Source: a virus
DNA: 34,460 bases
IMG/VR virus record: IMGVR_UViG_3300031962_000015
Location: 1 to 34,460 of that record
Reading direction: 5' to 3' (one strand)
In this document: positions 1-34,460 of the stretch, piece by piece
How the letters are laid out: each line of letters begins with the position of its first letter
Position numbering within the stretch: position 1 is the first letter of the stretch
Made by a program: the position numbers and the translations under genes
Notes under the pieces: generated by a model
The model's input: only the letters and a program-made list of their open reading frames with translations
Told to the model about the DNA's origin: nothing
The model's database searches: none

Positions 1-127
1 AAAAAGGGTCCACAATGACAAAACATATGAAAAAACATGCTAAACATCATGGCATGAAACATTCAATTAAGCCTCACAAAAGTGCTTATGGCCATAACAT
101 GGACGGTATGCAGCATGATAGCGAACA
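1..127. repeat. Left copy of 127-bp direct end repeat
   Basis: These 127 bases are identical to 34334-34460. The repeat contains the start of the His/Lys-rich gene at 15 and ends inside it, so it carries no natural boundary of its own. An exact 127-base overlap is what a de Bruijn assembler run at k=127 leaves on a circular or circularly permuted contig. A true short terminal repeat cannot be excluded from sequence alone. Confidence 0.95.
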
Positions 128-317
128 TTACGCTGGTGAAATGATTTGCGAAGATATGCGCGCTCCAGGAAATCTTCCTATGGAAGTAGTACGCCGTGAC
201 TACGATACAATGGGTGGAATTCATTATGATTATGCTGGCAACGCAAGTGCTGAGTATCATCAACAAATGGAAGACAAGATGGTTGCAGAACGTCAAAGAG
301 CTAAACGAAGATACTAA
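15..317 (+). CDS. Small His/Lys-rich hypothetical protein
   Basis: This 100-residue protein is not recognised. The first 30 residues are dominated by His, Lys and Met, with repeated KH and HH pairs. The C-terminal half is mixed and charged and ends in a basic tail (RQRAKRRY). An AGGG at 6-9 bases before the ATG is a plausible ribosome site. It lies downstream of the portal in the circular genome and starts a run of very short basic genes before the scaffold, so it is probably expressed with the head module. The His-rich N-terminus could bind metal or nucleic acid, but nothing shows this directly. After circularisation the gene is complete and follows the gene ending at 34280. Confidence 0.7.
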   Translation: MTKHMKKHAKHHGMKHSIKPHKSAYGHNMDGMQHDSEHYAGEMICEDMRAPGNLPMEVVRRDYDTMGGIHYDYAGNASAEYHQQMEDKMVAERQRAKRRY

Positions 318-318
318 T

Positions 319-483
319 ATGCCAACAATGAGAAGAATTAATAAACGTTCACGAAAGATATTTGAAAGTATCTTAGGAGTAACTCCTACTTTGAGGGATA
401 AGAATTATTCTGAGCAGAAGGAAGAAAATAAGATTGATAAGAAAGTTCGTCAACCTGTTATGACTCCTCGTTTAAACGGTTAG
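319..483 (+). CDS. Small basic hypothetical protein (54 aa)
   Basis: The reading frame is open from 196, but the segment before 319 lies wholly inside the preceding gene. The ATG at 319, directly after that gene's stop, is the natural start, giving 54 residues beginning MPTMRRINKRSRK. The protein is rich in Lys and Arg and has no recognisable domain. There is no strong Shine-Dalgarno before the ATG, so translation may be coupled to the upstream gene, whose stop codon is one base away. Placement among other basic genes between portal and scaffold suggests a minor head or DNA-associated role. That is inference only. Confidence 0.55.
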   Translation: MPTMRRINKRSRKIFESILGVTPTLRDKNYSEQKEENKIDKKVRQPVMTPRLNG

Positions 484-491
484 GATATCAA

Positions 492-701
492 GTGAACAAG
501 AAAAAATGTCCTACATGTGGCAATTGGATCCAAGGAGCTATAAAGCATCCAGGTTCTTTAAGAGCATCTTTGCACGTCAAAAAGGGTGAAGATATTCCTG
601 AAGGAAAACTTGAAAAGGCTGCAGAGAAGAAAGGCGTAACGGGTAAACGTGCTCGTCTCGCTATAACTCTTAAGCATTTAAGTAAAAAGAAAAAGACTTA
701 A
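492..701 (+). CDS. Small basic CxxC protein
   Basis: The 69-residue protein starts at a GTG with AGGA a few bases upstream. A CPTC pair sits at residues 6-9 and could hold a metal. The rest contains GSLRASLHVKKGEDIPEGKL, then a Lys-rich segment with KRARLAITLKHL and a poly-Lys tail. I have a memory of similar short proteins with an SLRAxLxVKxG...IPxxKL core beside head genes of uncultured phages. No function is known to me. It follows the previous gene by 8 bases and is probably cotranscribed with it. Confidence 0.7.
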   Translation: MNKKKCPTCGNWIQGAIKHPGSLRASLHVKKGEDIPEGKLEKAAEKKGVTGKRARLAITLKHLSKKKKT

Positions 702-723
702 TAATTTTTCTATGGAGTACATT

Positions 724-906
724 ATGGCTAAAGGTTCTGTGAAAAGAAAAAAAGCTAACAAAGTTAAGAAAGTCATGGAAGAATACTCCGAAGGCGATCT
801 TCACTCTGGCAGTAAACAAGGTCCTGTTGTGACAAATAGGAAACAAGCTATTGCGATAGCTCTTTCAGAAGCAAAAAAAGCAGTTAAGAAGAAGAAAAAG
901 AAATAA
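724..906 (+). CDS. Small Lys-rich protein, DUF6496-like
   Basis: The frame opens at an ATG at 712, but the GGAG at 714-717 is correctly spaced for the ATG at 724, giving MAKGSVKRKK and 60 residues. The core (KVMEEYSEGDLHSGSKQGP followed by NRKQAIAIALSEAKK) matches the pattern I associate with DUF6496, a short family common in phages and bacteria. The C-terminus is nearly all Lys. Function is unknown; the strong positive charge fits nucleic-acid binding. It is the last gene before a clear intrinsic terminator at 944-977. Confidence 0.75.
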   Translation: MAKGSVKRKKANKVKKVMEEYSEGDLHSGSKQGPVVTNRKQAIAIALSEAKKAVKKKKKK

Positions 907-943
907 CTGCTAAAAAATGGTTCCTTCATTGGAACTCCTTAGT

Positions 944-977
944 ACGGGGATCCACTAAAAAGGGATCCTCGTTTTTT
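944..977 (+). terminator. Intrinsic terminator after the basic gene cluster
   Basis: ACGGGGATCC (944-953) pairs with GGATCCTCGT (963-972) over 10 bp with one G-U wobble. The loop is nine bases, and a run of T at 972-977 follows. It ends the transcript carrying the small basic genes. Confidence 0.8.
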
Positions 978-991
978 GATAAAGGATGAGG

Positions 992-1498
992 ATGAATAAA
1001 AAAAAGCAGAAGAGAAAAACAACAGGTGAACTATATATCGAAGCTGTTGAAAAAGGTGAGAAGTATGAGACTGAAGAACTTCGTAGAGAGATGCATAAGG
1101 ACTATGAAAACCACATAATAGACTGTGTTAAAAGAGGAATGAAGGAGTTTGAGGGTGATTTCTTTGTTCATGTAGAGACAAAGAAAGAACGTCTTACTCC
1201 CAATGTCATCCGTAATTACTTTATTGCTCGTAAGAGTTGCCCCTATCCTTTTTATGACCAAACGATATACAAGTTACATAGAAAAGAAGATTTACTAGAA
1301 TTCCTGTGGGTTATACCAGCTAAGGATGTTTGTATTCAATACAGAGATCATGCGTTAGAAGTTCCTAAAGAAGAAAAAGATCTATTAAACTTCATATTAG
1401 ACTTTTATGATGGTATTTTGCATAAACTATGTGACAAACTAAATAAAGAGCAGGATAAGGAGACGAATAATGACAGAACAAGAGAAACAATTAACTGA
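992..1498 (+). CDS. Conserved-looking head-module hypothetical protein
   Basis: Two in-frame ATGs are present at 986 and 992. The AAAGGA at 981-986 is better spaced for 992, which gives 168 residues starting MNKKKQKRK. The middle carries SCPYPFYDQTIYKLHR and EFLWVIPAKDVC, a pattern I have seen in unnamed proteins next to scaffold genes of uncultured podoviruses. The N-terminus is basic and the C-terminus hydrophilic. It overlaps the scaffold gene by 29 bases, so the two are translationally linked. A role in head assembly is inferred from position only. Confidence 0.75.
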   Translation: MNKKKQKRKTTGELYIEAVEKGEKYETEELRREMHKDYENHIIDCVKRGMKEFEGDFFVHVETKKERLTPNVIRNYFIARKSCPYPFYDQTIYKLHRKEDLLEFLWVIPAKDVCIQYRDHALEVPKEEKDLLNFILDFYDGILHKLCDKLNKEQDKETNNDRTRETIN

Positions 1499-2201
1499 TC
1501 AAGATACCACACAAGAAGAAGTTCAAGATCAAGAGGTTGAATCTCCGGAGCAACAAGCACAAGAGCAGGAAAAGCCTGAAGTTGTTGCAAAGGAATCTCC
1601 TGTAGCTCAAAACATGAGAGCTCTTCGTGAAGAAAAAGAGCGCTTACAAAAGCAAAATGAAGAATATTTACGCCGTTTATGGGAATTAGAGAAGCAAAAA
1701 GAGGCTCAACAAGCGGTTCCAGAAGAAAAGTACACCGAGCCTGGACCTGATGAGCTCGTTGAATGGAAACAAGTACGGCGTGAACTTAAAAAACGTGATG
1801 ATGAACTACTTCGTTATAGGCAACAGATGGAAGCATCTTCTGTTGAAACTCGCATAAAGGCTCAATATGCTGACTTTGATAAAATCGTATCTAGTGACAA
1901 CATATCACTTCTTAACACCATGGAGCCAGAGCTTGCTAATTCTATTGCTTCTAATCCTGATATGTACTCTAAAGCTGTAGCTGCTTATAAAGCTATAAAA
2001 AAATTAGCGCTCCCAAAAGATGAATATACTGAAGAAAAAGATAGAATATTACGCAATACCGCAAAACCACGTCCTTCTAATTCAACAGCTTCTCAAAGCT
2101 CTGATAGTCCCTTAACAAAAGCTAATGCATTCGGTAAAGGATTAACCGAAGAGCAAAAACGAGCTTATTGGAAAGAGATGCAGGAGATCACTGGTCGATA
2201 A
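1470..2201 (+). CDS. Capsid scaffolding protein (probable)
   Basis: The 243-residue protein is almost entirely hydrophilic. Residues 1-40 are Gln/Glu-rich and disordered-looking. Residues 48-82 and 98-122 are strong coiled-coil candidates with heptad-like Leu and charged residues. Residues 200-215 are Ser-rich, and the last 20 residues form a charged helix with basic residues. This composition, and its position immediately before the capsid gene, is typical of tailed-phage scaffold proteins, whose C-terminal helix binds the coat protein. No sequence signature proves it. AAGGAGA about 10 bases upstream is a good ribosome site. Tandem terminators follow, so scaffold and capsid are separate transcripts. 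Confidence 0.75.
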   Translation: MTEQEKQLTDQDTTQEEVQDQEVESPEQQAQEQEKPEVVAKESPVAQNMRALREEKERLQKQNEEYLRRLWELEKQKEAQQAVPEEKYTEPGPDELVEWKQVRRELKKRDDELLRYRQQMEASSVETRIKAQYADFDKIVSSDNISLLNTMEPELANSIASNPDMYSKAVAAYKAIKKLALPKDEYTEEKDRILRNTAKPRPSNSTASQSSDSPLTKANAFGKGLTEEQKRAYWKEMQEITGR

Positions 2202-2228
2202 CCTGATACTTTTTATTTACTCGTCTCA

Positions 2229-2265
2229 GCATGTGCCTGGGTTGATTCGCTCGCATATGCTTTTT
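2229..2265 (+). terminator. First of two tandem terminators
   Basis: GCATGTGC (2229-2236) pairs with GCATATGC (2253-2260) over 8 bp with one wobble, followed by five T. Its loop side carries GGGTTGATTC, shared with the second terminator. Confidence 0.75.
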
Positions 2266-2272
2266 CGGCTTA

Positions 2273-2308
2273 ACATGTGCTTGGGTTGATTCCTGGGCAC
2301 ATGTTTTT
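2273..2308 (+). terminator. Second of two tandem terminators
   Basis: The arm 2273-2285 pairs fully with 2292-2304, a 13-bp stem with three wobbles. It encloses the six-base loop TTGATT and is followed by five T. It is stronger than the first copy, and its stem base and loop are near-identical to it, which suggests a local duplication. Confidence 0.85.
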
Positions 2309-2309
2309 C

Positions 2310-2340
2310 TTGCTTTTGATCCTCACCCTTATAGTATACT
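2310..2340 (+). promoter_or_regulatory. Probable promoter of the major capsid transcript
   Basis: A -10 element TATACT lies at 2335-2340, just downstream of the tandem terminators. The -35 is poor: TTGCTT at 2310-2315 has a 19-base spacer, and TTTTGA at 2314-2319 has 15. A start about seven bases after the -10 falls at the first base of the hairpin series. A transcript beginning here would carry a leader of about 160 nt. Confidence 0.5.
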
Positions 2341-2345
2341 GTTCC

Positions 2346-2472
2346 TGACGTAAGGGATTCGTCACCCCACGACGTATCGGTCTCGTCAACCATTCTCTTT
2401 TGGCGTATTGGCCTCGCCAGCCACAGACGTACCTAAGCTTCGTCAGCTTAAACTGCGTTGTCTCAATGCGCG
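2346..2472 (+). other. Series of five small hairpins in the capsid mRNA leader
   Basis: Five short inverted repeats follow each other at intervals of about 25-30 bases. They are TGACG/CGTCA (2346-2364), GACG/CGTC (2371-2387), TGGCG/CGCCA (2401-2419), GACG/CGTC (2426-2444) and a weaker TGCGT/GCGCG (2454-2472). Four have nine-base loops and one has eleven. Loops of the second and third units read TATCGGTCT and TATTGGCCT. The third stem changes both sides (G-C in place of A-T), so pairing is kept while sequence varies. The fourth unit overlaps an alternative stem, TAAGCT/AGCTTA (2434-2450). A translational or transcript-stability control of the capsid gene is inferred; no known RNA family is recognised. 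Confidence 0.6.
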
Positions 2473-2506
2473 ATCTTGCGTAAAACCTCTTATTTGAGGA
2501 AAAATA

Positions 2507-3457
2507 ATGGCTATAACCACGACAAGTGTGTTACCACCACCAGTACAACAAGCTTTTAATAATAAGCTTCTTTCTGTCCCAGTACCTCTTTTGATTCACG
2601 GCCTTCCAGCTATGAAGTTCAAAATGGAAAGAGCATCTGGTAATACAATGCGTTTCCGTAGGTATAACAAATTAGCAACAGCTAAAGTACCACTAGGTAA
2701 CTCTGGTGTGACTCCTCCTGCATCTACTCTTACTGCTGTTGATATTGATGCTAAAATTGACTTCTACGGTAACTGGATTGCGATTAACGAACAAGTTACT
2801 TTACAAGCACAAGATCGACCTCTAAACGAAGCTGCAGTTATTCTTGGACTTAACCTTCGTGAAACAGAAGATCAGTTGATACGTGACATGTTAGCTGCTA
2901 CTGCATCAGTTATAAACTGTGTTAGTGGTGTTAATGGTGATAATCCAACAGAAATTACACGATCTGATGTTGATCAAATAGTCAGAACATTGCTTGGTAA
3001 TGATTCTAAATCTATTTTTGAAAATATTGAGGGTGAAAATAAGTTTGGTACAGCTCCTGTTCGTAACTCGTTTATGGCTCTTGCTCACACTGACCTTTCA
3101 GCTGATTTGAATAACGTTTCTGGATTTGTTCCATCGGCGCAATATCCATCACAAAAAAATATTCTCCAAGCTGAATACGGTAGCGTATCTCAATTGAGAT
3201 TTATGTTGTCATCTATCGGTTCTATCTCTAACAATGCTTCTAATAACGGTGCGAATGTGTATAACATTTTCTGCGTAGGACAAGAAGCGGTTGGTATTGT
3301 AGACCAAGATGGTGCTGGCGCTCAATTCATTTACTTGCCGCCACAATATAGTGGACCACTAGCTTTAAACTCTAGTGCGGCTTGGAAAGCAGCATTTGTT
3401 CCTCGTATTTTAAATGATCTTTGGATTCTTAATCTACGTGCGACATTAAGCGCTTAA
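2507..3457 (+). CDS. Major capsid protein, N4-gp56 family
   Basis: The 316-residue product forms the head shell. The pattern LPAMKFKMERASGNTMRFRR followed by a low-complexity linker with TPP and then FYGNWIAINEQVTL is typical of the N4-gp56 major capsid family (HK97 fold). Also typical are the helix LNLRETEDQLIRDML, the segment SFMALAHTDLSADLNN and the late AEYGSVSQLRFMLSS. The length is at the short end for this family. The ribosome site TTGAGGA is well placed before the ATG. Position after the scaffold and before small head genes agrees. It is preceded by its own promoter and structured leader, which suggests it is expressed separately from and more strongly than the scaffold. Confidence 0.88.
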   Translation: MAITTTSVLPPPVQQAFNNKLLSVPVPLLIHGLPAMKFKMERASGNTMRFRRYNKLATAKVPLGNSGVTPPASTLTAVDIDAKIDFYGNWIAINEQVTLQAQDRPLNEAAVILGLNLRETEDQLIRDMLAATASVINCVSGVNGDNPTEITRSDVDQIVRTLLGNDSKSIFENIEGENKFGTAPVRNSFMALAHTDLSADLNNVSGFVPSAQYPSQKNILQAEYGSVSQLRFMLSSIGSISNNASNNGANVYNIFCVGQEAVGIVDQDGAGAQFIYLPPQYSGPLALNSSAAWKAAFVPRILNDLWILNLRATLSA

Positions 3458-3466
3458 AGGAGACCT

Positions 3467-4471
3467 ATGGATACTACTATAATACAACAAGGTCGTTTTA
3501 TTTCGACTGGTGCTACGACAATCTTGTCTGTTCGATCTGATATAGATTGGATGACAGTTTATAACTGGACTCAAATGGCTGCTTCTCAAACAACAGCTGT
3601 TGGTGTTCAGTATTACTGGCAACGTGGCATGGCTAACGACACTGGTATAGAATACTTGAAGTCTAACGCTGCAAACGCCGCTAACTTGACGACTACTTTG
3701 GCATCAGGTGGTTTTACACTACTTGATACTTCAGGACCTCGTATTGGTAATGCTGTTGCAATTACTGGAGCTTCAAACGTTGTTCGACCTATCATTTCAA
3801 CAGCTTCTACTGCTGGATTATCTTCTGGTTCTATTGTACGTCTATCGGGCGTTACAGGAGCTGAAGGTTTAGATGGTATGGATTTCTCTATCGATACAGT
3901 TGTAGCTAGCACAAGTTTCCGTCTTGCAGCTGCTTTACAGCAAGCTCAAGGCGCGGCTGGTACAGCTGGCTTCTATCGCATAGTTAAATGGGATCATATC
4001 TACTATCCACGTTATCGCTTTATCGTAAATATTACTCAAGCTACACAAGCAGTTGTAACACTTTCTATACCTTCAGGGTATGCAGTTGGTGATACTATTC
4101 GCTTTGTAATTCCAAGCAGTGCGTATGGTATGACGCAACTTAATGGAATGCTTGGTACTATTACTGCGGTCAACGATACATTAGCTACGCAAACTATTAC
4201 TGTTAACATTGATACTACTGGATTTACTGCATTTACATTCCCAACGGCTGCTGTCGTTCAGGCGTCTGTATTCAGTAAAGCATTAGTAGTACCAGTTGGT
4301 ATGGATACTGCGTATGCAATTTCTCAATCAGTTAACGTACTTGCAGATGCTACTTACAACGCAGCAATTCTTGGCATGTCATTAGCGGCGGGTGCAAACT
4401 CTCCAGCTGGTGCTAATGCTGATCTAATTTACTGGGTTGCAGGTAAATCATTTTCAGTAACTAATAACTAA
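3467..4471 (+). CDS. Structural protein with FCCH-like repeats (head decoration or connector)
   Basis: This 334-residue protein follows the capsid gene by 9 bases with a GGAG site. It is rich in Ala, Thr, Ser and Val with few charges, as expected for a beta-rich virion protein. Residues about 105-160 (LSSGSIVRLSGVTGAEGLDG and following) and about 184-256 (VGDTIRFVIPSSAYGMTQLN and following) both follow the beta-sandwich pattern that annotators often label ubiquitin-activating enzyme E1 FCCH-like in phage structural proteins. No enzyme activity is implied. It could be a decoration or minor head protein. A perfect hairpin terminator lies directly after the stop, so capsid and this gene form one short transcript. 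Confidence 0.7.
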   Translation: MDTTIIQQGRFISTGATTILSVRSDIDWMTVYNWTQMAASQTTAVGVQYYWQRGMANDTGIEYLKSNAANAANLTTTLASGGFTLLDTSGPRIGNAVAITGASNVVRPIISTASTAGLSSGSIVRLSGVTGAEGLDGMDFSIDTVVASTSFRLAAALQQAQGAAGTAGFYRIVKWDHIYYPRYRFIVNITQATQAVVTLSIPSGYAVGDTIRFVIPSSAYGMTQLNGMLGTITAVNDTLATQTITVNIDTTGFTAFTFPTAAVVQASVFSKALVVPVGMDTAYAISQSVNVLADATYNAAILGMSLAAGANSPAGANADLIYWVAGKSFSVTNN

Positions 4472-4474
4472 AAC

Positions 4475-4514
4475 AAAGGAGAGGGATAAAGCGCTTTATC
4501 CCTCTCCTTTTCTA
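4475..4514 (+). terminator. Strong terminator after the capsid transcript
   Basis: An 18-base arm (4475-4492) is perfectly complementary to 4493-4510, ending in TTTT. As RNA it forms a stem of about 16 bp with a tetraloop. It begins only four bases past the preceding stop codon. Confidence 0.88.
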
Positions 4515-4528
4515 TAAAGGATAAAAAG

Positions 4529-4921
4529 ATGGCAGAGAAAAAAATTGAGTCTAAAAAACCGAACTTAAAATATCAACATGATAGAGATCGTGAGATAGTA
4601 ACTGGTAAATTTGTTAACCGTGAAACACCGGGTGGCGAAATACAGTTCTGTTTCAGAAAGTATCGTGAAGATAAAGTTGAAAAATATACGATGCAAGATG
4701 GAAAGATATACAAAGTTCCTCGTGGAGTAGCGCTTCATGTGGCTAATGGATGCTGGTATCCAGTACACTCTTTCAAGCAGGATGATTTCGGTAAAGCATC
4801 ACAAGAAATAGGAACTAAAACAAAACGCTTTGATTTCATTCCGTTAGACTTTATTATTGATGATGAATTTGAAATTAACCGTACTAATAATATTGTTACT
4901 GTGAGAGATCTAAACGTCTAA
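4529..4921 (+). CDS. Conserved-looking structural-region hypothetical protein
   Basis: The product is 130 residues, soluble and charged. Its features are HDRDREIVTGKF, then ETPGGEIQFCFRKYREDKVEKYTM, a YKVPRGVALHVANGCWYPVH segment, and DFIPLDFI near the end. I recall similar unnamed proteins beside N4-gp56-type capsid genes, always short and without assigned function. It starts after an AAAGGA site, separated from the capsid transcript by a terminator, so it may depend on read-through or on an unseen promoter. A minor head or head-completion role is possible by position. Confidence 0.7.
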   Translation: MAEKKIESKKPNLKYQHDRDREIVTGKFVNRETPGGEIQFCFRKYREDKVEKYTMQDGKIYKVPRGVALHVANGCWYPVHSFKQDDFGKASQEIGTKTKRFDFIPLDFIIDDEFEINRTNNIVTVRDLNV

Positions 4922-4933
4922 AAGGTGATGAGT

Positions 4934-5317
4934 ATGGCAACTCCATTTACTTATGCAGTAATGAATCCAGTCTTTCAACCGGCAATGCGTATTATTACCG
5001 CGATAACTAAAGCTTATCCAGCTGCAGTTACAACAAGTTTCGCCCATAACTATCTTACGGGACTTATTGTAAGGCTCTATGTGCCAGCAGGGTATGGTAT
5101 GCTACAAGCTAATTTTTTGTTTGGTGCAATTACCGTAAATGGTCCTACAACATTCACTATAGATATTGATACTCGAACCTTTGATACATATACAACACCC
5201 ATTGGTTCACCGTGGTATTTGAGCAAATATGCATCAGTTGTTCCAGTGGGTGAAATAAATTCGTCAGTGTATCAAGCAACACATAATGCACAGAGTGGTA
5301 TAGTGTTTGTTTCTTAG
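4934..5317 (+). CDS. Small FCCH-like virion protein
   Basis: The frame is open from a GTG at 4925, with ATGs at 4928 and 4934. AAAGG at 4921-4925 is well spaced only for 4934, giving 127 residues (MATPFTYAVMNP). Most of the protein is one copy of the same beta pattern seen in the gene at 3467: IITAITKAYPAAVTTS, then LYVPAGYGMLQANFLFGAI, then TFTIDIDTRTFDTY. It therefore looks like a stand-alone version of that domain. It sits between two head or connector genes with tight spacing. A structural role is likely and the exact place in the virion unknown. Confidence 0.7.
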   Translation: MATPFTYAVMNPVFQPAMRIITAITKAYPAAVTTSFAHNYLTGLIVRLYVPAGYGMLQANFLFGAITVNGPTTFTIDIDTRTFDTYTTPIGSPWYLSKYASVVPVGEINSSVYQATHNAQSGIVFVS

Positions 5318-5326
5318 GAGATAATA

Positions 5327-6343
5327 ATGCCATCAAATCCGCCAACAACATTACAGACGATTAGAAATAAGGTTAGGTTATTAACCCGTACTCCATCTAC
5401 AGCGCAACTATCCGATACTGATTTAGATAATTATATTAACACTTTTATTGCGTATGATCTTCCTGATCATGTGAGTTTATTCGATGTTAAGACTACTTTT
5501 AGCTTTTATTGTCAGCCTAATATTGATGTTTATTATACCGACACAACTCACACTAATGCTGTGCAGACACCAACAACCAGTGTGTTGTATGATTTCATTA
5601 ACAAGTATACTAGCATTGATAATCCACTTATTATTGCTGGTTATGAAAGTTATTTAACGCAGTCAAGGCAGTCACTTTATGAGCAATACCCCCTTATTAA
5701 TAATATTCTTACTGTTAATACTGGTAATGGTGTCACTACTGTATTCACAGGTACGTTAAATGCACTACCGGTACTTCGCAATGAAGTTACTTTTGGTTCA
5801 ACTGATATTAATGGACTAGGACTAACATTAGCTGATGATGGATTGGGTAACCTTGTTGATCCACAATTTGCAACGTCTACTGGTACAATAAATTATATTA
5901 CTGGTGCATATACATTAACATGGGCAACAGCACCAGCTAATGGAGCACCGATACTTGCAGAAACAGTTCCTTATGTGGCAAGTAGACCTACAACAATGTT
6001 ATTTTATGATAATAAATTTACCCTGCGCCCTGTTCCTGATAAGCCTTACAAGATTACATTTGATGTCTTTTTTAGACCGGTAGCTTTTTTAGCTACTCCT
6101 GGAACTCAGAATCCACTATTACAGGATTGGTGGCAGTATATTGCCTATGGCGCAGCTAAAAAGATATTTGAAGATCGTATGGATCAGGATAGTGTTGCTT
6201 CGATTATGACTGAGTTTAAGCAACAAGAACGCTTAGTGCTGAGAAAAACACTGAAGAATCAATCTAAAGAACGAGCGGCTACGATCTACAGTGAACAGTC
6301 AGGTTTGGGATCGAATCCATTTGGATGGAATAGAAACTTTTAA
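5327..6343 (+). CDS. Probable head-tail connector / tail accessory protein
   Basis: The product is 338 residues. The N-terminus (TLQTIRNKVRLLTRTPSTAQ followed by DLDNYINTF) is helical and resembles the start of adaptor proteins that dock on the portal. The centre is a beta-rich insertion. The C-terminus (PLLQDWWQYIAYGAAKKIFE and a helical tail with QQERLVLRKTL) is helical again. I recall this architecture from many uncultured podovirus genomes, always between capsid and the large hub gene. By position it corresponds to P22 gp4 or T7 gp11-type connectors, but no specific family motif proves this. AGGAGATAATA precedes the ATG. Confidence 0.65.
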   Translation: MPSNPPTTLQTIRNKVRLLTRTPSTAQLSDTDLDNYINTFIAYDLPDHVSLFDVKTTFSFYCQPNIDVYYTDTTHTNAVQTPTTSVLYDFINKYTSIDNPLIIAGYESYLTQSRQSLYEQYPLINNILTVNTGNGVTTVFTGTLNALPVLRNEVTFGSTDINGLGLTLADDGLGNLVDPQFATSTGTINYITGAYTLTWATAPANGAPILAETVPYVASRPTTMLFYDNKFTLRPVPDKPYKITFDVFFRPVAFLATPGTQNPLLQDWWQYIAYGAAKKIFEDRMDQDSVASIMTEFKQQERLVLRKTLKNQSKERAATIYSEQSGLGSNPFGWNRNF

Positions 6344-6352
6344 AGGAATAGT

Positions 6353-8476
6353 ATGGCCGATAAGTTTATGATTGCACCCGTTACTGTCGGTTTACAAACT
6401 GACGTAAGACCATGGTTACTACCAGATAGTGCATTCGCTACGTTAAATAATGCGGTAGTGTTCTTTGGTCGTGTACGTAAACGTTTCGGTTCTGCTCCTA
6501 TGAACTCTCTTCCTTCCCCACAATTTAGACAGTTATATTCTCGTTTAAGGATCAATATAGGAACCACTGCTGCTGTTTCAGGTAATTTTAGCGCGACGGT
6601 ACCTGGTGCAGTATTTAATGTTGGTCAACAGTTCTCTATTGGTAACACAGTACTGACAGTTCCCTCGTTAGGTGCTCCTGTTACCTTGTTAACGACAGGA
6701 GCAGCAACGGGAACTTACAATACGACTACCGGAGCTTTGGTTATTACTGGTAACACTGAGAACCCTTTAACAGCGGTTTATTTTTATCCTGCAACACCAG
6801 TTATGGGTTTTGTTGATTATGAAAATAGTACTTTGATTAACCAGGAAACTCTTTTTGCCTTTGATACTCAATTCTCTTATTACTTTACAGGTACTCAGTG
6901 GGAAAATTTAAGTACTGCCGCTGCTGGTACATGGACCGGTACTGACTATAATTTTCCTTGGGCAACTAATTATCGTGGTATTGCTGCTTATAATAATTAT
7001 CTTTTTGTTGTGAACTATAATCCGACTGATCGAGTTCGTTATTATGATGGAGCAAACTGGAATATACTTACAGGTGCTGGTATACAATACGATTCTTCAG
7101 CTGGTGATGAGATTTATACTGCTCGTATAGTTCTATCCTTTAAAGGAAGATTACTTCTTTTAAATACGGTTGAGTTTCTTGGATCAACAGCATCACTTCA
7201 GACGTATACCAATAGGGTTCGCTATTGCCAAGTTGGTGATCCTGTATCTGCTGGTCAAACTCCATGGAGAGAAGATATAGGCGGTAAGGGTGGCTTTATA
7301 GATGCACCAACAAAGCAGGCTATTATATCTGCAAGAATATTGAAAGATAGATTGATTGTTTACTTTGAGGAATCAACCTATGAACTTGTTTATCAAGGTA
7401 ATCAAGAATTACCATTTACCTTCCAGCAAATTAACGCTGAACTTGGTGTTGAGTCTACTTTTTCTACTGTTACCTTTGATCGCTCCATTATTGGTGTTGG
7501 CAACATTGGTGTTCATGCTTGTAACGGTGCTTATGTTGAGCGTATCGACGATAAGATCCCAACAGAAGTCTTTAATGTAAAAGTTACCGGCAATGAAATG
7601 AACCGTATTTACGGAGTAAGAGACTTTTTTAATCAGATGGTTTATTGGGCAATTCCTAGTGTTGCGAACGCCAATACGGTTTATCCTAATCAAGTACTTG
7701 TTTATAACTATCAAAATGGCACTTGGGCTATGTATGATGATTCTATTACCGCATTTGGTTACGTACAAAGATTTGAGCAACTTCCTACAGGAATTAAAGA
7801 TGTTCTTGCTGGTAATCAGGAAGGATTTACTTTTGTTTGTAATGCAGATGAGTTTAGAAATTCCGCTGCGTTACAGATAAGTAAAATAATCTACGCTACA
7901 CCAGTAGTAACCTTAACGGTGATCAATCATAATCTTTCTACGAATGATTTTGTTGCTATTGAAAATGCTCAGGGACTTACTGGTATTAATAATGCTGTGT
8001 ATGAAGTTACCGTGGTAGATGCTAATACGTTTACTATCAATCTTGTTGGTATGACGGGAACTTATACAGGACTTGGAACAGTCGCTCGTGTAAGTCGTAT
8101 AGATATACTCACAAAACAGTACAACTTCTATTCTTCTAATGATAGAAATTGTCACGTTAAAGCTATTAATTTTTTTGTTGATAGAACAGATACTGGCGTT
8201 ATGACTGTGGATTTTTTACCATATAATTTTTCTACTAATCCGCCTGTTCCTTTGACGAGTATGATATTAGAGACATTTCCTTATACTCTTTATCCTATTG
8301 AATTACTTCAAACTCAATTATGGCATGCGGTATATCCTAATGCTGAGGGAAATCTTATTCAACTAAGAATCTATCAGTCTGATGCTCAACTATTGGCATC
8401 AACTATGGATGGTGTTGATTTCGAGATGCACGCTATGCTTTTCACCGCTGACAGTACAACCAATAGATTGCAGTAG
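6353..8476 (+). CDS. Tail hub / stabilisation-like protein (P22 gp10-like)
   Basis: This 707-residue protein starts after AAAGGA. It begins GLQTDVRPWLLPDSAFATLN followed by GRVRKRFGS, the usual opening of podovirus tail-accessory hubs that describe a beta-propeller. Later it has NNYLFVVNYNPTDRVRYYDG, LKDRLIVYFEESTYELVYQG and NGTWAMYDD, typical of the phage stabilisation protein group to which P22 gp10 belongs. An FCCH-like domain is inserted at about residues 503-581 (HNLSTNDFVAIENAQGLTGI). Such proteins close the portal channel and carry fibres. The gene ends exactly where the opposite-strand gene ends, inside a 12-bp palindrome. Confidence 0.7.
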   Translation: MADKFMIAPVTVGLQTDVRPWLLPDSAFATLNNAVVFFGRVRKRFGSAPMNSLPSPQFRQLYSRLRINIGTTAAVSGNFSATVPGAVFNVGQQFSIGNTVLTVPSLGAPVTLLTTGAATGTYNTTTGALVITGNTENPLTAVYFYPATPVMGFVDYENSTLINQETLFAFDTQFSYYFTGTQWENLSTAAAGTWTGTDYNFPWATNYRGIAAYNNYLFVVNYNPTDRVRYYDGANWNILTGAGIQYDSSAGDEIYTARIVLSFKGRLLLLNTVEFLGSTASLQTYTNRVRYCQVGDPVSAGQTPWREDIGGKGGFIDAPTKQAIISARILKDRLIVYFEESTYELVYQGNQELPFTFQQINAELGVESTFSTVTFDRSIIGVGNIGVHACNGAYVERIDDKIPTEVFNVKVTGNEMNRIYGVRDFFNQMVYWAIPSVANANTVYPNQVLVYNYQNGTWAMYDDSITAFGYVQRFEQLPTGIKDVLAGNQEGFTFVCNADEFRNSAALQISKIIYATPVVTLTVINHNLSTNDFVAIENAQGLTGINNAVYEVTVVDANTFTINLVGMTGTYTGLGTVARVSRIDILTKQYNFYSSNDRNCHVKAINFFVDRTDTGVMTVDFLPYNFSTNPPVPLTSMILETFPYTLYPIELLQTQLWHAVYPNAEGNLIQLRIYQSDAQLLASTMDGVDFEMHAMLFTADSTTNRLQ

Positions 8477-8482
8477 CTACTG
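8471..8482. repeat. 12-bp palindrome containing two converging stop codons
   Basis: CAGTAGCTACTG is a perfect palindrome. It contains the TAG of the plus-strand hub gene (8474-8476) and, on the other strand, the TAG of the next gene (8477-8479). The two coding regions abut with no intervening base. Confidence 0.85.
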
Positions 8483-9016
8483 ATTGATATACTCAAGCAC
8501 AACATAAGTAGTTGTGTATGCTGTTCTATCTATTCCTGTTGTTATATTGACGTTGGTGGCATCAGCATTGAGTTCTATATTTTTGTTTAATGTCGGGGAC
8601 GCATAAGGCAAAGGTATAAAACTAGTGTTAGGGTTAGTAGCGCAACCATAAATTCGAGTAAATGTAAAAGCTGCAGTGGTTGTGATTCCGTGAGCAACAG
8701 ATGTAGTTGCAGCATTGGGTAGTGTGCCAAAGTTGATTACCTTTCTATAAACTTGTCGATAGGTAGGTTGTTGAGGAGTACTTGAGCCTAAGGATGGATT
8801 AGGAAAAAACACTTGTCCATTCACAAAGGACTGTGTTACATAAAAGCCAGTATCTTTTGTGTTGAGTGCTATAGCAATATTATTAATATTAGTGCGTAAT
8901 CTTGTTAAAAATTCTTTAAATTGCTCACTATCTGGATCTAATTGTCGTATGAGTTGGTCATCAAATACATCCAGTAATGGTACAAAAGAACCTACATTAA
9001 ATTTTAGATCAGCCAT
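8477..9016 (-). CDS. Virion-type protein on the opposite strand
   Basis: The product is 179 residues. The N-terminal 55 residues are helical and acidic (DQLIRQLDPDSEQFKEFLTR). The C-terminal 90 form a beta domain: KVINFGTLPNAATTSVAHGI, then FTRIYGCATNPNTSFIPLPY, then TAYTTTYVVLEYI. This domain is common as an unnamed structural module in podoviruses and may be a receptor-facing or decoration domain. AAGGGG precedes the ATG on the minus strand. It is the only gene on this strand within the structural region. It converges on the hub gene at zero distance and diverges from the Gln-rich gene, so it must have its own promoter in 9017-9096, where I see no convincing one. Confidence 0.75.
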   Translation of the reverse strand: MADLKFNVGSFVPLLDVFDDQLIRQLDPDSEQFKEFLTRLRTNINNIAIALNTKDTGFYVTQSFVNGQVFFPNPSLGSSTPQQPTYRQVYRKVINFGTLPNAATTSVAHGITTTAAFTFTRIYGCATNPNTSFIPLPYASPTLNKNIELNADATNVNITTGIDRTAYTTTYVVLEYINQ

Positions 9017-9096
9017 GTTTCCCCTTTTATGGAAAAAAGATTTGTATGGCGCTAGGATATCAATGTCGCACTATATTTTCTATGAAAAGGATTACT

Positions 9097-9981
9097 ATGC
9101 CAAAAGTCAAAAAAAAATCAGCTGGAGTAAAAGGAATAGGTCAGCAAATTTATAACAATGCGGCATCATCTTTTGGAAATCCTTCTACAGGACAATTACC
9201 AAATCAACAAATGTTGCCTCAGCAGCTTAATGTAGGTCCATCTGTTCAATCAATTCAGCCACGTCCTATGTCTTCAAATCTTTCTATAAATGGAAGTGTT
9301 AATCCTAATCAACAATTCCAGCAACAACCATTGAGCGGAGCACAGTGGCTTATGGGATCTCAATCGCAATTGGGACCTCGAGCACAATCTCAAAATCCAA
9401 TGCAGCAAGCTCAAATGCAACAATTGTTGTCCCCAGAAGAACAACAGAATGAACAAATGAACTTCTGGAAAAAGCTTTTACCTTGGAATTGGGGTGCTGC
9501 GGCACAAGGAGTACGAAAAGCTTTAGGTGAAAAGCCACCATTATTTATTAATGCTCCTCGATTTACTGAAGGCCAGTATGGTCTTTTAGGAGATATTGGT
9601 AGCTATGGGCAACAACAGTTTCAACCAGGAAATAATCCCTTTGATTTTGGGCCTATAGCACAACAAGCACGTGAAAGATTTAATGAGCAAACAATTCCTA
9701 GTCTTGCAGAGAGATTTGCAGGTCTAGGAGCTTTAGGTTCTAGTGGATTTAATAGACAATTGGCCCAAGCAGGTAGAGGTTTTGAAACAGATTTAAGTGC
9801 TTTGCAGTCTAAATTTGCCCTACAAAGACAACCTGCTCTTAATCAATTACTAGGATTAGGGCTTACAGAACCTTATTTATCGAATTTAACAGCTAGCAAT
9901 CCAGGTGCTCTTCCAGGAATGATTAAAACTCTTGGTCAAGTAGGTACTGCATATGCTACCGGTCTACCTTTAGGAGGATAA
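9097..9981 (+). CDS. Gln-rich virion protein, probable DNA-ejection protein
   Basis: The frame opens at 9046, but AAAAGG at 9085-9090 points to the ATG at 9097 (MPKVKKKSAGVKG), giving 294 residues. Residues up to about 130 are low-complexity, rich in Gln, Pro and Ser. The second half has TIPSLAERFAGLGALGSSGF then NRQLAQAGRGFETDLSALQS, an amphipathic helical region like those in minor virion or ejection proteins found after the tail hub in podoviruses. It overlaps the ribosome site of the next, also Gln-rich, gene. Internal ejection protein is inferred from order and composition, not from a family match. Confidence 0.65.
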   Translation: MPKVKKKSAGVKGIGQQIYNNAASSFGNPSTGQLPNQQMLPQQLNVGPSVQSIQPRPMSSNLSINGSVNPNQQFQQQPLSGAQWLMGSQSQLGPRAQSQNPMQQAQMQQLLSPEEQQNEQMNFWKKLLPWNWGAAAQGVRKALGEKPPLFINAPRFTEGQYGLLGDIGSYGQQQFQPGNNPFDFGPIAQQARERFNEQTIPSLAERFAGLGALGSSGFNRQLAQAGRGFETDLSALQSKFALQRQPALNQLLGLGLTEPYLSNLTASNPGALPGMIKTLGQVGTAYATGLPLGG

Positions 9982-9986
9982 TAATT

Positions 9987-11186
9987 ATGCCACAATTAAA
10001 TGTAGTGGATTTATACCCACATGGTTCATTTGGTGAAAATTTAGGCAATGTACTAAGTGAACTTGGTGCTGATGTAGCACACAGAATGGATCAACGAGCT
10101 AAAGCTAAAAGACTTGCTCCTGCATTTCAGCAACTAGGAGCTACACATGAACAAGCAATGGCATTGGCAATGGCAGATCCACATGTTCAAGCTTCTTATT
10201 TGCGCGGCGCACAAGCTGCTCAAATAAATGCGCAACAACAGAAACAACAACAACAAGAGCAACAACAATTTAATGATATTTTAAGTGGACAAGTTCAACC
10301 ACAACAACAGTTACAGCAGCAGCAACAAAATCCAATGGGGTTTCAATCTCTTCAAGGACTTCAAAGACAACCTCAACAAAATCAACAATCTAGTATGTTT
10401 GATCTTTTGGGTAGAGTTCCTCAGCAAGGAATAGGAAGTCAACATCAACAGTTTCAAGTTCCAGCAAATCAGATTCCACAAAATCTAGATCAACAACAAT
10501 TAATGAGACCACAACAAGAACCATTAAAAACTACTGAATCAAAATGGGCTGATGAGATTGCTAAGATTGATCGACATTTGGAGAGTCCTAATGTGTCAAC
10601 TTCGATTAAAGAAAAATTGAGGAAACATAAAGAAGGTCTTGAAGATAAACTTGAAAAACGAGTGCAACTATTAGATAAAGATACAAAAGAGTTTTATAAA
10701 GATACTCGTAAAGCTGCTAAGTCTGCTGAAGCAAATGATAAACGATTACAAAGGATGGAAACATTAATTGATCAAGGTAATCTATCCTTCCCTGCTTTTG
10801 CTGCAGCTTTAGAGACTCTATCTAAGGGAATTTTTGGATTTGGTATTGATTTAACGAGTATTACTAGCGCTGACTCACAAGAGTTTAGAAAATTAAGTAC
10901 TGACTTCTTAAAAGAAGCTAAGGATGTTTTCGGTTCTCGTTTAACAGATGCCGATGTTAAATATTTCTTACAAACAGTTCCTACTTTATCTCAAAGCGAC
11001 GAAGGTAAAAGAAGAGTTATAAAAAACCTTTATAACTTTAATAAAGCTGCTCAAATAAGAGCAAAAACAATGGAAGATATAATCGCTGAAAATAAAGGTA
11101 TAAGACCAAGAGGTCTTGAAGGACTCGTAGAAAAAAGAGCTGCACCAGAATTAGATAGATTATCAGAAGACTTTAAACAAAGATAA
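9987..11186 (+). CDS. Second Gln-rich virion protein, probable ejection protein
   Basis: The product is 399 residues, preceded by AGGAGG inside the end of the upstream gene, so the two are coupled. Residues 1-75 are helical (DVAHRMDQRAKAKRLAPAFQ). Residues about 80-185 are extremely Gln-rich, with runs of up to four or five Gln. Residues 190-260 are a charged coiled coil, and the remainder is helical. This resembles the long, helical inner-virion proteins that P22- and T7-type phages inject with DNA. No catalytic motif such as a lytic transglycosylase was seen. It is the last gene of the plus-strand structural block. Confidence 0.65.
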   Translation: MPQLNVVDLYPHGSFGENLGNVLSELGADVAHRMDQRAKAKRLAPAFQQLGATHEQAMALAMADPHVQASYLRGAQAAQINAQQQKQQQQEQQQFNDILSGQVQPQQQLQQQQQNPMGFQSLQGLQRQPQQNQQSSMFDLLGRVPQQGIGSQHQQFQVPANQIPQNLDQQQLMRPQQEPLKTTESKWADEIAKIDRHLESPNVSTSIKEKLRKHKEGLEDKLEKRVQLLDKDTKEFYKDTRKAAKSAEANDKRLQRMETLIDQGNLSFPAFAAALETLSKGIFGFGIDLTSITSADSQEFRKLSTDFLKEAKDVFGSRLTDADVKYFLQTVPTLSQSDEGKRRVIKNLYNFNKAAQIRAKTMEDIIAENKGIRPRGLEGLVEKRAAPELDRLSEDFKQR

Positions 11187-11193
11187 ATAATAG

Positions 11194-11236
11194 AGCTCTT
11201 AATTTTTACTTAAAAGGTATAGATTAAGGGCTTTAT
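11194..11236 (+). terminator. Candidate terminator after the ejection genes
   Basis: AGCTCTTAAT (11194-11203) pairs with ATTAAGGGCT (11223-11232) with one wobble across a 19-base loop and is followed by TTATTT. The T run is broken and the site overlaps the 3' end of a minus-strand small gene, so this is uncertain. A better terminator lies at 11384. Confidence 0.4.
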
Positions 11237-11324
11237 TTACTTTATAGATAAGCATTGGTATATAGAATGGCCATATAAATAGCATTGCTATATAAATTAA
11301 GATATTTATTATTCTATTTTCCAT
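11199..11324 (-). CDS. 41-residue single-span membrane protein
   Basis: The gene is short but convincing. Its ATG at 11324 is preceded on the minus strand by AAAAGGAAT. The product starts MENRIINILIYIAMLFIWPF and ends in a basic tail (LSKN). Residues 5-27 are a continuous hydrophobic span, followed by a short positively charged end, so it should insert in the inner membrane. It is last in a minus-strand series with a two-span membrane protein and a secreted protein. A holin- or immunity-like role is possible but there is no family match. Confidence 0.5.
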   Translation of the reverse strand: MENRIINILIYIAMLFIWPFYIPMLIYKVNKALNLYLLSKN

Positions 11325-11383
11325 GATAGTATTCCTTTTAATAATTAACGGTGGTCACTGTTTATTATTCCTAGTTTTTGTTT

Positions 11384-11415
11384 TGAGAGAGGCGGCTTCA
11401 CCTCTCTCATTTTTT
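11384..11415 (+). terminator. Intrinsic terminator reading rightward
   Basis: TGAGAGAGG (11384-11392) pairs perfectly with CCTCTCTCA (11401-11409), with loop CGGCTTCA, followed by six T. The T run is on the plus strand, so it stops transcription arriving from the structural genes before it enters the oppositely oriented cassette. Its T run overlaps the stop codon of the minus-strand gene. Confidence 0.8.
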
Positions 11416-11647
11416 ACATTAAAAAATTAATTATCCATCCCGATACTATTAAACTCAATAAAGTTAATAAGTAATAGATGATCCACTTTTTTGTGGGGAT
11501 AGTTTTTTTTTCTTTGTTTATTTCGCTTTTTATCGTTTTTTTACGATAATTCATTTCCTCGTCTATAAATAAATAGTTTCTCAAAAAACATTGATAAGTA
11601 GTCACGCATAGAACAAAAGCTATTGCATAATGTATTATTTGAGTCAT
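11414..11647 (-). CDS. Two-span membrane protein (holin-like topology)
   Basis: The frame is open from 11695, but GGAAAGA on the minus strand fits the ATG at 11647, giving 77 residues (MTQIIHYAIAFVL). Residues about 4-22 are hydrophobic. Residues 24-53 are highly charged (MNYRKKTIKSEINKEKKT), and residues 54-76 form a second span (WIIYYLLTLLSLIVSGWIIN). Two spans with a charged loop is a topology found in class II holins and in many unrelated small membrane proteins. No endolysin is adjacent, so holin is only a hypothesis. It lies 112 bases downstream of the secreted glycine-zipper gene. Confidence 0.55.
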   Translation of the reverse strand: MTQIIHYAIAFVLCVTTYQCFLRNYLFIDEEMNYRKKTIKSEINKEKKTIPTKKWIIYYLLTLLSLIVSGWIINFLM

Positions 11648-11758
11648 TTGTATTCTTTCCACATATATCGTTTTATGAAATACATGGGTATACAAAATAA
11701 AAGATATCCAACATACATTTTATACCAATACAACATACATATTGTCCTATTTATTGAT

Positions 11759-12325
11759 TTATACCGGGCCAGTTATTGTTCCTCCAAGAATACCACCGCC
11801 AATAGCTCCTTTTATACTGGCTGCTTCAATTGCAGGACAAAGCCAACTTTCTAACGCTCCTGCTGTCAGCCAGCCAACTCCTGGGTTGAATGTTACTGCA
11901 GTTGCACCTATAGAAATTAATGCTATAGTTCCATGACCAATAAGACTTACAACTGCTTTACCAATGAAAGCTCCGAAGCAAGCACCTAAAAATCCTCCAC
12001 CTTTCAATTCACCGTGTGTTGATATTCGATATTCTCCATCGCTCATTCTATTTAAAGCGAATTTATTCATTACTGTATATCGAGCGATATCTTCAACAGG
12101 TCTATTTCTAAATAGCTGAGCTGTATCATATGATGGAATTTCTTTAACTCCATCTTCATCATGAACAAAGAAGCCATTTTTATTGTAAAATAAATGTGTT
12201 CCTTCTTTCATGTTACTTGATAAGATACGAGATCGTGGAATAAGCATGGTAGATTCAGTTAAATCTGCTGCTGTTGCTGCTATTGAAACACATGCTAAGA
12301 GATACAATAAAAAACGTTTTGACAT
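11759..12325 (-). CDS. Secreted protein with glycine-zipper C-terminus
   Basis: The product is 188 residues, starting after AAGGAAT. Residues 1-20 form a signal peptide (MSKRFLLYLLACVSIAATA) with a likely cut after ATA; the Cys in LLAC makes a lipoprotein conceivable. Residues 25-105 are soluble, with FYNKNGFFVHDEDGVKEIPS. Residues 106-188 are hydrophobic and Gly-rich (GGGFLGACFGAFIGK, then IKGAIGGGILGGTITGPV), a glycine-zipper pattern that can pack in membranes. I have a faint memory of similar secreted proteins with a GELKGGG...GPV ending in Dependentiae-type bacteria. It looks like an accessory (moron) gene acting on the host envelope. No enzyme motif was seen. Confidence 0.7.
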   Translation of the reverse strand: MSKRFLLYLLACVSIAATAADLTESTMLIPRSRILSSNMKEGTHLFYNKNGFFVHDEDGVKEIPSYDTAQLFRNRPVEDIARYTVMNKFALNRMSDGEYRISTHGELKGGGFLGACFGAFIGKAVVSLIGHGTIALISIGATAVTFNPGVGWLTAGALESWLCPAIEAASIKGAIGGGILGGTITGPV

Positions 12326-12376
12326 ATTATTCCTTCAAAATTGAAAATATTTTGATACAGTATTGTCGAGACGCGT

Positions 12377-12405
12377 ATTAAATATCAAAATTTCATACGA
12401 AGCAA
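12377..12405 (-). promoter_or_regulatory. Candidate promoter for the minus-strand secreted/membrane genes
   Basis: Read on the minus strand, TTGCTT (12405-12400) and TTTAAT (12382-12377) are 17 bases apart and lie about 50 bases before the start of the secreted-protein gene. A TCAAAAT/ATTTTGA inverted repeat lies between this promoter and the gene. Confidence 0.45.
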
Positions 12406-12441
12406 TAAACCGGTCAGAAAGTTTATTGTTCCATACATATT

Positions 12442-12474
12442 TAGGAGAGAGGTTACCAAGGTTCCCCTCTCCTA
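12442..12474. terminator. Hairpin in the intergenic region
   Basis: TAGGAGAG (12442-12449) pairs perfectly with CTCTCCTA (12467-12474), and GG/CC extends it past one mismatch. It is followed by TTTA on the plus side only, so termination is weak. It may instead be a processing or regulatory hairpin. Confidence 0.4.
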
Positions 12475-12594
12475 TTTACTGTAGAGTGTTTTGACTTAGC
12501 AGTGCTTTTATATCTAAGGGATATCAAAGAACATCAAAACACCATATAGATCATTTTAAGACTTCATATTAAGACTTCCTCAATAGAGTCTTAC

Positions 12595-12626
12595 GGGAGA
12601 TCGCTTGATACACGATCTCCCCTTTT
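12595..12626 (+). terminator. Intrinsic terminator, rightward
   Basis: GGGAGATCG (12595-12603) pairs perfectly with CGATCTCCC (12613-12621) across a nine-base loop, followed by CTTTT. No plus-strand gene precedes it between 11186 and here. It would end a rightward non-coding transcript or insulate the minus-strand regulator. Confidence 0.6.
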
Positions 12627-12793
12627 CACTCGTACTTTTTAACCTCTTCCAGATGTCTCATGAGCAATCTTTGTATATAAAGACTCAGTGATACATTATG
12701 TTTTATGGCTAAAATCTTAAACCGATCTATTAACTCTCGAGACATTCTCAAGTTCATTTGCCCCACTATTACCTTTTTTTCTTTAGTTTCCAT
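12626..12793 (-). CDS. Arc/CopG-type ribbon-helix-helix repressor
   Basis: The frame extends to 12865, but AAGGGAG on the minus strand is spaced for the ATG at 12793, giving 55 residues (METKEKKVIVGQ). Residues 11-17 (QMNLRMS) form the expected DNA-contacting strand, residues 18-31 (RELIDRFKILAIKH) helix A, and residues 35-50 (SLSLYIQRLLMRHLEE) helix B with its conserved turn. Length and layout match Arc and Mnt of phage P22, dimeric repressors. A strong promoter lies upstream with an inverted repeat over its -35, so autoregulation is likely. Targets probably include the divergent fibre gene at 12940 or the minus-strand cassette. Confidence 0.8.
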   Translation of the reverse strand: METKEKKVIVGQMNLRMSRELIDRFKILAIKHNVSLSLYIQRLLMRHLEEVKKYE

Positions 12794-12836
12794 TATATCG
12801 CTCCCTTTTATTAAGCTAGAAATGTATTTAAATATA

Positions 12837-12865
12837 AATATATATATGTAGCATCTATTTGTCAA
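12837..12865 (-). promoter_or_regulatory. Strong promoter of the Arc-like gene
   Basis: On the minus strand TTGACA (12865-12860), a perfect -35, is followed after 17 bases by TATATT (12842-12837). It lies 44 bases before the start codon. Confidence 0.8.
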
Positions 12866-12879
12866 ATAATTGCATTTGA
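12862..12879. promoter_or_regulatory. Inverted repeat over the -35, candidate operator
   Basis: TCAAAT (12862-12867) and ATTTGA (12874-12879) form an inverted repeat with a six-base spacer overlapping the perfect -35. That position suits autorepression by the ribbon-helix-helix protein. Confidence 0.5.
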
Positions 12880-12939
12880 TATCACATACTGGTTAGAGTA
12901 ACAGGGTAAAAATTTTGTCTTATTGCGCTAGGAGATAGT

Positions 12940-14856
12940 ATGTGTGCAAAAATAACAAGAAATAACATAGGTTATGGGTTGGATAATGCCTTACAGGGCT
13001 TAGCTCCTCGTCCTATAGTTTCTAAAAGAGCTCCTCTAACAACAGATTCAGCTGAAATTGGTACTACTTGGGTTGATACTGCTACTCAGGCTGTTTATGT
13101 TTTGGCGGCTATTAGTGCCGGAAGCGCTATATGGACTACTTCTCCAGCTGCTGGATCAGGTACATTTACATCCGTTACGGTGAATCCTGGAAATCTTTTG
13201 GTTTCTGCAGGTAATGCTACTATCTCTGCAGGTAACTTGGCGGTAACAGCGGGCAACGTTACCGTTGGTGGGAACCTTACTGTTACTGGTACTTCTCAGT
13301 TCAATGGAACTATTGATTTTAGTTCTACTGCACTTATTGATTTAGATACTACATCTAATACTAACCCAGCAATAAGGTTGAAAACTAATGGTGGTACCAC
13401 TGAAACTATTGTTCTTAACAACATACAGGGTACATCAGCAACTGCTATCAACTTGCTTGCAAGTGCTGGTGGTATTCAATTATATGCTCCTGTATCGACA
13501 AGTACTTCATCTATTAACTTACAATCTGACGCTGGTGGTATAACTGTTTCTGCTTTGAAGGCTATTAACGTTACTTCTACTGCTGCTGGGGCTTCTGCTG
13601 TTGTTATTGCAGCTACTAATGGTGGTGTTGATGTAACTTCTGGTGGCGCTGCTATAGATATAAACATCGCTTCTACTGGCGGTTCTGTAAATATTAGTGG
13701 TACAGAAGCTGCTGCTGATGCGGTAGCTATTTCTGCTTCTGCTGGTGGTATGACAATTACTTCTGGTGGTGCTGCGAGTGACATTACTGTGACTGCTACT
13801 GGTGGTTCAATTAACCTTATAGCAACTGAAGCTGCTGCTGACGCAGTTGTTATTAATGCTTCAAACGCTGCTTCTGGTATGACCGTTGCTGTAGGAACTG
13901 CAGGTATGGCTACTACTGCAACTGGTGGTGCTATTACTTTTGCTACAACTAAAAATGCTGCTAACGCTATAGATATTTCTGCTAATGGTGGTACATCTGA
14001 AACAATTAGATTACATGCTCTGCAAGGTACAGGAACTTCATCAATTAATATCATATCTGATGTTGGTGGTGTTGCTATAACTTCAACAGGTTTAGCTTCA
14101 GCTAATGCTGTTACTCTTAATGCATCTAATGCTGCTGGTGGTATTACTTCAACAGCTGGAACAGGCGGTATTACTAACACTACAACTGGTGTGTTTACCG
14201 TAACATCAACTGATAATGCTGCTGCTTGTATTAACTTGAATGCTAATGGTGGTACATCAGAAACAGTAAGACTTCATAGTACACAGGGTACAGCGATATC
14301 TTCTATTAACCTTCTTTCTGATGTTGGTGGTATAGCTTTAACAGCAACAGGATTAGCTAACGCTGATGCTATTAAACTTAATGCTGCTGCTGGTGGTGTA
14401 CATCTTGCAGGTGTTCTACAAACTAAAATTGAAACATCTCAAGCGGCTGCTGGTGCGATACTTATTAACGCAACCAATGCTGCTGGTGGTATTCAATTAA
14501 CAACTGGTGGCGGTGCAATAGCATTGAGCTCTGCTGGTTTGTTGACTGCTGTTCCAACAACAGATACACAAGCATCTGCAACTTCAACTACCGTACAAAA
14601 CTCGAATCTTGGTTCTTGTACATTTACTGGATTTACAACTGCTTCAGGTGCATCACAATTGTGGACTGTTACTAATAGTTTGGTAACAACAGCATCGAAA
14701 ATCTTTGTATCTGTAAGTAACGAAGGTACCAATGATGCTCAAATGACAATCACTCAAGTTAAACGAGCTGCGGGTTCATTTACTGTAAACACCAAAAATA
14801 ATGGTGCTGCTGCCTTGAATGGTAACGTAACATTAAATTTCTGGGTATTTGCTTAG
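12940..14856 (+). CDS. Long repeat-rich tail fibre / adhesin
   Basis: The product is 638 residues, preceded by AGGAGATAGT. Residues 25-70 hold a short module (SKRAPLTTDSAEIGTTWVDT, then QAVYVL) that also opens the fibre at 22131, probably an attachment domain. Residues 75-540 are almost entirely Ala, Gly, Ser, Thr, Val and Asn in short beta repeats. A unit with NGGT-ETI-L and QGT--SSIN--SDVGG recurs near residues 148, 346 and 431. This suggests a trimeric beta-helix shaft. The last 95 residues (SLVTTASKIFVSVSNEG and on) look like a beta-sandwich tip. There are few charged residues and hardly any Cys. A receptor-binding fibre is inferred. Confidence 0.8.
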   Translation: MCAKITRNNIGYGLDNALQGLAPRPIVSKRAPLTTDSAEIGTTWVDTATQAVYVLAAISAGSAIWTTSPAAGSGTFTSVTVNPGNLLVSAGNATISAGNLAVTAGNVTVGGNLTVTGTSQFNGTIDFSSTALIDLDTTSNTNPAIRLKTNGGTTETIVLNNIQGTSATAINLLASAGGIQLYAPVSTSTSSINLQSDAGGITVSALKAINVTSTAAGASAVVIAATNGGVDVTSGGAAIDINIASTGGSVNISGTEAAADAVAISASAGGMTITSGGAASDITVTATGGSINLIATEAAADAVVINASNAASGMTVAVGTAGMATTATGGAITFATTKNAANAIDISANGGTSETIRLHALQGTGTSSINIISDVGGVAITSTGLASANAVTLNASNAAGGITSTAGTGGITNTTTGVFTVTSTDNAAACINLNANGGTSETVRLHSTQGTAISSINLLSDVGGIALTATGLANADAIKLNAAAGGVHLAGVLQTKIETSQAAAGAILINATNAAGGIQLTTGGGAIALSSAGLLTAVPTTDTQASATSTTVQNSNLGSCTFTGFTTASGASQLWTVTNSLVTTASKIFVSVSNEGTNDAQMTITQVKRAAGSFTVNTKNNGAAALNGNVTLNFWVFA

Positions 14857-14862
14857 AGCTTC

Positions 14863-14906
14863 TAATTAATCTGTGCTTCATGTTATAGTGGGGCACAGAT
14901 TAATTA
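14863..14906. repeat. 14-bp perfect inverted repeat with promoter-like loop
   Basis: TAATTAATCTGTGC (14863-14876) and GCACAGATTAATTA (14893-14906) are perfectly complementary across 16 bases. The loop contains TGTTATAGT (14881-14889), an extended -10 motif. There is no good T run, so termination is doubtful. It lies between the first fibre and a short gene. Confidence 0.75.
14881..14889 (+). promoter_or_regulatory. Candidate extended -10 inside a hairpin loop
   Basis: TG-T-TATAGT fits the extended -10 form. No -35 is seen at 17 bases. If used, its template lies inside the loop of the 14863-14906 inverted repeat, and transcription would serve the genes from 14925 on. Confidence 0.35.
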
Positions 14907-14924
14907 CTAATTAAAAGGAATCCC

Positions 14925-15128
14925 ATGGAACTTAAAACACACATTCACTTTGAAGTAGAAAAAACAGATCGAACTTATACTTTTTCAATGCCTGTTGGTG
15001 GTACACTTGGTGAAGCATATGATGCAGTCTATGAGGTATTAGAAAAGATCCTTAGTTTATCTCGAGAAGCTGCTGATAAGGTGAAACAAGTAGAAAAGGT
15101 TGATGTTGATGGCACAAAACAAAGTTAA
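14925..15128 (+). CDS. Small hypothetical protein (67 aa)
   Basis: The product starts MELKTHIHFEVEKTDRTYTF after AAAAGGAAT. Residues 1-30 look like two or three beta strands, and residues 30-60 are one helix (GEAYDAVYEVLEKILSLSRE). I have seen similar short unnamed proteins beside fibre genes of uncultured phages. Its end overlaps the start of the next gene by about 20 bases, so translation is coupled. It might be a fibre chaperone, but nothing shows this. Confidence 0.7.
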   Translation: MELKTHIHFEVEKTDRTYTFSMPVGGTLGEAYDAVYEVLEKILSLSREAADKVKQVEKVDVDGTKQS

Positions 15129-15450
15129 AGCAATTGCGCTTACATCATTTGATACTTCAGGCATTAGTGGCTCTTATCAATCGATAAATCCTAGTGGTTT
15201 AGATCAGGCATGCTTTCAGGTTAATTTACACAATCATTCCAATATATCTGTACTCATAAGCTATGATGGCGTGACTGACAATGAATTTTTATTAGCATCA
15301 GAAGCTCTTAATATTGCCGCTCAGACAAACGCTCAACCTAATGGATATGTTGCGCTTTTTGGGAAGGGTCAGCAGATATATGTTAAACAAGTTACTGCTG
15401 GTGCTGGGGTAGGAAGTGTTTATGTTAGTGGTTATTACGTAGCGCCTTAA
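15109..15450 (+). CDS. Small virion-type protein, paralogue A
   Basis: In-frame starts exist at TTG 15100, ATG 15103 and ATG 15109. AAAAGG at 15094-15099 fits 15109 best, giving 113 residues (MAQNKVKAIALTSF). The protein is beta-rich: NHSNISVLISYDGVTDNEFL, then GKGQQIYVKQVTAGAGVGSV and a YVSGYYV end. It shares this plan with the next gene (15462): a strand, then SLDG-type turn, then a Gly-rich IYVK strand and a final Tyr-rich strand. The pair probably arose by duplication. The location suggests a fibre-associated or capsid-decorating protein. Confidence 0.7.
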   Translation: MAQNKVKAIALTSFDTSGISGSYQSINPSGLDQACFQVNLHNHSNISVLISYDGVTDNEFLLASEALNIAAQTNAQPNGYVALFGKGQQIYVKQVTAGAGVGSVYVSGYYVAP

Positions 15451-15461
15451 AAGGAGATCCT

Positions 15462-15815
15462 ATGAGTTATTCAATGTCGGTAAGGTTCAAGGCAGAGCCT
15501 CTACGATCATTAGCATTTGGATCTATTGGTGCTACATATATGGGCCTTGGAACATCTTTTGTCCATCCAATACGATTGATATTTCTACAAAATCTAACTA
15601 ATCAACTGTTGTTATTCTCACTTGATGGTATTAACGATCATATTGTATTGCCTCCCTCTGGTTTTTTACTTTTAGATATAACATCTAATAAAACAAGAGA
15701 ACAAGGTTGGTATATCGCTGAGGGTGACAGAATCTATGTGAAAGAAGATGGTGCAGCCCCAACAACTGGTGGAGTTGCCTTATCAGCATTTTACGGTAGT
15801 GATTTAGGATCATAG
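15462..15815 (+). CDS. Small virion-type protein, paralogue B
   Basis: The product is 117 residues after AAAAGGAGAT. It contains NLTNQLLLFSLDGINDHIVL, PPSGFLLLDITSNK, and RIYVKEDGAAPTTGGVALSA with a final FYG. It is a diverged duplicate of the gene at 15109, with the same order of DG turn, Ser-Gly stretch, IYVK strand and aromatic end. I recall this module in uncultured podoviruses without a function. It is tightly packed between 15450 and 15825, within one fibre transcript. Confidence 0.7.
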   Translation: MSYSMSVRFKAEPLRSLAFGSIGATYMGLGTSFVHPIRLIFLQNLTNQLLLFSLDGINDHIVLPPSGFLLLDITSNKTREQGWYIAEGDRIYVKEDGAAPTTGGVALSAFYGSDLGS

Positions 15816-15824
15816 GAGAAGAGT

Positions 15825-16907
15825 ATGTCACAGGCCGGACAATATATGTTTCTAAGTAGTGGTGGTGCGTTAGAAACTTTAACTGGAAACAGCGGGGGCC
15901 CTGTTGGTGCCGATGCTTCTCATAATATTAATATAATCGGTAGCGATGATATTACGGTGACAGGTAACCCTGGCACGAATACGCTCACTATAGATGTGAG
16001 TGGAGATGTAGCAACTACTTTTGATGCTGATTTAGGTACAGCTGTTCCTCTTGCTGGAGTATTAAATATTGTAGGTGGCGCTAATATTCATACTTCAGGA
16101 GCTACTGATACTATTACTGTTTCGCTTGATAATGCAATTGATTTACCTATTACTGATACTTTATTTGATCAAGGTGCATTATTATTAGGTGGCATAGTAT
16201 TTCTGCATAGTTATGGCACTAATAATGTCTTTTTAGGATCTGATGCAGGTAATGGAACATTAGTTGGTGATAGCAATACCGGTATTGGTTTTCAATCTCT
16301 TTTTTCATTAACGTCGGGTTTAGGAAATAGTGGTTTAGGTGCATTTGCTTTAACTAGTATAACTTCTGGATCAGAGAATATTGCCATAGGTGCTTCTGCT
16401 GGTATCAATTATGTTTCTAGTGAATCAAGTAATATAATTATTGGTAATTCTGGTACTGTGACCGAATCTAATGTTATTCGTATAGGAACACAGGGAGCTG
16501 GCGCAGGACAACAAAATACTTGTTTTATAGCGGGTATTACTGGTGTTACTGTTGCAAATCAAGCATTAGTTACTTTAAATACAGCAACAGGACAACTTGG
16601 AACCACAAGTATGGCTACATCTGGTTATACCAATGTACATACTTCACCTTATGTGGTATTAACTACTGATTTTTATTTAAGTGTTGATACTTCAACAATT
16701 GCTATTACTGTACAGCTACCAAATGCTCCTGCTACTGGTCGAATTTTTAATATAAAAGATAGAACTGGTAACGCTGCTACGCATAATATAACGGTAACAA
16801 CTGTTGGTGGAGCTATAAATATTGATGCAGCTGTAACATTTGTTATGAATACAGCCTATGAAGCAATTAATGTTATTTTCAATGGCTCAACATATGAAGT
16901 ATTTTAA
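15825..16907 (+). CDS. Tail fibre with YadA-like head repeats
   Basis: The product is 360 residues after AGGAGAAGAG. Residues 15-110 are Gly/Thr beta repeats (GNSGGPVGADASHNINIIGS). Residues about 130-205 have repeats of the form NTGIGFQSL, NSGLGAFAL and NIAIGASAG, the beta-roll pattern of YadA-like trimeric adhesin heads. The last 90 residues (YVVLTTDFYLSVDTS to FNGSTYEVF) form a recurrent C-terminal fibre domain with the ending INVIFNGSTYEVF. A trimeric receptor-binding fibre is the natural reading. Only the repeat pattern is seen; sequence-level homology is recalled, not tested. Confidence 0.75.
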   Translation: MSQAGQYMFLSSGGALETLTGNSGGPVGADASHNINIIGSDDITVTGNPGTNTLTIDVSGDVATTFDADLGTAVPLAGVLNIVGGANIHTSGATDTITVSLDNAIDLPITDTLFDQGALLLGGIVFLHSYGTNNVFLGSDAGNGTLVGDSNTGIGFQSLFSLTSGLGNSGLGAFALTSITSGSENIAIGASAGINYVSSESSNIIIGNSGTVTESNVIRIGTQGAGAGQQNTCFIAGITGVTVANQALVTLNTATGQLGTTSMATSGYTNVHTSPYVVLTTDFYLSVDTSTIAITVQLPNAPATGRIFNIKDRTGNAATHNITVTTVGGAINIDAAVTFVMNTAYEAINVIFNGSTYEVF

Positions 16908-16918
16908 GGAGATAGAGT

Positions 16919-18988
16919 ATGTGTGCATATAAGCGGATTTCTCCTATGCCAGTTAATGAGGGCGGAACTGGCGATATAACATTAACAACTCATGGCGTAT
17001 TACTGGGTGAAGGTACTTCAGCAATTGCAGCAACTACTGCCGGTACTACTGGACAAGTACTCATTGGTTCTACTGGAGCAGACCCTTCATTTGGAGCTTT
17101 AGGTGTCAATTCTGGTTTGACGGTACATGGTGTTCTCCTTGGTGAAAATAACTCTGCTATCGTCGCTACAACAGCTGGGACAACGGGACAAGTTTTAATA
17201 GGATCTACAGCTGCTGATCCGGCATTTGGTGCACTAGGAGTGAACTCTGGTTTAACGGTTCACGGTGTATTACTTGGTGAAAATAATTCAGCTATTGTAG
17301 CGGTTACTCCTTCTGCAACCTCAGGTATTCCTTTTATATCACAAGGTGTTGCGGCTGATCCAGTATTTGGAACAGCTGTGGTAGCTGGTGGTGGTACTGG
17401 AGATACTTCTTTTACTGCATATGCTGTTATTTGTGGTGGAACAACATCCACAGGAGCATTACAATCAATAGCTTCGGTTGGCTCTGCTGGTAATATCCTT
17501 ACTTCTAATGGTGCTGGTGCTTTACCCACGTTTCAAGCAGCTGGTAGTGGTAATATAACTATTACAGGAGATACTGGTGGTGCACTTACAGCTAATTCAT
17601 TCACGTTCACTGGAGGTACTACTGGACTTTCCTTCGGGGGTGCCGGAACAACTGAGACACTTACTTTTGCCGGTATTACTGCTAATAACGGCGTTGTCAA
17701 TCTTGGTACTGATAATGCAGCTAATGCAATAAATATAGGTGTTGGCACAACTGCCAGATTCATTCATATAGGTGATTCTTCTGCTGCTCATATTATAGCT
17801 ATAGGATCTGCAACAGGTGCAGGAGGAACAACAATTAATGTTGGTACTGCTAACTTTGTTGTAGATGGTTCTGCTAATTCTACTTTTAGTATTGGTGCTA
17901 GTGCAGTAGGTGGTTCTATAACTATTGGTGGATCGGGACAAACGGGTGATCTGACTATAGGTCAATCTTCTGGAACTAATAATATTTTGATAGGTAACGG
18001 TTCTGGCGCTGCTACTATTCAAATCGGTGGAAATACTGGTAGTGCTAAAACTATTCAAATTGGTGTTGGTATATCACTTGCTAATACTATTCAAATTGGT
18101 GGTACAGGCGCTAATACAATAAGTATAGGTAATAATCAAACTAATGGTTCTATAGCTATGGGTAATGCTATGACCACTGGCACGATATCTATATCGACTG
18201 GTGCTAACACGGGTACATTGTCTATAGGAACTGGTTCTGGTGCACAAACAATAAATATTGCTACAGGTGCTGGTGTTAAGGCTACAACATTTGGTAGTAC
18301 AAATTCTACTTCAGCTACAACTCTACAATCAGGTTCTGGTGCTCTTAACGTAACGTCTACCAATGGTGCAATGACTATTAATAGTGGTACTGGTGCATTG
18401 GCCATAAGTAATGATGCCTCAGCTACAACTCTGACTATTGGTACTGGTGCAGCAGCTAAAACGGTTACTCTTGGTAGCACTAATACAACTTCCACAACAA
18501 CAATCACTGCTGGTAGTGGCGGTGTTAAGTTACAAGCTGTTGCTGAGGGTGCTTTAGTTACTTCTTCTACAAGTGTTATTTCTACTGTTACGGGAACCGC
18601 AGGATATGTTTTAACAGCTAATGCTGCAGGTACAGCTCCTAGCTTCCAGATTTCAACAGGTGTTACATGGACTAACGTTACAGGTACATCTCAATCTATG
18701 GCTGTTAATAATGGCTATATAGCTAACAATGCTGGTTTAGTAACTATAACATTACCATCTACAGCTGCTATTGGAACAATACAAAGAGTTGCTGGAGCTG
18801 GCGCGGGAGGATGGAAGATTGCCCAAAATGCTAGCCAGAATATAAACTACGTAGGTTCAGTTACAACTACGGGTACAGGGGGATCTCTTGCTTCTACGGT
18901 CAGATATGATGCTGTTGAGCTAATATGTACTGTAGCAAATACTACATGGGTAGTGATTAGTGGTGTTGGTAATATAACGGTTGTTTAA
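16919..18988 (+). CDS. Long repeat-rich tail fibre
   Basis: The product is 689 residues after AAGGAGATAGAG. Residues 22-66, 67-111 and 112-158 are three tandem units of about 45 residues (HGVLLGENNSAIVATTAGTT and VLIGSTGADPSFGAL). Next comes GGGTGDTSF with SNGAGALPTFQA. Residues 270-480 consist of short repeats such as TIQIGG, SIGTGSGA and LTIGTGAA with Ile every few residues, a beta-helix shaft. The C-terminal 110 residues differ and probably form the tip. A 35-base stretch (17368-17402) is identical to one in the fibre at 22131, evidence of exchange between fibre genes. Confidence 0.8.
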   Translation: MCAYKRISPMPVNEGGTGDITLTTHGVLLGEGTSAIAATTAGTTGQVLIGSTGADPSFGALGVNSGLTVHGVLLGENNSAIVATTAGTTGQVLIGSTAADPAFGALGVNSGLTVHGVLLGENNSAIVAVTPSATSGIPFISQGVAADPVFGTAVVAGGGTGDTSFTAYAVICGGTTSTGALQSIASVGSAGNILTSNGAGALPTFQAAGSGNITITGDTGGALTANSFTFTGGTTGLSFGGAGTTETLTFAGITANNGVVNLGTDNAANAINIGVGTTARFIHIGDSSAAHIIAIGSATGAGGTTINVGTANFVVDGSANSTFSIGASAVGGSITIGGSGQTGDLTIGQSSGTNNILIGNGSGAATIQIGGNTGSAKTIQIGVGISLANTIQIGGTGANTISIGNNQTNGSIAMGNAMTTGTISISTGANTGTLSIGTGSGAQTINIATGAGVKATTFGSTNSTSATTLQSGSGALNVTSTNGAMTINSGTGALAISNDASATTLTIGTGAAAKTVTLGSTNTTSTTTITAGSGGVKLQAVAEGALVTSSTSVISTVTGTAGYVLTANAAGTAPSFQISTGVTWTNVTGTSQSMAVNNGYIANNAGLVTITLPSTAAIGTIQRVAGAGAGGWKIAQNASQNINYVGSVTTTGTGGSLASTVRYDAVELICTVANTTWVVISGVGNITVV

Positions 18989-19006
18989 TACACTTGGAGG
19001 TGCGGT

Positions 19007-19216
19007 ATGGATTTTTCTGCAACGACTCAAAGTATATTAGCAGCTCTATGCGCAATACCTACATGGTTTACTTGCTGTACCTTGAGAAATCCACCTGAAT
19101 CACCTCATGAGGTTATTAATGAACGTGTATATGATCATGAGACTGATGGATTATATTCAAGGCATCATGGGCATCAAGTGATACATATTGTATATAGAAT
19201 AGAACGGAAGGAATAA
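19007..19216 (+). CDS. Small hypothetical protein with hydrophobic Cys-rich segment
   Basis: The product is 69 residues after a strong GGAGGT. Residues 10-28 (ILAALCAIPTWFTCCTL) are hydrophobic with three Cys and could be a membrane segment or a palmitoylation-like anchor. The rest is charged and His-rich (SRHHGHQVIHIVY). No family is recognised. It sits 4 bases before a membrane-anchored gene, so the two may be a pair. Confidence 0.6.
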   Translation: MDFSATTQSILAALCAIPTWFTCCTLRNPPESPHEVINERVYDHETDGLYSRHHGHQVIHIVYRIERKE

Positions 19217-19219
19217 ACT

Positions 19220-19441
19220 ATGGCGCCGGTAATTGTAGCTTTTGCTGTCAGTATTTGTGCCGTTGCTTATAAATGTTCTAGGGAAAGAAGAGAAGAAAAC
19301 GAAAGACAATATACAACCACAGAAGATAGAACTATTCAGATACCTCATCTACCCCATATTTATGTACCTTTACCAAGACGGAATTATTCTATAAAAGATA
19401 TATTAGATGATAATCCTGAACAACCACCCAGTAATAGGTAG
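19220..19441 (+). CDS. Single-span membrane-anchored protein, paralogue 1
   Basis: The product is 73 residues after GGAAGGAAT. Residues 1-18 (MAPVIVAFAVSICAVAYKC) form an N-terminal membrane anchor with a Cys at its edge, followed by a basic stretch (RERREENERQ). A Pro-rich soluble tail follows (IQIPHLPHIYVPLPRR). The same design, including Y-T-T--D-T and then a P-containing beta segment, is found in the gene at 21827. The pair flank the triplicated C1q-like genes. The topology resembles small inner-membrane spanin subunits but also many other anchored proteins. Confidence 0.6.
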   Translation: MAPVIVAFAVSICAVAYKCSRERREENERQYTTTEDRTIQIPHLPHIYVPLPRRNYSIKDILDDNPEQPPSNR

Positions 19442-19478
19442 AAAATATGTGCGACGCAGTAAAATTTATTATCCTCCT

Positions 19479-19486
19479 GATATAAT
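19479..19486 (+). promoter_or_regulatory. Extended -10 promoter before the triplicated genes
   Basis: The consensus extended -10, TG-A-TATAAT (19478-19486), lies 24 bases before the first C1q-like gene. No -35 is evident at the usual distance. It would start the transcript of the three paralogues. Confidence 0.55.
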
Positions 19487-19510
19487 TCCATAGTAAGTTA
19501 AAGGATATTA

Positions 19511-20170
19511 ATGGCACAAGTTAATAGTATAAATAATGCGACCTCGCAACTTACGATTGATCCTGGAGCTTCCGGCAACTCATTCGTTCAATACAATGTT
19601 AACGCATCATCTAAATTTATTATGGGTATTGATGATTCTGCTTCTGATGCTTTTAAAGTATCTGTTGGATCTGCTTTAGGTACTACTGATAGTTTCATAA
19701 TAACTAGTGCAGGTTACAATACCATGCCTTTATGTCCTGCTTTTTTAGGTTATCTTCCCTCTACTGATACCAATGTAACTGGTGACGCAACGGTATATAC
19801 TTTAGGTGGAACAACAGCTCTTACAAAAGCATTTGATTTGGGTACTAATTTTACAACTGCGGGGGTATTTACGGCTCCTATTACGGCTCGCTATCATTTT
19901 ACTGCCATGGTAGAAGCTAATAATATGACTAGTTCTAATAATTTATATTACATACAAATTGTTACTACTAATCGCACTTACCAAATTAATATTGATCCTG
20001 CTTCTATTATAGGATCAGGTATATTGAGTAATAAAGTAGCAACAGTTGCTGATATGACGTCAGGAGATACAGCAAAAGTTCAGATTAGTGTTGCGAATAC
20101 AACAAAAGTAGTAGGGTGTGTTGGTGGATCCAATGGTAATTCATCATTTTCTGGATTTTTAGCTTGTTAA
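19511..20170 (+). CDS. C1q-like fibre protein, tandem copy 1
   Basis: The product is 219 residues after AAAGGATATTA. Residues 1-75 form an N-terminal module (ASSKFIMGIDDSASDAFKVS) seen at the base of many fibre proteins. Residues about 78-219 follow the C1q/TNF-like jelly-roll pattern: AFLGYLPSTDTNVTGD, FDLGTNFTTAGVFTAPITAR, YHF, MTSGDTAKVQISVAN, and the final FSGFLAC. Such domains form trimers and bind receptors. The next two genes are tandem paralogues of the same length. The N-terminal 75 residues are more conserved than the C-terminal half, as expected if the tip is under diversifying selection. Confidence 0.8.
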   Translation: MAQVNSINNATSQLTIDPGASGNSFVQYNVNASSKFIMGIDDSASDAFKVSVGSALGTTDSFIITSAGYNTMPLCPAFLGYLPSTDTNVTGDATVYTLGGTTALTKAFDLGTNFTTAGVFTAPITARYHFTAMVEANNMTSSNNLYYIQIVTTNRTYQINIDPASIIGSGILSNKVATVADMTSGDTAKVQISVANTTKVVGCVGGSNGNSSFSGFLAC

Positions 20171-20179
20171 AGGATAGAG

Positions 20180-20839
20180 ATGGCACAAATTAATAGTATA
20201 AATAATGCCACATCGAAGCTCACTATAGATCCTGGAGCATCCGGAAATTCTTTTGTTCAATTTAATGTTAATGCATCTTCTAAGTTTATTGTTGGGATTG
20301 ATGATTCTGCATCAGATGTTTTTAAAATATCTCAAGGATCTGCTCTTGGTACAAATGATACGTTTATAATGAATACTTCTGGTGTTCCAAGGATGCCTTT
20401 ACAAGCTGCTTTTTTAGGTTATTTACCTTCAACAGACACCAATGCAACTGGTGATACTACTCAATATACTTTAGGTGGAACAACAGCATTAACAAAAGTA
20501 TTTGATCAGGGAACTAATTTTACAACTGCAGGGGTATTTACAGCGCCCGTAACAGGTCGTTATCATCTATCGGGAATGATATATTTAGGTGCTTTAACAA
20601 GTTCTAATAATTTAGCGACTATAGATATTGTTACAACAGCAACTATCTATGATATTAACTTTAACTGTAGTTCTGTTATATCATCAGGAAAATTAAGTAT
20701 AGGTATAAACACAATGGCTAGTATGACAGCTGGTGATACGGCCTTTGTTCGTACTAGAGCTGAAGGAACTTCAAAAGTTGTTAGTGTATTGGGAGGAGCT
20801 AATGCAAATTCATCCTTTTCGGGTTATTTAGTATGTTAA
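20180..20839 (+). CDS. C1q-like fibre protein, tandem copy 2
   Basis: The product is 219 residues, closely related to copy 1 in its N-terminal module (GASGNSFVQFNVNASSKFIV) and in FLGYLPSTDTNATGDTTQYT and FDQGTNFTTAGVFTAPVTGR. It differs through the segment before the last strand. The ribosome site AAAGGATAGAG precedes it. It is separated from copy 1 by 9 bases. It keeps the same C1q/TNF-like layout and final FSGYLVC. Tandem identity suggests recent duplication followed by divergence. Whether copies form homo- or heterotrimers cannot be seen. Confidence 0.8.
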   Translation: MAQINSINNATSKLTIDPGASGNSFVQFNVNASSKFIVGIDDSASDVFKISQGSALGTNDTFIMNTSGVPRMPLQAAFLGYLPSTDTNATGDTTQYTLGGTTALTKVFDQGTNFTTAGVFTAPVTGRYHLSGMIYLGALTSSNNLATIDIVTTATIYDINFNCSSVISSGKLSIGINTMASMTAGDTAFVRTRAEGTSKVVSVLGGANANSSFSGYLVC

Positions 20840-20849
20840 AAGGATATTA

Positions 20850-21509
20850 ATGGCACAAGTTAATAGTATAAATAATAAAACTTCTCAATTAACTGTAGAT
20901 CCTGGAGCTACTGCTAATTCCTTTATTCAATATAATGTTAATGCTTCTAATAAATTTATTATGGGCATAGATAACTCTGCTTCTAATGCCTTTAAGATAT
21001 CTGCAGGATCTGCTTTAGGAACTACAGACACATTTATCACTACAACAGCAGGAATAATAACTAGACCCTTACAATGCGCATTTGCCTATAGAAATAGTTC
21101 TATAGCTTCTAACGTTACTGGTGATGGTACTGCTTATACATTAGCAGCAACAACAAAGATATTTGATCAAGGAAGTAATTTTAGTTCTCCTACTTTTACG
21201 GCTCCTGTTACTGGTTATTATTATTTATCAGTAAAGATGTATATAAGAAATGAACCTACTGCTGCAAGTACATCAGGCACCATTGCTATAATCACAACCG
21301 CTAGAACTTATACTTTTTTTCTAGATAATCCTTCTGTTCTTCCCAACTCAGGAACTGATTTTGTAGAAAGTGTATATGTTTTTACTAATATGACCGCTGC
21401 CGATACTATGACTACTACTTTAACAATGTCTGGTGGTACAAAAACAATAAGTATGTTTGGTAGCGCTGCCCAATTTTATACAGGAATAACAGGAAGTTTA
21501 ATATGTTAA
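20850..21509 (+). CDS. C1q-like fibre protein, tandem copy 3
   Basis: The product is 219 residues and the most diverged of the three. The N-terminal module is again conserved (FIQYNVNASNKFIMGIDNSA). The C1q-like half has CAFAYRNSSIASNVTGDGTA, then a shortened strand and FDQGSNFSSPTFTAPVTGYY, with a final GSLIC. Its upstream 38 bases and first codons (20839-20876) are identical to those of copy 1 (19500-19537), so the duplicated unit includes the ribosome site. All three end in a Cys two or three residues after a Gly, possibly functionally relevant. Confidence 0.8.
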   Translation: MAQVNSINNKTSQLTVDPGATANSFIQYNVNASNKFIMGIDNSASNAFKISAGSALGTTDTFITTTAGIITRPLQCAFAYRNSSIASNVTGDGTAYTLAATTKIFDQGSNFSSPTFTAPVTGYYYLSVKMYIRNEPTAASTSGTIAIITTARTYTFFLDNPSVLPNSGTDFVESVYVFTNMTAADTMTTTLTMSGGTKTISMFGSAAQFYTGITGSLIC

Positions 21510-21521
21510 AGAAGGGATTCA

Positions 21522-21809
21522 ATGAAAATTTCAGTTGATGGTGTAGATCTATTCACACTTACAGACACACAAAAACAGGTTATTAAGAATGATGTTCTTG
21601 AAGAGATATTCAATGACGATATGAAACGTCGCTTACAGTGGGTTTTAATACATAAGTATGAGCAATGCTTTGAGGCTCTAAAAAAAGAATGGGAACCTAA
21701 GTTAGCTGCAAATGGTATAAAAGCTATTCCTACTGATAAAGATGAACTTGCACAGCTTATTTTTAGTCAGCCGAACTATAAAAACCGTTCTGCGAGAGAA
21801 ACTTCATAA
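21522..21809 (+). CDS. Small conserved-looking phage protein
   Basis: The product is 95 residues starting MKISVDGVDLFTLTDTQKQV after AGAAGGGA. The central FNDDMKRRLQWVLIHKYEQC and the ending AQLIFSQPNYKNRSARE are a pattern I recall from unnamed proteins in uncultured podoviruses and aquatic phages near fibre genes. It is helical and soluble with balanced charge. No function is known to me. The gene follows the C1q-like group by 12 bases. Confidence 0.75.
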   Translation: MKISVDGVDLFTLTDTQKQVIKNDVLEEIFNDDMKRRLQWVLIHKYEQCFEALKKEWEPKLAANGIKAIPTDKDELAQLIFSQPNYKNRSARETS

Positions 21810-21826
21810 AAGAAAAAGGAGGGTAT

Positions 21827-22114
21827 ATGTCTGTAGCATTTATAGTAGTAATAATAACTTTCTGTGGCATGAGTTATCAATGTATTCAAAAATATAAAAA
21901 CAAAAGATATACAATCACTTTAGATACAACCGTAAAAGTACCTGATATTAAGATAACTCCAACGGAAAATAGAAATCCAGCAGAGAGTAAATACCCAATA
22001 AAAGGTCCATATACTAGATATTTAGATAACGATGAGCCAGGAAAAAAAGTTGATTATCCTCATGCTGTTTATGGAGAACTACCAAAAGATATCGATATGA
22101 GTATTGAAAGCTAA
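21827..22114 (+). CDS. Single-span membrane-anchored protein, paralogue 2
   Basis: The product is 95 residues after AAAAAGGAGGG. Residues 1-20 (MSVAFIVVIITFCGMSYQC) are an N-terminal membrane anchor followed by a basic stretch (KYKNKR). Then come YTITLDTTVKVPDIKITPTE and an acidic, Pro-rich tail. It shares its design with the gene at 19220, though the tail is longer. The two bracket the triplicated fibre genes. Inner-membrane anchoring with a periplasmic tail, or the reverse, cannot be settled from sequence alone. Confidence 0.6.
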   Translation: MSVAFIVVIITFCGMSYQCIQKYKNKRYTITLDTTVKVPDIKITPTENRNPAESKYPIKGPYTRYLDNDEPGKKVDYPHAVYGELPKDIDMSIES

Positions 22115-22130
22115 GTTTAAGGAGAAAGTA

Positions 22131-23735
22131 GTGGCAAAAGCAAAACAAAGAACTAGTCTTAATCCTCTTGATTATATGGGTGTAGAGCCAGGATCTCCAA
22201 GTAACTTTTCTATACAAACAAGAAATCCTGCTTCTAGTGACTATAATGGTTATAATATTGGGGATGAGTGGCTCAATTCTAATACTCAAAATACCTATAA
22301 ACTAGTAAATAAAGCTGGATTATCTGCTACTTGGGTTCTTCTTGGTGGTTCTGCTACTTCTATTAGTTTTGATACTGACAGTGGTATTGCTACAACAAGT
22401 GGTGGTACTATTAACATGGATGGTAGTACTAATATTCATACCACAGGAGCAGGAAATACAGTCACCACATTTTTGAATACAAATTTGACTGGTCTTGGTA
22501 CTGTAACTGCTACTAATTTTCATGCTACTGGTTCTTTAACTTTAGACTTTGCTACTAATGGAGTACTTCAAACAGATGGATCTGGTCATGTTAGCGCTAC
22601 ATCTGGTTCTGATGGTCAGTTGCTTATCAGTTCTTCCGTTGGAGTTCCTACCTGGGCAAATATTACTTCATTAGGTGGTACTATTGCTATAACCAATGGT
22701 CATCATACTATTAATTTAGAAACTAATACTGACGTTGCTATCACTTATAATGCTGATGCTGGTTCTGCTACTCCAGCAGCTGGTGCTCTAACTCTAGCAG
22801 GTGGTACTGGGATAACAACTTCAGGAGCTGGCTCTACAGTTACTTTTAATTTAACATCTCCTGTTACTGTTGCACATGGCGGTACTTCTTCCACTTCTCT
22901 TACTCAGTACAATGTTTTAGTGGGTAATAATACTTCTGCAATATCTACAATAGCTCCCTCAGCAACTTCTGGGGTCCCATTGATATCCCAAGGCGCTGCA
23001 TCTAATCCTGCTTATGGAACAGCTGTGGTAGCTGGTGGTGGTACTGGAGCAACTACTTTAACATCTCATGGAGTATTAGTAGGTGCTGGCACTTCTGCAG
23101 TATCTGGACTAACAGCTGGAACTAATGGACAGGTTCTTATTGGATCTACTGGCGCAAATCCAGCATTTTCAACACTTACTTCTAGTGATGGCTCTGTTAC
23201 CTTTACTACTGGTGCGCATACATTAGATTTGAAGGCTACTGGAGGAGGTGGAGGCGGAGGAGCATTAGTATTTATAGCAAAACAACTTGCCTCATCAGTT
23301 ACTTCTATTACTTTTACTTCAGGAATAACTGCTACCTATAATAACTATTTTTTACTATTTGATAGTCTTGGGCCATATGGTTCTGGAGTTGGTTCTTGCA
23401 GATATTGGCTACAGCTCTCTACTGATGGTGGGGCGACCTATATTAATACTGGATATAATGATTCATTAACATATATAGAGATAGGAATAGCTTCGTCTAC
23501 TGATTTTATTATTGGTGGATATCAGTATCTATACAATCTTACTTCTGGATTTAGTTTAATTACTACTGAAGGAAGAACTCGTTGGGTACGTTCGGTTTCT
23601 GGTACAGCTAGCACAACACAAGAAGGTGGCGCTTACGCTGCTGGATCGATAGTGTGCAATGCTTTTAAGATTTTTACTAGTAATGGATCTACTTTTAGCG
23701 GCAACTTTACTCTTTATGGATATACAGAATCATAA
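22131..23735 (+). CDS. Long repeat-rich tail fibre with distinct C-terminal tip
   Basis: The frame is open from a TTG at 22104, but AAGGAG at 22119-22124 indicates the GTG at 22131, giving 534 residues. Residues 25-65 carry the IGDEWLNSNTQNTYKL module also found in the fibre at 12940. Residues 66-380 are Gly/Thr/Ser repeats, including HGVLVGAGTSAVSGLTAGTN units shared with the fibre at 16919. A run of seven Gly precedes a clearly different C-terminal domain of about 150 residues (FIAKQLASSVTSITFTSGIT to FSGNFTLYGY), probably the receptor-binding tip. It ends the fibre block and is followed by a hairpin terminator. Confidence 0.8.
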   Translation: MAKAKQRTSLNPLDYMGVEPGSPSNFSIQTRNPASSDYNGYNIGDEWLNSNTQNTYKLVNKAGLSATWVLLGGSATSISFDTDSGIATTSGGTINMDGSTNIHTTGAGNTVTTFLNTNLTGLGTVTATNFHATGSLTLDFATNGVLQTDGSGHVSATSGSDGQLLISSSVGVPTWANITSLGGTIAITNGHHTINLETNTDVAITYNADAGSATPAAGALTLAGGTGITTSGAGSTVTFNLTSPVTVAHGGTSSTSLTQYNVLVGNNTSAISTIAPSATSGVPLISQGAASNPAYGTAVVAGGGTGATTLTSHGVLVGAGTSAVSGLTAGTNGQVLIGSTGANPAFSTLTSSDGSVTFTTGAHTLDLKATGGGGGGGALVFIAKQLASSVTSITFTSGITATYNNYFLLFDSLGPYGSGVGSCRYWLQLSTDGGATYINTGYNDSLTYIEIGIASSTDFIIGGYQYLYNLTSGFSLITTEGRTRWVRSVSGTASTTQEGGAYAAGSIVCNAFKIFTSNGSTFSGNFTLYGYTES

Positions 23736-23771
23736 GTTATCTTGATTCATCTACTTTCTCTTTCCTTTTTT

Positions 23772-23807
23772 ACTCATCTTCTAACAAGCAATTGTTGGGG
23801 GATGAGT
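23772..23807 (+). terminator. 16-bp hairpin with GCAA tetraloop between convergent operons
   Basis: The arm 23772-23787 pairs with 23792-23807 along all 16 positions with a few G-U wobbles, closed by a GNRA-type loop (GCAA). The wobbles are G-U only in the plus-strand RNA, so the stem suits rightward transcription after the fibre genes. The following T run (TTACTCTTTA) is imperfect. Confidence 0.7.
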
Positions 23808-24511
23808 TACTCTTTACCATCACGAACAGCAATTATTTCACGTATTCTTGTAATGGCTGTACGAAATTTATTGGCTGGTAGATCTGCAAGGGATTGTATT
23901 TTATAGCCATCCATGATCTCTTCAGCTATATCGAGATATTCACCAAGCTCATACTCGATTTCATCAAGCTGTTCTTTAGTGATTGTTTCATAGGACTGCT
24001 CTTTAGGATTGTATTTCTTTGAGGGCCCTTTAGCGAGTATCTTACGAGAGTCTATCATAGCTACTTCACCGTCATCATCATCATCTTTAGCAACAATGCC
24101 AACCAACGATGCGTATGAATGCCTCTTGAGTGTCTCTAGATAGCTCCCAAACGATTGTATATCATTTTTAGGGGGCGTTATTCTTACTTGGGTCTCTATC
24201 CATTGACCAGATGCATGACCGAGACGTGTGTGGAGAATTGATTGCCCATCATCGTTAGTTCTTATTTGTTGTAGAACTGAGAGACTATTTTTAGTGAGTG
24301 GTCCACGTGATGCTTGTACTAAAGCAGCGAAATCAGCGTATTTACGAGAGAAGTAAGGATTAGTAGAATTAAACCCAGCCACAGAAAATTCACTTTGAGC
24401 AGCAGCCAAAGCAGCATACAGCATGTCAAGATCCTTAGACTGTGTTTGTGGATTGTTAGCCAGATTATTGATCGCCTGCAAGATGTCCTGTAACGTCGCC
24501 TCATTAGCCAT
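23807..24511 (-). CDS. ERF-family single-strand annealing protein 1
   Basis: The product is 234 residues. Residues 32-66 (YAALAAAQSEFSVAGFNSTN and FSRKYADFAALVQ) match the ERF opening of an ALAxAQ helix and a KYADL-type motif. PLTKNSLSVLQQ and TRLGHASGQWIE (94-106) match the next ERF segments. Residues 121-150 (SFGSYLETLKRHSYASLVGI followed by AKDDDDDGE) correspond to the signature before the acidic run. The C-terminal 80 residues are helical and acidic. ERF proteins promote annealing of single strands during phage recombination and circularisation. It is last of a four-gene minus-strand operon holding a second ERF protein. Confidence 0.85.
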   Translation of the reverse strand: MANEATLQDILQAINNLANNPQTQSKDLDMLYAALAAAQSEFSVAGFNSTNPYFSRKYADFAALVQASRGPLTKNSLSVLQQIRTNDDGQSILHTRLGHASGQWIETQVRITPPKNDIQSFGSYLETLKRHSYASLVGIVAKDDDDDGEVAMIDSRKILAKGPSKKYNPKEQSYETITKEQLDEIEYELGEYLDIAEEIMDGYKIQSLADLPANKFRTAITRIREIIAVRDGKE

Positions 24512-24535
24512 AGGTAGTATTTCTTCTTTTTTGAG

Positions 24536-24865
24536 TTATTCATAGAGTATATCTAGTAGCCCTATTATTCTTTTTTTACACTTCTTTTTTTCTTCATTAT
24601 CACTGGTTATATCTTGCTTGTTTCTAAACAGGATGTTTTTCACATGAAGGAGATCTCGTCGATAAGCAGCAAGCTCAGTCTGCTCTTGTTCTTCTGCAGT
24701 TCTGGATTGCTCTATGCTTGCTATAGTTATTTCATCTATCTTTTTTATGATTTCATCTATTAGATGCTTGAGAGCGTTATACTTACCACTACGTTGACGA
24801 TCATTCTTACCAATAAGCTCCTTTATCAGTATCTGAAATGCGTCTGGGCATTTAAAATCGATCAT
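24536..24865 (-). CDS. Small coiled-coil protein between two ERF genes
   Basis: The product is 109 residues (MIDFKCPDAFQILIKELIGK). It is Lys, Glu and Ile rich and predicted helical throughout, with a long charged stretch (SIEQSRTAEEQEQTELAAYR) and a basic segment near the end (KKKCKKRI). The stop of the upstream ERF gene is immediately followed by its ATG, so translation is coupled. No family is recognised. Its place between two annealing proteins suggests a recombination partner, for example a single-strand-binding or adaptor protein, without direct evidence. Confidence 0.7.
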   Translation of the reverse strand: MIDFKCPDAFQILIKELIGKNDRQRSGKYNALKHLIDEIIKKIDEITIASIEQSRTAEEQEQTELAAYRRDLLHVKNILFRNKQDITSDNEEKKKCKKRIIGLLDILYE

Positions 24866-25453
24866 TTATTGTCCCTGTAGAGTCTTGATTATCTCACTTG
24901 CATCTTTTGACGCAACCTCTTCCAGGGATTTGATATTATACTTTTTAAGGATGCGATCAACTATCTCTTGAGATCTTTCTTTACCACTTAATAACTTTTT
25001 AATGAATCCTATCTGCTTCTCTGTTGCCATACCCATATCACGTGCCTCTACCTGATTACTACCTTTATTATACTCATGATCATCTACATCTGATTCATCT
25101 GCATAGAGCCCTAATATGGTCATAGCGCTATATCTTCTTGCGTAGCTAAGAGCTGCTCCATATCGTTGGTTTTCATTCGTTATGGGTGATTTTTCATCGT
25201 TAGCTATTAACGCCCTTGATGATATAGATTCACCACTAACATGCATGAGTCTGGTTTCGAGGATAGGACATTGATAGTCTTTATCGACGATCTCTGATTG
25301 GGTGAATAGAATACCTTCATCCATAAGAGCATCATCAACAGCAACGAGGATAGATTTGAGAGTTGCGTACTTATTACGCTGACCATTTCTATCAAATGCT
25401 ACTGTCTTAAAGTTTCTACGAGCTTTGATGAGAGCCTTAGTTATCTCTATCAT
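24866..25453 (-). CDS. ERF-family single-strand annealing protein 2
   Basis: The product is 195 residues. Residues 1-45 (KALIKARRNFKTVAFDRNGQ then NKYATLKSILVAVDDAL) and LETRLMHVSGESI (65-77) follow ERF order. Residues 99-117 (GAALSYARRYSAMTILGLY) are the clearest ERF signature, followed by an acidic DESDVDD. The last 50 residues (ATEKQIGFIKKLLSGKERSQ) form the helical C-terminal module often appended to phage annealing proteins. It starts in a TAATG overlap with the gene before it. Two full ERF proteins in one operon is uncommon; both keep the core motifs, so neither looks like a remnant. Confidence 0.88.
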   Translation of the reverse strand: MIEITKALIKARRNFKTVAFDRNGQRNKYATLKSILVAVDDALMDEGILFTQSEIVDKDYQCPILETRLMHVSGESISSRALIANDEKSPITNENQRYGAALSYARRYSAMTILGLYADESDVDDHEYNKGSNQVEARDMGMATEKQIGFIKKLLSGKERSQEIVDRILKKYNIKSLEEVASKDASEIIKTLQGQ

Positions 25454-25695
25454 TATGACTCCTTCACAATTTTTCGAGCTCTTTCCAAGATAGATATATC
25501 ATCTATGAAGTTGATCTCATTGCATATAGTAAGGGAGTGGTGGAGATCAAGAATCTCCTGTGCTACCCGTTTAAGTTCGTCTTTACGACGAGTGAGTTTG
25601 TCGCTTCTGCGATTGATCTCATCTTCGAGATCATAGAAGTCGTCGATAGCCCGTAGAGCCATCTTAGTTTGAAAATATACAATATCTTTATGCAT
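25453..25695 (-). CDS. Small coiled-coil protein, first gene of the ERF operon
   Basis: The product is 80 residues (MHKDIVYFQTKMALRAIDDF). Residues 12-55 form a continuous charged helix (LEDEINRRSDKLTRRKDELK), likely a coiled-coil dimer. Its stop overlaps the ATG of the ERF gene by one base (TAATG), a sign of coupling. No family is recognised. Being first in the operon it may be a recombination accessory or regulator. Its start is supported by conserved frame rather than by a strong ribosome site. Confidence 0.65.
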   Translation of the reverse strand: MHKDIVYFQTKMALRAIDDFYDLEDEINRRSDKLTRRKDELKRVAQEILDLHHSLTICNEINFIDDISILERARKIVKES

Positions 25696-25776
25696 GATGT
25701 TTACTTTTTCTCTGATTAGTTATATTCTCCCACCTATATAAAAAGTAACTTCCTAAAGGTTACGATTTATACAAAT

Positions 25777-25785
25777 AGTATAACA
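25777..25785 (-). promoter_or_regulatory. Candidate promoter of the ERF operon
   Basis: On the minus strand TG-T-TATACT (25785-25777) is an extended -10. No convincing -35 is present. It lies about 80 bases before the first operon gene. Confidence 0.5.
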
Positions 25786-25805
25786 AATTGACAGAAAAAA
25801 AGAAA

Positions 25806-25883
25806 CTTGAAAGAGAACTGGTTAGATGCGAAATCTAATCGCAATTCTCTATATTTCAAGCACATCCCCCTAAGGGATTTTTT
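25806..25883 (+). ncRNA. Structured RNA element with terminator-like end
   Basis: CTTGAAA (25806-25812) pairs with TTTCAAG (25854-25860). GAGAA (25813-25817) pairs with TTCTC (25845-25849). GGTTAGAT (25820-25827) pairs with ATCTAATC (25833-25840) around a GCGAA loop. Together this is a 20-bp interrupted hairpin with asymmetric bulges. A second stem, ATCCC/GGGAT (25864-25878), ends in five T (25879-25883), as in an intrinsic terminator. A small RNA, a leader attenuator for the plus-strand genes downstream, or a replication-origin structure are all possible. TTGACA lies at 25788-25793 but has no good -10 at the right distance. No RNA family is recognised. Confidence 0.5.
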
Positions 25884-25958
25884 CAATCGAGGAGCTTTGT
25901 TTATTTGTGCCTTAGAACACTTATAAACGATAAATATTCCCTACCAGGAGAACACTTT

Positions 25959-26003
25959 ATGAAATTACAAGAAGTAATAACGAAACAAAATGTATCATGC
26001 TAA
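25959..26003 (+). CDS. 14-residue leader peptide overlapping the next gene
   Basis: ATG at 25959 has a good AGGAGA site (25946-25951) and encodes MKLQEVITKQNVSC. Its stop overlaps the ATG at 25997. The following gene has no ribosome site of its own, so this short frame probably serves translational coupling. A sequencing or programmed frameshift joining the two frames is an alternative. Confidence 0.45.
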   Translation: MKLQEVITKQNVSC

Positions 26004-27100
26004 ACATACAAAGTCAAGCAAGATACTCATCTTTTTTTAAAAATGCTCTAGATAAAATGAAGTCAGCTACTAGTATTTCACATAGAATGGAATTGTTTAG
26101 AGAAATAATGGAAGAAGCTCCTGATTATGTTCGTTCTATTGTTGAGGCTCTTATATATGAAGATCTTTGTCTCTGGAAAGGGCGCTCTAAGCCGCAGATA
26201 TTCCGTGCTCAAAATATAGGATGTTCTCGTGAATGGTATAGTAAGGTAACTACCTGGTTACATGCAATGGGTGTTATAAACAAGCTCACTAAAAAAGATC
26301 CTGCTTATGATTATAAGAAAAACTTTATCTGTGAGTATGCTGTAGCTTCATGGGTTCTACACCCCTTTATGCTCGATTACTTTAGATACATTATGCCTAA
26401 AGTTATAGATGCTATTCTCTTTTTCATAAGGAAAGCAGTTCCTTTATGGAGAACGTTTTTTAATCAGTTCACACTCTTAATACAATCCGTTAGGATTAAG
26501 AGTCTTTCTCTTGTATCTTCATCTTCTTCTTGTGGACCTAATCCTGATATCATGGAGTACTATGTGAAGAATCCAATATCTCACACAATCAAAAGTATCC
26601 CTAATTTGACCAAAGCAGAGCAAATACAGCTTACAGCCTTTCGAGATGACATCATAAATAGGGCTTGGACGATTACATCTCAACGGAGAGATAAGATTGA
26701 GAGTGTATTTGGGTATCTATTCAAAACTTGTGTAAACATTTCTCACAGTTTAAATTTGGAGCCTGATTACAAATTCTCTCAACAACTAGGAGAGACGCTT
26801 AAAGAGAATCCTTCAATGGGAAATCCTTTACCTATGAACAATGAGCCAGTCAATGAAGCTCTTAAAAGCTTTACAAATATAAGCAAACGAGCAGAGCCAC
26901 AAAAAGAGTGGAAGCAAAAGATACCAGGATCTGTAAGAGCTACTCCTATAAAAATTGATGCTCCTGTTGATTATATTCGCAAAGATCAGTGCGAAAATCC
27001 TGATGAAGTTGCTCGCAAACTTGAAAATCCAGTGTATTTGTCTAATTTAAAGAAGCTTATGGGTACAAATGCTAAAGTTGTGCCTAACTTTTTAAAGTGA
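25997..27100 (+). CDS. Hypothetical protein, possible replication initiator or DNA-binding protein
   Basis: The product is 367 residues and not recognised. Residues 45-100 (VEALIYEDLCLWKGRSKPQI then NIGCSREWYSKVTTWLHAMG) look like a winged-helix region, as in replication initiators. Residues 115-170 are hydrophobic and aromatic with a Ser-rich linker after them (SLSLVSSSSSCG). Residues 200-245 form another helical domain (NLTKAEQIQLTAFRDDIINR). The C-terminus is polar. No helicase or primase motif was seen. It is the largest gene of the early-type block, next to a divergent structured region, which fits a replication or regulatory role. Start by coupling is discussed at the leader peptide. 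Confidence 0.6.
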   Translation: MLNIQSQARYSSFFKNALDKMKSATSISHRMELFREIMEEAPDYVRSIVEALIYEDLCLWKGRSKPQIFRAQNIGCSREWYSKVTTWLHAMGVINKLTKKDPAYDYKKNFICEYAVASWVLHPFMLDYFRYIMPKVIDAILFFIRKAVPLWRTFFNQFTLLIQSVRIKSLSLVSSSSSCGPNPDIMEYYVKNPISHTIKSIPNLTKAEQIQLTAFRDDIINRAWTITSQRRDKIESVFGYLFKTCVNISHSLNLEPDYKFSQQLGETLKENPSMGNPLPMNNEPVNEALKSFTNISKRAEPQKEWKQKIPGSVRATPIKIDAPVDYIRKDQCENPDEVARKLENPVYLSNLKKLMGTNAKVVPNFLK

Positions 27101-27122
27101 TTTACTCTTACTAAGGAGTTTT

Positions 27123-27524
27123 ATGGGAAAAAAGGAATATAAAGAAGCAATAAAAAAAGATTTAACTGAGTTTATGCTTAAGGCTTTAGACGCAGCAGAT
27201 AAGCATAACAAAAACTTAGCTAGATCTTCTTGTTCTTCAGCAGTAAATAATTTTGATTATCGTGCATTAGATCAAGAGATAAATCGACAGCGTTCTGAGT
27301 ATTACTTCTTTTTAAGAGAATTCTTTGACATATATCTTATTGATGAAAAAGCCATGGGTATTCTTCATGATGAGAGCTTTAAAGAAATAAACCTATTCGT
27401 TAAGAATAATATTGCTCTATACCTTGACCATCTAAAGAGTGAAATAACACGCAATACCTTGTTGATCTATGATCTCATTAGAATAACTGCAGCTACTAAG
27501 GAGTTTACATGGGACAAGAATTAA
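27123..27524 (+). CDS. Small helical hypothetical protein
   Basis: The product is 133 residues after CTAAGGAGTTTT. It is helical and charged (KALDAADKHNKNLARSSCSS, YRALDQEINRQRSEYYFFLR). No domain is recognised. It overlaps the next gene by 16 bases. The ribosome-site context ACTAAGGAGTTT recurs before the next gene, so the two are likely cotranscribed with the gene at 25997. Confidence 0.65.
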   Translation: MGKKEYKEAIKKDLTEFMLKALDAADKHNKNLARSSCSSAVNNFDYRALDQEINRQRSEYYFFLREFFDIYLIDEKAMGILHDESFKEINLFVKNNIALYLDHLKSEITRNTLLIYDLIRITAATKEFTWDKN

Positions 27525-27838
27525 GAGATCAGATGTTTATATCAAGAGTATTGACGTGGAACAACAAATGGGATCTCATAGAGAAGACTATACAGGCTAA
27601 TCCTGTATTTCTAGATCCTAACTTTCCTCTCAATGACATTATGGTTGTATTTGAAGAAGTAATGGCTCTTGGAAAACAAATCAAAGAAGATATTGAAAAA
27701 TATTACAAAGATAAGGAATATTTAGCAGGAGGATTTAATAAAATGCTAAAGCATCATGAAGCTGCAGAAGAACTTTATAACATACTTAAAAGACTTCAAC
27801 AGCAAAAGAAGCAAGAAACATCTGCCAGTTCTTCGTAA
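27509..27838 (+). CDS. Small helical hypothetical protein
   Basis: The product is 109 residues (MGQELRDQMFISRVLTWNNK) after ACTAAGGAGTTTAC within the end of the previous gene. The middle is helical (NDIMVVFEEVMALGKQIKED), and the C-terminus is Gln/Lys then Ser-rich. It is not recognised. It ends the early-type block, about 90 bases before the small terminase. Confidence 0.65.
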   Translation: MGQELRDQMFISRVLTWNNKWDLIEKTIQANPVFLDPNFPLNDIMVVFEEVMALGKQIKEDIEKYYKDKEYLAGGFNKMLKHHEAAEELYNILKRLQQQKKQETSASSS

Positions 27839-27925
27839 GATTTATATCTCACTTTTAAAAACATTAGACAGCTATATGCTTAATATATGAGTGAATTGAT
27901 GTAGATTTTTGAAAAAGGAGCCACT

Positions 27926-28453
27926 ATGAAGCAAGAAACCCCCCACTCTAACAGGTCCCCTGAAAAAAGAATAAAAACTCAAGGTCCGCCAAAGTGGCGA
28001 GAAGACCTTATGGATATGGGTATTATGAACGTCCTCACCATGCGTGACGATATACTCATAGACATGGGTAAGGAGCTCGTTCAATGGGCTCAGAATTCTA
28101 TGAAGGATCCAGCAAGTGAAAATATAACCGTTGGTGAGTTCTTCGCCCTTAAAGGAATCTCAGCCGACTGCTATCAAAGATGGGCAAGAAGGAATGAGGA
28201 ATTTGCCTCTCTGATTAAGTTCGCCAAGCAGCTTATAGGGTACAAGCTTGTTAAGGGTCTTACCTTTAAGAGACTAGAGCCAAAGGCTGTCTTATTCATG
28301 CTGCATAATTATGATCCTGAGTGGAAAGATATGGAACAGTACCATGATGAACGGGCTAAGGCTCTCAAAGCTGATGAGCTCGCTAGCCAGAACATCACGG
28401 TGGTTATGGAGAAATTTCCAGATTCTAAGTTGGTGCCCGTTAAAGAGGATTAG
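27926..28453 (+). CDS. Terminase small subunit (probable)
   Basis: The product is 175 residues after AAAAAGGAGCC. Residues 68-90 (TVGEFFALKGISADCYQRWA) have the form of the DNA-recognising helix-turn-helix of small terminases. Residues 92-125 (FASLIKFAKQLIGYKLVKGL, then RLEPKAVLFML) are followed by HNYDPEWKD, a pattern I associate with phage small terminases. Its role is to recognise packaging sites and feed the large subunit. The large subunit begins about 1.9 kb later, with an inserted minus-strand block between them. It overlaps the minus-strand gene by 14 bases at the 3' ends. Confidence 0.65.
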   Translation: MKQETPHSNRSPEKRIKTQGPPKWREDLMDMGIMNVLTMRDDILIDMGKELVQWAQNSMKDPASENITVGEFFALKGISADCYQRWARRNEEFASLIKFAKQLIGYKLVKGLTFKRLEPKAVLFMLHNYDPEWKDMEQYHDERAKALKADELASQNITVVMEKFPDSKLVPVKED

Positions 28454-28787
28454 TTTCTTTTGCTTTTGCTTCGCTATGCTTTTGCTGAATGTGTTTAGCT
28501 AATTTCATAGTTATTTTGCTTCTTCCAAAAAAAACATCTCGAATATATCGTATAGCTAAATAATGTTCATAATCAAAAAGAGCATCTACATATTCAAATA
28601 GTTTCTGTTCAAATTTTTCAGCCTCTCTTTTATATCCATCTATCTCTTCTTCTGACATTTCAATAGCAGTCGTTTCAGCATGACAATTACAATCACCTAT
28701 GACATCTATAAGATCTTTAATACGAGTAATAACTAAGTTGAGATTATTTTCTTCTATAAACTGTTCTTTATCTTCTTTACTTATCAT
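28440..28787 (-). CDS. Small acidic helical protein, paralogue of the gene at 29239
   Basis: The product is 115 residues. It is helical and acidic with two His/Cys residues (DCNCHAETTAIEMSEEEIDG). It shares with the gene at 29239 the order IKDLIDV, then a D--HAET-type segment, a Y-x-K/R-x-A-x-x-F/YE stretch, and D-L-D--H----Y and KI near the end. The two therefore look like diverged paralogues. AAAGGAG precedes the ATG on the minus strand. Function is unknown; a small early protein that modifies host functions is one possibility. Its 3' end overlaps the small-terminase gene. Confidence 0.65.
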   Translation of the reverse strand: MISKEDKEQFIEENNLNLVITRIKDLIDVIGDCNCHAETTAIEMSEEEIDGYKREAEKFEQKLFEYVDALFDYEHYLAIRYIRDVFFGRSKITMKLAKHIQQKHSEAKAKETNPL

Positions 28788-28799
28788 TGATTACTCCTT

Positions 28800-29153
28800 T
28801 TAAACAAGACTAACATCATGTTTTTTTGTCTTTTTCTGTACGTACTCCATGTACATTCTTTGAGTCAATTGACGCAGCACAATAGTAAGAGTTGTTAGCT
28901 CTTCTCTTGATAAACTATCATAAGATTCTTCATAAGATATCAGCTTATCAACAAAAACTACCACATGATTAATATTTCTAAGGCTTATCATTTCCACATC
29001 GCATTCACTAACAAACTCATCAATTGTTTTATATTCTGTAGTTTCATTAGTTTTTTTATCAAGCAATCCTATAGGAAATGGATATTTCACGTTAGGTATT
29101 TTATCTTGAAGGATACTCAATATCTTTTTTATATCTTCAATAGATGTTGCCAC
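28800..29153 (-). CDS. Small hypothetical protein
   Basis: The product is 117 residues from a GTG start (AAGGAAT upstream on the minus strand). It is mostly helical, with GLLDKKTNETTEYKTIDEFV in the centre and a helix near the end (LTTLTIVLRQLTQRMYMEYV). It is not recognised. Its start lies 30 bases below a 37-bp perfect palindrome, which may control it. It is 12 bases before the next minus-strand gene, so the three genes form one transcription unit. Confidence 0.65.
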   Translation of the reverse strand: MATSIEDIKKILSILQDKIPNVKYPFPIGLLDKKTNETTEYKTIDEFVSECDVEMISLRNINHVVVFVDKLISYEESYDSLSREELTTLTIVLRQLTQRMYMEYVQKKTKKHDVSLV

Positions 29154-29182
29154 TATTTATTCCTTAGTTTTATTAATCAGTA

Positions 29183-29219
29183 CGTGACATTACGTCACAG
29201 GTTGTGACGTAATGTCACG
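29183..29219. repeat. 37-bp perfect palindrome made of two smaller palindromes
   Basis: Arm 29183-29199 is the exact reverse complement of 29203-29219, around GGT. Each arm is itself a palindrome-like site, GTGAC-N5-GTCAC (29184-29198 and 29204-29218). There is no T run on either side, so it is not a classical terminator. It lies between two minus-strand genes. An operator for a dimeric regulator, a replication or packaging signal, or an mRNA stabiliser are possible. Confidence 0.9.
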
Positions 29220-29238
29220 AGTTGGATGATGCATTTTT

Positions 29239-29544
29239 CTATTTACGTCTTGCGACTAACTGATCGATTATTTTTATTCTCTGATTTAGTGATTCTTTTA
29301 GATAATCTATAGTAACCGAGTGATCTTTATCAGAAAGCTTATCGAAAGTATCGAGGAGATATCCTTCATAGAGTAAGGCAGTTCTTTTATGGTCTTCTTT
29401 ATCTTTTACCATTGAATCTATTAGATTTGTTTCTGCTAGAACAAGTTCATCACATAATACATCTATAAGTTCTTTTATGTAATTCTCAGTTCCATAGCGA
29501 TCGGTATCTTTTATGAAAGATCCTTCTTCACTGTAGTACAACAT
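29239..29544 (-). CDS. Small acidic helical protein, first of the minus-strand unit
   Basis: The product is 101 residues (MLYYSEEGSFIKDTDRYGTE) after AAGGAAATAAT. It shares layout with the gene at 28440: IKELIDVL, then AETNLID, a charged helix with YEGYLLDTFDKLSD, and a final YLKESLNQRIKIIDQ. It is not recognised. A minus-strand promoter with TTGTCG and TACACT lies just upstream, so it is the first gene of the unit 29544-28440. Confidence 0.65.
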   Translation of the reverse strand: MLYYSEEGSFIKDTDRYGTENYIKELIDVLCDELVLAETNLIDSMVKDKEDHKRTALLYEGYLLDTFDKLSDKDHSVTIDYLKESLNQRIKIIDQLVARRK

Positions 29545-29572
29545 ATTATTTCCTTAGTTAAATAATACAACT

Positions 29573-29601
29573 AGTGTAGCATATTATTGAACTGTCGACA
29601 A
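29573..29601 (-). promoter_or_regulatory. Leftward promoter
   Basis: On the minus strand TTGTCG (29601-29596) and TACACT (29578-29573) are 17 bases apart. A TG-C precedes the -10, giving an extended form. It lies 29 bases before the gene at 29544. Confidence 0.65.
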
Positions 29602-29637
29602 ATTGGAGACGGTTGAAATACTAAGTGCGCACCAGAC

Positions 29638-29666
29638 TTTACAAATAGTCGCACTAAATGTATAAC
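29638..29666 (+). promoter_or_regulatory. Rightward promoter
   Basis: TTTACA (29638-29643) and TATAAC (29661-29666) are 17 bases apart. Together with the leftward promoter it makes a divergent control region of 237 bp without genes. Confidence 0.65.
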
Positions 29667-29681
29667 TCACTTTACATTTAG
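29654..29681. promoter_or_regulatory. Inverted repeat overlapping the rightward -10, candidate operator
   Basis: CTAAATGT (29654-29661) and ACATTTAG (29674-29681) form a perfect 8-bp inverted repeat with a 12-base spacer that covers the -10. This position suits a repressor. Confidence 0.5.
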
Positions 29682-29781
29682 TTTCTTTACAAAGAAGATT
29701 AATTGAGTAGTTATTTCTTGCTTTTCATGCTAAAGTAGAAACCTTAACTTTAAATTAATTATTATTAACTAAGGAATAATA

Positions 29782-29907
29782 ATGCCTAGACTTCCAGAAG
29801 AATTATATAATTCGGCTGTGCCTTCTGAACATCTCTATACTACTATGTTGTTTTTGTTCTTTACAATGCTTTGTATAGGACTATATATTCTATGGAAAAG
29901 TATTTAA
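29782..29907 (+). CDS. 41-residue single-span membrane protein
   Basis: ATG at 29782 follows CTAAGGAATAATA. The product begins MPRLPEELYNSAVPSEHLYT, has a hydrophobic span at residues 21-38 (MLFLFFTMLCIGLYILW) and ends KSI. The ribosome site context is almost identical to that of the divergent gene at 29544. The strong rightward promoter upstream indicates it is expressed. The design (soluble N-terminus, one span, short basic C-terminus) could suit a small lysis or exclusion protein; no family is known to me. Confidence 0.6.
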   Translation: MPRLPEELYNSAVPSEHLYTTMLFLFFTMLCIGLYILWKSI

Positions 29908-29921
29908 GTAGAGGAGCAGCA

Positions 29922-30122
29922 ATGTTAGAGAACGCTATCTGCCACATTTGTAAGGTGCCAGTAGAACAGATCGTTTATGGTGTGAATAATCAGCCACTCA
30001 TATACTTTTGTAAGAATAGAAGGGGCCTATGGTCATGGCATACACATACGAAGAAAAGTAGGCTTAAAAGTACATCTTTACCTTTATGTATGGATCAACA
30101 AATTCGCTCCTCCCAGCCTTAA
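29922..30122 (+). CDS. Small CxxC protein, zinc-binding-like
   Basis: The frame opens at 29871, but AGAGGAG at 29909-29915 fits ATG 29922, giving 66 residues (MLENAICHICKVPVEQIVYG). CHIC at residues 7-10, a Cys at 29 and HTH near 39-41 could make one zinc site. The last 20 residues are encoded in sequence that also codes for the minus-strand gene (30064-30312), so this end may be poorly constrained. The function is unknown. Confidence 0.5.
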   Translation: MLENAICHICKVPVEQIVYGVNNQPLIYFCKNRRGLWSWHTHTKKSRLKSTSLPLCMDQQIRSSQP

Positions 30123-30312
30123 AGTCTGATAAGAAGTTGAACAATACATTGAGATCGTGATACTGGACTATCCTCTTTGGGTATCCCCTGAAGAAGTCCT
30201 GCATATCAACGAGAATACCGGGAAATTTTTTCATGTATTCTCTATAGATCTCGGAGTTGGTTTCACCTTTAGGCTCGTAAGCGATTATCTTTTGTATTTT
30301 TATGTAGTGCAT
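30064..30312 (-). CDS. Small hypothetical protein on the minus strand
   Basis: The product is 82 residues (MHYIKIQKIIAYEPKGETNS) after AGGGGGA on the minus strand. It is rich in Tyr, Phe, Lys and Asp with no recognised domain. It lies divergently next to the large terminase gene, 30 bases away, and overlaps the 3' end of the plus-strand zinc-like gene by 59 bases. Its own promoter must lie in the short gap with the terminase. Confidence 0.6.
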   Translation of the reverse strand: MHYIKIQKIIAYEPKGETNSEIYREYMKKFPGILVDMQDFFRGYPKRIVQYHDLNVLFNFLSDFKAGRSEFVDPYIKVKMYF

Positions 30313-30342
30313 TAGAATCCCCCTGCTTTTAAAAAGGACAAC

Positions 30343-31692
30343 ATGCGATTAGAAACTAAGATTAAGCTCAATAGATACCAGCCCCGACCATACCAAATTC
30401 CTATCATTGACGCTATCGAGAACAAGGGTTACAAGAGGGTGCTTGCTATTATGCCCCGCCGTAGTGGAAAAGATGTCACAGGATGGAACTTAATGATCCG
30501 TGCAGCTCTCAGTAAGGTAGGGGTATATTTCTATTGCGCTCCGACCTATTCTCAGGGTCGTAAGATTATATGGGATAGTATCACCAATGAGGGAGTAAAG
30601 TTCCTGGATTATATACCGCCTGAGCTCATTGATCGTAAGAATGACCAGCAGATGAAGATACACTTTAAGAATGGATCGCTGATACAAGTAATAGGATCTG
30701 ATTCTTATGATACTTCACTTGTTGGATCCAATCCCAGGGCTATTATATTTACTGAGTGGGCGCTATCAGATCCAAGGGCGTATCAGTTCTCTCGGCCTAT
30801 TCTCACTGCCAATGAAGGATGGGCCTTATTTATAGGTACGCCCCGTGGCAAAAATCATATGTGGGAGACCTATCAGATAGCCAAGAACTCCAATGACTGG
30901 TTTGCCTACAAGGTCACCATTGACGATACGATGCATATTCCCTTTTCTGAGATTGAGCGAGAGAGACGTTCTGGAGAGATGTCAGAGGATCTTATACAGC
31001 AGGAGTACTACACATCATTTGATATGGGTGTTGAAGGATCTTATTACGCTAAGTACCTGGATAAGATGCGTAACTCTGGCCAGATAGGTATAGTTCCATG
31101 GGAGCCATCGTTTCCCGTTCATACCGCATGGGATATAGGAGTGAGAGACTCAACAACGATAATTTTCTACCAAACTATTGGTCAGGTAGTACGGATAATA
31201 AATTGTTATGACAACTCTAAGGAAGGTCTTGAGCATTATATCAATCATTTGCAGTCGCTTCCCTATACTTATGGAAAGCATTTTGCACCTCACGATATTG
31301 CAGTGAAAGAATGGGGATCTGGTATGACCCGTATTGAGAAGGCTAAGCATCTTGGTATTAAGTTCTTAACGGTAAGTAACTTATCTATTATGGATGGTAT
31401 TGAATCGGTAAGAAGCTCATTTGCCAAGATGTGGATAGATCAGGCTGCTTGTGCTCCATTGATTAAAGCACTAGAGAACTATCGTCAGGAATATGACGCT
31501 ATTCGTAAGGTGTACAAGGCGCATCCTCTTCATGATAATAACTCTCACTTTGCTGATGGTATGAGATATCTCTGTTTATCGCTACCAAAAACGAAAGACG
31601 GTCTAAGTGCTGAAGATTTAAGTAAGCGCTTCCAGGAAGCTGTGAATGGTCCTGATAAATTACCCTGGATGTTTAGAGATCCAAGACAATAA
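30343..31692 (+). CDS. terL: Terminase large subunit
   Basis: The product is 449 residues after AAAAAGGAC. It cuts and pumps DNA into the prohead. The Walker A motif is MPRRSGKD at residues 37-44. Walker B is IIFTEWA at 134-140, where the Glu is the catalytic residue and Thr replaces the usual Asp. The coupling motif FIGTPRG follows at 163-169. The nuclease domain shows TAWDIGVRD (Asp263 and Asp269), HDIAVKEW (Asp318) and HFADGMRYL (Asp404), the expected acidic cluster of an RNase H-like fold. Length and order fit podoviruses. It ends at a strong terminator. The small subunit lies 1.9 kb upstream. Confidence 0.93.
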   Translation: MRLETKIKLNRYQPRPYQIPIIDAIENKGYKRVLAIMPRRSGKDVTGWNLMIRAALSKVGVYFYCAPTYSQGRKIIWDSITNEGVKFLDYIPPELIDRKNDQQMKIHFKNGSLIQVIGSDSYDTSLVGSNPRAIIFTEWALSDPRAYQFSRPILTANEGWALFIGTPRGKNHMWETYQIAKNSNDWFAYKVTIDDTMHIPFSEIERERRSGEMSEDLIQQEYYTSFDMGVEGSYYAKYLDKMRNSGQIGIVPWEPSFPVHTAWDIGVRDSTTIIFYQTIGQVVRIINCYDNSKEGLEHYINHLQSLPYTYGKHFAPHDIAVKEWGSGMTRIEKAKHLGIKFLTVSNLSIMDGIESVRSSFAKMWIDQAACAPLIKALENYRQEYDAIRKVYKAHPLHDNNSHFADGMRYLCLSLPKTKDGLSAEDLSKRFQEAVNGPDKLPWMFRDPRQ

Positions 31693-31738
31693 AAAAACAG
31701 AACTACTGAGAAGGTTAATAATTAGTAGTCCTGTTTTT
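31693..31738 (+). terminator. Terminator after the large terminase
   Basis: AAAAACAG (31693-31700) pairs with CTGTTTTT (31731-31738). Past one mismatch, ACTACT (31702-31707) pairs with AGTAGT (31724-31729). The 3' arm itself ends in five T. It starts directly after the stop codon. Confidence 0.8.
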
Positions 31739-31740
31739 AC

Positions 31741-31760
31741 AATTGTGATTGGAAACAATT
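31741..31760. repeat. Inverted repeat upstream of the portal promoter
   Basis: AATTGT (31741-31746) and ACAATT (31755-31760) are complementary with an eight-base spacer, 38 bases before the -35. It may be a regulator site. Confidence 0.4.
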
Positions 31761-31797
31761 GGATTGCTATATTAATATTGTTTACTTCTTTTGGCAA

Positions 31798-31826
31798 TTT
31801 AAAGCTGACTGATTACTTGCTATAAT
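31798..31826 (+). promoter_or_regulatory. Promoter of the portal/head operon
   Basis: TTTAAA (31798-31803) is followed after 17 bases by a perfect TATAAT (31821-31826) preceded by TG-C, an extended -10. It is the clearest promoter for the late head genes (portal to scaffold). Confidence 0.8.
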
Positions 31827-31854
31827 ACTAGACTCTTTTTACTCTGGGAGCATC

Positions 31855-31872
31855 ATGCGCATGTTTACTTAG
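31855..31872 (+). other. Five-codon leader frame before the portal
   Basis: ATG at 31855 with GGGAG a few bases upstream reads MRMFT and a stop, 16 bases before the portal start. It lies in the portal mRNA leader and could tune translation. It may also be chance. Confidence 0.25.
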
Positions 31873-31888
31873 AAAAGAGGGTTTACCT

Positions 31889-33877
31889 ATGGCACTATTT
31901 CCTAATCTTGGTCCTATATATATAAACGAAGATGATCGTAATATGCAGGATCAAATCGAACGTTTTTATAATGATAGTATCACGGTAAACCAAACTTTTT
32001 GGTACGAAGCTGATACTGATACTCGCTTTGAAGCTGGTGATCAAACTATCTGGTCTGAGATCTATGGAAACTTACCATCGTTTAGAAAGAGGCAGTTCTC
32101 ATTCAATAGGATTCGCCCCGTTAAGAATATGATTAGCGGTTTCCAACGACGTAATCGTAAGTCTATTGTTGCAGTTCCTATGGAGAACGGTGACTCTGAG
32201 ACGGCGGATCAATATTCTAAGATACTTATGTGGACTGCGCAGCAAGAAGGTATCCTCGAAACTATCTCGGATTCATTTGATGGTGCCCTTGTTACCGGTC
32301 TTAATATGCTCCAAGTCTGGCTAGACTTCAGAAGCGATCCTATATCAGGTAATATTAAGGTTGATAACTGCTCGTATAATAGCTTTATTATGGATCCTTA
32401 TTTTAGGAAACAGGATCTATCGGATTGTAACGGTATATTAAAGCGATCATGGTTTACAAAGAGTGAATGCATATCTCTTCTACCTGAGAATAAAGATGAG
32501 ATAGAAAATATCCCTCTTCAAGGTACGAACACTGATGGTAAATTTGCCTATATGCCTGAGTCATTTGATTATACTAATCAAAAGTTGCTTACCTATGACG
32601 AGTATTATTATCGTTCCTATCGTAAACAAAAGGTCCTCATTGATACACAGACTGGTGAATCAATGGAATGGATTTATGACGATCCAGATCGATTGGCTCA
32701 ATTTTTGCAGCTTTATCCTCAAGTTATTGAGATGGAACAAAAGATACCAACTGTTCGGCTTGCCATCTTGGTTCATGGTAAAGTCATGTATGATGGACCT
32801 AATCCGCTCGGCATAGATAAGTATCCATTTGTGCCAGTATTTGGGTACTTCAATCCACAGATTCCTTACTTTCAGTATCGTATTCAGGGTGTAGTTCGTG
32901 GTCTTCGTGATGCTCAGTTCCTTTATAATCGCCGTAAGATCACTGAATTAGATATTATGGAGTCTCAGGTCAACTCAGGATTTATCTATAAGGAGAATGC
33001 CCTTGTTGATCCGCGTGATATATTCCTTGTAGGCCAAGGTAAAGGTATAGCACTTAAAGAAGAGGCTCAGATAACTGACGTTATTAAAATACCAGCTGCT
33101 GATATTCCACAATCCATGATTCAACTTTCAGAGATACTATCTAAAGAGATATCTCTCATCTCTGGTGTGAATGAGGAATTGATGGGATCTGCTGTTGATG
33201 AGAAAGCGGGAATACTCTCAATGCTTCGCCAAGGTGCTGGTCTTACTACCCTTCAAGGTCTCTTTGATGGACTTGATCGTTCACAAAAGTTACTTGGTTC
33301 CTTGATGTTAGACATTATTCAGGCTAACTTTACTCCAGGAAAAGTGAAGAAAATCATACAAGCAGAGCCGATGCCACAATTTTATAATAAGGCGTTTGGA
33401 AAATATGATGTTGTCATTGAAGATGGTCTTAATACTGCTACACAGCGTCAAATGCAGTTCGCCCAACTCCTTCAGTTGCGAGAAGCTGGGGTCGCAATAC
33501 CGGATGGTATGTTACTCGATGCTTCAACGCTACAAAATAAAAAGCAGCTCGTTGAAGCTGTCAATCAAGCCGGACAAGCACAACAGCAACAACAGCAAGC
33601 TCAAGCTCAGTCTGACATGCAAAATCAGCAAGCAGTGATTAATAGCCTTAATGCTAAAGCTAAATCGGATGAAGGACTTGCAGTAGAACGCATTAGTCGT
33701 GTGGAAGAAAACCAATCTCTAGCTGAAGAACGTCATGCCCAAGCTGAAAAAGATAAGATGTCTGGCCTTCTTGATATGGTGAAAGCATTAAAAGAAATAG
33801 AGCAGATCGATCTATCTCATTTAGAAAGGTTGGTAGCTCTATCGAAAGCGTTGAGCAATGAAATGCCTAAAGTGTAA
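31889..33877 (+). CDS. Portal protein, P22 gp1-like
   Basis: The product is 662 residues after AAAAGAGGG. It forms the dodecameric ring through which DNA enters. Residues 55-110 (YGNLPSFRKRQFSFNRIRPV, then KNMISGFQRRNRKSI) and the segment WFTKSECISLLPE are typical of the P22-type portal family. So are DPYFRKQDLSD, the YPFVPVFGYF region, GVVRGLRDAQFLYNRRK (about 335-352) and ISLISGVNEELMG (about 422-434). The C-terminal 120 residues are Gln-rich and coiled-coil (QAGQAQQQQQQAQAQSDM), like the barrel-forming tail of P22 portal. Length agrees (P22: 725). It is the first gene of the head operon. Confidence 0.9.
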   Translation: MALFPNLGPIYINEDDRNMQDQIERFYNDSITVNQTFWYEADTDTRFEAGDQTIWSEIYGNLPSFRKRQFSFNRIRPVKNMISGFQRRNRKSIVAVPMENGDSETADQYSKILMWTAQQEGILETISDSFDGALVTGLNMLQVWLDFRSDPISGNIKVDNCSYNSFIMDPYFRKQDLSDCNGILKRSWFTKSECISLLPENKDEIENIPLQGTNTDGKFAYMPESFDYTNQKLLTYDEYYYRSYRKQKVLIDTQTGESMEWIYDDPDRLAQFLQLYPQVIEMEQKIPTVRLAILVHGKVMYDGPNPLGIDKYPFVPVFGYFNPQIPYFQYRIQGVVRGLRDAQFLYNRRKITELDIMESQVNSGFIYKENALVDPRDIFLVGQGKGIALKEEAQITDVIKIPAADIPQSMIQLSEILSKEISLISGVNEELMGSAVDEKAGILSMLRQGAGLTTLQGLFDGLDRSQKLLGSLMLDIIQANFTPGKVKKIIQAEPMPQFYNKAFGKYDVVIEDGLNTATQRQMQFAQLLQLREAGVAIPDGMLLDASTLQNKKQLVEAVNQAGQAQQQQQQAQAQSDMQNQQAVINSLNAKAKSDEGLAVERISRVEENQSLAEERHAQAEKDKMSGLLDMVKALKEIEQIDLSHLERLVALSKALSNEMPKV

Positions 33878-34280
33878 TAAGATGCCAATAATAAATTCTA
33901 AGCACCCACTTTATAAAAAGTGGCACATACTACGTGCTTCTAAAAGAAATAAGAAATCAATCTTATGTGATGTATGGCGATACGATTGTAAGTCATTCTT
34001 TGATTGGTCGTTCGCTCATGAGTGGAGAAAAGGAGCTCGTCTCATTAAAAAAGATGAGGAGAAGGAGCATTCTCCAAGTAATAGTTATTGGATTCCTTCC
34101 CTTAAAGAGGTTCTTAATAACCAAACAAGCACGTTAAATAGGGATATATCTACTTGTGAGAGAAACAAAATAATAAAAGAGTTGCATCAGTATATACCTC
34201 CGGTTATGATTGCGGTGAAGCGTGCTATTCCTTTAAGGGCTATTAAAGAAATCGATAATAAGCGTAAAAGGATCGCATAA
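33858..34280 (+). CDS. Hypothetical protein with AP2/HNH-like pattern
   Basis: The product is up to 140 residues and overlaps the portal end by 20 bases. An alternative start is ATG 33882 (132 residues). Neither has a strong ribosome site, so translation may be coupled. MKCLKCNK gives a CxxC if the first start is used. HPLYKKWHILRAS, then DVWRYDCKSFFDWSFA, then KKDEEKEHSPSNSYWI follow the outline of AP2/HNH-type phage proteins (HPLY-W, W-F--F, SP-N--W), which bind or cut DNA. The canonical HNH catalytic residues are not clear. It could be a degenerate homing-endonuclease-derived gene or a small head-associated DNA-binding protein. Confidence 0.6.
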   Translation: MKCLKCNKMPIINSKHPLYKKWHILRASKRNKKSILCDVWRYDCKSFFDWSFAHEWRKGARLIKKDEEKEHSPSNSYWIPSLKEVLNNQTSTLNRDISTCERNKIIKELHQYIPPVMIAVKRAIPLRAIKEIDNKRKRIA

Positions 34281-34333
34281 GGTAGTTAGGGGTTTAACCT
34301 TGAATCTCTCATGGTGAGGGAAACATTTTCTAC

Positions 34334-34460
34334 AAAAAGGGTCCACAATGACAAAACATATGAAAAAACATGCTAAACATCATGGCATGAAACATTCAAT
34401 TAAGCCTCACAAAAGTGCTTATGGCCATAACATGGACGGTATGCAGCATGATAGCGAACA
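34334..34460. repeat. Right copy of 127-bp direct end repeat
   Basis: Exact copy of positions 1-127. It includes a second, truncated copy of the first gene (ATG at 34348), which is not an additional gene. Joining the ends at this overlap gives a 34,333-bp circle in which portal, small basic genes, scaffold and capsid become one continuous head module, as expected in tailed phages. Confidence 0.95.

Follow-up and report, generated by a model that had tools for sequence, protein, structure and literature searches.

The window analysed here, the whole stretch of 34,460 bases of an IMG/VR virus record, carries the gene for an N4-gp56-like major capsid protein, and four repeat units lie at 2346-2450, between a -10-like hexamer and this gene (Table 1). 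A terminator-like hairpin is found at 2272-2305, upstream of both TATACT and the unit array. Two adjoining 44-nt direct repeats, 77% identical and each consisting of an inverted repeat followed by T's, occupy 2221-2308 and resemble a pair of terminators in tandem, lying just ahead of the capsid promoter. A consensus promoter scan of the window leader found no full sigma-70 promoter, and for that reason the predicted transcription start was placed from the -10-like hexamer and from the distances observed in relatives. In MFE folding the Shine-Dalgarno-like sequence (SD) of the window can pair with CCTC just upstream of it. Elsewhere in the window, the virion gene region at 19511-21509 holds three consecutive ORFs of 219 aa, the first two 68% identical, which judging by their similarity is a recent gene duplication and probably a triplication. 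The gene at 6353-8476 encodes a virion structural protein (phrog_3287) in which the Pfam domain E1_FCCH scores above the curated cut-off.

Table 1. Features of the capsid leader in the window (S1 and S2 are the first and second helix of a unit).
Feature	Position	Strand	Details
-10-like hexamer TATACT of presumed capsid promoter	2335-2340	+	sequence; predicted transcription start ~2346
Unit 1	2346-2368	+	S1 TGACG 2346-2350 / CGTCA 2360-2364, loop 9; S2 GGG 2354-2356 / CCC within 2365-2368; covariance model match 2347-2369
Unit 2	2371-2391	+	S1 GACG 2371-2374 / CGTC 2384-2387, loop 9; S2 GGT 2379-2381 / ACC 2389-2391; covariance model match
Unit 3	2401-2423	+	S1 TGGCG 2401-2405 / CGCCA 2415-2419, loop 9; S2 GGC 2410-2412 / GCC 2420-2422 (TGGC/GCCA possible); covariance model match
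Unit 4	2426-2450	+	S1 GACG 2426-2429 / CGTC 2441-2444, loop 11; S2 TAAGC 2434-2438 / GCTTA 2446-2450; covariance model match
Shine-Dalgarno-like GAGGA of capsid gene, outside array	2496-2500	+	sequence
Major capsid protein gene, N4-gp56-like	2507-3457	+	phrog_1357 major head protein E 1.8e-34; Pfam Phage_capsid_4 above cut-off

The initial annotation described this leader as a series of five small hairpins. The stem variants that it listed (TGACG/CGTCA, GACG/CGTC and TGGCG/CGCCA), their loops of nine or eleven bases and the spacing of 25-30 nt between unit starts were confirmed at four positions, and these four are real repeat units, but a fifth stem near 2455-2472 has neither the core sequence of the unit nor a second helix and was dropped. 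The description as hairpins was itself wrong, since it missed the second helix present in every unit. Bases of the loop closed by S1 pair with the bases immediately 3' of S1, and therefore the strands follow the order A-B-A'-B', which is the plan of an H-type pseudoknot. As had also been claimed, the loops of two units differ at only two positions; these are units 2 and 3 (TATCGGTCT and TATTGGCCT), and one of the differences, T to C, is accompanied by A to G in the S2 partner, a compensatory change from T-A to C-G. None of 5000 dinucleotide-preserving shuffles of 2340-2472 contained four ABA'B' units (mean 0.24), while at least four plain hairpins were present in 2 of the 5000. MFE folding of the leader is mildly unusual (z = -1.75), a value that is mild because ordinary MFE folding cannot form the second helix, and on its own this folding was rejected as an uninformative test of leader structure.

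Searches with the capsid protein matched many virus contigs, from which 130 leaders were reduced to 102 non-redundant ones. Units are present in the capsid leader of 69 of these 102, with one to six units per leader in the relatives and a median spacing of 30 nt. Their common plan consists of an S1 of 4-6 bp, an L1 of about 3-7 nt starting with YA, an S2 of 3-6 bp, an L2 of about 2-4 nt that usually ends in U and an L3 of 0-3 nt. The second helix was assessed in 231 units defined by a relaxed rule that is blind to S2 and also admits false units, with the downstream flanks permuted in 2000 trials. At least three Watson-Crick pairs of S2 occur in 177 of the 231 units (permuted mean 77.5, maximum 98), at least four in 116 (24.8±4.6, maximum 43) and at least five in 55 (mean 7.0, maximum 16). 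A separate S2-blind permutation test gave an S2 of at least 3 bp in 56/60 units versus 25.5. Permutation controls of this kind keep some relatedness between sequences; redundancy was cut, and a second capsid family, described below, serves as a separate replicate.

Pairing is kept while the sequence changes. The units of the relatives contain 106 different second-helix sequences, and in 97 units defined by core and S2, an S1 pair that was not used in selection covaries (GC 45, AT 45, GT 2, with 5 mismatched), another S1 pair in the same set being GC in 63 and AT in 17, besides others. S1 hardly varies at its C-G and G-C pairs, and the exceptions change on both sides, as in GGACT/AGTCC and GGATG/CATCC (L122), GACAA/TTGTC (L038) and GACC/GGTC (L089, L100). 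When 47 units were aligned with MAFFT, so that S2 is held in one register, pairing is seen between columns 14 and 26 in 46 units (GC 24, AU 20, GU 1, UA 1), between 15 and 25 in 41 and between 13 and 27 in 38, and the covariation score of S1 and S2 together is 0.563, compared with 0.231 for shuffled units and 0.06-0.15 when partners were slid; because all 47 were chosen for an S2 of at least 3 bp, the unselected test on 231 units carries more weight. There are thus two interleaved helices, each with compensatory changes, as in an H-type (ABA'B') element. That a conserved structure exists is nearly certain from these comparisons, and we infer that the two helices of a unit coexist in a tight pseudoknot. 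The original proposal that RNA structure in the capsid leader is under selection is supported from two sides, since shuffled sequences do not reproduce the array and the homologous leaders of relatives keep the pairing. On comparative grounds, 2346-2450 holds four small RNA elements in tandem, an array that belongs to a widespread class of phage leader RNAs tied to the capsid operon.

The non-Watson-Crick pairs on the + strand are G-U in 7 cases versus A-C in 1 (97 core and S2 units; small numbers), as expected for RNA of that strand. This bears on a function at the DNA level, in which the repeats would serve as operators or as a site of packaging or replication. S1 by itself forms a DNA palindrome that recurs close to the promoter, but the interleaved second helix is not the plan of palindromic half-sites, stem sequence varies freely with pairing kept, G-U exceeds A-C, and the units are found beyond the promoter, on the strand of the mRNA; we give a DNA-level function hardly any credence.

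Some further features of the relatives deserve mention. In the leaders of L014, L018, L031 and L040, some units have an extra small hairpin in L1, with S1 and S2 retained, as would be expected if L1 faced the solvent. The capsid gene of L037, L041, L042 and others appears to be split by insertions resembling group I introns, and there the units are upstream of the insertion. GTDB genomes searched with the capsid protein alone gave no match, and a search with the capsid alignment found nine MAG contigs with relatives of this protein, three of which (L142, L149 and L150) are filed under Chlamydiota (Simkaniaceae, Parachlamydiaceae and Parachlamydia), a weak hint at the host of these uncultured phages.

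A covariance-model search, which the initial annotation had suggested, was made with a model of the unit in 24 virus records (~891 kb, E up to 0.05). Judged by the contig ranges, all 37 matches fall in capsid-gene leaders, except in L051, where the leader is that of the scaffold gene, and in the window the matches are the four units only. Where no gap in gene order separates the scaffold gene from the capsid gene behind it, the units stand before the scaffold gene instead. These scaffold-leader units often follow a classical pseudoknot, for example CGC-TT-GTC-G-GCG-TTAA-GAC, and 13 of 18 candidates for it have a second helix, versus 5.9±1.8 after permutation. Two protein-blind DNA patterns were also scanned against IMG/VR, and among the matches listed nearly every locus with a convincing pair of units is followed by a capsid gene of this family, with identities as low as 33-37%.

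In L326, from a protein-blind scan, the units precede a capsid protein of a different family (phrog_14242), for which blastp detected no similarity to the capsid protein of the window (E 0.7). Relatives of the L326 capsid, in phages of ~60% GC, have three-unit arrays between the scaffold and capsid genes, and 25 units of this second family have an S2 of at least 4 bp versus 6.8±2.4 permuted (maximum 16). In L393, also of the second family, the array lies 18 nt after the scaffold stop; being so close behind it, the array in this family may be intercistronic rather than 5'-terminal, and it seems to lie inside a longer transcript. Some members of this family, namely L394, L399, L402, L406 and L411, seem to encode a hydrophobic stretch upstream of 2500, after the array and ahead of the conserved start of the capsid protein.

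Single pseudoknots were found by eye in cultivated phages, a comparison that rests on two pairs of sequences. Before the scaffold gene, Bacillus phage Page has CGAC-C-TGAG-CAA-GTCG-TTAAATCTA-CTCA (L151 1560-1665) and Bacillus phage Pascal has GCGTC-C-TGAG-TAT-GACGC-AATAAAAGA-CTCA (L275 1535-1630), so that the first helix is altered throughout with its pairing kept. The scaffold leaders of Paenibacillus phages API480 and SV21 (L155, L276) share another single pseudoknot with one G-U change. No obvious unit was seen by eye in the leaders of Pseudoalteromonas Y3, StenR_269, Arthrobacter Brad/Jasmine and Cellulosimicrobium DS1. The single pseudoknots of Page and Pascal offer an entry point for bench work.

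Among 39 relatives with a -10-like match, the first unit follows that match by 5-8 nt in 22, as compared with 5/21 for later units, and therefore the transcript probably begins with or beside the first pseudoknot. Terminator-like sites are enriched upstream of the arrays (9/67 versus 4/238), in line with a dedicated capsid transcript. From the last S2' to the ATG the median distance in relatives is 40 nt and never less than 15 nt. Sequestration of the SD by other hairpins shows no excess over shuffles and was rejected as a general mechanism. It has been reported that RppH and RNase E require single-stranded 5' ends and that 5' structures stabilise mRNA (PMC3997798). Because the first unit tends to lie at the expected transcription start, the SD is free, upstream terminators are enriched and these enzymes need single-stranded ends, we favour the view that the array is a tandem-pseudoknot roadblock protecting the capsid mRNA from 5'-end decay, to which we assign not quite an even chance. 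As a mechanical barrier, the array would deny RppH/RNase E or RNase J a free 5' end and would stall 5'-to-3' decay, the several units acting as redundant back-ups, and the result would be a long-lived mRNA for the most abundant virion protein with its ribosome-binding site left free. Both functions put forward in the initial annotation, a protein-binding array and a stabiliser of expression, are viable, and the stabiliser fits somewhat better.

A location just after the promoter, a strand-specific structured RNA and multiple elements would also suit an antitermination RNA acting in cis, like HK022 put, by which RNA polymerase would be modified just past the promoter so as to read the structural operon. 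However, the number of units varies from 1 to 6, and in the records searched the arrays precede only the capsid operon and no other transcription units, which makes antitermination improbable. The short L3 raises another question, since it is well below the length usual in a classical H-type fold with an S1 of 4-5 bp, and S1 and S2 could for this reason be alternative hairpins. Each helix alone is a weak hairpin (mean S1 -3.1 and S2 -1.4 kcal/mol), and together with the conserved core nucleotides this could fit a bistable switch or riboswitch in which only one of the two hairpins could form at a time, the choice being made by a ligand or by temperature. Such a switch is quite improbable, as an expression platform is missing, with SD sequestration at chance level and no terminator noted between array and gene, and a capsid gene is an unlikely metabolite target.

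The strongest rival to the decay roadblock comes from the conserved core (C-G, G-C, YA and U), which exceeds what a plain obstacle needs and may be a ligand or protein site. The array could bind a conserved RNA-binding protein, either a host factor or the scaffold or capsid protein of the phage, that controls capsid translation or mRNA fate, with several units giving avidity. The core C(Y)G-YA...U-CG is conserved across varied stems, the copies are in tandem and they are restricted to the capsid operon; there is also a precedent in T4 gp32, which binds a leader pseudoknot and represses its own translation (PMC3014915). On the other hand, the SD of the capsid leaders is neither in nor adjoining the array, although cooperative spreading is possible, and binding of the capsid protein to its own leader is made less likely by the element being shared by two capsid families without detectable sequence similarity, as it would need convergence. 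Taken together, we regard a binding array as rather unlikely. The same sharing between two dissimilar families argues for a generic role in expression, as the decay roadblock would provide. The second family may also count against the roadblock, its array being intercistronic rather than 5'-terminal; there, a block of a 5'-3' exonuclease or of decay intermediates would still work, whereas primary 5'-end protection would not.

No relevant Rfam 15 family, preQ1, fluoride and other riboswitches among them, matched the window leader (scanned at E up to 5) or any of 12 relatives (scanned at E up to 1), in agreement with the earlier statement that no named RNA family has this plan. A description of tandem pseudoknots in phage capsid leaders was not found in the open-licence literature (subscription papers and preprints were outside the search), and the RNA element is apparently undescribed. 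We describe an apparently new class of structured RNA that shows strong covariation, is linked to the virion gene with the highest expression and is carried by a phage group with no close cultivated member. It provides a clear and testable example of the ways in which late mRNA may be protected or tuned by DNA phages and, if the roadblock holds true, the units would be compact parts for stabilising mRNA in bacteria.

Several known systems resemble the array in part. The gene 32 leader of T4, T2 and RB69 likewise has an H-type pseudoknot in a phage mRNA leader, but in single copy, before a gene for an ssDNA-binding protein and with autoregulation shown, whereas the arrays described here are tandem and precede capsid genes (PMC3014915); with a capsid protein gene downstream, they are not the T4 gene 32 translational operator. 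The 5'-terminal stem-loops of the ompA/papA type are alike in that a highly expressed mRNA is structured at its 5' end or close to it, where the structure would block access of RppH/RNase E, but they are plain stem-loops and the capsid-leader units are conserved, tandem and ABA'B' (PMC3997798). The closest plan is that of STAXI (RF01728), a tandemly repeated pseudoknot, as are the one to six units per leader here. STAXI pseudoknots are usually repeated two or three times, have frequent UUCG tetraloops and no known function, and are found in Enterobacteriales near SSB, topoisomerase, antirestriction and integrase genes (PMC2864571). The phage units, in contrast, occur in capsid or scaffold leaders only, their consensus differs from that of STAXI, and the STAXI covariance model had no match in the window leader (E up to 5) or the 12 relatives (E up to 1); because of this gene context and model result, the units were not filed as STAXI.

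Viral exonuclease-resistant RNAs (xrRNAs) occur as repeated copies. They are pseudoknot-dependent elements that block 5'-3' decay (PMC5760640, PMC8571300). No xrRNA family of Rfam matched the window leader or the 12 relatives, and xrRNAs have larger ring-like folds in the 3' UTRs of RNA viruses, where they face Xrn1, while the capsid-leader units are ~25 nt long and stand in 5' leaders of DNA phages. Flaviviral xrRNAs offer an analogy of mechanism only for the favoured roadblock, which is derived, like the rest of this account, from comparative sequence analysis. It is possible, though doubtful, that the units represent a new and widespread phage RNA class, in which tandem pseudoknots in capsid leaders act as roadblocks to bacterial 5'-to-3' decay, kept across dissimilar capsid families and hosts of different GC content, as a bacterial counterpart of the viral exonuclease-resistant RNAs.
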